Source: Symbiodinium sp. CCMP2592
Taxonomy: Eukaryota; Sar; Dinophyceae; Suessiales; Symbiodiniaceae
DNA: 64,000 nucleotides
Assembly: GCA_905221615.1 (NCBI GenBank)
Contig: CAJNDT010003424.1
Span: 205,001 to 269,000 of the forward strand
Reading direction: 5' to 3'
Each line of letters begins with the position of its first letter. The stretch's first letter is position 1. The translations under genes were made by a program, and so were the position numbers. The notes under the pieces were generated by a model. The model was not told where the DNA came from. It saw only the letters and a program-made list of their open reading frames with translations, and searched no databases. Of the stretch, positions 1-64,000 are shown piece by piece.

Positions 1-1475
1 GGCTCGGCAAGGCCCACATCGATGACCACAATATTTACGTCCTCGAGTCCTTGCAGGCTTTTCCGCTTTCGAGTGCCGGCCACCACAACTTGCAGAAGTC
101 TCTTGGACCAGCAACTGGCCAAGGAGCGGGATGTGCTGGAGACGCTTTTCCTGGGCACTCTCTGTCTCTCCCCACTAAACTTCTTGAAGTTTGCTCAGCT
201 AATGCAGGCAGACACATCGACTTGGAGCAGGCAAGCTGCTGCAAGAGAAGGTTCTCGAACTTCAGATCCTGCCGAAAGCATCAGCAGTTTCGGCGGGGGC
301 GAGCTCGCGGCATGAAAAGCAGCTTGCTTTCAGCAAATGCTCCTTGTGCATCACGCCCTTCTCATGGCAGTAGGATATGGCCTCCGTTGCCTGGCATGAA
401 CAGCCAGATGTGAGTAGGTAGCATGCTGTCCAAGTCCACAAGACCCACCAAGGCAAACATGAAAACATGCATCTGACTTGCATGTTGCCTGAAGGAATAT
501 TCGGCGTACCCATGCCTGCCACGGCAGGGGAAAATCGCGACATTGCAACAAGGGGAACCACATTGCCAGACAGGCTGCCGGTGCAAACCCGCTCTCCAAA
601 GTCAGAGAAGAACTACTTTTTCAGCCTTGAGCTTGAACCCGGCCGTGCCTCGGGGATGGGCTGCTTCTGATCGATGCTGGCCTGCGCGGGGATGTGAGTT
701 GGTGTCACAGCTCCGAGGAGCCTTCAACACGGCAAGGCTAATTTGTGCAGACTCCACAATGCCCGCCGAAGCTTGCAACTTGCCTTGACCAGGTCGAAAA
801 GCTCCCCTCCCTCACAGACATCGGTGATGATATAGACGTTCTCGGAGTCTGCATACCACTCCTCGGAGCATTTCCAAGCGGAGAAGCTGACCTTCTCTTT
901 ACACAAGTGTCGCCACGCTGCATTCTCGGCTCCAGCCACCTCCTAGCAGCTGGCCCGGCTATGCCACCGAGTAGCGTAGAGTCGGAGGATTCGGGGGTGA
1001 TCCAGCATGGCGAGGAGCTGGATCTCTTGATCCAGGCAAGCCACTGGGGTGTTGCTCTCTTGCAGCTTCATCTTGTTTACAGTCTTCATGACCTTTCCAT
1101 GCAAGCTGGACAAGACTCACCGGCGAACGAGAGATGCTTGCGCACAGATTGTTGAGTAAGCTTCTTGCTCTCTTGATGCCAGTTGCCTTCTGAGTCACAC
1201 CTTGGGCATCGGCTAGACTCGACACAGCGCCGCGACATAACATCCGCTGCCTTCTACTCCTATAGCACTGGCAGGTGGGCGTCCATCTCATTCGACATCC
1301 AAGCATCTGTGCACAATGCCGAAGCTGCCCTGGCCTAGCACAGATCATAGGAGCGATCCAACCAGCTCAGGAGTTTGGCTCGGGACTATGACTATGGACA
1401 TTGTATATCTCTATCTTGCACAGACAGCAGCAGCAGCAATGCCGGCGAGCCTAGCATGGCGCCGAAGTGGTAGAA
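1..1475 (-). CDS. CDPK/CAMK-like Ser/Thr protein kinase, partial (cut by left edge)
   Basis: Protein kinase domain spread over short minus-strand exons. Exons at 976-1092, 784-861, 589-612, 489-515 and 343-390 join in one frame (294 nt, 98 codons), and the next starts at 268. In order they carry the ATP-binding lysine (VMKTVNK), the helix-C glutamate (DQEIQLL), LDHPRILRLY, the hinge-side CEGGELFDLV, SYCHEKGVMHK and then DLKFENLL, giving an HKDLKFEN catalytic loop. At 1-34 the metal-binding motif reads VVIDVGLAE, so DVG replaces DFG. Upstream pieces at 1169-1200 (VTQKATGIKR), 1224-1250 (GSGCY) and 1451-1475 (FGAMLG) fit the glycine loop by spacing, but joining the first two needs a 23-nt intron, so that part is tentative. 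Introns use GC, GT and GA donors (GA at 342, GC at 783 and 488). Known family members phosphorylate proteins in response to calcium. The C-terminal part lies outside the window. Confidence 0.85.
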
Positions 1476-1965
1476 CTGCGCAGGGACCTAAGAAATGTTT
1501 GTCGAGGACACGAAGTCAAATGAGATGCCTCCCCCGACTTTCGACTACGACTGAAGCCTCCGAGGGGCTCCAGGCTTTGCACCACGCAGCAAGCCACTGC
1601 GTGCGAACTTTGGAGGCTTCAAGTCCTGGGCTGCTGCTATCCGGTGTGGCAAAGACAGAAGTAGAAAGCAAGATATCTAAGCCTAAGATATCAGAAAACC
1701 GTTTCTTGATGCTAAGCTCACCTAGAGCAGTTCTTCCCCCAAAAGTCTCAACGCCTCTGTCTGAAGATTGAGTGTCAGGTGGCAAACTGTAATCAAAGCA
1801 TTCATGCGTGAAGCCGAAGCTAACTCTTGCCATGGCTCCTCGTACTTGCGATGCAAGGTCCACCTGCAACAAGGGACATTCAAGGATATTAAAGGGATAG
1901 GAAGCCTTAAGCTAAGGCTTTAGCCGCCTAACTTATTGAGGCATTGCAAAGACTTCCCCTCAGCC

Positions 1966-2896
1966 TCAAGTCGTCTCTTTCTCTGTCTCAGCAGGCCTGT
2001 ACAGCTGCAGGAACTCTGCTTGGTCCAGGCATCCGTCGCCGTCGTGATCGAACTTTCGCATACGATTGCGCACCTATGCTGATGCAGAGTCCAGCCAGAG
2101 AAGCTGACACCGAACCCGGTCAGGTTGTTTGAGCTTGAGTTCAGGGCGGAGGTATCAGTTTCAACCTTCCAACTCCGGTCCTTGGAATGTTACAGGTAGG
2201 ATACAGTAAGGGGTGGGTCCTTCCGCTTGCTACCCGAGACTTGATTTTACGTACGGTCACGCAGCGGCTTCGTTTCCGGTCCTGCATCTGCGGGGATAAT
2301 GCCCAGCCATGCAGGGCGGTTCAGAACATGTTCACCGCATGTCCTCCTCCTTCTTCAAACCACAATCTCGTTACACAACCCACATTGAGAAAGAAGCCCC
2401 CTCTCCCAGCCCCGAGAAACAGGAACACCCCGTGCAGCAGAAAACTACATTTGCACAACTTGAAGCGAAACCCAGCAATTCAGCTAATTCAGCTCGAAAA
2501 CGGCAATAAAATCCAAACCCCTGATCAGCCCACACTGCACAGCCTCAGGTTTGACATCAGAACGGCAAATGCCTTTCTGCCTCGTAGCACTACCCTTCCG
2601 ATAATTCCGAAGACTCAGAGATATGCAAAGCCTACAACAGCGAGGACAAACAACAGCTCAAAAGGAAGATCTGCCCAGGTACCAGCTTTTGATGCGTCGC
2701 TGTGTCTTTTACTAAGGACAAGCCCAGCTCCTGCGGTTGGTGACGGCACCGATTCTAGCAAGCATCGTCATGTTCTTTGTCTTACCGGTGCGCTCGAAAT
2801 TACATCGACTTTGTGAAACCTCCGCAGTCCAGCCCGAGTCCTGGTAGAGGATAGGAAGGAATCTCAGCAGTTCATGATAGCTGAGTCGCCCATCGC
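1966..2896 (-). CDS. EF-hand protein, last two exons
   Basis: Two exons, 2820-2896 and 1966-2073, join in phase across a 746-nt GT-AG intron and end at a TGA (1966-1968). The last exon holds a canonical EF-hand loop, DHDGDGCLDQAE, with all calcium ligands in place, followed by FLQLYRP. The preceding exon supplies the second half of another loop, GDGRLSYHE, then LLRFLPILYQDSGW. The start of that first loop lies in an upstream exon I could not place. If the exon is read without splicing, position 3 of the loop is a TAA stop. The gene lies directly upstream of, and in the same direction as, the kinase. It may be the C-terminal calcium-binding part of a tandem CDPK copy, a separate calmodulin-like protein, or an N-terminal EF-hand part of the kinase itself. 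The presence of EF-hands is secure; which gene they belong to is not. Confidence 0.75.
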
Positions 2897-3403
2897 CTTA
2901 GAGGTCTTTCCAGAAGCTTGCTTTCCAAACACTGCCGGGATCTGAGCAGTGCGTGCGTGGAGCTACCCTGGCAGGGGGAGATGCGGAAAGATGCTCTGAC
3001 GTCTGACGTCGCGCCCCTTGGCCCCTCGTTGATTTCTATGCCACACCTACCTGGGCCATGGACAGCTCTTGTCCATACGACGGAAGAGGCCGGCCGCCAA
3101 GTGCTCGGTGATCCTGACAGGAAATCGTCTGGTGGATTAATTATACATCTCTGCATGCCCAAGAGGGCCCTGATCGACAGCAAGCCTGAGCTTATCAGCG
3201 CAGCGCGCATCACGAGAAGCCTTCGCCACTACGAGATTACTATAGATTGGCAAAACTGAGCGCGGCCTGGGATTCTGAATGGCCAAGGCAAGCTGTCGCT
3301 CGTCCTTGGCCAATGTCGGCCACAAGTATGTGACCGTATGGATCCGGAGAGTCTACGGGAGACTTGGTGCGCTTATCTGACAGCTGGAACGAAGTCGATA
3401 AAC
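2897..3403. other. no clear gene
   Basis: Between the EF-hand exons and the stop codon of the Gln-rich gene I see no convincing exon. An exon completing the first EF-hand loop should lie here or further upstream. Confidence 0.3.
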
Positions 3404-3970
3404 TTAAACAAAAACTCTTGACTGTTCACGCTGCGGGTCCATGGTCGTGTCCTCGCCTTCGTGGTGTGAAGGAGATGCATAGGGAGAGCACGAGGGAGAT
3501 GACCCTGCGCCTGTTGTGCCAAAACCCGTCATGGCTCCGTCCATCATGGCGGCCTTTAGAGCAAACTCGCGCAAATAGGCCGGGTCGGGGTCAGGGTCGA
3601 GCGCTGGCAATCTGATGGGTGCTTGGCCAGGTCGAGCATAGTACTCATCCCTCACCTGCGCTTGGGGCTGCTGGGCTTGGCATGCATATGGATGTAGCTG
3701 CTGCGCTTGATATCCTTGCACCGGCTGTCGCTGTTGCGGCTGCCAAGCTTGCGGAAACGCTGGAGGCACCTGAGGTGGTATTGGCATCGCCTGCCGTGGT
3801 TGAGACGGCTGTGGCAGCTGGTGCTGCCGAGCCTGTTGAGTTTGGAACTGCTGCTGCTGCTGCTGCTGCATCCAGGGCGTCGCCTGCACCTGGTCCCTAG
3901 CATAAGCAGTCTGCGGTCCGAGCATGTACCTCTCCGGCATGGCGTCCGGCGCCCGCGCATGCTGCAACAT
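3404..3970 (-). CDS. Gln/Pro-rich low-complexity protein
   Basis: Open frame of 188 codons plus a TAA stop on the minus strand, starting at the ATG at 3968-3970. An in-frame TAG lies about 40 nt upstream and could instead be part of an AG acceptor, in which case there would be more exons. The protein is dominated by Gln, Pro and Ala, with a run of seven glutamines encoded by a CTG/CAG tract (about 3848-3870) and repeated AQQ/PQ segments. It ends in an acidic, Ser-rich tail containing DPDPDPAYLREFALKAAMMD and EGEDTTMDP. I recognise no folded domain. Such disordered Gln-rich proteins are often transcription or RNA-binding cofactors, but nothing here proves that. The long frame and biased composition argue for real coding. 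Confidence 0.6.
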   Translation of the reverse strand: MLQHARAPDAMPERYMLGPQTAYARDQVQATPWMQQQQQQQFQTQQARQHQLPQPSQPRQAMPIPPQVPPAFPQAWQPQQRQPVQGYQAQQLHPYACQAQQPQAQVRDEYYARPGQAPIRLPALDPDPDPAYLREFALKAAMMDGAMTGFGTTGAGSSPSCSPYASPSHHEGEDTTMDPQREQSRVFV

Positions 3971-4013
3971 GGCTCTCGGCAGCAAAGGCCGCTGACCTTG
4001 ACCCTTGAACTAG

Positions 4014-4929
4014 ATCGGAGTAGCCGTGAAAGTGTGATCAAGCATACTCACAAAATCAAACCGGCAGCGCAACTTTGTGACAAGAACGTTTGTGACCCAA
4101 CACTAGCGCCCTGTTTGGCTGGTCTTTATGATCTCTGACATGCTGAAGCTGCATGCATCAGTTCAAATTTGGCTTCAGCTGCGCAAGTTGCGTTTTCAAG
4201 GTGAGCGAGCAGAACGCTCTGCCTTCATCCAAACTTCGTGCACCGAATATCAGCAAAAGCTCGTCAAGCAGTCCCGGCGCCGGGCGGCACGTGCACGGCA
4301 GCGGCAGCTGGACCTTTAAGGGCACCCTTGCGGCAGATGGCCTGCAGAGCCGAAGGTTACGATCGCAGCATGGGGCAGAGGGCGACAATAACGATGCTGT
4401 TGACACCGAAAAGCTGGATGACCCCAACTAGTTAAATTTACTTCCACGTCAAAGCGCGCTGATCTACTCCTCTGTTGTTGCTGCTACAGTTGCTGCAGCA
4501 GCTGCTGCCATCATTTCCGACACTACCGTTACTGTCGTGGCGGCTTTTACAATTCGCGTCGCCAGTGTCACCCTCATATTGTGTTTGCTTCTTCTTGCCA
4601 TAGTGAATATTTTGAGTAGTATTGCTCCACAACTACCACTACCGTGCTTCTTCTTGGGGCTGCTGAACGAAGCGCAGTTAGAAGCTTGTGCTCCACCACA
4701 TGCTGAAATGGCAAGACACCAGGCCAGCCTCAATCACGTCGCCGAGCGCACAGAGCGACCTGCTCACCGAAACTTAGATTCTGTGTTCCTGCTATGTCAA
4801 CTACGGGACTTCTTGTGGAGGATGCAGAGTTGAGCACACCGCGCTGTCGCGCTCGAAGCTCAGGCGAGGATTTTTCCGTGAACCGCTGCAATGATTCACA
4901 TGGCGCGAGTACAGGCTCCGCCGCTCCGC
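4014..4929. other. no clear gene
   Basis: I see no exon I would defend here. A CTG/CAG-rich stretch at about 4467-4515 produces Ala/Ser/Asn-rich frames typical of repeat translation. Confidence 0.3.
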
Positions 4930-5370
4930 TCAGCATTTGCCACGTGAATAATAGGGTCTCTTGCACTGTGGGCACGAAGACTCCACCTGGTTGTAGCCGT
5001 ATTTGCTGGTCTTCTCGTAACAGTTGGTCCACTCTTTTGGAATGCTGATCGTATGATCGCCACACGTGGCCATGAGGTAGTTCTCACAGTACATGTCATT
5101 GGGATCCGGGACTCCCTCCTCGTTGTAATCCTTCGTCTGGCACGGAGTATGGACATCACCCCCTTCTCTGGCACAGCCGCGGGGCAGCTTTTCCGTGGAA
5201 CCCTCCTTCCGCTTGGGGCATTGCTGTCCTTGGGCCGGCTTGAACGCGCGGAAGCGGTTGGTGGCCGGAAAGAAGCAGCAGCAGGTCCCAAAAGTCTCAT
5301 CGACGTTGGCGCCAGGCCGCACCGCACTCACACCCGAAACAAAGAGCAGGAGATTGAACACACCACGCAT
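4930..5370 (-). CDS. small secreted cysteine-rich protein, intronless
   Basis: Uninterrupted ORF of 146 residues plus TGA on the minus strand, with its ATG at 5368-5370. The N-terminus is a clear signal peptide: a short basic start, then the hydrophobic FNLLLFVSGVSA, with likely cleavage after VSA. The mature protein has 12 cysteines, including a CCC triplet near residue 30 and a CPQC motif near the C-terminus, and is rich in Lys, Gly and Pro. This suggests an extracellular or lumenal disulfide-bonded protein. I do not recognise a family. A 5' leader of 47 nt separates the ATG from a degenerate copy of the dinoflagellate spliced leader (5418-5438). That, with the lack of introns among intron-rich neighbours, suggests the gene arose from a reverse-transcribed mRNA. 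Confidence 0.8.
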   Translation of the reverse strand: MRGVFNLLLFVSGVSAVRPGANVDETFGTCCCFFPATNRFRAFKPAQGQQCPKRKEGSTEKLPRGCAREGGDVHTPCQTKDYNEEGVPDPNDMYCENYLMATCGDHTISIPKEWTNCYEKTSKYGYNQVESSCPQCKRPYYSRGKC

Positions 5371-5417
5371 GGCTGGAAGAGGAGCTTAGTCGAGCTAGAC
5401 GGGAGCTGGGAGACAGG

Positions 5418-5438
5418 CTTGAGCCAAAATCGATGCAG
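5418..5438 (-). other. relict dinoflagellate spliced leader (DinoSL)
   Basis: Read on the minus strand, this segment ends in ATTTTGGCTCAAG, identical over 13 nt to the 3' end of the conserved dinoflagellate trans-spliced leader. Over the full 21 nt compared, 17 positions match; the 5' half is degenerate. It lies 47 nt upstream of the ATG of the intronless secreted protein and in the same orientation, where a genome-encoded relict leader from a retroposed mRNA is expected. Confidence 0.75.
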
Positions 5439-6758
5439 AGTTTGAATTCCCGTGTCGTATCCACCCGACCGGGCCTTGCCGACATCTCGCGCCGTCTTGC
5501 GAAAAGCCGTTTAATGGGTCAGTTACTCTGGCCGTAGAACTGTATTCTGTACACAATCTAAAACACGACCATGCCAAAAAGGTCAGCTAGGGCCTCAACT
5601 TCGGCAAGCCGCCTGCCAAGTCCCGCTATCAGCTATCACGTCGCGAATCGTAATTTTGCCGGTTGAGTCTCACTGAAACCCGCGCAGTGTTGAGTAGAAC
5701 AGTTGAACACACCGCCCTTCAGGCCTGTTGATGTGCTGTGCTTCTTTCAACCGATCTCCGACAGCCCCAGACCGCTCCAGGCCTCAGCTCTGACAAGTCC
5801 AACGAGTTGAAGAAGGCCCCACACTATTCTCGGCCTTTTGTTCATCTCTGCTCATTCTGCTCGACTATGACATAGGCAGGACAGTGGCATGAGTACCAGT
5901 CGTCAAACCGAATCTGCACTTGCATGCAAATACCTTCGTGCGCATTCCTTTCCTCCTTTCTGTGACGGCAGAGACTCCGGCACATCTGGGGCAGGGGCGC
6001 TCGGATCCGGCCAGGTCGACGAAGGACAGCAATCCTGACCTCGCTGGCGACTCTAACGATTTGCATCATGACCACGCCTTCGCAGTCGATTCACACAACT
6101 TTACTGACTGCAGCAACACAAAGCTTGACCACACCGTCAACAAACCACTTCACGGCCTGGACCGCCGACAATCACCAACCGAACCTTTCAGTGACCTTTC
6201 AGGCCTCGGGCACTTAAGGTACACGCAGCGGTTCCGGAACAGCAACTCTCAGTTCCTGTCTACGTTTCGTCGTACGACTTTGTCACTCAGTCGTAGGGTT
6301 TACGCCTCGGGCATTTCAGCATTCATTGCTCTGCTGGGGCAAAAGACGGCATAAGCTTGCCGGGCTCACAGAAAAACTACAGCAAGCCACTAGGACCACA
6401 AAGTTCCAGGTCGCGGGCACTTCCCGCTGCTGGCCTGTCTGCTGCACTACACTTGGGAATATGGTGGGAGCACAACAGCACATGCCCAACAAAACTCGCG
6501 GAGTTTGCCTGGCACAGTGCATCGTCCGGCCAAGGCCAGCTGAACAACCTCAGGACCCCAACACTCAACAGCCTCAAATCTATGCAGCGTGCTTCGGTCA
6601 TGCTCCCTTCCGCACCCGTGAACTCGTCCCTCAGCGGAAAAACTCGAAGGCGAACAGATCCGCTCCTCCACAGTCTGAACTAAGTCTTGTGACCCGTATG
6701 CCGAGACGCAGCATGAGAGCGGCTGGACCGCTCGTTGGCGGCTGTTGCAGCCACCTCA
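5439..6758. other. no clear gene
   Basis: Open frames on both strands here have no recognisable motifs and no consistent splice-phase pattern. The promoter region of the secreted-protein gene would fall in the left part, but I see no defined element. Confidence 0.3.
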
Positions 6759-6960
6759 TTAGCTACAGATGTGCTGCGTGTGGCGTCTCGGCATACCGCA
6801 GGCGCAGCCCCCACGCAAGGCTTTCAAGCACTGGTGTTTGGACATCGGACCCTTGATGCTCTTGCAACCCCGGGGCATGCCGCTCTCGCCCAGCTCGCCG
6901 TAGTAAGCTGTACACTGCCGCAGCATCTCCTTGGCTGTATCTGCTGGGGTGTTCGCTCCC
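6759..6960 (-). CDS. unidentified Cys-rich exon
   Basis: A minus-strand frame ending in a stop contains TPADTAKEMLRQCTAYYGEL, then MPRGCKSIKGPMSKHQCL and a Cys/Gly-rich tail. The composition looks coding rather than random, and the direction matches its neighbours. The overlapping frame is also open, so the choice is uncertain. No family recognised. Confidence 0.35.
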
Positions 6961-7374
6961 CGAACCAGAACGTGCGAAAACGAAGTTAGTTGATGATGCA
7001 CAGCGTGGACTACGACTCCATGATGGGCCTATAGACATCTGCATGTTGTCTGGCACTTCTCGTGTGCCGGCTTGAAAAAATGTCCCCATGGTCAGAATAT
7101 GTCAGCTCGTATCACGGAAGTGATGCACCAGTCGTCGGCATTTGGCGGGACTTCGTCAAGCTCAAGGATGAGTGAGAGAGTGAGACACCACGTGGACGTG
7201 CAACTTAGGCCACTTGGCATTCAGATCATGACATGAATGCCGCTCACTTCTTGACGCTCGCTTTGGAAGGTGCCCCCTTTCCACCTCGAAGAACCACAAC
7301 ACATGCTGGTCGTGAGGCCCAAAAATCGGCAAAATTGCATCCACTGCATGCATGGACCTGCGCCAGACATCAGC

Positions 7375-7945
7375 CGATGAATGTCCTCATCGCTCAGCAG
7401 CTGCGCCTCTCGGTCTGTGCTACAAACGTCGACCACTGTACCGAAAACGACAAGCATAATGCAGCATAACCTTTGATTTTCCCTCGGAGTGCAGAGGCTA
7501 CTGAATCAAAGTGCACCATCCTCTGTTCTGCTTCCTCGCCTGGTCCGTGCAGAATCTTCTCCAGATAGCCTGTCGAGACGGGCCGTAACGCCCAATAAAT
7601 AAGGGAGCCACAGACTGCAGTCAACTGTAAACTCCGCATCACGGCACCCTGCACACCCAAAAGTCGAGCCTATTCACAAGCAAATCCTCCAGCTCTTCCG
7701 CTATCACCTAGTCATTATTCTTTTTTCATCATATGCAGGTACTGAAGTACATCACGGTACATCTACATGGCTGTTCCTGTTGAAAGCAAACGTCCAGCAG
7801 GCCCACGCTGCCTCGTACTCACTGCGCTTCAGCTTCTGCAGTTTGTTCCTTAGAGATGGCTTTGACAGTTCATCCACACACGAGACTTCCGGCCCACGAG
7901 CTGTGAAGATCTTGGTAGCGGTTAATGCGGACAAGGATCCCACTC
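7375..7945 (-). CDS. unidentified multi-exon gene, partial
   Basis: Three minus-strand segments look exonic: about 7790-7945 (ALTATKIFTARGPEVSC, then ELSKPSLRNKLQKLKRSEYE), about 7490-7580 (EKILHGPGEEAEQRMVHFDS) and about 7375-7445 (VVDVCSTDREAQLLSDEDIH). They are charged, helix-prone and in one direction, but I could not fix the splice junctions and recognise no domain. They may belong to one gene or two. Confidence 0.4.
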
Positions 7946-8828
7946 AAGCCGGCCTTCAGTGTATTTGAGATCAGGAGTTGTGCAAGAAAGCGCTCACTCC
8001 ACATACATGTTCCTTGAATCGACGGACTTAGTAGTTAACTTCTTCTCGCCTGTCAGAACCAACTCCGACATGCGAGGCACATGTCCCTGTGGATCGAAGC
8101 AATTTCAGGCTAACGTCGTCCTCAGCGGAGTCCCTGAGTCGGGCACCAAGCCGGTGTCCTGGAGAAAAGAGGCCGAGGCCAGAGACTGCAAAGCTTGAAG
8201 CGTTGCCTGCAGCCATCAGAGTCTTAGAAGCTGGAAAGGGAGAAGGAGAACCAGGTGAGAACCAGTCTCACGACTGTGGCCTTCTGGTCCGCTGGGCTGG
8301 CCGCATCCGCTGGCAGCCGCTTCTCGGAAACCTGGGCACCAGCAGCCTGCAGCGTAGCAAGGCGAAGTCAAGGCCAAGGCATACACGAAGGCAGCAGCTC
8401 TCAACGGGATTTCACGGATTCGATTCGAGTTCCTGTCGGCTCTCTCCTGGCCTTTGGCGGAGCAGGGCTCCTCTCAAACGGCACGGGACCTGTCAAGATT
8501 GGAAGCTTTTGTCAAGGAGAATGCACCACCAGAACATGGCTCGACTGAAAAACTAAGGTTCTGGATGCCCGGCACTCTGATCTACTCGTGAAGCCACCCA
8601 CATGCACAAGCCTCTTGTGGAAGTCGCTGCTGGCGCTGCTCCGGACGCATCCTAAGCATGTCTTGTTTCCAAGCGTTTCCATCTTCCGAGTACCAGCACT
8701 CAGCTCAGCAGAGTTGTCAATGCTTGGATGTGCCGACACTGGCACGCAAGCGCGACCAAACGCAACAAAAAAGGGTGAAGAATCAGTACATGGAACCTGC
8801 ACTGCATGTTCACACGCCTGAACTCACC

Positions 8829-9111
8829 TGAAGCTGTCAAGTGCAGCGGAACGACTTTTGTCCCAGGAGATGATGCAGCCTGACACACTTCACAGTCAGA
8901 GGACTGGGAGTTGGCTCTGCCGAGTTCAGCTGAAAGCCTCGCTGGCCGTGAGTCTTACTCGCTGTCTGAGAAAGCTGTTCGGCGGGGCCTCGCTGGCCGT
9001 CTTTGTCACCTCCTCCGGATCCTCGCAGTGAGTCCCAGGCACCTTCTGCTCACAGTGGAGAAGCGGCAACGCTGTCAGCAACAGTCCTATTGCAATTGAA
9101 GACCGTGGCAT
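8829..9111 (-). CDS. small secreted protein, two exons
   Basis: The frame opens with MPRSSIAIGLLLTALPLLHC, a good signal peptide, followed by a soluble acidic stretch (EDPEEVTKTASEAP) in the segment ending near 8926. A second segment at about 8829-8900 reads DCEVCQAASSPGTKVVPLHL and ends at a plausible GTGAGT donor, so the gene probably continues to lower coordinates. Cysteines in both segments and the signal peptide suggest an extracellular or lumenal product. I could not assign a family. The junction between the two segments is not certain. Confidence 0.45.
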
Positions 9112-9236
9112 TCCAGATGTGTGATATGATTTATCATAAGATGTTTAGGCCCTGTTTAAACTAATTCATGCGAGTCGGTGAGGGTGGATTTGCTGGAAAC
9201 GAACCGCCATCAATGCCCCCAGGGCTAAGGTCAAGG

Positions 9237-9375
9237 TCTACTGCAAGTCTTCCGCAGCGCACTTCTCAACGGACTCTCGGAGGCATGCCTTGTCAGCGTC
9301 GCTGTCAGGAACAGGCACAGACATGGCAGAACCAGGGGCAGAGCATTCCGCCTCTGATGCCTCTGCGAGATCAAC
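9237..9375 (-). CDS. unidentified acidic exon, 3' end of a gene
   Basis: A minus-strand frame reads LAEASEAECSAPGSAMSVPV, then PDSDADKACLRESVEKCAAE, and ends at a TAG. The acidic, low-hydrophobicity composition suggests coding. It is probably the last exon of a gene whose other exons lie upstream, possibly at 9.7-10.0 kb. Confidence 0.35.
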
Positions 9376-9722
9376 TTCAGCTTAGAGAACCTACGAGAAT
9401 TCGCACGGCACATAATCTAAGAAAGCATACATATAGCATATTGCATACGATGATATTCAGATATTCAGGCAAGCTGACCCAATCCTGACACCAGAAAGGA
9501 TTTTAACCACTGATATGGTTCGCTTTCGGCTGTCATGAAGGGTGCCGGGGCGGACTCTTGAAGCCAGCTGGGTTCGGTTTGCCAGGCCTGGCCCAGGCTT
9601 GAGGTTTCTGCCGGTCTTCTTCCGCTTCCGCGTTCAGGCTCAGGCCGGCTACTTGTAGCCTGGCGTGACTCTGGGCAACAAGAGTCTCGCAGTCTCGCCT
9701 CGAGTTGCTAAGCTCAGCAAAA

Positions 9723-10052
9723 CTACGCGAAAAATCGAAACGCTGTGCAAGATGTGGTCGGCTTCAACCGAGAAAAGCCAAGCCCCATCTCAATTCGACA
9801 ACCCGGATCGCATTTCAGAAGTAGCGATTGAGCGAGCAAAGTTCGCCGAAAGTCCGCGAGCTGCTTGTGTTTGCTTGCCTTGCCGGCTGCTCTCGCAGGC
9901 AGGGAGTTGCCCGCGGCGTCCAGCTCCTGGACTGAGGCCTCGCTGGCCTGCGAAGGATATGTGTCGAGTGCTTCTGTCTTTCCAGTCGCTTCGTGCTTTT
10001 CTAGGACCAGCCTACTAGCAGGGTGGTTAGGGTCTGGGTTTCCGTGCTGCAC
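9723..10052 (-). CDS. unidentified hydrophilic exon
   Basis: Open minus-strand frame with a coding-like, hydrophilic composition: GNPDPNHPASRLVLEKHEAT, then TYPSQASEASVQELDAAGNS and GKASKHKQLADFRRTLLAQS. No domain recognised. The left third is less convincing and may be intron. Confidence 0.4.
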   Translation of the reverse strand: MQHGNPDPNHPASRLVLEKHEATGKTEALDTYPSQASEASVQELDAAGNSLPARAAGKASKHKQLADFRRTLLAQSLLLKCDPGCRIEMGLGFSRLKPTTSCTAFRFFA

Positions 10053-10241
10053 CTCGATGAACCGCGACCGAAGGGCCGAGGCGTCAGATTTACAAGATCT
10101 TTAAAGGCCGACAGAGACTGCACTCGTACTCAAATCTCTTGACCAAGCTGTCCGAGAATCTGTTCCCATATATCCCTCCAGCAAGGGGCATCATGTAGGT
10201 CCTATACACAGAAATACATAAATTACATAAACATAAGTACG

Positions 10242-10860
10242 TGCCGCGGCATCCTCGGAGTCGGAGGGAGGCAGGTCCGGATCTTGCGCGCGCCTTTCAG
10301 CAGCCTTCGGGGACTGGTCAAGTCGGGCCAGGAATCTGTCAGCTTGCGCAGGAGATCTGCGGGTTCATCGGTCTCCGGCGTTCCACCCCTGCTACCGTTT
10401 CATGGGGCCAGCGGCCACAGCCTCGTTCCGCCACCGCTCCAGCAAAGCAGCTTCTGCGCGACCTGGCGCGGCTGATTTGGGAGTTGTTGGCCTCGCTTGC
10501 TTCAAAGAAGTTCACATTGCAATGAAACGCGAGGCAAGCTTCGAAGGGCTGCTGCATCCTTCGCTTGGCTGTAGGTCTCGAAGGCCTCTTGGTTGAGTCT
10601 GAGAAATTCCTGCGCAAACTGATTCTTCGGGCTTGCCTGAAATGGCCGCTAGCCAGTAGGGAAGTCGGATGGGGCTATGAAGTCGCGCCTCAAGCACGAC
10701 GAATCGTGTGATTGTGCAAATGCCGCGCTTCATTCGCCATGTCTGCGAGCTCCTCGCCCCAGCTGAAGGCACGCAGCAAGCGCTTAGCCTGCGCGTGGAG
10801 GCCCACGATGATTAGTGCCTCAACGCGGCGCTTGATCTTCAGCTCCCGAAAGTTGGACCC
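10242..10860 (-). CDS. unidentified gene with a possible Tim44/mL45-like segment
   Basis: Several minus-strand exons in series. At about 10690-10860 the frame reads KRRVEALIIVGLHAQAKRLL followed by WGEELADMANEARHLHNH. At 10502-10640 it reads FAQEFLRLNQEAFETYSQAK then DAAALRSLPRVSL. At about 10242-10470 there are shorter frames (PGRAEAALLERWRNEAVAAG; EPADLLRKLTDSWPDL). The pattern of aromatic-spaced helix, then a Lys/Asp turn, then LRSL resembles the first helices of Tim44-like domains (also found in mitochondrial ribosomal protein mL45), but this is a by-eye resemblance only. It would fit a mitochondrial protein of the inner membrane or ribosome if confirmed. Confidence 0.35.
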
Positions 10861-11390
10861 TTTGTTGCATCTCTCGCCGTAGAATGGCGCTTTCAGTGCG
10901 TATGTATGTTCAGACACTGGTAGACAGCAAAGGAACAACAAGAGGGCCGTGGGATTGGACCCGGAAGGATGACCGATCGCGTCTTTCCCCAGCGATATAT
11001 GACCTATCTGCTCATCTCCGTCACCATTGTGTCACCGTTGTTGCTTAGATCTCTCAGGCCAAAAGACGGCTGCCATGGCTTCCGCGGTGTTCAGCTTGTT
11101 AGGCCTGCCTGGAATGGAGCGTTTTTGGTGGAAAGATGTGGAAAGGATTTTGGTCACTGCGGGACGGTCAGGTACCTTGAATTCCATAAAAGAAATATCC
11201 TGAAACCATTTCTAAATGCTCATTACTTTTGACTCCGGCAAGTCAGACGGACGTGAATCCGAACCTACGGGAAACATCAGCCACAAGCAAGGCTGTTCTG
11301 AACACGCCGAGAATCCATAGTTCACAGAGTTGGCCGCAACCAGAAAAGGCAGGATCCTTGGTGCACCAACACACACCCTCCTCCGCGATT
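10861..11390. other. no clear gene
   Basis: No convincing exon on either strand; open frames are short and lack consistent composition. Confidence 0.3.
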
Positions 11391-12380
11391 CACATAACTG
11401 ACCCAACCATCGGAGCACCTGTTCTGAATTGTCCTGAGGCGGGTGCCGGTGCTGGCTCTTTCGAGGGAGCTTCGCCCAGGGAATCTCCTGATGGCAGATT
11501 CGGATCCTGCCCGGAAGATTTCACGGGAACGGAAGCCTTACTCCAAGCGCCTCCAGGCGATTCCAGCTGCAGTTGACTCCTGCGAGGCCGGAGGTCCTCA
11601 GCTGGCGGGGCATGGAAGCATCATTCCGCACCTTTAGCCTGCACTTCAGCTACGACAGGCGAACAGAACACGGAGGCTCGCAGAAGTTTCTTGCCAATGA
11701 CACTTTTGCCCAGGCTCTCAATGAGTGCCCGATCTTCTGCAGAGACTGGCACATTCGTCATGGTGCTGAGGACGACTCCTTGGAAGCCAGCCTGACCCAC
11801 AAGCCAACACAAGCTACACTTTGAAGGCTCGTTACTGGTAGAGCACCACGACTGCGGCGAGGCAGTGTGCCCGTTCCTCCTACAGCTTGAAGGTTTCGCC
11901 CCGCGCCTGGGGTTTCAAGCGTCTTGCCAAGCCGAATCCTCGGCCAGGCGTCAACGGTCGTCGAAGTCAACAGACAAAGCAGCCCCAATTGAACCCCGAT
12001 GGCCAGGTCAGAAAATGCCCCAGGGCAAGCTTCGGCACAAGCGAACTCCAGAGTCCATCTTTGGGTCATTCTGACCTCGGCTTCGGGGCGCGTTGCCGTG
12101 TTGAGAGTTGACCCTCGTCGATTTGCGCGGGGGTCCTGTGACAAACCATCTTGCTGCCTTCCTTCCTTCTGATGTCCAAACACGCTCTGGGCACCTGGCC
12201 AAACTCAAAGAGCATCAACTTGGCCCTCGGGGCATCCTGCAAGGCGCATACTGTAGCCCACACGGCAAGCACCCTCGCTTCGCCCTTCACTTCGCCTCAT
12301 CGACCTCCTCGGAGCCCGCGTCTGACTCCTCTCCCTCCGACTCCTGTCAGTCTGTCAAACTCGACGACGCATGTGTGTGA
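11391..12380 (-). CDS. unidentified multi-exon gene
   Basis: Four minus-strand segments appear exonic. They are an acidic stretch at about 12305-12360 (ESEGEESDAGSEEVDEAK), a mixed segment at about 12150-12285 (ALQDAPRAKLMLFEFGQVPR), a segment at about 11625-11800 (PVSAEDRALIESLGKSVIGK) and a Pro/Ser-rich C-terminal segment at 11391-11640 (KASVPVKSSGQDPNLPSGDS, then EAPSKEPAPAPASGQ) ending at a TGA. I recognise no domain. Acidic N-terminal and Pro/Ser-rich C-terminal parts suggest disordered tails around a small core. Joins are not resolved, so more than one gene is possible. Confidence 0.4.
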
Positions 12381-12602
12381 AATTGTGTGAAGAGCAAGCT
12401 TTGCATGCCGTCAAGAGTTTCCGATGCATCCTGCAAGACGCTTCGCGCTGTCCAAGGGTGAAACTTGTCGGTCGCACTGCACAGAAGGCTTGATGTAGGT
12501 TTATAGCATAGTCAAGTCATGAATGTGAATATACTCAGTTAACCCCCCCTGCACACCTGTATACGGCAAGCCATGCAGTGAAAAAGGCTAAAGCTTTCAG
12601 AA

Positions 12603-12632
12603 GACCGTGCACGTCAATGGGTCGTGGTCCAC
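12603..12632 (-). CDS. duplicated terminal-exon copy 2
   Basis: On the minus strand this reads VDHDPLTCTVF followed at once by TGA. It is a diverged copy (about 27 of 32 nt) of the segment at 12932-12963, lying about 330 nt further along the direction of transcription. It may be an alternative last exon or a decayed duplicate. Confidence 0.4.
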
Positions 12633-12654
12633 TTGCAAAACCTTAGCACCAACT

Positions 12655-12880
12655 GAGGAGAGTCAGGAGACTCGGGAGGGTGAGGAGTGAACAGAGTGAG
12701 AAGGGTGAGGAGTGAGGAGAGTGAGGAGGCTGAGGAGACTGGTGAGTTTGAGGACTGAGGAGAGTGAGGAGAGCGAAGAGAGTGAGGAGACTGGTGAGTT
12801 TGAAGAGTGATGAGAGTGAGGAGAATGAGGAGTGAGGAGAGTGAGGGTGAGGAGAACGCGGAGAGTGAGGAGTTAGCCTA
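12655..12880. repeat. GAGGAGAGTGAG minisatellite
   Basis: Imperfect tandem repeats of GTGAGGAGA/GTGAGGAGTGAG and related purine-rich units fill the space between the two similar terminal-exon copies. Confidence 0.85.
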
Positions 12881-12928
12881 GGTTTTGCAGCAGAACATGA
12901 GCAGCTTGCAAGCAGGTGGCCAGAATTG

Positions 12929-12990
12929 TCACAAGACCGTGCCCGTGAACGGGTCGCGGTCCGCGACGATTTGAGATGCCTCAGGACTGA
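12929..12990 (-). CDS. terminal-exon copy 1
   Basis: The minus-strand frame reads EASQIVADRDPFTGTVL and stops at TGA. It probably serves as the last exon of the gene at 13.0-13.9 kb or of an isoform of it, because it lies about 50 nt past that ORF's stop in another frame. See the diverged copy at 12603-12632. Confidence 0.4.
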
Positions 12991-13040
12991 GAGGGGAAGC
13001 GCGAGCGCAACACGAGCAGCAAGAGAGAATCCACCGAGCC

Positions 13041-13898
13041 TCAGTGTCCAGTGGCGGCAGCAGGCCGTCGCATCTTCTTCTGTGAGGGCCTAGGCGGAGC
13101 CTCCTGCGAGGCCGGCGGCGCCCTCTTAGGTGAGGTTCTGGGCGCAGCCTCCGGAGCTGCCTGTGGCGCAGCATCACCCTCCAGGAGATGCTGCAAGTGG
13201 AGATGCTCCAGCACCTCTTTTCGAACTTCTGTAGGCAGGGCCTTAAACTTGATCAAGTTCCTGAGGCAGCTGAAGATGCTGACCCTGAGGTTCAGCCTCA
13301 GGAGCAGCATCTTCAGCTGCCTCAGGAGCTTCCGCCCGACATCTCCGCCTGCAGACTGTAAAGTTACATGGTCTTCAATCTGCTGCGTCGTCAAAGCTCT
13401 TGCTGCTCCGTCTTCCTCCTCAGACTCTCGCGATGCCGAGTCTCCAGGCTTCGAGGGCACCTGGAAGTGCAGGCCGCTCCGTAAGCCCAACTCTATGAGC
13501 CGTCCAGGGCTGCTTCTCTTCCTGGGTGGCTTCTTCGCTGCCTTGGGCAGCAATTCGCAACTGTTCCTCCATGAGGATGGATATGAAGATGCACTACAGT
13601 CAATGGACTGAACACGTGTCTGAGCCAAAGGATGCCAACGGGCTGCTTTCGCTTGTCGAGTGCCTAGATGCTTGCTGTCTGCCACGGATCTCACAACAGG
13701 GGATTCGCGGCGATCGCTCCTGACTGCCCGAGGCGCTCGCGGCATCAGGATAACCGGTCCCGCTCCTTCCAGCTCACACAACCAGGAATCCTTGTCCTTC
13801 GGGCCTTCATGGTGAAGTTGAAGAACTATTTGGCGACAAGCTTTCGCATCCTTGCTTCGGCAGCGCCCTTTTGCCGTGCCGGTTTGCCTGAGTCGCAA
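13041..13898 (-). CDS. unidentified protein with basic C-terminus
   Basis: A 285-codon minus-strand frame ends at TGA (13041-13043). The best part is the C-terminal half: ESEEEDGAARALTTQQIEDH, then LPTEVRKEVLEHLHLQHLLE, then an Ala/Pro-rich tail ending in the basic SQKKMRRPAAATGH, which resembles a nuclear localisation signal. Between these lies a Leu-rich stretch encoded by an almost perfect hairpin (13259-13327), which could be an intron or insertion rather than protein. The N-terminal third is weaker and no ATG is obvious. I recognise no family; a nuclear protein is a guess from the tail. Confidence 0.5.
   Translation of the reverse strand: MRLRQTGTAKGRCRSKDAKACRQIVLQLHHEGPKDKDSWLCELEGAGPVILMPRAPRAVRSDRRESPVVRSVADSKHLGTRQAKAARWHPLAQTRVQSIDCSASSYPSSWRNSCELLPKAAKKPPRKRSSPGRLIELGLRSGLHFQVPSKPGDSASRESEEEDGAARALTTQQIEDHVTLQSAGGDVGRKLLRQLKMLLLRLNLRVSIFSCLRNLIKFKALPTEVRKEVLEHLHLQHLLEGDAAPQAAPEAAPRTSPKRAPPASQEAPPRPSQKKMRRPAAATGH
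13259..13327. repeat. inverted repeat (22-bp perfect arms)
   Basis: Arms 13259-13280 and 13306-13327 are exact reverse complements, with core CTGAGGCAGCTGAAGATGCT. The 25-nt loop itself contains a smaller palindrome, CCTGAGG/CCTCAGG. The whole could fold into one long hairpin inside the coding frame. Confidence 0.9.
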
Positions 13899-13949
13899 AC
13901 TACAGGCGCGTCAAGTCCATGCAAACTGTCACCGGTCGGCACTTGCTAG

Positions 13950-14598
13950 CAGGCTGCCGACTGAAACCAATGCAGAATGATGTTCAGACCTTCACCCCCC
14001 CCCCCCTACATTTCGCGACCTCCAATCTTGACTCCACTTCCAACCCTCTCTGCTAGGGGCCTTTGCCACGGCCGCCTTTGCCGTCCGGCCGCCCACGTGG
14101 CATTGCCGAGGATCCAGGAATACGGGTGCTGAAAGTAAGCTCTGGTTCGAGTGGGCTGACTGCGTCTGCAAACCTTCTGGAACACTTGAGATACGCTTGC
14201 TGCATGAGCAACATAGTCCTTGACTTGGAGGAAAAGCTGCTGTGGGCATTTCCGCGCACATGCAAAACAGCAGCTGCCAACAAGCAGCTTCTCAGGCGAA
14301 CATCTCTGCTAGACTTCTCGGCTAGAGTATGGACTGCCAACTCCAGCGGCTAACCATGAAAGAGCGCCAGTATCTAGCTCCACGCGGGTTCCACGCTCGC
14401 GTTGCAGAGCAGCAGAATGGCGTTCGAGGTGCAAAACTCGAAGGCCACAGCTCCAAGCATGCCAGCAGTAAGCGGGCTCCTGCAGTTGCTGCCGTCCACG
14501 TCGCACGGCGGTCGTTTGACTCCAGTCTTCGGCTGATCTTCGTAGTTGAGAGCAGAGGGGTGGCTTCTCTCCTGGATGCCCCAACCGATCCGCAGGAG
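13950..14598. other. no clear gene
   Basis: Overlapping frames are open on both strands at 14053-14350 and neither has a recognisable domain. A poly-C run lies near 13996-14007. Part of this may be the 3' UTR of an upstream gene. Confidence 0.3.
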
Positions 14599-15522
14599 CT
14601 ACAAGAATTGTTCGTGCGTGGAATGCTCGCCGAAATGTCGTAGCAGTACAGGTTGGAGCTGTGGCTGCCACCACTCCGCCAGTGGCCTTGACGGCATAGC
14701 ACGGTGCAGCCAATCCAGGGGGGCAGCATCAAAGTTCTGCTCCAGGAAATCCAGGTGAGATAGCAGGTTTTTGCCGTTATAGAGCAGGGTCCCCCCTCCA
14801 CCCCACCCTGCAGTCCCCCAAGCCCATGTCGCTTCATCAGGATCCCTTTTAAATCCCAGAAGCCGCAGCACCAACCAATCCGTCCTCTCCCCATGCACAT
14901 GAAGCCAATCCTGAAGAAGGCTGCCAAAGCCCGGAAGCAGCTCGACATCATCCTCCAACCACAGAATGTGTGGTTGAGACGCAGTCAAAGACTCGCGGGC
15001 AGCCGACACGAAGTCCAGCACTAGACGGGATCTCCAAAGAATCTTCTCCTGTGAGTCCCCGTGCAGCTTCCTCAACTTTGACGGATCCTCAAGTTGCCTG
15101 TGCTTACGTCTAGCACGAAACCGTGCAGGAAGTGGGGATTCTTGCAAGTACCGGAGTGCAATCGAGGTGGCCTCGTCCTTGTCACCGAAGACCAGCACAT
15201 CGACCGTCCAGTTGGCCAAGTTGCCGAGCTCACGAATCAAAGCTGGAACCGACCTCTGGACATATGACACCTGAGCCTGTCGCTTGCGGCGGACGACGGG
15301 CAACACCACTCTGAGAACACCGGATTTACTTGATGTATGGTTGGAAGGCTTGCCGTCCCTTGCGTGGCCACGACGATTTCGGACTTCCTTTGCGGACTGC
15401 TTGACACGGAGGCACAGCTCTGTCTCTCTGCCCAAGGAGGCAGAGCAACTCGCTGTGCTCGGGCTGTCTCTCGCAGAAGAAAGAGCTACTCGACAGAGCA
15501 CTGCCGTCGAAAGCCACCCCAT
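14599..15522 (-). CDS. GT54/MGAT4-like glycosyltransferase
   Basis: A minus-strand ORF of about 307 residues from the first ATG (15520-15522); the open frame runs somewhat further upstream. The order of motifs matches the N-acetylglucosaminyltransferase IV (GT54) fold and the related PGAP4 group. It starts with a strand-helix region ending in LANWTVDVLVFGDKDEA, then KILWRSRLVLDFVSAARE, the acidic metal/nucleotide-sugar motif HILWLEDDVELLPGFGSLLQ, then GWGGGGTLLYNGKNLLSHLD, PLDWL and a C-terminal RHFGEHSTHEQF resembling the family's QHVGxHSS. Known members add GlcNAc branches to N-glycans, or GalNAc to GPI, in the Golgi. No clear transmembrane anchor is seen at the chosen start, so an N-terminal exon may be missing. 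The ORF has no internal intron. Confidence 0.75.
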   Translation of the reverse strand: MGWLSTAVLCRVALSSARDSPSTASCSASLGRETELCLRVKQSAKEVRNRRGHARDGKPSNHTSSKSGVLRVVLPVVRRKRQAQVSYVQRSVPALIRELGNLANWTVDVLVFGDKDEATSIALRYLQESPLPARFRARRKHRQLEDPSKLRKLHGDSQEKILWRSRLVLDFVSAARESLTASQPHILWLEDDVELLPGFGSLLQDWLHVHGERTDWLVLRLLGFKRDPDEATWAWGTAGWGGGGTLLYNGKNLLSHLDFLEQNFDAAPLDWLHRAMPSRPLAEWWQPQLQPVLLRHFGEHSTHEQFL

Positions 15523-16660
15523 GCCCCGTGCAGGCAACACCCCCTGTCCTGCCTTTTCGCTACGAGTTTTACATGACACCCTGCATTGGCTTCAACCGGA
15601 TGTTTGCTGCAAAACCTCTACCGTGAAACATCATAATTCGTGCTTGAAAACAGCGTGTGCTTGAAAACAGCGTGTAGACGCAACTGACTCGCATGTTGTC
15701 GGCGCCATGATGCCCAAGCCGTTCCAGGCGTGCACTTATGAAACTTCGCCCCCGCTGACGCTTAAGCTCGGCAACAGCGAAGCCCATGCGGATTCAATCC
15801 TCCCATGTAAAGCGGGCCGTGGCCAAAGAAAGAACCGCGATGCTGCCTGGACGCCTCCTGGAAGTATTAATATACTACTAGTAATGTTCATCCAAGCATC
15901 GCACAGGGATCCTGCGGCAGCTGGGCTGGTCGAAGCTGCGGTCGCCTTCGCCGGGGCTCGGCGGCCCTGCGCGATAAGCTGCCAAACAGGCTGAAGGGTA
16001 TGGCAGTCTCTGCGGTCAGGGGGGCTGGACGTGATGGCCGACAGTCCGAAAAGCAGCAACCTGTGGCAGTTGGAGACCTACAGTATAGTCTCGCGAAAAG
16101 CTTCCTGAAATTGCGAGGCCAGGCTTGCATCTGTCCAGCAAGCATTCGTCAGCACAGCTTCATGCCGCATCTTTGCCTGAGCTCGGTCTGGCAGCCGCCT
16201 GAGTCCAACAAAGACTTAATAAGGCATGACAGATGACACGAAGCGGTGATCAATGGCTTGCTTGTACTGGAAACACTAAGACACTAAGACTAAGACTATG
16301 TCACTATGTCACTGTCTTATACAGCAGCTCTAGTCACTGCCGCCACTTTTTGCATCCAACCTGCCGTGCTCAGAAAACTCGAGCCGTAAGCAGTTGCAGC
16401 GAAGTCGCTGTAAGGTCCAGCACGCTGTCATTGTAGACCTGGCAAATCTATTTTCTTCGAGAGACTATCTTTGGCTTGGCTGAGGGGAATCACTTTCTGA
16501 TGGAATTCAGGGAAGCATGCCCGTCTGCAGTCCAAACAGTACCAAGACTTCATAAGTCCGGATTCCGTCCTGTAGATCACAAGTCCAGCACCTCACTCAG
16601 AATACCAGCTTCCCTCCATCAGCCTCCGCCATTCCAGCTGAGACTTCGAACCTCAGTCGC
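15523..16660. other. no clear gene
   Basis: No exon with recognisable motifs. Short open frames on the minus strand at 15.57-15.79 and 15.89-16.14 kb have ambiguous composition. More C-terminal kinesin exons may lie in the right part. Confidence 0.3.
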
Positions 16661-16689
16661 ATGTAGGGAACCCGCCCAAACTTCAGCCC

Positions 16690-17464
16690 GATTCCGACCT
16701 CAACGCCAAGGCACTCCCAGCCATGCTTCTTCAGCTGCTCGACTTCCTGGTATTTAATGATGCCCATGCGTTGGCTGCTCTTGAATGCGAAGGCTTATAG
16801 ACAAGTCCAGTGCACAGACTCTCCCCCACGATGGAAAGATTTTAGCACTATATGGGTCCTTGAAGATCAAGTCCACGGTGCGGGGAATCATTCCAGACTT
16901 CTCGGTCGCCTGCCAAGTCCAATGACGCTTCGAGTCGAGCGCTTTGGTGGCCAACTTCCACCTCCTCCGAGGCGGTGCCGGAGCCGGTCATTGTGAAGGT
17001 CTTGCCACTTCCTGTTTGCCTTGACAAGCGGTTCGAACGCGACCAACAATGCCACACTGGTGACAAGTAGGTCCAGGAAGGAGGCTCAGAGACCACGCGC
17101 TTGGGGCCTGTGACGACTCTACCTTCTGTACGCCAGTATAGGTGCGCAGACAGACGGACGTAAGTGCGTGAGTGCGAACATACCCACCTCCAGAAGTAGG
17201 TGCATGCGCAGTCTAGGGCCACAACAAAGCATATAAACAAAAATGAGGACAGGGATATCCCATGGAAGCACCCTGAAAAGGAAGGCCAACAAGGTAGGGA
17301 TATCCCGACAAAATGCTGCTTATGTGCTTTTGGAGTCCCTAAGTAGTGACCAACCGGCCGCAGCATTAGGGGCTGCTGTGCAACAAGGTTTCTGAGGGCC
17401 GGGCCCGTATGCCAGGATCGCCACCCGGTAGCCGTCAAGGGCCGATTGCACGAGCAGCGCGACC
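16690..17464 (-). CDS. kinesin motor domain, partial
   Basis: Four minus-strand exons join in phase: 17405-17464, 16962-17019, 16859-16909 and 16746 down to about 16690. They encode LLVQSALDGYRVAILAYG, the P-loop QTGSGKTFTMTGSG, then GMIPRTVDLIFK and EVEQLKKHGWECLGVEV. This matches the order in kinesins, where the P-loop is followed by GIIPR and the region before the EIYNE strand. Introns are 385 nt (GC donor), 52 nt (GT) and 112 nt (GA donor, at 16858). The N-terminal motor strand, the switch regions (SSRSH, DLAGSE) and the stalk were not found and should lie in unplaced exons on either side. The LVQSALDGY phrasing is most like C-terminal-motor (kinesin-14) proteins, but this short region cannot settle the class. 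Role: ATP-driven movement on microtubules. Confidence 0.85.
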
Positions 17465-17599
17465 CTTGAATGCAAGCAGACATGTGAATAGGTGGCAGGT
17501 GGCATTTCATGAGGTGGGACTCTGTCTTCAGATCCTGCGATCTCAAGACTAAGATGATCTTCTAAGAGCTGGTTTGTGCACATCTGCATGCTGACCATA

Positions 17600-20345
17600 G
17601 CTCCACACAGCTGTTTTCCAAAACCCTAACTTTCGCCGGAAGCCCTTAATCTGAGGCCCAAACTCCTCAAAGACCTCTCCTTGCGAAGCCGCAGGCCTCC
17701 CAGACGTGAAGCCGCTCAAGGCAACACACTAAGATGCTCTAGTGGCAGCCCCAAAGCGCAGATCCGATGACTCCCGATGTGGCCTGAACACATGGTCGAA
17801 CTCGAAGTCCCAGGACCTGCCATGGCTGTTGACCAGGCTCAGGGTCACAAATCGGGCTGCTGCGAGTCTTCGTGATGCCTCTGGTTACTGTAAGGCACGC
17901 GGGTTGTGGCTGCGTTGGGGTTCATCGGTTCAGCCACTGCGAATCTACGAGCTCCGAACCATACAGTGCCGTTTGCGGCCCTGCAAGCGCATCACCAATC
18001 TTTGACTCCTCGGAGGCCGGCTCGACGGCGTTACTTTGAACGCTTCCCAAGGAGGGCCTGCATCGCAAATACTCCAGGGTTTCGAACCCATGGCTAGTAG
18101 TGTTGCCTTCTGGGTTCTTCCAGTATCATGCCCTGTAGATGGCTTCAGCTTCGAGCACCTTCGATATTTGCGAACCGGCATCAGAAGCTTCGTTCACCCG
18201 GCATCCTCATCGCTTTCCTCAGCAGATGCTGTGCAGGTTGTGGTGGCCCAGAAGTGGCAGCCGATGGTCAGTGAGGCTTCCCATGCCCGACATTATCTGC
18301 CAGAGCTTACACTGGCATTCGCGGCACGAGGATCCATCCAAGTAGAAACAGGAAGCTGGTTTCAGTTTCAGAACATGCAGAGGAGACGGAAGCAGGAAGA
18401 AGGGCGGACGGCGCCTCTCACCGCTCGTTGACTTGTGGAGGCACTTTGGCCTCACTCTCTGCTGCGGCGGCCCAGGCCGACTCAGCGCTGCCGCTCCCAT
18501 CCTGGCTCGAAGGAGCGAGCATGGAGTGGCAGGTGGCCCAAGCTACTGGAAGCCGTCATTGCTAGGAAAGCAAACTGGGCAAAACTGAAATGCCCTGGCC
18601 TACTGTAAGAACCCAGGTCCAGGTATAAGAAGTGGATTCGACTGGACAGCACCCTACAGCATCCAGAATATGGGGCGCCCACACCAATGTGCCAAGCATG
18701 AACTGAGTGTCGTTCTAAGCTTTCCATAGCCCGGTTCGTCATTAACCCCAATTTAAGATGGCCCCATGCGTGCAACACCACTCTCCCAGGCCTTTCTCCG
18801 CTCTAATCAGGGTGTAGGCCAAGCCCCGACGCCACACTTCGCGACTGCTGTCTGTGAAGAAGCCTCAGCAACTTTCGGACAAGCTCAAGGCAGTGCGATC
18901 CAACATGGATTTGCCAGACTACCTGCAGCTCCACGTGAGGAAGCTACTCCTCCCTCTCTGAATCGGTGCTACGCGACTTCCATGAGATGGAGAACCAGAC
19001 GACTACACCGGCATGGTACGACTGATCGCAACCACTCATCGCGGGCTACTGAGAATGAGACCAAAACCACAAGTTTGACCAAAGGTGCGAATGCAGAAGG
19101 CGCCACTCGAGAAATGCAGTGTAAGGTCAGCCTCGCTCCGGCTCTCGAAATGGATCCTTGCAGGTACACAGGTTGCCTGCATGTCTTAAGGAACCTCCCG
19201 GAACACTCCGTGCACTTCCCGTGGTCTGCAGCTGATCACTCTTGCATCAATGAATCTCCGAAGCCGGCAGCTTGTAGGTCTTGGCCAATGTGAGGACAGG
19301 CCTGACGGGAAAAGGGTCAGAGAATCCCACTCTGCTTCCAAGCCGTGGAGCTCCTGTCAAAACGAGCCATGAGCTGCCCTAAGGCAGAGACCGAGCCAGA
19401 AATTTCAATCTGTGCCAAACATGTCCAGCTCTCTCCCTTTCCATGAGCCTCTCGCTGCGCTGCAAGACCCGGCCTTCCCGGACCAGTCTGCGGCGGTGGC
19501 CGCACCTGGCTAGCAACCAAAAAACACACCAGAAGACACAAGACGACCTGTATCCAACGAGCTGACGATCACGTCGCGATGCAGGCACAGGATCCAACAG
19601 ACAAGCACGCCGCACGCGGCCTCTCTCTGTCTGTCTCTCTCCAAAAGTGCCTTCCCCGAGGCCGCGCTGAGCCGGTCAAGGTGGCGCAGGGCCATCTCCT
19701 CCTGTTTCACGGTCTTGGGACACAAGGTCGCTCAGGGTTTTTAGAGCCTCCGTGCTTGAAGCCTGGTTATGCAGTGCAGGGACACAGGGTAGGTCAAACA
19801 CGATATATTGATATATTCCAACATAGTTGAAGCTACAACACTGGCCTGCGATCGTCCCTCACAGTGCAACTATTGTCTGTTTTTCTGACAATCGAATGTC
19901 GTGCTGATTTCCGGAGCGCTTTCGCTGCCAAGTGTCATCAGAAGGGGGTGGGAAGACCTCTTCCTCTTCAAGCTCTTCGCCCTCGCCTTCGACCTGCGTC
20001 CCGTGATGAATGAACCGAGGGTAAGTATGCAGAAGCAGCAGATGTCGCGAGCTGTCTCGCCTCGTTAAGATCATCTGGAAGGAAGTCATCGAAAATCGCC
20101 TCGGCTAAATGCAATTTGAAAAAAAACTCGTCAAGATTACGGTCTGGCCAGGGTGCTGGGTCCAGCTCTGAGGGCGGATGCCAGGAGCCTTAGAAAAAAT
20201 ACAGCGTGAGCCTGCTCTAGCTGGGGCTGATAGGCTCCCGTGTCCATAATGTATGTCAGTGTCCTGTGGCAAACCGGAGAAAGTGTGTGGAAGAATCGTT
20301 TATGTAAAATTTAGACAGAGTGGCCCACACATATCATATGGGCTA
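17600..20345. other. no clear gene
   Basis: About 2.7 kb without a defensible exon. Plus-strand frames at 18036-18431 and 18766-19293 are long but lack motifs. A minus-strand frame at about 19870-20040 (VEGEGEELEEEEVFPPPS) is acidic and could be an isolated exon. N-terminal kinesin exons could be hidden near 17.6-18.2 kb. Confidence 0.3.
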
Positions 20346-23049
20346 TCACGGGCTCCGTTTCAAGCGGCGCAATAGGCTCGGAATCAAAAAGAACTGCTCC
20401 CGAGATCTGCAAGCATCTACGACGGCCTCCAGGCTCAAAACGTCCTGTGGCAGCTTTGCCCTGCTCAGATCATCGAGAAGAAAAAGTGCCCAAGACCACT
20501 GCAAACAGTCAGAGCATGAGGAAATGCTGGTATTAAAGCTAATGGACGTGCACTGAAGGCCCGAATTCCGGCAATTCAATAGAGACACAGCCTCAATCCA
20601 TCTGCCACTGCACGCTGCCATTGCTGCATTGTAGCAAACCGAGTCCACCTCACAGCTGCTTGAGGCGAGGTTTCCCCATAGTAGATCCAGCGTCCGACTC
20701 CAAAGTGCCACCTCTGTACAAGCACTTATCGTCGAACTGCAGCTGACTGGATCGAGCTCACGGGCACGATGGTTCCTCGTGGAATGAACCAAAGCAGACG
20801 GCTGAAAAAACAAGGCCATGTTTCGCTCCACATGCTACCGAACTTGAATGCCACGACCTACACCTGAAGCTATGGGTGGCACATTGGTGGTATCCCATCC
20901 TGAGCAGCCACAGCGAACTCTGCCAGAGGCTCTGGCGCTCGAATCCCCGCAGGGCAGCGCCGCTACAGACCTGGCGAGGGCTCTGCGACTCACATAATTA
21001 CCACATCCAGGTTTCTAGAGTGACCGGGCCTGGTTTACCTCCAGGGCTTCTTTGGACATCTCCAGAAGCAGGGCTGTGATCGACCGCCACTGACGTCCCG
21101 GGCCTAATGACGCAATGGCCGCGCTGCGGGTAAAGTCGTTCGAACGCAGAGAGCAACATGGCAAGGCGCCCAAAATGCCCAACGCCACGTGCCATCTGCC
21201 AGGCTCTACACTACTAAACAGGGAAGAGAATGTGATGACATTCGCCCGGAGTCCCTGACTTGACAACCTTTCTGCGCAGTGTGCCCCAAGTTGCCACCGA
21301 GATTGTTTCCCCAAGGTGCTCACAGCCACATTGTGGGCAATCAGGTCATCTTGCTCTCGCAAGGACTGCAGCGCGAAGACTCCGATTTCCCAGCTGTGTT
21401 TTGCACTGATGGACAGCACCGCGAGGCAAGCAGTGGCATCCAACTCGAGCTTCACCTTCAACATCTCCTGGAACCACCGAAGAGCCGCAGCTGCGTCGCT
21501 TTTACAAGCTTCGACCAAGTGGCAGTAGGTGACTGTAGTAGCTTCGATGGAGCGGCTGTGAAAATGCTGCAGCAGGCGTGCTGCCTGCTGCCATTGCTGC
21601 ACCTTCGCCAAGCAGCTCATCACAGAATTCAGTTGTGATACGCTTGGACTGGGTTGTAGTTGGGACACGAAAGGAATAAGGGCCACAGCAACTTGCCAGA
21701 CCCCGGATCGATCAAACATGGAGAAGGCGATGTTGAAGCTCACCTCCGTGGCGATGTGCAGCTGCTGGAAGAGCATAAGCATCTGCAGTCCAGCTTGCCA
21801 CTGGGAGTCGCTGGAACAACAGGAAAGCAGCGCATTGCCGACGAAAGCATTGGGACAAACTTTGCGCCGTGAGAAATCGACGAAGTGGACCAGTGCAACT
21901 TGCCACGCTCCTTTGTCGCATGCAGTGACGGATGAAGACAAAGTGATGGCATCGGGACCCATCTGGCATTTTCGCATGGCCTCCACATAGCCGGCTGCCC
22001 TTTGCCACTCGCCTACCGCTGCTGGAATACACTTTACGTCTCTAGGCCGTGCATCAACGCAACAAACGGAGCAAAGGATCCATCATCGTGTTGCAGGTTT
22101 CCAAGAAGCCCTCCACTGTCAGGAACCCCTTTTACTGCTGATGATCGCTGCACGCTGACACTAATAGGTCACTTCTAGTCCTATAGTACAGGTAGTTTTC
22201 CTTCTTTCGAAAAGATTCTTTGGACATCATCTCTCCTGAACGCAGGGACGAGATGGCAGCATTGAAGCTGGCGGCGTTTACACGCAAGGTTCTGGCAGCA
22301 CCTTCACGGAGAAGCTGCGCCGCAGACTTCCACTTTGTAGTCGAGCCGCATGCATTTACAGCTGTGCCAAAGTTTGCCATGTCAGGCGCAACGTCGAGGG
22401 ATTGCATTCTCTGCAACAGGTGGCAAGCGAGAGGCCAATGCTCCTCAGACTTGCCTGCGCATATACAGGCACTGTAGGTGACTGCATCAGGTAGTAAGTG
22501 CTCAGAGAAAAGATCCTGCAGGATGCACAAGACACGTCGCCACTCGCCACGCTTGGCGATCGAGTCGGCGAAGATGTTGAAGCTGACCGTGTCAGCAGAA
22601 ACTCCCACCTCAAATCTCTGACTCAGCATAGCGATCGCCCGCGGCCACCGCTCAGATCGTACAGCTGCGCTCAATATAGAATTGTAGCTGTTGGCTTCGC
22701 AGCTCAATCCTGCCGCCACCTCTTCCTCCACCAGCGCATACCCGCGTTCCCAGTCCCAGTCCTGTGTGGCTTTGAAGATAAGGGCGTTCCAGTGCACCGT
22801 GTTTGTCTCCACCAGTCCGAGCACCATGCTCCGGAGGACGGCCAAGGCCAGGGCGGGTTGGCGACCTGCCATGTGTCGGAGCACCACAGTGGCCTTCTGC
22901 GGGGCAGATCGCCAGGATGGGAGAAAAGGCTCCACTGCCCGGAAAACGTCTGAAGTCGAGAATGGCTCTTGAAGTCCCTCCAGTTGTTGGATCTCCGGCA
23001 ACTTCCTGCAAGACTGCTTGCCTCGACTTGCCGGTTGGGTTGCAGCCAT
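20346..23049 (-). CDS. pentatricopeptide repeat (PPR) protein, complete three-exon gene
   Basis: Exons 22236-23049, 21039-22012 and 20346-20756 sum to 2199 nt, exactly 733 codons including the TGA at 20346-20348, so the product is 732 residues. The start is the first in-frame ATG after an upstream TAG (23086-23088). The protein is built of about 15 degenerate 35-residue PPR units with the pattern V(S/T)(Y/F)N(A/S)xxSAC...GxWxxALxLL, for example DTVSFNIFADSIAKRGEWRR and DAITLSSSVTACDKGAWQVA. Both junctions restore perfect repeats: SLRSG|EWQRAAGYVEAM and KEALE|LDPVSCSSTISAC. Intron 1 (22013-22235) has a GA donor; intron 2 (20757-21038) is GT-AG. PPR proteins bind organelle RNA base by base and act in processing, editing or stability. 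Dinoflagellates have expanded this family and edit plastid and mitochondrial RNA heavily. No clear transit peptide is visible, and no DYW or SMR domain is present. Confidence 0.92.
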
Positions 23050-23549
23050 CTCAACACAGCCTTCGCCTTCATCATGCACACCAGCCTATCGCTCGGCAGG
23101 TGCTTTGGAGACGATGTGACTCTTGGCTCAAGCTGGGCTGCGGCCTACATGCAAGACTCATGCTGCGCAGTGCTGCGCAGAGCAGGGCTCTCACGTTTGA
23201 ACTTTCCCCTGCAGCAACCTATACGGAAGAAAATACACCTGCCGTGGCCGTCCGCCGGAGGCTTCAAAGCATAGAGATTTAAATCAAAACGCGAAGAGAT
23301 GTCAAGCCGGGCAACTGGAGTTGATGGCGAACTCCTTGGAAGTCGTGGCCGTTGAAACTCACAGGACTGGACGACCATGACCGAACAACTCCTGCTCGAC
23401 AAGCTGCAAAGATGGTCAGCCGAGGGGCAAGGACTGATGCCTTCGTCAACCTCGCTCTGCTACCACGCACCGTGTGCCGACTGTTTCTCATGACCTACTG
23501 CGCCGTGGAACCCAAGGCCCGCAGGAGAGCCTCCAATTCGAAGAAAGTC
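23050..23549. other. upstream flank of the PPR gene
   Basis: No exon recognised. The dinoflagellate-leader-like TTGGCTCAAG at 23123-23132 is on the plus strand, opposite to the gene, and is probably chance. Confidence 0.3.
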
Positions 23550-23770
23550 TCACGACGGCCAGACAAAGTCAAGCTGCACGAAGAGTCGTGGCCGGTGGTC
23601 TGCTTTCTGCTCAGCGGCAAATAAGCCAACCCTGACGATTGGCTGAGTTCGGGAGCTTCTGAGGATTTCAGGAGACCTCGACAGCCTTCTCACTGGCAAC
23701 GCAATCGGTACTTCAGCAACTGGTTCAGATGCTGGGAGTTCGATAACTTCCAAAGCAGTCTGCCGTGTAC
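23550..23770 (-). CDS. unidentified exon
   Basis: The minus-strand frame reads ALEVIELPASEPVAEVPIAL, then RRLSRSPEILRSSRTQPIVR and ends in a stop. Its composition looks coding, and a CAG acceptor precedes it. It may be the 3' end of the gene at 24.1-26.3 kb or an independent gene. Confidence 0.35.
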
Positions 23771-24143
23771 ACGGGGGCAGAATTTTTTGTGGAAAGAGTT
23801 CATCCGGGATGGGAGCTCAGTAAGGGCAAGAATGTTGCTCTTGCGTCAATCTGAGCCTGGAGGCTCCAACCTGAACCACTGGAATGAAGCAAAAACAGCT
23901 CAAGCACAAGGGCTCCGCCAGGGCTAGACTTAGAATGGAAACCAAGAACTCACCTGTTCTCTTCCTAGGAGTTCGCTGTACATGTACCTGTCACTGAGCT
24001 TGCGGTGCCGAGGAGCCTTGGAGTTGGGCCCAGGGTAGTCACCGTGGCTGCGAGCATCTGCTCCTGTACTGGCTGTCTCTTCCTCCCCTTAGACTAGACA
24101 CCGAGCTTGCCTGGCTGGTGAATGCTCAGTGTCATGCAAATAT

Positions 24144-26345
24144 TTATCGCGGTCGCGTGCGCCGTGCTGTTCGCGAAGGGTCGGCGTAGTCCTCCTTCGT
24201 CTGCCCGATGACGATGTTGCGGAAGCTTGGGTCGGTCAAGACCTCTCGGACGGCTTCAGGGTTGATGCGTGCAGGTGAAAGTTTCCGACGGCTGACGAAC
24301 AAGCCAAAGCTGATGACTGGGACGGTGACTGAGTGACACTTTCTATGCTTGGATGTAGCCCGAATTCGGAGGACAGCAGGCCAAGACCAAGACAGTGGGA
24401 TGGAGATGTGAGCAGAAACTAAACAGCTAGTTGAGAAGCTCTGATACCGCCGGAAAGCGGCTGGCAAACGCGACCCCGAAACATGACGATGGGTTGGGCT
24501 CCAAGATTTCACCAAAGCACCGGGGGGCCCTCGCCCTTCACATCCTTGGAAGCTGCGTAGGCACGAAGGCAATCTGCCATGACATCCCGACAATCCGCCA
24601 AGTGAAAGAGGTAGACTTCGTACCTGCTGCTTGGGCTGACTGGAAGGGCACACATTCGAAGCTGCACGTGAGGCCACTGTCTCCGTAAGCTGCTTGCACA
24701 AGGTGCTGGATTTCCTGCCCACTGCCAGGGGAGCTTTCTTCAGCATCGGATAGTCGCTTGCCGGCTCCTTGCCACTCAACTGCCAAAATCCTGGGATCAA
24801 AGAATGCTGACAAAGAAACATCGGAAAGCTGCAGATGCAAAGTATCGCTCGCTCTCTTCGCTACGGCGCTACTACCTATCAGCATCACCTGGCTCAAGAA
24901 CCCCTGGTCACCTCATAACTGCAAGACCTGGGACCTGCTTTCAGACGCGCAGATACTTTCGACAGCGCTGCGACTGCGACATGTTGCTGCCTCCCACGTC
25001 CAAAGTGTCTTGGCGCCAAGCTTCTGCGAGCCGTAGCATCGCCAGATCCGTACCAAGCTCGAATACTCGCGCTCCCAGACGACCAGTGGCTGCCGGGGAA
25101 AGAGCGTCTCCTTTGAAGGGACAATGTTCCTGTCCTTGCCTTTCATGTTCACGACTGGTAGACTAAGGTGCGCCGGCAACCAGTGCCGAGACCGGACATC
25201 CTACTGAGGTTGACCAGTGCTAGTGTACTGCCCCAGCTGACGTAACGCAGTCAAGGCATACTGAAAATGCTTGACAGAGGGTCCCAGTTCGGATCCCAGC
25301 GCTCGCCGATCTCCGCTGCATATGCAGGCTTCTCAGGGTTGGGCTCAAGGAGGAAAACCTTGAAGTTTGTCGCAACCTTCGCGGAAGCGGGCTTCAGGCG
25401 TCGGAGGACTAACGGTAACGTCAGTTGACCCAAATACCAATCCGTAGGATCGGAGTGTTACCTCCACTTCCTTGCAGACCCAGGCACCAGAAGATAGATG
25501 CTGAAGTTGTTAGATGTGTGGCTCTGCATCTCCACGATTTCCAGGTGGAGAACTTGCTGGTCCTTCTCGGGCCACAGACGTGCCAGACCGTACTTTAAGG
25601 CCAGAGCTAGAAACAGTGCTACATGCTGGGCACTGCTGGTTGCTGCGATGCTGCTCATCCGATCACTGTGCGTTCATAAGCCGTGCTGCGGTGTTGTCTT
25701 TGTCTCATGTTCCCTGCCTCGGTGAATTGTACGCAGTTGGCTGGCTGCACGATTCCAGACAGCGTTCTCTCGAAAGCAGAAGGTCCTTTGTCAACGGGTC
25801 GTAGTCCGCCAGGAAGGTCTCCACGTAGAGTGTGAAGGCCCCAAGGTTCAACCCGTTCCTTGGTGGCGAAGGGCACGGGCTGCTGTCGACTGGTTCTCCC
25901 GTAAAATGGGTAAAATGTACTACCAGTAGTACAGGATGGCTTCCTCGTGTCATCTACATAGGGTGTGATGCTGTCTTTCTTCCCTGATATCCAAAAGGCC
26001 TGGGCCTTCACAGTACTTTGCAAAACAAGGCTCAGCATTTCGCCAAGAAAGCTTGGTCGCACATTCTGCCTCAGCTGGCGATGTCACAAACTCCTGCCTC
26101 AGGTCCGGCATCGCCACATAAAGTGGCCACGAGCAGACCTAGGAACAGGAAGAGCTGAGCTGCGCAAGGAAAACCTCGCCGACGCTGAAGACCTCCAAGA
26201 CGTCGTAGCGGTAGTCCGTGCAGCGGACCAAGATGTGCGTGAGCGCAGCCAAGGCTTGGTCTTTCATGCCCACTCGTTTGTAGGCATCCTTAACGAACCT
26301 GGCGGACGGAGGCCGACTCTCAAAACATGCGGTCGACGATACCAA
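24144..26345 (-). CDS. unidentified multi-exon gene, faintly MO25-like
   Basis: At least seven minus-strand exons with strong coding composition. In order they are about 26160-26310 (VGMKDQALAALTHILVRCTD, DVLEVFSVG), about 25950-26050 (FLGEMLSLVLQSTVKAQAFW), about 25770-25880 (LGAFTLYVETFLADYDPLTK), about 25465-25655 (AQHVALFLALALKYGLARLW, TSNNFSIYLLV), about 25260-25420 (VLRRLKPASAKVATNFKVFL, EPNPEKP), about 24990-25150 (PSKETLFPRQPLVVWEREYS) and about 24560-24860 (SLSAFFDPRILAVEWQGAGK). A final segment lies at 24144-24290 (INPEAVREVLTDPSFRNIVI). Helical, Leu-rich character and the NFKVFLLEPNPEKP phrase recall the helical repeats of MO25/CAB39 scaffold proteins (FHVFKVFVANPNK in animals), and the order is roughly right. 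Other segments do not fit, so no function is assigned. Splice joins were not resolved. Confidence 0.5.
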
Positions 26346-26699
26346 GTGTCATGCTCCAAACAGCGCTTTGTACCTGCATCCTCTCTAGCCTCTCCCATTA
26401 TTGCGGCCAGGTGGCTCGTGGTGAATGCTTCTCCCCGAGCCGCCGCCGATGTCCAATTGCAGCTCGTACAGAATCCTGGACAAAGATGTGCCACCGGCCA
26501 CACAGTCTCTTCAGCGACACGCGCACACAAACATGTCGTGCCAAATACGCCGAAGAGCATCGCAACGAAGACCCGCACAGTTGCCTTGGAGTCGTGAAGA
26601 CTCGGGCTTCTGAGTGCTTGAGGCAAGTCGAGCATCTGTTTTGCCGTACATGCGCTGCGTAGATTGTAACCACACATCTGTCATTGTCTATCAAAGCCT

Positions 26700-26770
26700 A
26701 TCCATCCATCTATCTATCTCTTGTCTCTCTACTTGCATTCTGCTATTTGTGTATACATACAGTGATTTCT
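26700..26770. repeat. short CATC/TATC microsatellite
   Basis: Imperfect (CATC)/(TATC) repeats, followed by T-rich low-complexity sequence to about 26930. Confidence 0.5.
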
Positions 26771-26985
26771 TCCCTCTCGCATGGCAGGAAACAATGTCCA
26801 CAGGCGAGGTTAGACAAAGGCAAATCGACCTCATGCAACTTGACCTTTCCGGTGTGCATTCAAAGGGGGCCATCTAAGATGAAGCCCTTCAGAGATTAAT
26901 TCATGTGGTTGTTTGTTTTTGTTTGTTTAAAAACACTGATAGCCCTGGAAGTCTGAACTGGAAAATCCACGGCACTACTACCAAG

Positions 26986-26994
26986 TTTCTACTT

Positions 26995-27066
<72 letters not shown>

Positions 27067-27123
27067 GACGAGTACTAGTACTAGCACTAGCACTAGCACT
27101 AGCAGTAGCACTAGCACTAGCAG

Positions 27124-27154
<31 letters not shown>

Positions 27155-27295
27155 AACTACTACTACTACTCCTACTACTACTCCTACTCCTACTCCTACT
27201 CCTACTCCTACTCCTACTCCTACTCCTACTACTACTACTACTACTACTACTAGTACTGCTACTACTACTACTACTACTACTACTACTAGTACTAG

Positions 27296-27360
<65 letters not shown>

Positions 27361-27408
27361 GTACTGCTACTACTACTACTACTACTACTACCACGACTAC
27401 TACTACTA

Positions 27409-27457
<49 letters not shown>

Positions 27458-27660
27458 GACTACGACAGCACTACTAGCACTACCACGAGCACTACAACTA
27501 GCACTGCTACTAGCACTACTACCAGCACTACTACTAGCACTACTACTAGCACCACCACTACTGCTACTACTACTACTACCACCACTACCACTACTTCTAC
27601 TACTACGACGACGATGACGACTACCACTACTACTTCGACTACTACCTCTACTACCTGCTA
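26986..27660. repeat. (CTA)n trinucleotide microsatellite with variant blocks
   Basis: About 670 nt of (CTA)n / (TAC)n, interrupted by blocks of CTAGCA, CTCCTA and CTACCA variants. Frames through it give poly-Val, poly-Ser or poly-Thr and are artefacts. Confidence 0.97.
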
Positions 27661-27737
27661 CTTGCTAACTACTTCCTACTACCTACTACCGAATACCTAG
27701 TACTTAATTCTTAGTTACCCAACAATTTGCCAATAAT

Positions 27738-27860
27738 TGTAGTAGTAGTAGTAGTAGCAGTAGTAGTTAATAGTAGCAGCAGCTGGAGGAGTAGCAGCAG
27801 CAGTAGTAGCAGTAGCAGTAGCAGTAGCAGTAGCAGTAGCAGTTGTAGCCGTCGCGGTAG
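27738..27860. repeat. (TAG/CAG)n microsatellite, inverted relative to the (CTA)n block
   Basis: About 120 nt of TAG and TAGCAG repeats on the same strand, i.e. the reverse complement of the CTA block ending about 80 nt to the left. The two could fold back on each other. Confidence 0.9.
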
Positions 27861-27879
27861 TGGTAGCACTAGTGTTGTT

Positions 27880-30490
27880 GCATTGAAAGCCGGCCGAGAT
27901 TCTGCAGGCACCAGCCAGTCGAGGCACTTCCTTGGCTTGGATGGTCTAGGCTTTAGGGCCTATAATAAGTTCAAGGATGCGGGCAGGTGTCGATGTATGG
28001 TCAACATTATAACTTCCTTCGAGCTCCATGCATGTATGGGCTCGCGGCTGCACGGGCTTGGAGCACCCATTTTCGCATGCACTGGGTAGGGTCAAGACGC
28101 GAACCCGTGGTGTGCTAGATTTCAAGCACGCGCGATGACTTTACGTGACCCGAAAATATAACCCCAACACACATGGTTCCAAGCAGAGTCTACAGATCCA
28201 AAGACTGTCAGGCAGAGTTTTCGGCATCTGCATCCCACTGAAGACTTGATGCTGGTCTGGGTCTTGGTGTTCATGGTGTGCAAAAGATAGTTGAGAAACT
28301 TAGTTAATTGAACTGCCTTGACATGGGCGGCTTGCTGCGTGTACCTGCTGGGTCCACAGCACCGAGCAGTCTGCAACAACACAGCGTTTAGATCATGCTG
28401 CTAGTCGTGAAGCGCCACGCCTGTCCGAAATCTGGTCCTCTCTGTGACCCAGGTCTTGCTTTTGAATTTCCCCGCCCCCACGGCAATGCGAGGAAGGCGG
28501 CTCGATGCACATCCGTTGGATTTCTGGCTGATCCTCGGGGAAGCTCAGAAGAAGAGAGCATGTACACAGCTTGTGTTCTACGTGCTTTCTGGATTCTACA
28601 TCACTAGCATTGACTGGAGCAGCAAACTTTCGGTCCAGTTTTACTGCTGCATCACCCGTGAACACATGCAGCCTTAACTGCAGCATCATGCGGAACTGAA
28701 AGCGCTATATACGAATAACCACAGACACAAGTTCATGATGAGGGAAAGGCCGTGAAAGTGTGAAACAAATTAATTCATGAAATAGATGGAGAGAAGGTTT
28801 TTGGGTGCTCGGCCATTCGACGTACAGGGGCGAATTGCGCTGCAACCACATCTTGAAACCAAACCAACTACTTTTTGCAACGGTCTGCCTGAGTTGCATC
28901 TAGTCAGAAGTCTCATGGCATGTCAGGTTTGGCCGAGCAGCAGGGAAGCGGAAGGAGCTGTTTGCGAAGCGGGGCACCGCTTGCACCAGGGTGCCGACGA
29001 AACCTCCGGGAAACCCTCTCACGCTTCCTCTGAATCCTGCACTGATTATGACTGCAGTGGTTCTCGAAATAGGTTCATCATGCCGTGGTAACACATTCAT
29101 GGCGGCGGGTTTGTGCGCGCCCACTCTGTGAACTGAACTCCAGAGATCCGGCACTCATACCCGGATCAAAAATGTCAGGGCTAACCAGCCTCTCTCTAAA
29201 GAGACGGTCATTGCCTACACCATGTACTGATTACCCGTACTAATCGTACATAGTTGTGACGGCGGTGGTAGCAGTAGTAACAACCGCAAACTGCTGCTGC
29301 CCCTGCTGCTATTGCTCAACAGCTAATCCTGCTGCTACTGCTAAATTACCACGACTACCAGTAAGACTACCACGACGACGACTGCTACTACTTCTACGGC
29401 GGCGACGAGGACGACGACTGCGATAGGACTAGCACTACGTACGACTACGTAGACGACGACTACTACCACCACTACGGCTACCATTCTCCTCCTGCTGCCT
29501 CTGCTTTCTCTTCTTTGTTCCTTCTCTTCTGCTACACTTCTTCGTCGCCTCCGTCCCAATACCTAGATCTACTCAGAGTCGAGGGACGTGCAATCTCCAC
29601 GCTGAGCACTTCCTCGTTGGGATCCAGGCGCTGGTCCTTTGTCAGCTTCAGCCTTCAGCCGTTGCAGCTGAAACGAGAAGAGGCAGATCCGACACTTGCC
29701 CGACGCCGCAAGCACAAAGCACAAAAACGCAAGCTATCCCCGGAGCACCCAAATCATGTCAAGCTCAAGCTCGGCGAGGCTGGACAAAGCTTTTGAGGGA
29801 GGGTTCAGTCTTTGCCGTGATCTTTCAAGGCCCGCGTCAGCTGATAGGATCTTGTGTGATGGAACCCCTCACGATCTGCGACCCCAAGCCCAGAACAGAA
29901 TTTCAGCGGAGAGCAGATAGAGCAGCGACTCTGCCAGCTGCTGTGTATACATCCTGGGCGAAACAAAGCTTGATGTCTACAACGCATCGCGAGCAAACAC
30001 AATGTCCTCAAGTACTTGCGAATCCGAAAATGTCTGACAGATCGAAGTGTCGACACCATGCAGAAGTGCTCCAGCTTCGGGGCCGGCACATCTCCTGCAG
30101 CGATGTATCGGGGTGCTTAGAATTTCAAACGCCCCGCATATGTTTTTTTGCAGCTGGCGGATGTGCCGTAAGCGACAGCACCACCCTTTAGCCTAAGCTC
30201 CAAAGGCTGCAGAGTCAATACTGCAACAATCCCCGGAGAAGCATTGCTGATCACGCTCCATCATCGGCAGCCGCTGTCAATGCGCTTGACATCACCTTGG
30301 CAGGAAGGGCCTGATTGAGAAGGAAGAACAGACCAGAATGACCGGGTGTAATCCGAACAGGTGCCGAATCATGCCGAAACACAAGGCGACCGCAGCTCCG
30401 GGCGTTGTGTGCAAAAAGGAAGAAAAAAGCGACTGTGTATCGACAGGCATAACGACTGCACGCAACTGAAGGCAGGGGGGCTTGAGGAAG
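27880..30490. other. no clear gene; scattered trinucleotide repeats
   Basis: No exon with recognisable motifs. Candidate minus-strand coding composition occurs at 28260-28380 (QQAAHVKAVQLTKFLNYLLH). A degenerate trinucleotide stretch (CTG/CTA, then CGA/CTA types) runs from about 29260 to 29480. Confidence 0.35.
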
Positions 30491-30497
30491 CCCTTGC

Positions 30498-32085
30498 CTA
30501 AGAAACCCACAACAGCGCTACGGAAAGGAACTTAGCACGAAGGGCCCGCAGAGACGAGAGGAATGGCGCATTGCGCAGGAGCAGAGGAAAGCAAACGGCG
30601 GACACAAAGAGCCTAGGAGAAACCTGTTCCTGCACGCTCGCCCTCCGGTCTCCGGTGGCCACCTTGAGGAACTTCGCGGCCACATGGCAAGCAAGGCTGG
30701 GAAGCCCCGAGACCAGGGCGAGCAGCTTGGCCAAGTACTCCTTGGAGAGTCTCAGACGGTGTGGTGGCAGAGTTCACAGACACAGATTTCCCGACGATAT
30801 GATGCACTGTCTGATTTTGGTTGCTAGGTGATGTCTGCGCCCTATGCCTTCGAAACTTGTGAAAACTTCTGTCGAGACTTGCAAGCATGAGATGGCCAGG
30901 GACCACAGACGGGATATCTGATGGATTTCTCTGAAGGTGATCCACAACAGAATCAGTGTTCAGGACACCCATCGGAAATCTAGGGCGTAGATAAACCTAT
31001 AGGGGCGTAGTAGGGCAATCTGCTTCCATAGCCTGACCACGCGGACAGGGCCCCTCGAGCCCAGTAGAAGAGGAAGCCTCCACAGCAACTTCCTTCAAGA
31101 ACTACTACGGCTCGTGGATGCTGCTGCAAATAGCCGATTTGGGGTAACTTGTTGAGCTGCAGCCGGGCTCGGCCGCAAGAGTGGACTCTACTTTTGAGCT
31201 GCCAGTTGGCCGGGCTGCCGGTTGTCTCAGGTCATCCAGCATCTGCCGCCGGCAGGAAGGGTGCGGCGGGAGGGCCAGGAGCCCATGGACCTAGGAACCC
31301 AAAGCTGATGCGAGAGCCTACAGCAACATCTTGCAGGAAGGTTCCATCGGTTGCGACCCATGCCTGCAAGATCACCTTCTTATTCTACAACTCACGGCTG
31401 CAACACCTGCTGCCACTTGATCTTGTGTGCGTCGGCAGAGGCAAGGAGCAATTCGAAGATAGGCAGCCGCAGCGTAGACCAGGTGCGTTTGACCTCAGTC
31501 TGCTGCTGGTCTTCGTAGTGGGCGTAATGGTGCTAAAACTTACGATCTCAAGAGCCCCATACCCTGAGCTCACTTGCAGTGGTAAAGCGGGCTGCACCCA
31601 GGCTGAGGACGAGACCCTTCTTGACGTCCTGGAAGATCTCCTTTCAAAGTTCATCACCGAAGACACCACGTGGCCTCTGAACTTGACACGGGCGCCTGTG
31701 AGCCCAAAGATTCTGGGAGTGTGGTGGAACTTTTGATTTCGCACACACGGTCACTGACTCCTCAGTTTTCTTGTCGATGCCAAATGACCGTCTGCATCGC
31801 TAACCCACCACCACCACCACCACCACCACCACCACCACCACCTCGTCCCACCGTCACGAGAAACCCACCCCCACTCAGAAAGCCCGCACAGCCTTGCCAA
31901 GAAACTTCAAGCTGGGTGAAGCCGCACTCGCTTGCCACAAGAAGGTCTTCACAATGCGGGAAGAGGCATTGCAATCTCTCCTCATCCCAAGCCAGGCTGT
32001 CCGGACGGAGAACGAACAGACCCGTTTGATCATCGTCCAGCAGTTCCTCTCGGGCTCGACAGATGGAAAGCTGACTCACACAATA
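30498..32085 (-). CDS. unidentified multi-exon gene or genes
   Basis: Several minus-strand segments have clear coding composition. They are about 31880-32080 (ICRAREELLDDDQTGLFVLR, LQCLFPHCEDLLVASECGFT), about 31410-31530 (AHYEDQQQTEVKRTWSTLRL, PIFELLLASADAHKIKWQQV), about 30990-31230 (LNKLPQIGYLQQHPRAVVVL, FYWARGALSAWSGYGS) and about 30500-30735 (YLAKLLALVSGLPSLACHVA, then a hydrophobic PRLFVSAVCFPLLLRNAPFL). I recognise no domain and could not fix junctions. The first segment runs into a Gly-rich frame encoded by the CCA microsatellite and must end before it. Confidence 0.42.
31806..31843. repeat. (CCA)n microsatellite
   Basis: About 12 consecutive CCA/ACC units; the derived poly-Gly/poly-Pro frames are unlikely to be protein. 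Confidence 0.9.
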
Positions 32086-32149
32086 TACACCACTGAAGGG
32101 TTGTGCTGCATTCTCAAAGGCAAGATAGCGTGGCCTCTTCCCGCTGCAT

Positions 32150-32480
32150 AGCGATCATGAGAGATTCTCTCCCTGCAGATTTCTCGTAGAGGTTGTCATC
32201 GTCTTGCTGCCTCGTCTTGGCATGCTGCGTCAGGTCAGGTCGCCACTCTGCTCTTCAGCTTTGCAAGAGCTGCTAAGTTGGGTTGTTTTGTCATAGACTG
32301 CAGTGCAAACAGGGGACTTGTCAAAAGCGCCGCTTTTTCTCTCACACCATTTTCGTGACTGCCGCAAGAAAATGTGCCTCCTATCTCGCACAACTGCCAC
32401 GATGGCTGCGGCTGAGTGTGGGTTGGAGCGACACTGAGCCAAATACTGCATAATGAAATACCGGTAGGATGCACTTATAT
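32150..32480 (-). CDS. possible exon of unknown gene
   Basis: A minus-strand frame at about 32235-32370 reads VREKAALLTSPLFALQSMTK, then QPNLAALAKLKS, before a stop. The composition is plausible, but the overlapping frame is also open. Confidence 0.3.
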
Positions 32481-32609
32481 GTTGAGTCCATGTGAAGGGC
32501 TGCACCCGCAGAATCCATCGATCCTACTCGTCCTATTCCTAGACATAGGCACATGGCGCATCCTGAAAACCCTTCGGGCCCAGGATTGTCCAGAGAACGA
32601 GAACCAAAA

Positions 32610-35600
32610 TCAAAGTGAAACCGTGGACTTCAGGTCGTCTGCCATGAACTGTATATGCGGCTGCCGGTCGAACCTTGACTTAAGAGCTCGAACCTGAGCC
32701 ATGGGGCTGCGCTCGCCCGCTCTTGGGCTTCGGCTACTGCGATGCCTGCTGGAGGCATGGACTTCTGCGTGGTCTGTTGGCCGGCAGATCCAAAGATACC
32801 GCAAAGCCCCAGGCTCCAACGCATGAGACGATGATTCGAAGTTGTCCATGGCAGCAACTGCTCGCCGTGCCACATGCCACTGCGAGCAGAAGCCAACAAG
32901 CCAACAAGCCATAGCAATCAATATGTTCAATGCATTCCATATGCTCGAAGTTGCGAGAATTAGGAGAAGCCAGAGTCCCCATCCTGCAAGAAATTCTACG
33001 AAAACTGCGCACCGAGTAAAGTGAGCTCCTGCCACAGCCTCTACGCAAATGCGAAGCCTCTCTGCCTGCATGCTGCCCACGGCGTTTGCCGTCTCTTGGA
33101 GATACACAGAGCCAGTCACATTTATGAGAATGTTCATGAGCACGGTGTTGCAGGCAAAGAAACACAAAGACACCGCCAGGTACCTGATCACGTTTGTATT
33201 GCTGTCATTGGCATTGACCAGCGTTGGCTCACCCACGATGAGTGTTTGCCATGTCTGGAAAGCCGCTGAAGCAAAGCCTGCAGGGGTCAGATCTGGCTGC
33301 CGTGAATTCGGGTTTCTTGTCATCCACTTATTTGGGACTGGCAAGATTAGCTTAGTCGTGAGACCTTCTGCGTCTGTGTCGAACTCGATGCACACATACA
33401 AGAGCGTGGCAAACAGAGTAACGAACATTAGCATCGCCATCGCTGCGAATTCACGCCTGCCAACAGAGTTCAGGATTGGCAAGAGACTCTGGCCGACTCG
33501 AATGCCAAACGGCTGCAGCACACGACAGTTGTATACAATGGATACAACAACCGCGACTACGTTGACGGCCATGGATGACTTGTAATCATCTCGTGGGGTC
33601 TCATCCCACGCCAACCAGCCGGAAGCCACCAAATGTACGCCCATACCAGTGTGGATGACACGCCGAAGCAAAGGGACCTTGCGCCGGTGAACTAGAAGCA
33701 GGATGTTCGACAGCTGGAAGCCCACAGATCCGGCAAATACTGCCCAGCACCAGGCCATTACACCAGTCTCGGTCCTGAAGGGAGAAATTGAGAGAGAGAG
33801 AGAGAGACCGAGAGGGAAATGGAGCGAGAGCGAGACACGGAGGGAGAAGAACGGGCAGCAACACACAGACAGAGGGCGCGAGAGCTAGCAAGACAGGGAG
33901 GAAGCAAAGAAGGGATAAGACCAATTGGGGCCAGAGGGAAAGAGCCGGAGGTGAAGAAATGAACGAAGCGCCTGACTGCATCGCCATGACTCCAAGTGCG
34001 CAGTCGTTACTGTTAAACAACTGCAATGTGGTGGTGTTGAGTTTAGGATTCGGATGTATTCGGATGCTGAGCATCACGACTTTGGTCTTGGAAGCCCGTC
34101 CCCACATTGACGAAACAAAACTTTGGTCATAACAGCCGTAACATTTCAGATTCGTGAGCATAATAGGCGGCACGGACCTAACTCTTCCACTGCTTGCAGA
34201 GCAACCAACTCACTTTCCATCGCGCCTTTGCCACCAGATCAGCAAACAACAGAATTGAATCACCGATGTTGCTGCCTGCATGTAGTGTGTCTTTCGCATG
34301 CCAGCTCTCCACATGTGTTCCACCAAAGCTTGGAAGACGATGCTCCCTGTGAGCAGCTTCACGAGCGTTTCCCATGGCAACGTCTGAAGCGACAGTAGAA
34401 CACGCTCGTCAACAAGGCCTGGAATGCCGACTAGTTGTATGTCGCAGAACTCCACTTGCCGCATAGTTGGAAAAAGCCCGCAATACCTTTCTCCAGCTTG
34501 GCGTGCAGGCGGCGCCAGTGCGTTTTGAAACTTAGTGCCGCCGGGTGCCCATTTGGTCTCTGCAAGGTAAGCCGTGTGCAGCTCATGTGCCTGGAAGAGG
34601 CATCTCGTTCTCAACGGATGTCGGCCCGGTTCCTGAACGTGAGGGCTCTGCAGGCAGATCTTGTCGAGCAGTTCCGCCGCAGCGGTCGGCAGGCGCTGGA
34701 TTAAGTCACATAACAATGCCATGAAAGACCTGTGCAAGTCCAAATCGGCACTGGCAGCTGACAACGCAGAGCGAAATAGCCGCTTGGAAGTGATGTCACC
34801 CGATATTTCTTGAAACACCCAGTCGATCCAGACGCCACAGGTCCCCTGCAGTTCATCACACCTGTGCACAATTGCCTGGGGATGGCTATAGGCTACGTGG
34901 CTTGCCAATAATCGAGTCACTTCAGCATGACAGGCAGCAAAGGTAGGCGACAGCTCCTCCTGAAAGTCAGCTTTACACTCGAGCAAGAGGTGCACATGTT
35001 CTGAATCCAAGGCAGTGGACGCCAATGACAGAAGCTGCAAGTGTCTCGCCTGCCCTGTCAAAGGCGGAGCATCTGGATGCCAGGCACGTACATTCACATC
35101 GGCTTCGCCGAAGCTGAGCAGTAGCCGGATCATGCCATAGTCGCTCCCCCAAACTGCGCTCCACAAGGCATGGCCACCATGAGGGAAATAGTTTAGCGTG
35201 ATTTCCTTCGCTAGCGTTTCACCATTTGCCAACCAAATGAGTACGCCTAGCGGTTCCCTAACTTACCTAACACAACCACACAAAATGCAGTGCATCAGCT
35301 AAACAGCAAAGTCTCCCAATTGACATCTGCCCCGTGACGTAGCAGAGCTTCAGCCAGGTTGTGGGCTTGCCGATTCCCCGCAAGACACAGGAGAGGGAAC
35401 CTTCCAATTGCCTTCTGCTTGCCAGTTGGGAAGAGGACATACTCGGCATTGGGATCTGCAGAGCTTGCTATCACAGAATGCACCAAGTCTGTGGCGAACT
35501 CTCTTTTGTTCATCTGATCTACGACGAACATCAGCAGAGGGCCCGACAGACTTCGATGCCTCCCGCCAGACTTATATAGCACCGGCGTGTGCAGTGCTAG

Positions 35601-36554
35601 TTTCACCAAAGGCATGCCGCGCTGTCGTAGCTCCCAGAGCGCAAGCTCCAACGTTTGCATGCCCTGAGAGGCTGCTTTCCACACCACTGCCGCCAATCTC
35701 AAGAACAGGTCGGGGCATAATTGCTTGTCTGAGTCGACATACATGTCTTGCTTTGACAATGGTGGAAAGTGCTCCTCGAAGTTCAAGGGGCCAACCGGCC
35801 AGAAAGGCAGGGTCGCCAGCACATCCAGCATTGTACCTTCCAGGAACTTGGCCGCGATCTTCGCGGCAGAATTTAGGATTAGCTCTGACAGCAGCTGACC
35901 CAAAGCCTCTGGCCCGTATAGCCTCCACACCGATTCCTCAGAGTCTGCGATAGACTGGCGCTTGGGGCTGGCCCCTTCGGACGCGAAGTTCCAGACAGAG
36001 GACGTCACGGATGTGTCGTCAGGAGCCTCTTCCTTCTCTCGCCTCCGTACGTAATTAGATAGCCCGGACAACAGCCTCTGCTCCCAGTGCCGGCGAGCTG
36101 ACCACACGTCCTCGGCCCAGTCGGAGACTGTTGTGCTGGTGCTGATACCCAAGTTTATGAAAGAACCGGCTTCTTGGATCCTGCAGTCCACATTGATGGA
36201 CCTCACGACTGGCCACTGGCTGCTGGAATCCAATTGCATGCTGAAGCGGACACCTTGATGAGGCATCTCGTCGTAGGATTCCGAAGGACTATCAACATCT
36301 GGCTCCGTAGCCTGAAACTGGACCGCCACTCGGCCCTGAATCAGGCCAAAGTTCTGCAGATTGCCTTGCACGCGCTCTGCCAGGTATCTTTCGAAGGCTG
36401 TATCCTCAAGCCAAGCCGGCAGCCCTGTCACACCTACTGTCGTCACGGACTCTTCAGTATCGACGGACGAGGCCGCTGGAGCAGTCGCCTGGTCTTTGCC
36501 AGGTCTTATGGCATCGGAGAGCGTCCATGACAGGCCAAGTGGGGCCACTGCCAT
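32610..36554 (-). CDS. ankyrin-repeat, TRP-like cation channel
   Basis: Three main exons on the minus strand. Exon A (36554 to about 35298) starts at an ATG preceded by an in-frame TAG and ends in ankyrin-like sequence (ALLRHGADVN). Exon B (about 35245 to 34226) continues with GHALWSAVWGSDYGMIRLLL and a third, weaker ankyrin unit, then IQFCCLLIWW, the first membrane helix. Exon C (33774 to 32610) joins B in phase over a 451-nt GC-AG intron. It carries more helices (MAWCWAVFAGSVGFQLSNIL; VNVVAVVVSIVY; MAMLMFVTLFATLLYV), a pore-helix-like AAFQTWQTLIVGE, then an S6-like SLCFFACNTVLMNILINVTG, one or two more hydrophobic stretches and a basic tail. This layout of cytosolic ankyrin repeats before a six-helix channel is that of TRP channels. 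The A/B junction (a roughly 50-nt intron) is not resolved. Probable role: calcium or cation entry. Confidence 0.8.
33787..33830. repeat. (GA)n-rich stretch inside the channel intron
   Basis: AG/GAG repeats lie just inside the 3' end of the intron; on the coding strand this is a CT-rich tract beside the acceptor at 33775, as in a polypyrimidine tract. Confidence 0.7.
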
Positions 36555-36578
36555 CGCTGCCGTCTAGCAAAAAGAGCA

Positions 36579-36812
36579 TTAAGAGCTGCACGATTTCTGC
36601 AGCCATTCCTTCTCTGACTCGCTTGGGCCGAAAGGGTTTAAGTTGGAGCAGGGGACACCTTGAACCAGAGGTTGGCCTGCCATAAAAAGTCCAGAGCCGT
36701 GGTTGTCACCAAGGGGCATGTCCACCTCCAAGGCCTCGTCTCGGTGAAGCTCCTGGCACAAGGACGCCGGTGAAGAGGACGACGACTAGATACAGGAAGC
36801 AGCGGACCATGG
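36579..36812 (-). CDS. possible small secreted protein
   Basis: An ATG at 36810-36812 opens MVRCFLYLVVVLFTGVLVPG, a strong signal peptide, but that frame stops within 40 codons. The +1-shifted frame is open from about 36770 to a TAA at 36579 and looks coding (CQELHRDEALEVDMPLGDNH, then FGPSESEKEWLQKS). Either a short unresolved splice joins them or there is a frameshift. The gene lies just upstream of the channel and runs in the same direction. Confidence 0.4.
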
Positions 36813-37291
36813 GCGAAGCAACAATGGCGGCAGAAATGTTCATGCTAAGTTACTACCACCAAGCTCGCATGCATGCAGTTGGCTGGGCCCAAACTACTGC
36901 GAAACCTCGCTTCTGAAAACGAAGACCCAGTTTTCAGATCCAAACCGTATCACACACGAGGTCCTCCCCCATCTTCTCGAGCATCGCTGCCTGTGGCCGA
37001 TATGCAGACATGCGTGGCAACAACAGCTGCAGGAGAGGGTGGGCAAAACCTTCAGACGTCGAGCCAGCAGTGCTGCGACGTTCGTCGCTAGCGGTTGTTA
37101 CTGCACACACACATGTGTGTTTGACTACAGCACAACGGCATGGCTCTCCATGTTGGCCATGTTTTGCTACATGGACAAATTCTTGAAGAAGCATCAGCCA
37201 CTGCATTGCAGCCACCTTTTGATAGAAAAGCCCACTCCTACTACAGAGGGCGACTCTTTTGAAGTGGCCCTCCCAGTCGTTCACGTCTCAC

Positions 37292-37605
37292 GCAAGCCGG
37301 CCTTCTTTGCCTCCGCCTCGATCAAAATCGCTCCAGGCTTGTCCCCGGCCTGCTGAAATTGGGACGGCTCGGCCATGCTATGCAAAGTTGACGTAAACAG
37401 CCCCGGTCCGAGCTTCTCGGTCTTCAACACAAGCGTGAGATCTTACAAAGCCCTCGACCATGCAAATGCAATCATGTGATCAGACCAGTCCAGATGCTTC
37501 GCATCTCGCCTTGAGATACTGGTCGATGTAGTACTCCTCCCGCTCCTTCGCGGCCAGGTCGAGCAGGAAGTCCTCACGGAGGCACAGGCTGAGGGCTTCG
37601 AGCTC
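37292..37605 (-). CDS. unidentified gene, two exons
   Basis: Exon 37486 to about 37605 reads LEALSLCLREDFLLDLAAKE, then REEYYIDQYLKARCEASGL, and ends at a GT donor. Exon 37292-37352 reads AGDKPGAILIEAEAKKAGL between a CAG acceptor and a GTGAG donor. Both are charged, helical and clearly coding in composition. Adjacent exons were not found, and no family is recognised. Confidence 0.5.
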
Positions 37606-37817
37606 TCAGACGGGTAGATTTCGATGTTCGAGGTTATCCGTGCATGGTCCGCCCAGCAGGGGGTCTGTGAGATGAGTTTCCGCGTGGGCAGGAGCTGGTC
37701 CACAAGCTCTTGTCCGTGCGGCCTTGGGCCAATGCAAAAGTGTATCTGATCGCGAATGGCTACCTTGCAAGCAGGCTTGCGACATGCCTGTGCTCTTGAA
37801 ACGGCATCCCGAAGTAT

Positions 37818-38640
37818 TCAACTTAAGCAAACGATCACACCACGGGGCCCACTCCTGCAATCGAGCAGGGCCGCCAGCACTAACGAACTGTTGCGCCTCC
37901 GTTCAGGCAGCTTAGGGCCCACATTGGAGCGGCTGTTGAAGCCAGGACAGGAAACTTGTCTTTGAATCGAGAGCTGAGCTAGGTCCAGTTGAAGGTCGGA
38001 CTGATTCGAACGCGACTCTCTATTAGTGCCGAGAGCTGCGACTGCTCTGGCGTACAGCAACCCCACTTCACCAAAAGCAGTTGCAGTCTTGATCCGGTCT
38101 CTCCGCAGTAATAGCATCGCAGCCTGCGCAATCCGGTCTTCGAACTCCTGCACAGACGTCAGATCAGTGCAAAGATGACGACTCGCGTGGGCAATCATCG
38201 CACAAAAACTTAGAGCTATTCTCAAGCCGATCTGACTGCTGAAAACTCTCTGAGGAGCTAGTTGCATGTCTAGAGACTGAGGTGACTGTAGCGCGAGCTG
38301 CGGCATCTCCGCATGCATGGCTCCTGATTATCCAAGAACCTCTGCGCCTTTTGGACGGCATGCACATCCCACATCTTCGCCTTGCGTGCAGCTCAGGACG
38401 TGGATTAGCGGTAGGTCTTGCCATGAAGCACACGAAATTGCGCAACAGGCTGGCAGTTGGCGAAGCATCTTCAATCACAATAGCGGCGATTTCGTCGCAG
38501 GCATCGTTCCAACAGTGTGCCGCGAGATCTTTCGTCAGCTGGCCTCTGCTGCAGCCACCTCCTTCAACGTACGCATCCTGCGGCGGCGGCTCCGCTCCTG
38601 CCGTGCCAACAAGCACGCCCCAGCCAAGCCGTGCCAAAGG
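37818..38640 (-). CDS. unidentified helical protein, partial
   Basis: The minus-strand frame at about 37970-38250 reads GLRIALSFCAMIAHASRHLC, SVQEFEDRIAQAAMLLLRRD and FGEVGLLYARAVAALGTNRE, an alpha-helical, coding-like composition. A second frame at about 38330-38600 (LAAHCWNDACDEIAAIVIED, LLRNFVCFMARP) probably forms an upstream exon. Helical repeats are likely; function unknown. Confidence 0.45.
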
Positions 38641-38799
38641 TTGAGATAGACAGGTGCTGAATCTGTCGACCCCAGGCAACGGCACATACTGACATAGACA
38701 GATACACACTTGCAAACACTGACATACACCAGACCTTGCCGCACCTGTTTTATGTTTAAGAGCAGCACCATGTCTGATGAGACCCGTATCTTGACTATA

Positions 38800-39530
38800 G
38801 ACCATAGTGACTAAACAGCCAAACCTTTGCCTTCGTCTGCGCTCAGACCTCAGCAGCCAAACACCACCTTTCGCAAATGCCGCGCCTCATAGGAGGAGCG
38901 CCCTGTCAGCGGAGACTTACTGTGAGGCCAATCATTCAACATCTCTTGAGTGCCAGTGACTGCCTGGATGTCTGCGTGCTGCTTCGCAGAAGTGCTCTTG
39001 CGGGCTATTGTGACCTAAGAGACCTTACGCTCTCGCAACTCGGACGCATCCAGACGAGGTTCTTGGTCGGCGGGTCGGGTGTCTACAGCGTGTTCCCAGT
39101 GGTGCTCTAAGCACAATCAACAGAAAGGTAATGCCACAAAAGACGACCAACGGGTTCACGTTTCTCAACTACTTCACATTGGAAGCACTGCGGAGGCTCC
39201 TGCATCCCTTGCAAAGACAGCTCAACAGAAGGTAGAGCCATGGTCTCTTAGGGTTCCAGAAGTGGCGGCCTTCTATGACATCGGCCATCTGGGCAAGGAT
39301 TCGGATCGTCACCTGGTCGAGATGCACCAGAGATCCAGATCAGAAGTTGCCTGCACTGTCGGCACCTTCTTCCCACGAACCAGCACTTTGTCTCCCTGGA
39401 AGCACCTCAGCTTGGCCACGCAGCACTGCCCACAAGAGGTTGCACAGCTGCAGTCCACTGAAGTTACACTGTACTGTAGTAAGTTCTTCTTTATAACACA
39501 ACCGCCACCTCAGGTTTGTTCAGAACATTC
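38800..39530. other. no clear gene
   Basis: No defensible exon. A plus-strand frame at 39079-39591 is long but has no domain and runs against the direction of all neighbours. Confidence 0.3.
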
Positions 39531-39541
39531 ACGAGACCATT

Positions 39542-40117
39542 TCATCGGCTTGCGGCTGTGCCTCGCAACCTTTGAAACTCAGCTCTTTTAAACTGACGAA
39601 CTTGCCAAGCAACTGGCTTCTTAAACTCCTGCTTGCACCTACCAAGTTCCTGCTGAAGAGCCTTGGGGGCACTGGATCTACATCCGAAGCCAGGGCACTG
39701 CAGCAGGTTCTCCAGGGACCGTCCCAGCCAGGTCTGTTCGAGCCGCACATCGGCAGCCAGGGGACTGTGCAGCTCCTGAAACAGGAATGCCGTGCCGGCA
39801 TCTCCCGGCAATGAGGTGGTAAGTGGCAAGCGCTGCGGCAGCTTCTAAGCCAATCCGGGAACCCTGTCCCTCGAATGCTGAGCACATCCTTTGGTCATCC
39901 CAGACAACCGTGTCACGAACGCAGCTTGAAGCTTCTCTCCGAGTCCTCTTCGAACTTCATGATACGAGGGAACATAGCGTCGATAGTGGGATTCCTGGCG
40001 GAGGGGCACTTGCCCGCTTGCATGTCCTTCAGGCTTCTCGACTCGGCAGCCTTCGCCCTCCCACACATTGACAAAAGCTGCCCCGCATGAGACATGGCTT
40101 GGTAGCTTCGTGGTCAT
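39542..40117 (-). CDS. unidentified gene, at least two exons
   Basis: The minus-strand frame at 39542-39829 reads GDAGTAFLFQELHSPLAADV, LGRSLENLLQCPGFGCRSSA and KALQQELGRCKQEFKKPVAW, ending at a stop. A second exon at about 39850-40100 has two overlapping open frames (one with RNPTIDAMFPRIMKFEEDSE), so its phase is unresolved. No domain recognised. Confidence 0.45.
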
Positions 40118-40174
40118 GGCCTCAAGCAGCTTCGGAGGGATGAAATGGCACTGCAGCTGAAGTAGAAGTCGACC

Positions 40175-40700
40175 TCACCGCAAACTGGACTGGACGCCCA
40201 ATGAGGCTGCCTCTGCTTCAGGCTGCAACAAGTCTAGAAGTGAGTGAGGATTGAGGAAACCAAAACGCAGTGTAGCGGGGTGTCTGAGGCTACGGCGATG
40301 GCGGAGGAAAGCGCGAGCTTCTCCAACTCGTCTGACCTCGGAAGCCCCGCCGAGATGCTGATTTCTTAAAAACGACGGAAGGCGCCGATGTACACGACAG
40401 CAAAGTGGAGGCTTGTAACAACCCAGAACTCTCTCTCTGGTGAAGCTCGCTCTGGTTCTGGTAGGGCGACACTCCACAGCCCAAGAGCTCCATCTGCATC
40501 CAAGCCGTATGTCCGTCAACGTGTAGGTGAAAGCTCAAAGTGGGCCCCAGCCCCAGCCAGGCGCCGAGCTCGCGATCCGTCGAGCGCGCTGAGTTTGCCA
40601 TCAGGATCTCCTGTTTCCCGGAACTCCATGGAGGTGTATACGATTTGCTGCTCCCTGTTGTTGCACGCACCACTAGACCCACACATGAAGAGAAACACAG
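40175..40700 (-). CDS. unidentified exons
   Basis: Minus-strand frames at 40175-40360 (RVGEARAFLRHRRSLRHPAT, LNPHSLLDLLQPEAEAASLG) and 40520-40690 (IVYTSMEFRETGDPDGKLSA) have plausible coding composition. Joins and identity unknown. Confidence 0.35.
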
Positions 40701-40759
40701 AGATTCCACGGATTGTCCAGTAGCCCAGAAGATGTCAAGACAAGTGTACACCTGCAGCT

Positions 40760-41650
40760 AGTCGGATCGCAGATAGGCGGACGGATGCACTGAAAGATCA
40801 ACAAGCGGGGGTCTGCAAGTAAACCTGAGAACATGTTGTGCTTGATCTTTCCTACGAGTAGGTGGATTCCAGATGCCTAAATAGCCCAGCCTGCGCGGTA
40901 GTTAGCAGTTGTCTGCTCGGCTCCTCTTCAATATCCTGTATCTGTCTTATCTTCAATAAACCATTGGCTAGATGGCTGGAAATGCAACCTCCCGAATTGA
41001 GACACGGCCCGGAAACCTACTTAAATTCAGATTCAGCGTCACTGCACTCGGCCACGGCTCGTTCGGCGAAGCCCTGTCGGAAGCCAAGGCCTTGTGCAAC
41101 TGCGCTGGAATGGTGTCAGGTAGATAGAAGCACTTGGTTCAGGGCCCGCGACTGGTGCGATGACAAGAGAGCAGCTTCGAAGGGGGTTGACCAGTGGTCA
41201 CCATGCTGCATGCTACCCGGCCAAGGTCGCCTTGCCTTGCTCTGCTTGCTGCCATCTGCGCCCTCTGCCCGTTGCCATTGCTGCCCGGGTACCGGTGTCG
41301 CCCGGAGCCAACAGCAGTCGCTCAAGCTGACGCACCACCAATGCTAGCCTTCAGAACTTCACTCGCGGCGAAAGGCGATTCGGAAAAAGAACTTGAAACG
41401 GAAAGCCGCCCCAAGCTCACACACAGTATATCGCTCTTAATCGCCAGTCACAAGAAAGTTCGAAGGCATGCAAAGGCGCTCCAACGCTGCAGAGCCTGGT
41501 CACATCGGCAACCGTCGATCGCCAAAAGCAGCTAAGGCCCACAGAAGTCTACTGGAACTGAACCTGGAACCTGAACCGCTGGTATGTCCCCTCAAACACA
41601 TAAGTATTGCAGCACAGGCAGAAGGATTCCTGTCTCGACGATGGATGGAG
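40760..41650. other. no clear gene
   Basis: No convincing exon on either strand. Confidence 0.3.
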
Positions 41651-41654
41651 AAAC

Positions 41655-43241
41655 TCACCCTGAGCTCCAGTTCCGCCGGGAAGTGATTACTGTATTGGCA
41701 TAAGTTGTAAGGGCAAGCTGCATTTCCTCAGTGCGCCCTTCCCCGATGTTTTTGACGTCGGAGAGGCACTTCACGATAGCACCCATCTCATCGGGCTCGA
41801 TCTGACCTCGCACAGGGATGACCACGGATGCTCTATTACCAGATTACCATATAGACCTTGCCGGAGCAAGCTGTTAGGAACGAAGGTGCTTTTACAAAAG
41901 CCTTACACCAGTAGTGCTGCATGTATCGAAGAAGGTATCCGGTATCAGTGCTTTTTATGCGCTCAGCTTTCAACAGTATATGGCCAAGCCGCTGAGGGGC
42001 ACCTTGCTCAAGCAGCGCATGACGATCAACTTCCTGCGTCACGCAGGATCATGCACGTGTTCCTGCAAAAATGCCGACAAGATGACATTGCACGCCTGAT
42101 ACAAGACACGGCTGAGATTTGCACACCTTCACACGGCTTCACGTTTCAAATTGCAGCTATTGCATCGGCAACACCGGCACTGTCTGTAGATGTGGGTCAG
42201 GTATCCGGCAAGCCAATGGACGAGCTGAGATCTGGTACTACAATGGATCATCTCAGACTTCTTTGGAGTCGCTAGTGCCATGATGCAACACCTCAAGAAT
42301 GTTTCAACTCTGAACTGTGCACCCGTACATCTCCGTCTGTTAGCCATGTGCACGTCTGCGCCAAAAAAGCTTAGAGGCTCATCTGCAGGGCACGGAGCCT
42401 TGAAGATGCTTTGTTGGGTCTATGCATCTGGGCACAGGTTGTGCAGTGCTTCGGCAGATGAACTTCCAGCTTTGGAACTCCAACAATTGCGGTGCGCAAC
42501 TCTCCCAGCTTCATTACTCTGACTAACAAAGTGCGGGCCAAGATTCAAGTCATCGCAGGGGATCACCAGCAGCTTCAGCAGAATCGTCTCTCTCCTTTGC
42601 AAGTTTCCGATGTTCGCGCTCCCTCTCTCTCGCTCCCAGTCGCTCTAACTACAGTATCACAGTGCATGAGACACTTCCGGAAAAGCTGACGAGGCCGAGA
42701 CTCCCCTGGGTGTTCATCGCATCGTTCACCAGCTGCCGGGCCTGGTCGTCCTCGATGCTCTCCTTGCTTCGCATCTTCCACGGCACCGCTCACATCTCAA
42801 AACTTGAGAAAGGGGGGGGCAACCAGAGCTACGCCAAGCAAAAGCAAAGGACGCAGAGTCGATGGAGCCGTCATTGCATGCATGCTCGGCAGCATGGACG
42901 CAAGCACACGAGAATTGTCATGAAGCTCGAAACTTGCAAGATGATAGCATTATTCAGATACACCCTTGTTGTCGTACTTGACCCACCTCATTGTGCTCCG
43001 GAACGTCCCTGCATTAGCAATAGTAAGTTTGCCATCTTTGAAGTGGGAGATAAGAACTTCGCGAGTGTGCCTGCATATACAGCTGCTATAGCACTCCCTA
43101 GCCGCTGAAGCCATCACATTACCGGGCGGCATCTTCTGCCGCGAAGAACTCCACCAGAGTCACAATGCCTCCGTCGAGCCGTTCTAGTTCAGACTTCGCT
43201 GCAAAACTGCGAAGCTCCACTCCATCGAATATCGCGGAAAG
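41655..43241 (-). CDS. unidentified multi-exon gene
   Basis: Exon 43123-43241 (FDGVELRSFAAKSELERLDG, TLVEFFAAEDAA) joins in phase across a 52-nt GTAATG...CAG intron to an exon starting at 43070 (HTREVLISHFKDGKLTIANA). Further minus-strand exons lie at about 42682-42775 (SIEDDQARQLVNDAMNTQGS) and about 41661-41830 (RGQIEPDEMGAIVKCLSDVK, EGRTEEMQLALTTYANTVIT), the last ending at a canonical GTGAGT donor. More exons should follow to the left. All segments are soluble and charged with clean coding composition. I recognise no family. The gene abuts the repetitive block that begins at 43.4 kb. Confidence 0.6.
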
Positions 43242-43434
43242 CTAAGTAGGCTTGGAGTATGCCGCGGCTTCAAGCTGCAGTGGATCAGGCTGTTGAACAT
43301 GCCGCAGGCAGGCTCCAACGGAACGCTCGCATCATCCCATGAGATCCGGACCGATCATGGCATTGGTGACCCAGTCCTGTTCGGGCGGCAGATTACAACT
43401 TGCACATACATGTATGCATGCATACATACATTAT

Positions 43435-43520
43435 GTTCGTACGCATGTGTATACATATATATATATATATATATATGAGGCAGGAACCTTTATGTATAAT
43501 GTGTCGCTCGTTCTTTGTGT
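43435..43520 (-). repeat. left inverted box of the repeat block
   Basis: On the minus strand this contains CACATTATACATAAAGG followed 8-9 nt later by (AT)n and a TATGTA-rich tail. The same arrangement occurs on the plus strand at 51525-51575, so the two copies are inverted and enclose the tandem array. Confidence 0.75.
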
Positions 43521-43679
43521 AAATACTACAAATAAATCGTCTATACACTGCAACATTATGTTTTTTATCGACAGCTGCCTTATGGGACAGCACCACTGGA
43601 GGGTCGATGAGCATGGCACGTGCAACAACTTCGGAGACACCGCAAGCACTGACTGCTATTTTGAAACAGGGCCCTCGCC

Positions 43680-46600
43680 TGTCTGACTAGGTTGGAGGAG
43701 TCCCACCCTCTCTTCTTGAACGTATGCTCGATTCCCCCTTTTGAAAGGTAACGCGGATAGACAGGATCTCCTTCCCCTACCTAGAAAGAAGGAGGTCTAT
43801 GCTCATGGTTTAACAGAGCTCTCTTCTTGCTCGATAACTCGTAGGGACCTGTCTGTCGGTTTATGGAAATGGAGCTTTCTTCTGTCTCATTAGATTGGAT
43901 GAAGCTTTCAGCCCCCTCTTGTCGAAGATAAGGTAGAAGGCTTTTCGAGAAGCCAGGGGAGCTGTGCCCTCTCTTGCCACGGGGTCTCTTCCTCTACCGA
44001 GAGGTAACGGAGCTCTCTTCTAGAAAGAAGCTGTCTTCTCTTACCAGGAGTAACTTGGAGTGAGTTCTCTTCTTGTTTCAGAGGATGAGGTAGAGGGCTT
44101 CTCATATCCTGTTTGAAGGCCGAACGAAGGGAGGACCAGACGTCTCTCGTCAAGGTTCGAAGTTTGGAAGAACTCCATCCTTTCTTCTTGATCGTAAGCT
44201 CTCTTCCTTTGTCTTGTAGAAGAGAGGTAGTGGGGGGGTAGCTCTGTCCTCTCTTGCTAGGAGTGAGGTCTCTTCACTGTTCTCAAGACTAAGACTTACC
44301 AAGAGGTAAGTAATGGAGCTCGCTTCTCTCACCACGAACAACTTGCAGGGGAGCCCTCTTGTTGTTCTAGAGCATGAGGTGGAGGAGTTCTCTTTCTTGT
44401 GGAAGGTTGAGGAGAGGACCAGACTTCTTTGTTTGAAGGTTGGGGGAGCCCCACCCTTTTTCTTGAGCGTATGCTCTCTTCCATTTTCTGAAGGGGTGAA
44501 GTTTTGGATAGGCAGGATCTCTTTCCCTTACCTAGAGAGAAAGTTGGCCTCCTCTTGATGACTGGGGAAACTACAATATCTGTAAAAGGGCAGCACGAAT
44601 CAAAAATACAGGGCGACGCGACCGTAAAACCCCACAAGCAAGCAGAGCTCTTTTCTTTCTCGATAACTTGGAGGGGCCCGTCTGTCATTTTTGAGATGGA
44701 GCTCTCTTCTGATCGGAAGCTCTGTTCCATGTTTTGAAGAGGAGGGGGGAGATGGTCAGGAGTTCTCGCCCCTGACTAAGAGAGAAAGGAGTCTTCTTGT
44801 CGACTGTCGACAGCGAAGTAAACACACCTCTCTTCTTTCTCGAGAAATTGGAGGAGCCTCTCTTCTGAATTGTTGGGGTAGAAGACCTGTCAGGGGATCT
44901 CTTCCTCCATCAAAGGGTACACGAGCAGCCCTCTTCTGTCTTGCGAAATTGGAGGGAGCTTTCTTCCTGCTTTGCACGATTAGGTAGAGAACTCAATAAC
45001 CTGGAAGTGCCGGTCTATCTTATTTCGAAATCGAGCTCTCTTCTGTATCATTGGATTGTATGAAGCTCTCAGTCTCCTCTTGTCGAGGCTGAGGCAGCGG
45101 GCTTTTCTGTTTGGAACGAGGAAGAGGAGATACTCAGGAGCTTTCTTAATTTCCCTGGCCAAGAGAGAAAGGAGGCTTCTTCTGGCCGACTGAGGGGTAG
45201 ACGGAGCGCTCTTCTCTCTCACGAAGTTGGAGGGGCTTGACTGCTATTTTGCAATAAAGCCCTCGTCTGTCTCACAAGGTTGGAGGAGTCCCACCCTCTC
45301 TTCTTGAACGTATAGGGTATGCTTGCTTCCCTCTTTTGCAAGGTAATGGGGGTAGTCAGGGTCTCCTTCCCTTACCTAGAAAGAAGGAGGTCTCGGCTGA
45401 TGGGTTAACGGAGCCCCCTTCTTGCTCGATAACTCGTAGGGACCTGTCTGTCGGTTTATGGAATGGAGCTTTCTTCTTTCTCATTAGATTGGATGAAGCT
45501 TTCAGTCCCCTCTTGTCGAAGATGAGGTAGAAGGCTTTTCGAGAAGCCAGGGGAGCTCCCCTCTCTTGCCAGGGGGTCTCTTCCTCTACTGAGGATGAGG
45601 TAGAGGGCTTCTCATCTCCTGTTTGAAGGCCGGGCGAAGGGAGGACCAGACGTCTCTCGTCAAGGTTGGAAGTTTGGAAGAGCTCCATTCTTTCTTCTTG
45701 ATCGTAAGCTCTCTTCCCTTGTCTTGTAGAAGAGAGCTCTGTCCTCTCTTGCTAGGAGTGAAGTCTCTGCACTGTTCTCAAGACTAAGAAGCGACTTACC
45801 AAGAGGTAATGGAGCTCGCCGCTCTTACTACGAATAACTTGCAGGGGAGCCCTCTTGTTGCTTGAGAGCATGAGGTGGAGGAGTTCTCTTTCTTGTGGAA
45901 GGTTGGAGAGAAGACCAGACTTCTTTGTTTGAAGGTTGGGGGAGACCCACCCTTTCTCTTGAGCGTATGCTCTCTCCATTTTCTGAAGAGGTCAAGTTCA
46001 GGCAGGATCTCCTTCCCTTACCTAGAGAGAAAGTTGGCCTCCTCTTGATGACTGAGGAAACTACAATATCTTTAAAAGGGCAGCACGAATCAGAAATACA
46101 GGGCGACGCGACCGTAAAACCACACAAGCAAGCGGAGCTCTTTTCTTTCTCGATAACTTGGAGGGGCCCGTCTGTCATTTTTCAGAGCTCTCTTCTGATC
46201 GGAAGCTCTCTTCCATGTTTTGAAGAGAAGGGGGGAGATGGTCAGGAGTTCTCGCCCCTGACTAAGAGAGAAAGGAGTCTTCTTGTCGACTCTCGACAGA
46301 GATGTAAACACACCTCTCTTCTTTCTCGAGAAATTGGAGGAGCCTCTCTTCTGAGTTGTTGGGGTAGAAGACCTGTCAGGGGATCTCTTCCTCCATCAAA
46401 GGGTACAGGAGCAGCCCTCTTCTGTCTTGCGAAATTGGAGGGAGCTTTCTTCCTGTTTTGGACGATTAGGTAGAGAACCCAATAACCCAATAACTTGGAA
46501 GTGCCGGTCTATCGCTCTCTTCTGTATCATTGGATTCAGCGAGCTTTTCTGTTTGGAACGAGGAAGAGGGGATACTCAGGAGCTCTCTGAATTTCCCTTG

Positions 46601-49600
46601 CCAAGAGAGAAAGGAGGCTTCTTCTGGCCGACTGAGGGGTAGACGGAGCGCTCTTCTCTCTCACGAAGTTGGAGGGGCTTGACTGCTATTTTGCAATAAA
46701 GCCCTCGTCTGTCTCACAAGGTTGGAGGAGTCCCACCCTCTCTTCTTGAACGTATAACGTATGCTCGCTTCCCTCTGTTGCAAGGTAACGGGGATAGTCA
46801 GGACTTCCTTCCCTTGCCTAGAAAGAAGGAGGTCTCTGCTGATGGGTTAACGGAGCTCTCTTCTTGCTCGATAACTCGTAGGGACCTGTCTGTCTGTTTA
46901 TGGAAATGGAGCTCTCTTCTTTCTCATTAGATTGGATGAAGCTTTCAGTCCCCTCTTGTCGAAGATGAGGTAGAAGGCTTTTCGAGAAGGCAGGGGAGCT
47001 GTGCCCTCTCTTGCCACGGGGTCTCTTCCTCTACCGAGAGGTAACGGAGCTCTCTTCTAGAAAGAAGCTGTCTTCTCTTACCAGGGGTAACTTGGAGTGA
47101 GTTCTTTTCTTGTTTCAGAGGATGAGGTAGAGGGCTTCTCATCTAAGGCCGGACGAAGGGAGGTCCAGACGTCTCTCGTCAAGGTTGGAAGTTTGGAAGA
47201 ACTCCATCCTTTCTTCTTGATCGTAAGCTCTCTTCCTTTGTCTTGTAGAAGAGAGGGAGTGGGGGGGTAGCTCTGTCCTCTCTTGCTAGGAGTGAGGTCT
47301 CTTCACTGTTCTCAAGACTAAGACTTACCAAGAGGTAAGTAATGGAGCTCGCCGCTCTTAGCACGAATAACTTGCAGGGGAGCTCTCTTGTTGTTCTAGA
47401 GCATGAGGTGGAGGAGTTCTCTTTCTTGTGGAAGGTTGAGGAGAGGACCAGACTTCTTTGTTTGAAGGTTGGGGGAGCCCCACCCTTTCTCTTGAGCGTA
47501 CGCTCTCTTCCATTTTCGGAAGAGGTCAAGTTGGACAGGCAGGATCTCCTTCCCTTACCTAGAGAGAAAGTTGGCCTCCTCTTGATGACTGAGGAAACTA
47601 CAATATCTTTAAAAGGGCAGCACGAATCAAAAATACAGGGCGCCGCGACCGTAAAACCACACAAGCAAGCGGAGCTCTTTTCTTTCTCGGTAACTTGGAG
47701 GGGCCCGTCCGTCATTTTTGAGAGCTCTCTTCTGATCGGAAGCTCTCTTCCGTGTTTTGAAGAGGAGGGGGGAGATGGTCAGGAGTTCTCGCCCCTGACT
47801 AAGAGAGAAAGGAGTCTTCTTGTCGACTGTCGACAGAGAGGCAAACACACCTCTCTCCTTTCTCGAGAAATTGGAGGAGCCTCTCTTCTGAGTTGTTGGG
47901 GTAGAAGACCTGTCAGGGGATCTCTTCCTCCATCAAAGGGTACAGGAGCAGCCCTCTTCTGTCTTGCGAAATTGGAGGGAGCTTTCTTCCTGTTTTGGAA
48001 GATTAGGTAGAGAACCCAATAACTTGGAAGTGCCGGTCTATCTTATTTCGAAACCGAGCTCTCTTCTGTACCATTGGATTCAGCGGGCTTTTCTGCTTGG
48101 AACGAGGAAGAGGAGATACTCAGGAGCTCTTAATTTCCCTTGCCAAGAGAGAAAGGAGGCCTCTTCTGGCCGACTGAGGGGTAGACGAAGCGCTCTTCTC
48201 TCTCCCGAAGTTGGAGGGGCTTGACTGCAAAGGCCCTCGTCTGTCTCACAAGGTTGGAGGAGTCCCACCCTCTCTTCTTGAACGTATAGGGTATGCTTGC
48301 TTCCCTCTTTTGAAAATTTTGAAAGGCAACGGGGATAGTCAGGATCTCCTTCCCTTACCTACAAAAAGGAGGTCTCTGCTGATGGGTTAACGGGGCTCCC
48401 TTCTTGCTCGATAACTCGTAGGGACCTGTCTGTCTGTTTATGGAAATGGAGCAGCCCCCTCTTGTCGAAGATGAGGTAGAAGGCTTTTCGAGAAGCCAGG
48501 GGAGCTCTGCCCTCTCTTGCCAGGGGGTCTGTTCCTCTACCGAGAGATAACGGAGCTCTCTTCTTGAAAGATGCTGTCTTCTTTTGGAGTAACTTGGAGT
48601 GAGTTCTCTTCTTGTTTCAAAGGATGAGGTAGAGGGCTTCTCATCTCCTGTTTGAAAGCCGGACCAAGGGGGACCAAACGTCTCTCGTCAAGGTTGGAAG
48701 TTTGGAAGAACCTTGATCGTGAGCTCTCTTCCTTTGTCTTGTAGAAGAGAGGGAGTGGAGGGGTGGCTCTGTCCTCTCTTGCTAGGAGTGAGGTCTCTTC
48801 ACTGTTCTGAAGACTAAGACTTACCAAGAGGTAAGTAAGGGAGCTCGCCGCTCTTACTACGAATAACTTGCAGGGGAGCCCTCTTGTTGTTTTAGAGCAT
48901 GAGGTGGAGGAGTTCTCTTTCTTGTGGAAGGTTGAGGAGAGGACCAGACTTCTTTGTTTGAAGGTTGGGGGAGACCCACCCTTTCTCTTGAGCGTACGCT
49001 CTCTTCCATTTTCTGAAGAGGTCAAGTTGGACAGGCAGGACCTCCTTCCCTTACCTACAGAGAAAGTTGGCCTCCTCTTGATGACTGAGGAAACTACAAT
49101 ATCTTTAAAAGGGCAGCACGAATCAAAAATACAGGGCGCCGCGACCGTAAAACCACACAAGCAAGCAGAGCTCTTTTTTTCTCGATAACTTGGAGGGGCC
49201 CGTCTGTCATTTTTGAGAGCTCTCTTCTGATCGGAAGCTCTCTTCCGTGTTTTGAAGAGGAGAGGGGAGATGGTCAGGAGTTCCCGCCCCTGACTAAGAG
49301 AGAAAGGAGTCTTCTTGTCGACTGTCGACAAAGAAGTAAACACACCTCTCTTCTTTCTCAAGAAATTGGAGGAGCCTCTCTTCTGAGTTGTTGGGGTAGA
49401 AGACCTGTCAGGGGATCTCTTCCTCCATCAGAGGGTACAGGAGCAGCCCTCTTCTGTCTTGCGAAATTGGAGGGAGCTTTCTTTCTCTGTTGGACGATTA
49501 GGTAGAGAACTCAATAACCTGGAAGTGCCGGTCTATCTTATTTCGAAATCGAGCTCTCTTCTGTATCATTGGATTGGATGAAGCTCTCAGTCTCCTCTTG

Positions 49601-50440
49601 TCGAGGCTGAGGCAGCGGGCTTTTCTGTTTGGAACGAGGAAGAGGAGATACTCAGGAGCTTTCTTAATTTCCCTGGCCAAGAGAGAAAGGAGGCTTCTTC
49701 TGGCCGACTGAGGGGTAGACGGAGCGCTCTTCTCTCTCACGAAGTTGGAGGGGCTTGACTGCTATTTTGCAATAAAGCCCTCGTCTGTCTCACAAGGTTG
49801 GAGGAGTCCCACCCTCTCTTCTTGAACGTATAACGTATGCTCGCTTCCCTCTGTTGCAAGGTAACGGGGATAGTCAGGACTTCCTTCCCTTGCCTAGAAA
49901 GAAGGAGGTCTCTGCTGATGGGTTAACGGAGCTCTCTTCTTGCTCGATAACTCGTAGGGACCTGTCTGTCTGTTTATGGAAATGGAGCTCTCTTCTTTCT
50001 CATTAGATTGGATGAAGCTTTCAGTCCCCTCTTGTCGAAGATTTGGTAGAAGGCTTTTCGAGAAGGCAAGGGAGCTGTGCCCTCTCTTGCCACGGGGTCT
50101 CTTCCTCTACCGAGAGGTAACGGAGCTCTCTTCTAGAAAGAAGCTGTCTTCTCTTACCAGGGGTAACTTGGAGTGAGTTCTTTTCTTGTTTCAGAGGATG
50201 AGGTAGAGGGCTTCTCATCTCCTGTTTGAAGGCCGGACGAAGGGAGGACTAGACGTCTCTCGTCAAGGTTGGAAGTTTGGAAGAACTCCATGCTTTCTTC
50301 TTGATCGTAAGCTCTCTTCCTTTGTCTTGAAGAAGAGAGGCAGTGAGGGGGTGGCTCTGTCTTCTTTGCTTGGAGTGAGGTCTCTTCACTGTTCTCAAGA
50401 CTGCAAAGCGACTTACCAAAAGGTATACTGGAACTCTCTT
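43680..50440. repeat. higher-order tandem array, about 4.5 units of roughly 1.5 kb
   Basis: A landmark CTGACTAAGAGAGAAAGGAG recurs at 44772, 46258, 47795 and 49290 (spacings 1486, 1537 and 1495). Another, GGAGTCCCACCCTCTCTTCT, recurs near 43693, 45285, 46726, 48257 and 49800. Within each unit a short purine/pyrimidine motif around GGAGCTCTCTTCT recurs every few dozen bases, so the array looks like diverged short repeats organised into larger units. Units differ by many small insertions, deletions and substitutions. Frames up to about 274 codons occur on both strands but are not conserved as protein. Confidence 0.93.
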
Positions 50441-50520
50441 CGCTCCGGTTTGGTGGCTCAGAGGCTGGAATCCGCTGGAATCCAACCCAGGCAGATCACA
50501 ACCTACGCACAAGCCCCTCC

Positions 50521-51490
50521 CGGTTTAGATAGTTTAGATAGTTTGAATAGTTTAGATAGTTTGGGCCCCCCCCGTGCCCCCCAAACTATCTAAACTCAGG
50601 GGCGAAACCCGCAAAGGGGCGTAACCCGCTCCGGGGCGAAACCCGCTCAGGGGCGAAACCCGCTCAGGGGCGAAACAGAGGCGAAACCCGCAAAGGGGCA
50701 AAACCCGCTCCGAACCCGCTCAGGGGCGTAACCCGCAAAGGGGCGAAACCCGCTCAGGGCGAAACCCGCACAGGGGGAAGGAAACCCGCTCAGGGGCGAA
50801 ACCCGCTTAGGGGGGCGAAATGCGCTCAGGGGCGAAACCCGCACAGGGGCGAAACCCGCTCCGGGCGAAACCCGCTCAGGGGGGAAACCCGCTCAGGTGC
50901 GCTCTGGTCTAAACCCCTCCCGTTTTAGATAGTTTGGGTAGTTTGGGCCCTTCCCCGTGCCACCCCGAACTATCTAAACTATCTAAACCCCTCTCTCTCC
51001 AGACCGACGGGAGACACCCAAACTATCTAAACTGGGAGGGGTTTAGATAGTTTAGATAGTTTGGGTGGCACGGGGGAAGGCCCAAACTATCTAAACTATC
51101 TAAACCCCTCTCTCTCCAGACCAACGGGAGACCCCCAAACTATCTAAACTATCTAAACTATCCAAACTATCTAAACTATCTAAACCGGGAGGGGTTTAGA
51201 TAGCTTAGATAGTTTGGGTGGCACGGGGGAAGGCCCAAACTATCTAAACTACCTAAACCCCTCTCTCTCCAGACGAACGGGAGACCCCCAAACTATCTAA
51301 ACTATCTAAACTATCCAAACTATCTAAACTATCTAAACCGGGAGGTTTAGATAGTTTAGATAGTTTGGGTGGCACGGGGGAAGGCCCAAACTATCTAAAC
51401 TATCTAAACCGGGATGGGTTTAGATAGTTTAAATAGTTTGGATAGTTTGAGCCCTCCCCGGCGTCCCACAAACTATCTAAACTATCCAAT
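50521..51490. repeat. hairpin-forming TTTAGATAG modules
   Basis: Repeats of TTTAGATAGTTTAGATAG are followed 20-30 nt later by their reverse complement (CTATCTAAACTATCTAAAC), with a spacer such as TTTGGGTGGCACGGGGGAAG. Modules recur around 50523, 50932, 51038, 51194, 51344 and 51418, separated by CCTCTCTCTCCAGACC and GGGAGACCCCCAAAC. Confidence 0.93.
50592..50905. repeat. 17-bp minisatellite GAAACCCGCTCAGGGGC
   Basis: About 18 imperfect copies of GGGGCGAAACCCGCTCA, with variants CGCAAA, CGCTCC and CGTAAC, sit between two TTTAGATAG modules. Confidence 0.93.
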
Positions 51491-51524
51491 CCCCTTCTGG
51501 CTTAAATACCCCAAACAGGAACGC

Positions 51525-51612
51525 CACATTATACATAAAGGCTTCTCTTACATACATATATATATATATATATGCTCACCCCCCCCCCCCGGTGACAGAC
51601 CACGGGTCTAAA
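51525..51612. repeat. central double box (right arm of first pair, left arm of second)
   Basis: CACATTATACATAAAGG and (TA)n match the box at 43.44-43.52 kb in inverted orientation. The continuing GCTCAC-poly(C)-GGTGACAGACCA matches the box at 53.82 kb, also inverted. This site therefore serves as a boundary for both repeat-bounded segments. Confidence 0.75.
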
Positions 51613-53320
51613 AAACACCGTGCACAACGATATTCTGTGAAGCAAAACCGTTACATGAGGTATATAGTATAGCACCAGACGTGCGGCACATGAGTTACGT
51701 AATAGTCTTGTGGTAGTATCGGTATTAGGGTGAGTATTGTTATTAATATTAGTACTATTGCTTGCTGTAAGTATACGTATCAATATTGCCAACTATAAAT
51801 TAGTGTTAGTGCTCATGTTCGTGTTAGAGTTAGCGCTAGTGCCAGTGTCAATGTCAGTAATACAGCACCACTGCTACGAGTAGTATCAGTATCAGTCTTA
51901 ATGCTGGGTTTAACAGCAGCTTATATTCGCAGAAGTGCTAGTATTAGTATCAATATTAGAACTAGTTAGTTTTGATATGTTAGTATATTGATAGTCTCGT
52001 ATATTAGCAGATTAGTATATCAATACATCAATGTATTCGGACAGCAAAATATTTGCATACTTGTATACTAGTATATTTTACATGTTAGTACAACTGGTGC
52101 ATGACTACACTACTATACTGCTGTATTAGCTTACTAGTATATTGACATACCAGTATATTCGTACGTTAGCATATTAGTGTACGAATATGTGTACTATATT
52201 ACTGTTTTATCTAATCATGTATAAGTATATCAGTATGTTGGCATATTAGTATACGAACTTGTCATGTCGGTATTCTTGCATAGTGCAGTAGCCGTATATG
52301 ATTATAGTCACATATTCGTATAGTATATTCATACAACAACGAGAAGTATATTGATACATTGGTATATGGGTATATGCCTATGCCAAAGCATTAATACATG
52401 AATGCACTGATGTATATATCTGTATCTTAAGATAGTGGTACGTATTTTATGTACATGAGTATATGCAGGTGTCTATTAGTAATGGTATTAGTTTTCATAT
52501 CAATATGAATATACTATTGGTATTCGTAGGAGTATTAATGTCAATACTAGTAGAAGTAGGACTATTTATACTCGTAATAGCCATAATATGAGTGTTCATG
52601 CTGGTAATACTAGTGGCATTCTTGAATATGCAGCAGATTATCAAAGTCCGTATTAGTGTTGGTGATAGCACTACTGTTAACGCACAAGGGTTTACGTATT
52701 CGTATTCGTAGGAGTATAAATAGCTATGTAAATATTGATGTTAGTATAGATTTTGTGTTAAGTATTAGCAGTAGTGTTAGCGTTAGTACTATCATATTAT
52801 TGATGATATACATTCGAAAGAATGTTTGTATTGTTATTACTCTTGACCACGTGAAATTCTAACAGTTGAATTCATGAGTGAGTTAAAGGATTTGTATTTT
52901 AATATGGTGGTATGCATGTTTATGTACATTAGTACATACAGGTGTGTGTTAGTATTGGTATTATTATACATTATTATCAATATGAATATGGTTATTGATA
53001 TGCGTAGGAGTACTAAGAGCAATACTAATCAATCTTAGTATTTGTGTTATGCATATTCGTACTAAGCTTTATAGAAGTGTAATATTAGTAGTAATGCTGG
53101 TATTAGCTTGAGCATTCAACAAATGATCAATGTCAGTATGTTCAATGGCAATACTATATGTAGGAGTATCAATACATATATGTATATATAGATATACAGA
53201 TAGATAGAGAGATATTCGTGTAAATATGGGCATGAGTATTGACAGCCCTTGCCTTTGCAAGTAATCTGGTCCGATGCGGAGACTAGCACGACAAGGCGCG
53301 CGGGTGTCCTACCAAGAAAG
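51613..53320. repeat. AT-rich degenerate repeat region
   Basis: About 1.7 kb dominated by GTATTAGTAT, GTTAGTGT and TATATTAGTA-like words on the plus strand, much lower in GC than the rest of the window. No gene seen. A TATATATAGATATACAGATA stretch lies near 53180. Confidence 0.8.
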
Positions 53321-53419
53321 GAATTACAGAGCACACGTGTATGGATGAGGGTTGTGCTGATACACTACATAGTAAGCACTACACAGTAATCTTACTTGAG
53401 TCATATATAGAACAGATTC

Positions 53420-53755
53420 CAGCATTTCCAAAATTTCCAAAATTTCCAAAATTCTCTCCCCTAACTTTCCGCATTTCCAAAATTTCCAAAATTTCCAAAA
53501 TTTCCAAAATTTCCAAAATTTCCAAAATTTCCAAATTTCCAAAATTTCCAAAATTTCCAAAATTTCCAAAATTTCCCGACCTAGTCGACAGGATTTTTCC
53601 AAAACATAAGGGCGGACTTTTTGGAAATTTTGGAAATTTTGGAAATTTTGGAAATTTCGGAAATTTTGGAAATTTTGGAAATTTTGGAAACTTTGGAAAT
53701 CTGGAAAGTTAGGGGAGAGAATTTTGGAAATTTTGGAAATTTTGGAATTGAGGCT
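53420..53755. repeat. large hairpin of (CCAAAATTT)n and its inverse
   Basis: The left arm, about 53425-53577, is (CCAAAATTT)n, interrupted once by TCTCTCCCCTAACTTTCC. The right arm, about 53617-53752, is the reverse complement, including GGAAAGTTAGGGGAGAGA at the mirror position. The spacer of about 40 nt contains CTAGTCGACAGG. Frames through it give repeated NFG or FPK and are not genes. Confidence 0.95.
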
Positions 53756-53770
53756 TTGAAAGCTGAGTGC

Positions 53771-53882
53771 CCCCTCCCCCCGATCACAGACCATGCACTA
53801 CGACTGAGTCGAAAGGGTATGGTCTGTCATGGGGGGGGGGGGTGACCGTATATATATATATGTGTGTGTGTTCACAGTATGC

Positions 53883-53926
<44 letters not shown>
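53771..53926. repeat. right inverted box with (TA)n and (GA)n
   Basis: A local palindrome pairs CCCCGATCACAGACCAT with ATGGTCTGTCATGGGG. It is followed by poly-G, TGACC and (TA)n, then (GA)n at 53884-53926. The TGGTCTGTCA/poly-G/GTGA/(TA)n part is an inverted copy of the box at 51563-51612. Confidence 0.8.
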
Positions 53927-53927
<1 letters not shown>

Positions 53928-54036
53928 CCTCGGCCACAGTGTTGTATCTGTCCGGATATGTGTACTCTCAGTGTACTATGTCATATCCACATTGCACGAC
54001 CCAGACAAACCTGATAAGCAGGAGCACGTACCTGCT

Positions 54037-57000
54037 CTATGTGCATGCTTGCATAACACCCACCCGATGCTTTGCTCTGCCAGAAATAAAAAAAAAGCAA
54101 AAGGGCATCTCAAGTCGCCAAGTGGCGTTCTCGAGCTCTGCAAACGGGGGAGCATCACGCGACTGATCCTCGGAGTACTTGAGGGCCATCCTGTAGAGAT
54201 CGGGATACCTTCGGCTGATCTCTATAGTTTTGGGCTCCGGCTTTTCGGTTCCCTCATCGCATGTAAAAGACGGCATGCCCCAAACAAAATCAATAACTCA
54301 CTAGGACGCGCTCGCTCAGAATCTCCGAAGTGTCAGAAAACCCTGGAATCTGAACTGCGCCAGGCAGCTTCTTCCCCCCGAGAAACTGGAGAAGTGGTGT
54401 CACCTTCCGCAGATCTTCGACGACCCGGATGGCCTGGTGCTGCCAGTAGCTTCTACGAGATACTTGGGAAAGCGCATGGTCAAAGGGTTCAAGGGGGTAA
54501 GCTGGTGAGTCTACGAAGAGAGATTCTGCCACTGAGTTCGTGGGCCAGCTGCTGGGAGCAAGTGCCAAAGCCTGCTTCTTGTAGACCTTAGGATCTTCCA
54601 GCATCGTCCGCAGAGTCTTCGTCACCGCCTCCCCCACACGTCTTTAGCCGAACATGCAACAAGGCATCATGCTCTTATGGTTGCATTACAAGCCGCACTT
54701 GGCCTCCAAGATCAGTGGGTCGACGAGGTGGGACCGTAGAAGCTGGCAGAGAACGTCTTGGAAGCAAATGGGATCACAGCACCTGTGAAAGCAATGGACA
54801 CGCGCGATCAAAACGCAAACATGCCCCTCGTACAGTACTAGTATGGGTCTGAAAAAAGTGAAACTTCGATTTCCCAGCACCGAGGCGCTCTTGCAGAGAA
54901 GCGTTGCTTCGTTGCATCATCGCGGAAACGAACTGACAAATACAAGCGATCCTGGGTCAAGGGTTAGTCATGAGATAAGCATGGAAGGTCTGACGACTTG
55001 CAGACAGGCTCTGCCTTTCCACTCTACAGCCAAGGGTCGTCCTCGCTGGCAGAGGCTCGTCATTGTGCCGCCCTGCCAAAACCGGTGTAAGGCAGCAAAA
55101 GTGAAGCTCTTGAACAGGCATGTGAGCCACGAAACTCTGTGCAGCTTGACTTAGACGATGCGAGTCGACGTTCCTGAAGTCTGCTCGTGGTTTCCGCTTA
55201 CATGCCCAGAGATCCGCGGATGCCTTTTGTGGCCGTGAGCACCTGGCGGAGGCGAGCCACGACCTGAGAAGCCGAGCTCTGAGCCCTCTGATTAGGCAAG
55301 GCCTTGCTCCACCCGGACTCGGCGATCTCTTCGTAAGACTCCAGCCTTGGAGTGGCTTGCAGCTTTGTAGAACATGTCCACGATCTCCTGTCAAAGTCCG
55401 CGTCTGCTCAGCTGCTGGAACTCTTGAACTGGACAGGAAACTGTTCGGAAACTGCTGCTCTGCGCTAGGGGCATGTTTATGAGGGCTCGCCCCCAGCATC
55501 CTGCGAGCCGTACATGATGATGTTCTGCGAGATCTGGAGCACGTCGATCCAAGTGCTTCTTAGCCGCATGTTATCCTGGGCTGAATGTGTTGTGCGAGAC
55601 ATGCAGCAGCCAGACGAAACTCCGAGCGACCTTTCGTTCTGTGGTACGATGCGCCAGCTGTGACTTTCATACAAATGGTCGGGTCACGAACAAGGCCTTG
55701 TTCTCGAGGTGCATGATAGTTCTGACAAAACAGGACTGGGATGACTCGGAGGAGCTCCAGTAAACGTGCCGGCAGACCTCGCCGCAAGTTCAGGTGTCGC
55801 AGCTCTCGTGGCGTACTCCTGCAACGGCTCCAGGCTCCCAGGCGAAGCTGGTCTAAGTTGCGTGACCAAATCGACCATCTGCAAGCCAGCCTCCGGACCT
55901 GTGATGGATGCCAGGAGCTTCACCTCAGCATTCCGTGCTGAAGGTTGGTCGAGTCGAGGTGAATCCATGCTTTCGGTGCCGGCGGGGGGTGGAAGTGAAC
56001 GTCACAGAAAACTTGCCGCGGAACTTCTCGCGCACATTTCAATCACAGCTCGGCATGGGCCAGAAAGACTGAGCCATGCGGCAATGTGAGCGCCATCCTC
56101 GGTGAGGTATTCTTCCTTGGAAGCCATCACACACATACGACAAGTCGTGCTGATAGGGCTTTGTCTGCCAATATTGACACTAGAGGGAACGAAAGCACAG
56201 TGGAGTCTGGTCGGGAAGCACGAAAAAAGGCAGCTGGTACAACAACGAGGACCAGGATCACTGCTGAAAGAGTTCCCTCCCTTGCACACGGCTTTTACCC
56301 CGAAAGAGCTGTAGTAGAGCGTCGCGGAGGAACCAGTTCAACAGCAGCGGGAGCAACTCCTCGAGAATGTCGCAGACCTCCTCCCTGGCAAGATTGCTCG
56401 GACATGTGCAGAGATTGACGATGGATTGATGCTGATGTTGGGCCAAGGGATTCGCGCATGGGTCGTTTCCCACCAGCCTGATTTGCTTTTCCTGCACCAG
56501 ATCGAGGAGGCCAAGGAGCATCGTCTTCGTGATTTCACTATTGATGTCGGCCTGAACACACCACGAGATAACCAAAAAAGAATCGGTCGTCATGCTTGCT
56601 TGTTGGTCTTCAGATGCAGGTGCACCTCACCAAAAGCGAGTAGAGTGGGGACCACGATCGTCTTTACTCCACGACCTGCTTCTTCACGGCCTCGAGTCCC
56701 AGTGCTTCAGCCCTGCGCACAGCTTCGGGAACCACAAGAATAGCAAGACGTGCGCCAAGAGGCAGTGATCACTGCTCAGCATCATGCGTCGGAGCAGGTC
56801 CAAACACCGGTTGCCGAGGTCATATGAAACGATGCACGACAAGAAGCCTCGCAGCAGGGCACTGAAGCTGTCCCTTGCCTCACACATGTACTTGGAGTCA
56901 TCTTGAGTTAACAAAGTTAACCGCATGGATCTTCAGTGAGTGCCGTCTTCACTTTACATGCTGTGCTTGCCCCCGCTCCCATCACGCCCACTCACTAGGG

Positions 57001-57990
57001 TAAAACGCACCACTGCACCGCGACGTCGCTTCGTTCAGGCGGCCTAAAGTGTCCACCAAGTTGTTCCGGGCCGTGTCGTGGCGCTCCATAACCTCAAGGG
57101 TGGATGGACGGATGGAGCAAAGTTTGGATCTGGAGGAACCTGGCTCAGGTAGGCAGTGTTCGACGAAACAAGCAAATTTTGGCAAAGCTGTCCAACCATC
57201 TACGTCTAAAGCGGATGGTTGCGATGACGCTCATCCCAACCAGAGCGCCCTGTAGAACGGTAGATGTGACCCGCCCCCGCTGTACTCAGCACCCGGCTGC
57301 CGTGATCAGCTCAAGGATGTAGGACACTGTGATCTGCATCTCCTCGGGCAGCCCTGCTACCTGCCCTCGAGGCCTCTGCTAACAAACCCAATCACCCGGT
57401 CCCACAGGGCGCTTCACAGCTCAGGCTCCTGAGACTCTCCTGAATAGTGAAGAACGACAAGTTAGAACGTGGAAAGCTCCCAACTTTGAGCGGGAGGATA
57501 CTCGCTTCTCCTTGTCAGAGCTGCCATGGTCCATCATGCCATCCCAAAATACCTCCTCGACGTCGAAGCCCTGACAGACCGCGCAGGTTTCTTCATACTC
57601 CGCTCGTGTATCTCAGACATTTCGATCGCATCGTCTTCCTAGACATGGCTGCCGCGCAAACTTGCCTAATTTCAGTTCATCGCGATGGTCGAAAGCAGTC
57701 GAAAGCCATTGCCTCCGCCGCCGCCCCGCTGCTTTGAGCCCTGAGGGCCGCATTCTCACGGACGATGCCGATGCGAGCAGCAAGGGCACTGGGCTCCTGC
57801 CATCCACGACATGTCTCGGACGAGAAGCCCAGAGGCTGTCGACTTTCGACATCTACGAAGACATGCTTTCGCATCCCCCGAGCGGCCTCCAAGATCTCCT
57901 CCAAGGACTCCATGATCAGCTTCAGCTTGCCCACCCCTGCTCCCATTTTAAGCCTGACAGCTCCAGCAATGAGATGGCGGCAGGGCAAGC
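54037..57990 (-). CDS. unidentified large multi-exon helical-repeat protein (possibly two genes)
   Basis: Many minus-strand exons have strong coding composition. In order they are about 57690-57985 (KLIMESLEEILEAARGMRKH, VFVDVESRQPLGF), about 57290-57360 (LPEEMQITVSYILELITAAG), about 57000-57140 (STLEVMERHDTARNNLVDTL, GRLNEATSRC), about 56700-56920 (ARDSFSALLRGFLSCIVSYD, CLDLLRRMMLSSDHC) and about 56320-56560 (INSEITKTMLLGLLDLVQEK, REEVCDILEELLPLLLNWFL). They continue at about 55690-55960 (LLASITGPEAGLQMVDLVTQ), about 55200-55400 (PRLESYEEIAESGWSKALPN), about 54690-54785 (CFQDVLCQLLRSHLVDPLIL), about 54300-54630 (EAVTKTLRTMLEDPKVYKKQ) and about 54150-54270 (EISRRYPDLYRMALKYSEDQ). Repeated Leu-rich amphipathic helices suggest an armadillo/HEAT-like or channel-associated helical solenoid. 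I cannot name the family, and splice joins were not resolved. Confidence 0.55.
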
Positions 57991-58589
57991 TGCAACACGA
58001 ACGGTACTGGTCTCACTTTTTGCCCGTGATCTGGCACACCCCAACTGAGACCTGGGCCCCATCCCGGCATTGCTCTGTTTCCGCGCCAGCTCCTCCTTGC
58101 AGACTTACATCCACACATGCAATAGAGTCAATAGAGTAGTCCCACTCCTTCTGGAGTCATACTCCGAGCTTATATACCCGCTTTGGCTTGAGTACTGTCA
58201 GTGCGCCAGACATCGCAAGAAGCGCCGTCCTGTCGCTTCTTGAAGGCAACATCGTAGACATCCAGGGCCAAGAGGTTCGTACTCTCGATCTCATCCCGCA
58301 TGTCCCTGAGAACGCATGCTCTTACTGGCTCCGAGGACTGCTTCTCTTCGTTCAGGCTTTCGCGGGACTACAATGTTAGCTGCTCCACACGCAGGCTGAG
58401 GCTCCATACTGTATCCCCCAAAGCGTCAACAAACGAGTTCGCGGATGCCGAAGCCACATGGCAATTGTGGACAAGTTCGCTTTGCACAACTTTGGATTGG
58501 AAAGGGAAGTCTGCGCAGCCGGAACAAGTCCACGATACTTATTCAGAGAAGGGGAGCACCTCCGCAGACGAGGAGCGAAGAGAGCAGTA

Positions 58590-60080
58590 AGGGAGGTTGC
58601 AATCCGAGGCGCATTGTGATGATGCAGTCATCCAGCTTCTGCAGAGACTTAAGCTTGCTAACCACATAGATCTGGTACTCTTTGAAGCATGCCTCAGCGC
58701 GCACATGGCAGACAGGCCCCTGCAGCAGCAAGAAGGCCTTGGCTTTGATAGTTTCTATCCGAGAAGAGGCACCACAAACTTGTTATGGTAGAGCCGGAGG
58801 TTTTGCAGACTGCGGAGGTGGCTCATGGCGTTCAGCGCTTGCGAGAGCTGCGAGGGGGTCCAGTCCTGAGATCTTGGTTTGGTAACTGCCATACATCTGA
58901 ATCTTGTTCGAAGCCGTCAAACCCGAAAATCTGCGAGTTCCGGCCAGTCTAGTGCTCCAACCATACGTAGGCCATCCAAGCAGATTGGGGCATCCTGGCT
59001 CCACGGCTCCGCCCACTTACTTCTGTTTAAGCCAATTTAAGCTTGCGGGTCGAACTCGTTGTACGCCAAATCCAGGCGCTTGATGCGCATGGAGGACTTC
59101 AGATTCTCAAGGCTGCCGCTGAGCTGGTTGTGCGACCTGGCCACATTCAGGCAAAACCACTGTGCTGGCGTGAGCCTTACGAACGCAAGGACAAAAAAAA
59201 GATTGCTTGACATCTCAGCCGGTGAAGCCCAACCCATCCAACACCCTTCCCCAACCCCTTCCCGGAGCAATAGCAAATGACTGTCGAAAGCCAAACACCT
59301 ACATGTCGAACCCGAATATGGGACAATGCCGGAGCCCAAGGCACAGAATCAGCACCTCCAGGGAGGGAAGAAGACCCAAGCTCGGCCTGGGCTGCCGTTG
59401 TGAAAAAACAAGTACGCCTTTCGAACTACCTCTTTATAGTTGTTTTTTGCCGATTTGCCTTTATTTCCTACTTCTGCCCTGAAGCTCAGCTGCAAGCACT
59501 TTAAAGCATCCTGCAAGAGAAAGTTTGCAGCGCAGCCCTTAAGGGGCAGATGTCCGGTTTGACTGGTGGCGTCTCCATCATCCTCAGAGAATGCCTACCC
59601 TACTCGGGCCTCCACCTCCCTGAAAACAAAGCATTGCTGGACATGCTAGGCAGCATGAGCTTGAGCAGGTTGTACGCCAGGTTCCTCAAACAAATCACAA
59701 AACTTGCTCAGACGATCTGGTGCAGCTGATTAGGGCGTGTGCGGCAGACAGCTGTGCCGTTGAAAAAATCAGACACAAATGAATGCTGGTTGCCCCTTGT
59801 TCCGCCATGCGGTTGGGATTGGGAACACCAAATTAACCTTCAGCTGCAGCAGTAGCATTGCAGCCCCGGCTCAGTTCGATCAAGTTCGGCAGGTTCAGTG
59901 AAATGCGAGACAGTCGGTTCTTCCTTGCCTTGGTATGCCGATAAAAGCGTCATGGTAACCTGGCAACCCTGCACCAGTGTGGCTGGACATCTATGCTAAA
60001 CAAGCAGAGCGGCCATGATGGTGTGTAACGAATCGAAACCGTTGGTTTTGTTCAACACGGAGATATCCATCAAGTGATTG
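58590..60080 (-). CDS. leucine-rich repeat protein
   Basis: A series of minus-strand exons each carry part of a leucine-rich repeat. They are near 60040-60085 (SNNHLMDISVLN), near 59870-59930 (KNRLSRISLNLPNLIEL), about 59620-59690 (LRNLAYNLLKLML), 59037-59130 (LSGSLENLKSSMRIKRLDLA, then YNEFDPQA), about 58775-58875 (LNAMSHLRSLQNLRLYHNKF) and about 58600-58700 (FKEYQIYVVSKLKSLQKLDD). The last is a typical C-terminal LRR cap, as in U2A'-like and ciliary LRR proteins. The exon-per-repeat layout and consistent order make the family call firm, although most junctions are not resolved. Some repeats may be missing. Function unknown; LRR domains bind other proteins. Confidence 0.7.
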
Positions 60081-60994
60081 TTGGAAACCTAGGTTGCCGA
60101 AATGTCTTCATGCGCATTTCTCTCATGCTGATGGTACCGTGGGCCACATCTGTGACAAGAGCAGCTTTACAGGCAGCATCGGACAGATGATTGCCAAGTT
60201 CGTGACGAACGCAAGCGCATCTGGTGCAGCACGCGGAGCTGTCAGGTCTTGGAGAGTATGAACAAAAGCCCGCGGCTGCAACCGGACAGAAACGCTGCTA
60301 AAGCCATCTTGGGAGCATCCACCAGCTGGACCCGGTGCTTGCGCAGCTGAGGGTGAAGGAGACCCCCCGACGGGCCCTCCAGAGTATCCAGCTGGTAACG
60401 ATCGCCTTTCAGACATCTCCATCGAGGATGCTGCCCACTGGGGATTGTAGCAGGTAGCATCGAGATACCAGTACAGCCAAGCACGGATCTCAGACCGGGA
60501 CTGCTGAAGTCAATCTTCGTGGGATGCTGCCTTGCGCATAAGCGGGAAGATCAAGCGGCAAGGCTCGCCCATGACTCATCGCAAAGCAGGATGTTGCAGC
60601 CACAGCGCTGCTTCCAGCCGGGCCCCAGCACGTTCGCGAAGTCCTCGTCTTTCAGGGACGTCACCTTGGCACAGCCGGCACATCGGCGCTTTCATTTCAG
60701 ACTAAGGGTGTGAGTAGGACCTGGGCTTGGATTGGGAAGTTTTCAGGTTGTATCGCCTCTGACGACTCTGCCTCTTAACGGCAGCTCGGACACATGGATA
60801 CTCCGCTCGAAGATCTCGTCCAGCTCCCGCTTCCACTGCAGGCAGGGGAGGGATTGATCGAGCAGGCAAGGACGCTTCCTAGAATATCTATCGTCCGAAA
60901 CTTGACCATCTTATGTCCGGCCGAACCCGGAAATTCGAGCGGGTGCACCAGTAGTTGCCAGGACGCTTGACAGCCTACAACTCCCTGTCTAAGT
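60081..60994. other. no clear gene
   Basis: N-terminal exons of the LRR gene may lie at 60.1-60.5 kb, where minus-strand frames are Leu-rich, but nothing is decisive. Confidence 0.3.
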
Positions 60995-61486
60995 CTACTG
61001 CTCGTTCCTGCAGCAACGGGGTACTTCCCTCTTAAGTTTCGAACATGGCATGCAGTCCTTTGCTTTCTCGAGCTCTGCCAGCTGCTCTTTGGACGGCCTG
61101 ACCGGAAAAGTTGCTCTTGCGTTTAAGAAGACCGACACCTTCAGCAACTGACGCGTTGCATTCGAGTCCGCTGGCCTCTGTGCGGCAAGGCTAAGCCGCA
61201 TGCTTCCCTGAGACCATACATCCGTTCGGCACACTCTGGAGACTCCTGTCCAAGACCCCGACCCGTCGGCCGCGCACAGGGCTTTCCTCCATTGCGCATG
61301 AGGGCCATGCAGCTTCACCTTTCCAAGCAAGGTTGTCTTCGCGTCGGCAGCGCGGTTGTGCAAATGCAGCGCGCACTGCGTTGAACGCGGCTTCCTCAAG
61401 GGTTCAGAACGTCTTGCCTCCGAGTACTCGGAAAGTGGGCTGCGGCGCACCCCGCGTGGGACTTGAGCCCAAGATACATCAGACAA
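60995..61486 (-). CDS. unidentified ORF with Cys-containing C-terminus
   Basis: A 163-codon minus-strand frame ends at a stop. The C-terminal part, LLKVSVFLNARATFPVRPSK then EQLAELEKAKDCMPCSKLKR, looks coding, with a CMPC pair and a later CC. The N-terminal part is basic and less certain. No family recognised. Confidence 0.4.
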   Translation of the reverse strand: MSDVSWAQVPRGVRRSPLSEYSEARRSEPLRKPRSTQCALHLHNRAADAKTTLLGKVKLHGPHAQWRKALCAADGSGSWTGVSRVCRTDVWSQGSMRLSLAAQRPADSNATRQLLKVSVFLNARATFPVRPSKEQLAELEKAKDCMPCSKLKREVPRCCRNEQ

Positions 61487-61974
61487 AGTCAGGAATAAAT
61501 TTGTTGGTAAGGTGATTGCATGTAACTCGAATCCTTGCGCCAGGTCTGCTTGTCATCCCCTTGTGGAAGAAGCAAACCATTCCGAAAGTCTGACATGCCA
61601 TAACCCCTGCACGTTGCTCGATCCGAGCTTCACAGTCCGGGTGCAAAGACAAGCTGGACTCCCAGCGCACAACAACCTCCCCTGACTGCTGCTAAGTTAC
61701 TATTATGCGCCTGGAGCCTCATCGGCCTGTCGCACCCCTGAGCAGGGCCTTGTCTGCTCGCTTAGACCCGTCACATTCAACTGCGGGGTGCCATAGACCT
61801 GCAAACGAAGCCGATACACGCTTCTTGCTGCAGCACATGATGCAAGGCTGACCATGCAAAGACCAAACAGCCGTTGGGGATCAGACTTTGTTTTGCCTCC
61901 TGAATTGCTGATCAGACGTTTACGTTCTATGGCCTCGCCTCAAATGATTAGACGCTCAAGTTTGCTGGTGTTGC
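61487..61974. other. no clear gene
   Basis: No convincing exon or repeat. Confidence 0.3.
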
Positions 61975-62091
61975 AATGACGACGAGCATAACTACCAGTA
62001 CTACTAGTACTAGTACTAGTACCAGTACTGCAACTACTGTTCCTGCTACTGCTACTACTACTACTACTACGACTACGACGACGACGACTAT

Positions 62092-62167
<76 letters not shown>

Positions 62168-62255
62168 GACAACTACGACGACTACTACTTCTACTACTAC
62201 TGCCACTACCACTACCACTACCACTACCACTACTACTACTACTACGACGACGACT
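61975..62255. repeat. (CTA)n trinucleotide microsatellite, second block
   Basis: TACTAG and ACTACT repeats, then a nearly pure (CTA)n tract at about 62090-62165, ending in CTACCA and CGA variants. Similar in make-up to the block at 27 kb. Confidence 0.95.
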
Positions 62256-62600
62256 ACTATGAAAAGAAAACGGGCGATAATGAAGAAAACAGTCGATGTA
62301 ATGACGCAAACTATTTCAAGTATTACTAAAGCACCAATAAGAAACAGTAGAAAAAAGTAACAGTAAATATGTTAAAGACAAGCGTAGTGGCAATGATGAT
62401 AACAGCAATAATGCCGCAGGTGCTGCTGCTTGTTGCGACGACCAAGAGGAGAACGGCGACAACAACACCACCAGTGTTGCTGCTTCTGCCGCTGCTGCTA
62501 TTAATCGTGCTGAGACAATCTTTGGAACAGACCATCATTTCCAGCGGATTGAGTCGGATGTCTGAGAAGGTGCTGCCAACTCTAAGCGTACGTATTAGAA
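62256..62600. other. A-rich low-complexity and GCT/CAC-type repeats
   Basis: Low-complexity sequence with AAC/CAC and CTG/GCT runs at about 62455-62500; no gene seen. Confidence 0.5.
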
Positions 62601-62639
62601 GCAGCCAAGCAACCCAAACATGACAGCTTGTCCAAGCTG

Positions 62640-63660
62640 AGTGAAGCATGTCTGACTTGGCGCCTCTTCACTGAGGCTGGTGCTGTGATCCCTTGCAGGT
62701 CTTCCCGAAACTCCACGGGCACCGTCTCCGAAGCCTCCTCCTTGCTAGACAAAAAGAATCTCAATGCTCTGGGCACGGTTCATGAATATATGTGGTGCAA
62801 GAGCCCGAAAGCCAGAACGCCTTGACTGCCGTTGCATGACACTTTGGGAGAACACTTCTACGCCTGGCCGGCCAGGGCTGGGCGCCACCGGCAGAAGACC
62901 TGTGGTGACAATTCCGCAAACTCCGGCGGGCGAATCTCGGCATGCTACAGGATCCAGGAGGGCAGCCGAAGCTTTGATCCATCTTCTGGACATGCCGACG
63001 CCTGTTTTCGTAACAGTGCAATGGACAGCACAGTAGAGATTGACCCTGCGAAAGCAGCTTGGGGGTTCTATCCTGAGACTCACAGTTTCCCTGCAAAAGC
63101 CAACTTGCATTGAGCTTTGCTGCCAGTTTAGCAGGACGACAGACGCGCACAGAGAATGCGGCTTTTGTCGGTGTGGGCTTGGAGAGAGGGGCTCCAGCAG
63201 GGATGCAAAGCAGCGGCCAGGCTGAGAACCAGACCCGCACATTGCCCTTGAGGCTGAGGATCTCCTGGGATGCAGGACATCTGCATACTGCCATACGTCA
63301 AGTGTTGCCGAACTGACCGTTCTAATCATCGCAAGTTCTCGGTCGGATCGAGCAGATTTTGGACCAACACTATGCCCCAAGTTCGTACAGCAAAGTACCC
63401 ATTGCCCTTTTGGGCTGCCTTCGGGTTGGGGATGCCAGAAATAAGAAAAAAAGTGTCGACCAGTTCGGGTACTGAATATGGCTCTGCTAAGAGAGATGCC
63501 AACAGAGCTGAATGATGTGGCTGGGATGTGCAACATTGCGTGACGAAGTGTCGCAGTTTTGGGACTATCATCCGAGCTTAGCATCTCAGACTTGGCCCCG
63601 GACGTTGTTCATGCGTCGCAGGAGGTCCCCACACTCCGCCAGCAGGGAGGTCCGGCGCTG
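62640..63660 (-). CDS. unidentified multi-exon gene, partial
   Basis: Three minus-strand segments look exonic: about 63590-63655 (RRTSLLAECGDLLRRMNNVR), about 63335-63500 (ALLASLLAEPYSVPELVDTF, AQKGNGYFAVRTWGIVLVQN) and about 62645-62765 (SSKEEASETVPVEFREDLQG). Between them the long frames on both strands (62.75-63.3 kb) have poor composition and are probably intron. No family recognised. Confidence 0.42.
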
Positions 63661-64000
63661 GCATCACTATCACATGTTGGGCAAGGGAAGAGATCACCCC
63701 ATGCCACAAAGCCAGTAAGCTGCCTGTACGGTTCTAGCAGATTCTGTTCTAGCACTGAAGGCAAGACCCAAGATACTCTGAGGCCGGTGTGAGGGGTTTA
63801 GTGATCTGCCTTTCGTACAATGAAGTACCATCGCTGAGCATACTGGACATCAAGTCGGGCCTTCATGCCGGTTCTAGCAACCAGCATCGGGCAAGACGTA
63901 CATATACACAGGGATCTACAGAAGAGTTTGCAGGTGGGAGCTGGAGGCACCCGGAGGAAAAGCGCTTCAGGCTCTCGCTGGCCTATGCTGGGAGTCTGGG
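63661..64000. other. no clear gene
   Basis: No convincing exon at the right edge; a gene may continue beyond the window. Confidence 0.3.

What the first reader, a model, noticed from the sequence alone, without database searches (positions are those of the whole stretch)
43435..53926. Nested, inverted-repeat-bounded 10.5-kb repeat structure
Three boxes organise this block. CACATTATACATAAAGG plus (AT)n occurs at 43.44-43.52 kb (minus) and 51.53-51.57 kb (plus). The (TA)n-TCAC-poly(C)-TGACAGACCA box occurs at 51.56-51.61 kb and again inverted at 53.77-53.86 kb. Each inverted pair encloses a distinct repetitive segment (a 1.5-kb tandem array and an AT-rich region), and the middle site is shared. 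This looks like one composite element, or two abutting elements with terminal inverted repeats, and carries no coding sequence. It could be a non-autonomous mobile element, a fold-back element or a structural chromosome region. I know of no named family with this layout.
Basis: partly seen in the sequence, partly recalled or inferred. Interest (0 to 1): 0.8.

Follow-up and report, generated by a model that had tools for sequence, protein, structure and literature searches.

The report
Two abutting microsatellite-targeting transposons in dinoflagellate
The block is two unrelated non-coding jumping-DNA elements that landed end to end in the same TA-repeat, one of them carrying a satellite-like tandem array; this resembles TA-repeat-targeting elements known from plants, here in an alga.

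Summary
The two boxes and their inverted pairing are real. They are terminal inverted repeats (TIRs) of two different, multi-copy, apparently non-coding DNA elements sharing one (TA)n tract, not one composite element. The genome is a peridinin dinoflagellate (1.098 Gb). Element 1 (43477-51551, 8,075 bp) has about 27-bp imperfect TIRs. In 22 outward pairs examined, 35 of 44 ends abut perfect (AT)n, and the target-site duplication (TSD) is probably 10 bp. Copies share TIRs but differ inside; 9 of 14 read in full carry 3-5 units of the ~1.5-kb repeat. Element 2 (51574-53847, 2,274 bp) is young: ten copies 99.0-99.7% identical, 153 inner ends genome-wide, TSD 8 bp (exact in 13 of 15, three informative). 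The junction searched for (element-1 GTAAG end, up to 30 nt, poly(C) end) occurs AT-spaced only here, so the stack looks like a coincidence of shared target preference. The layout matches microsatellite-targeted, modular TE arrays of plants (PMC4486113, PMC5907723). Differences: host, size, satellite cargo, a second family with 8-bp TSDs. No transposase was tied to either TIR. New variant of a known kind.

The parts
43453..43476 (.). (TA)n target tract left of element 1 (last 10 nt would be the left copy of the target duplication)
   Evidence: sequence; flanks of copies
43477..51551 (+). Element 1: apparently non-coding TIR element, 8,075 bp, family with box CCTTTATGTATAATGTG
   Evidence: ends fixed by comparison of 22 pairs; 387 box places at up to 2 mismatches vs 77 for the reversed pattern
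43477..43503 (+). Element 1 left TIR (GAGGCAGGAA CCTTTATGTATAATGTG)
43650..50445 (+). Tandem array of about 1.5-kb units, four marker copies
   Evidence: self-comparison, marker count
50511..51520 (.). Minisatellite tail: TTTAGATAG motifs, 17-bp GGGGCGAAACCCG array, 153-bp period array, many inverted arms
51525..51551 (-). Element 1 right TIR (reverse complement GTAAGAGAAG CCTTTATGTATAATGTG)
51552..51573 (.). (TA)n tract shared by both elements
   Evidence: sequence; junction pattern found AT-spaced only here
51574..53847 (+). Element 2: apparently non-coding poly(C)-ended TIR element, 2,274 bp
   Evidence: copies L039-L046, L051 at 96.5-98.7% by blastn (L045 in two pieces), 98.96-99.73% pairwise ignoring gaps
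51574..51602 (+). Element 2 left TIR: GCTCAC-poly(C)-GG-TGACAGACCA
53423..53750 (.). ATTTCCAAA/TTTGGAAAT fold-back inside element 2 (131-nt arms, 92% complementary)
53820..53847 (-). Element 2 right TIR (reverse complement GGTCAC-poly(C)-A-TGACAGACCA)
53848..53861 (.). (TA)n flank right of element 2 (first 8 nt match the left flank at 7 of 8)

Best explanation
The block holds two independent, non-autonomous cut-and-paste (class II) DNA elements. A DDE-type transposase made elsewhere is presumed to bind the TIRs, excise the element and join it to an A/T-alternating target. Element 1 makes a staggered cut of 10 bp and element 2 one of 8 bp. Both families prefer (TA)n, so the second insertion went into the (TA)n already flanking the first and the two now abut. 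Shown: sharp ends shared by copies, TIRs, the 8-bp duplication, target preference in the copies read, and independence of the two families. Well supported but on few informative cases: the 10-bp duplication. Inferred: that a transposase in trans moves them, its type (Mutator-like for element 1, less sure for element 2), the order of insertion, and that the ~1.5-kb array and minisatellites ride as passive cargo.
For: Outward-facing box pairs on many contigs (22 pairs among 100 listed places). All 22 share sharp G...C ends with different flanks. 35 of 44 element-1 ends abut a perfect 10-nt AT alternation, against 26 of 63,991 window 10-mers, these flanks included. Element-1 TSD of 10 bp: L028 has ATATATATGT on both sides; in an empty-site test the C610 left flank plus one ATCTAATTAT plus the C4940 right flank matches 40 of 40 scored copies of a dispersed ~115-bp repeat straight across the join, up to 99%. 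Element-2 TSD of 8 bp: 13 of 15 exact, including ATTTATTT (L046), ACATAATT (L058) and ATATGTAT (L041), none at 5, 7, 9 or 11; the L058 flanks overlap by 8 bases when mapped back. 153 element-2 inner ends, reversed control 0. Same TIRs with different interiors in L024, L030 and L034-L036. The junction pattern occurs AT-spaced once.
Against: No transposase was found between these TIRs; only part of the frames was scanned. The genome has MULE-type (11 matches), Merlin/IS1595-type (23) and few hAT-type (4) domains; the one MULE locus read (L077, 4.2 kb) has no box 1 within 3 mismatches and no TGACAGACCA within 1. For element 1 the count of exact repeats alone does not single out 10 bp (4, 6, 8, 10 and 12 bp: 16, 16, 15, 16 and 11 of 22); L028 and decide it. 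Six of 22 pairs lack an exact 10-bp repeat: window 9/10, L021 9/10, L068 9/10, L036 8/10, L063 8/10, L065 7/10 (counted by eye). The window's element-2 flanks match at 7 of 8. The empty-site join uses ends from two contigs: C610 stops inside its element, and C4940 has unmatched flanks.
Confidence: 0.91

Rival explanations
1. One composite or macro-transposon: the whole 10.4-kb block moves as a unit using the outer ends.
For: Outer ends both lie in (TA)n, so a unit-level duplication cannot be excluded at this one locus.
Against: The junction pattern exists AT-spaced once in the genome; in the copies read each family occurs without the other. The outer ends are different TIRs.
Confidence: 0.03
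2. Insertion into (TA)n is not direct integration: circular element copies with a short AT filler recombine by homology into existing (TA)n tracts, the model proposed for plant SaTars (PMC5907723).
For: Abutting poly(C)-element ends with a 5-nt ATATA spacer, shorter than the 8-bp duplication, at C2613, C2757 and C236. C236 shows other inner sequences, so it is another poly(C) family and the junction arose at least twice.
Against: C2613 and C2757 share the same right flank, so they are probably one event. Copies outside (TA)n have clean 8-bp duplications and 13 of 15 poly(C) elements are exact at 8 bp. C236 may be a deletion remnant. The reversed control of the junction search also gave 5 hits against 7. 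A second insertion overlapping the first element's last three bases could also give 5 nt.
Confidence: 0.12
3. Structural chromosome region (centromere-like satellite, replication or domain boundary) rather than mobile elements.
For: Long tandem arrays and hairpin-prone minisatellites without recognised genes.
Against: Dispersed copies with shared sharp ends, target duplications and empty sites; 153 places of the element-2 inner end.
Confidence: 0.02
4. Assembly join between contigs.
For: C4940 suggests that element-1 arrays can be misjoined or recombined: one flank is (TA)n, the other a repeat whose partner flank sits on C610.
Against: The window junction holds complete, correctly oriented ends of both families, and full copies with the same anatomy lie on other contigs.
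Confidence: 0.03

Closest known systems
SaTar elements (guayule, rice, sorghum, citrus), PMC5907723 (abstract, section 13 and the first part of section 16 read)
   Same: Non-coding TIR elements, mostly flanked by microsatellite, often (TA)n; 10-bp duplications outside microsatellites; unrelated elements abutting without nesting through a shared microsatellite
   Different: Guayule ones are about 0.4-1.7 kb, in plants, and tied to autonomous MULEs by TIR similarity; here 5.6-10.1 kb with satellite arrays (element 1), in a dinoflagellate, no autonomous partner linked, and element 2 duplicates 8 bp
MuTAnT (Medicago), PMC4486113 (first of four parts and passages read)
   Same: TIR elements targeting (TA)n; rare copies outside (TA)n reveal the duplication
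   Different: 9-nt duplication, 90% are 200-300 bp, with an autonomous mudrA-like element; no such partner found here
Pineapple Ac-mMITEs, PMC8449440 (passages read)
   Same: (TA)n-targeted and 9/10-bp-duplication forms within one family
   Different: 210-570 bp MITEs in a plant
Merlin elements of Symbiodinium, PMC8101967 (passages and section 11 read)
   Same: Dinoflagellate host, 8-bp duplications, imperfect TIRs, internal tandem repeats; one element-2 end starts GG
   Different: Merlin families there carry a transposase and their 5' TIR starts GG (3' end CC); element 2 has GG at one end and GC at the other, and no recognised transposase
Tetris (Drosophila virilis), PMC4079207 (search listing with start of abstract only)
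   Same: Mobile element linked to satellite DNA
   Different: Fold-back animal element; not compared in detail

Membership tests
SaTar-like microsatellite-targeted elements (way of working) | Most copies flanked by microsatellite, mainly (TA)n | tested here: met
   35 of 44 element-1 ends with perfect 10-nt AT alternation; 22 of 30 poly(C)-element ends with perfect 8-nt alternation. Copies were taken from the first places listed, not at random
SaTar-like microsatellite-targeted elements (way of working) | Non-nested end-to-end arrays of unrelated elements | tested here: met
   The window itself; in 4 of 22 element-1 pairs a poly(C/G) motif lies within 80 nt of the end across the (TA)n: window, L022, L023, L059 (both sides). 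Only the window's neighbour was read in full
Mutator-like elements (MULE), element 1 | Target duplication of 8-11 bp, usually 9-10 | tested here: met
   10 bp: L028, empty-site test
Mutator-like elements (MULE), element 1 | TIRs shared with an autonomous element encoding a MULE transposase | tested here: inconclusive
   11 MULE-domain matches; one locus read, no family TIR in its 4.2 kb; 10 loci not read
Merlin, element 2 | 8- or 9-bp target duplication | tested here: met
   13 of 15 exact at 8 bp
Merlin, element 2 | Both ends start 5'-GG | tested here: not met
   GGTCAC at one end, GCTCAC at the other in all 10 copies of the window's subfamily read
Merlin, element 2 | TIRs shared with an IS1595-type transposase element | not tested
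hAT, element 2 | 8-bp duplication and TIRs shared with a hAT transposase element | tested here: inconclusive
   8 bp met; only 4 short hAT-dimer matches in the genome, flanks not read. Defining features recalled
MITE | Short (under about 0.5-1 kb) non-coding TIR element | tested here: not met
   5.6-10.1 kb (14 elements) and 2.15-2.32 kb (10 elements)
Polinton/Maverick | Encodes polymerase B and integrase, 6-bp duplication (recalled) | tested here: not met
   No Pfam match over cut-off in the 29 frames scanned from these elements and relatives; duplication read as 10 bp

The most novel reading that the evidence does not exclude
In a dinoflagellate, at least two unrelated transposon superfamilies (10-bp and 8-bp duplications) have converged on (TA)n tracts, which serve as shared docking sites where elements stack end to end. 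One of them has turned into a large non-coding vehicle that disperses whole satellite arrays, and the poly(C) elements may pass through head-to-tail joined (circular) forms, as suggested by the 5-nt ATATA junctions.
Probability: 0.35. Interest if true: 0.6.

Novelty: new variant of a known kind. Interest (0 to 1): 0.42.

Why it matters
The microsatellite-targeting, modularly stacking elements I read about are from plants. I saw no report from dinoflagellates in the listings of five searches of open PubMed Central papers (15 of 237, 12 of 85, 12 of 41, 12 of 145 and 10 of 293 papers shown), nor in the passages found in a dinoflagellate genomics review (PMC11453091). If general, they would explain part of the long non-coding repeat blocks of dinoflagellate genomes as dispersed satellite-bearing transposons, and give a second lineage in which to ask how (TA)n is chosen as a target. 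Element 2 looks young enough for strain-level insertion tests.

Tried and rejected
Composite element: disfavoured and by copies of each family without the other. Coding cargo: nine frames in the block gave no Pfam match over cut-off (best 0.056); nor did 10 frames of L037, L038 and L076 (best 0.0099) or 10 frames of L019, L021, L022, L023, L026, L028 and L034 (best DUF5409 0.0014 in a low-complexity frame of L034, below cut-off). Frames under 200 aa of the other copies were not scanned. RNA family: none. hAT as source: only 4 domain matches. MULE locus C5205 (L077): transposase-like frames but neither family's box in 4.2 kb. The other end of single-ended element-1 copies: not found in the 10 kb read for L004 or the 8.2 kb read for L006; not looked for in L008. 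Very long pairs (C5004 29.6 kb, C5153 40.4 kb, C5140 19.9 kb from the far left end or 10.5 kb from the near one): not resolved. Empty site of L046: the only matches were its own two flanks. Empty site of L058: the right flank is repetitive, but no listed copy crosses the join convincingly. Poly(C) loci dropped from the duplication count because the second end was not recognised: L047, L050, L052, L053, L055, L057 (6 of the 21 loci scanned); L009-L016 were not put into that count. The poly(C) loci come from the first 100 places listed (contigs C1-C151), not from a random sample. One search's forward count of 1264 is inflated, since one C-run matches many times. My first reading that L034-L036 share only TIRs with the window was wrong for L034 and L035: one search looked at one strand only; one search show a diverged, reversed relative of the array there.

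Full report
What the window is. The window lies on contig C3424 of a 1.098-Gb, 5,383-contig assembly. Peridinin-chlorophyll protein (PF02429) gives 143 matches, best E 2.9e-61, and none in 14 control genomes, so the host is a peridinin dinoflagellate.

Observation. Both boxes are present and inverted as described. The first box has a chance expectation of 0.04 per window at up to 3 mismatches. The pairs enclose a tandem array of about 1.5-kb units (87-91% identical between units) with a minisatellite tail, and an AT-rich segment with a 131-nt-arm fold-back. No Rfam match and no Pfam match over cut-off in nine frames.

Element 1. Box 1 occurs at 387 genomic places with up to 2 mismatches, against 77 for the reversed pattern. 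The listing shows 100 of these places (69 exact, 31 with one mismatch). On it I counted 22 outward (-/+) pairs, 44 places; the other 56 places have no partner on the list, which is cut off and omits more diverged ends, so I cannot say how many are truly single. I read both ends of all 22 pairs. Nineteen pairs are 5.6-12.1 kb apart; C5140 is 19.9 kb from its far left end (10.5 kb from a nearer one, not used), C5004 29.6 kb and C5153 40.4 kb. In 21 of 22 one end reads GAGGCAGGAA or GTGGCAGGAA and the other GTAAGAG[AC]A[AG]; C5153 has the GTGG type at both ends. The ends are sharp and the flanks differ. 35 of 44 ends abut a perfect 10-nt AT alternation, a state of 26 of 63,991 10-mers in the window, its own (TA)n flanks included.

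Target duplication of element 1. Of the lengths tested, exact flank repeats occur at 4, 6, 8, 10 and 12 bp (16, 16, 15, 16, 11 of 22) and never at 9 or 11, as expected in (AT)n. These counts alone do not choose the length. One pair, L028, is informative and fits only 10 (ATATATATGT on both sides). A second test used two ends that lie in a non-TA sequence: C610 (left) and C4940 (right) both carry ATCTAATTAT. Joined with one copy of that 10-mer, the flanks match 40 of 40 scored copies (of 1,584 first-look candidates) of a dispersed ~115-bp repeat across the join, up to 99% identity. Those copies are empty sites. The caveat is that the two ends come from two contigs: C610 stops inside its element, and C4940's own left flank is (TA)n, so that copy looks chimeric by assembly or recombination.

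Cargo of element 1. Of 14 elements read in full, 9 (window, L019-L023, L026, L028, L032) carry 3-5 marker units of the 1.5-kb repeat. In the eight others of these, the first 1.7-2.1 kb match the window at 90.6-95.6%, mostly closer than units within the window's element, so arrays appear to have moved as part of the element (inference). Two (L024, L030) have no marker unit; they share the first 172 bp (83-84%) and diverged tail-type repeats in both directions. Two (L034, L035) share with the window the TIRs and a diverged relative of the array, in the opposite direction to the end types, over 22-30% of their length (longest pieces 67-73% identical). L036 shares the TIRs only. All 14 are 5.6-10.1 kb. 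No transposase was recognised in the frames scanned; short frames of the other copies were not scanned.

Element 2. Ten copies of the window's subfamily (window, L039-L046, L051) are 2,154-2,317 bp and 98.96-99.73% identical ignoring gaps (45 pairs). A 38-bp inner-end pattern occurs at 153 places with up to 3 mismatches (78 exact; reversed control 0). In 15 poly(C) elements of this and related subfamilies with both ends recognised, flanks are exact at 8 bp in 13, including three not in perfect (TA)n: ATTTATTT (L046), ACATAATT (L058), ATATGTAT (L041); none is exact at 5, 7, 9 or 11. The two that fail at 8 are the window and L048, each with one mismatch. Mapping the L058 flanks back gives an 8-base overlap. 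L046 and L058 show that (TA)n is a target, not part of the element.

Relation of the two. The junction of an element-1 GTAAG end with a poly(C) end within 30 bp occurs at two places, the window and C645, and the latter has no AT spacer. That pattern does not cover the other element-1 end or longer spacers. In the flanks read, none of the other 21 element-1 pairs has the window's element 2 as neighbour; three (L022, L023, L059) have other poly(C/G) motifs within 80 nt, and for eight pairs at least one flank was only 46-59 nt long. Nine of 9 other full-length element-2 loci contain no box 1. The window block is therefore best read as a chance stack of two families with the same target preference.

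Poly(C) junctions. Abutting poly(C) ends within 30 bp occur at 7 places, reversed control 5, so the two without AT spacer (C480, C5025) may be chance. C236, C2613 and C2757 have the same ATATA spacer, 5 nt, shorter than the 8-bp duplication; C348 has 10 nt and C4612 12 nt. C2613 and C2757 share their right flank and are probably one event; C236 is another poly(C) family and may be a remnant. This fits, but does not show, joined or circular forms like those proposed for SaTars.

Mechanism. Cut-and-paste integration into A/T-alternating DNA with 10- and 8-bp staggers is supported by ends, duplications and empty sites. The enzymes are not identified: MULE domains 11, IS1595/Merlin domains 23, hAT dimer 4; the one MULE locus read lacks these boxes. 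For element 1 a MULE source is my best guess because duplication length and TA targeting match plant MULE-derived families (PMC4486113, PMC5907723, PMC8449440). For element 2 a Merlin source is possible (8 bp; Merlin with tandem repeats known in Symbiodinium, PMC8101967), but one end does not start GG.

Comparison and novelty. The layout, unrelated TIR elements stacked through shared (TA)n without nesting, is known from plants. Not seen by me elsewhere, within the listings, are the dinoflagellate host, the large satellite-bearing element, and two families with different duplication lengths sharing the target.

Noticed in passing
window 20346-23085 (-): Pentatricopeptide-repeat frames at 21015-22082 and 22132-23085 (PPR_2 E 7.6e-13 and 6e-12); the frame at 20346-20834 had no Pfam match. 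PPR genes are abundant in dinoflagellates (recalled).
   Followed up: no
window 16848-17561 (-): Frame with a TGSGKTFTMTGSG stretch that looks like a kinesin-type P-loop (recalled); no Pfam match as a fragment.
   Followed up: no
window 26995-27848 and 61991-62259: Long TAC/GTA and ACT trinucleotide arrays.
   Followed up: no
L007 flank and L066 flank (C610, C4940): A ~115-bp imperfectly palindromic repeat with at least 40 near-identical copies (1,584 first-look candidates), itself perhaps a small mobile element.
   Followed up: partly
L078, L079, L080 (C2613, C2757, C236): Abutting poly(C) element ends with an identical 5-nt ATATA spacer.
   Followed up: partly
L077 (C5205:20300-24500): MULE-like transposase spread over at least three open frames, the last with a SWIM-like zinc-finger stretch (recalled); five copies with the same score in the genome.
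   Followed up: partly
G000 C1035, C722, C784: Large arrays of peridinin-chlorophyll protein genes.
   Followed up: no
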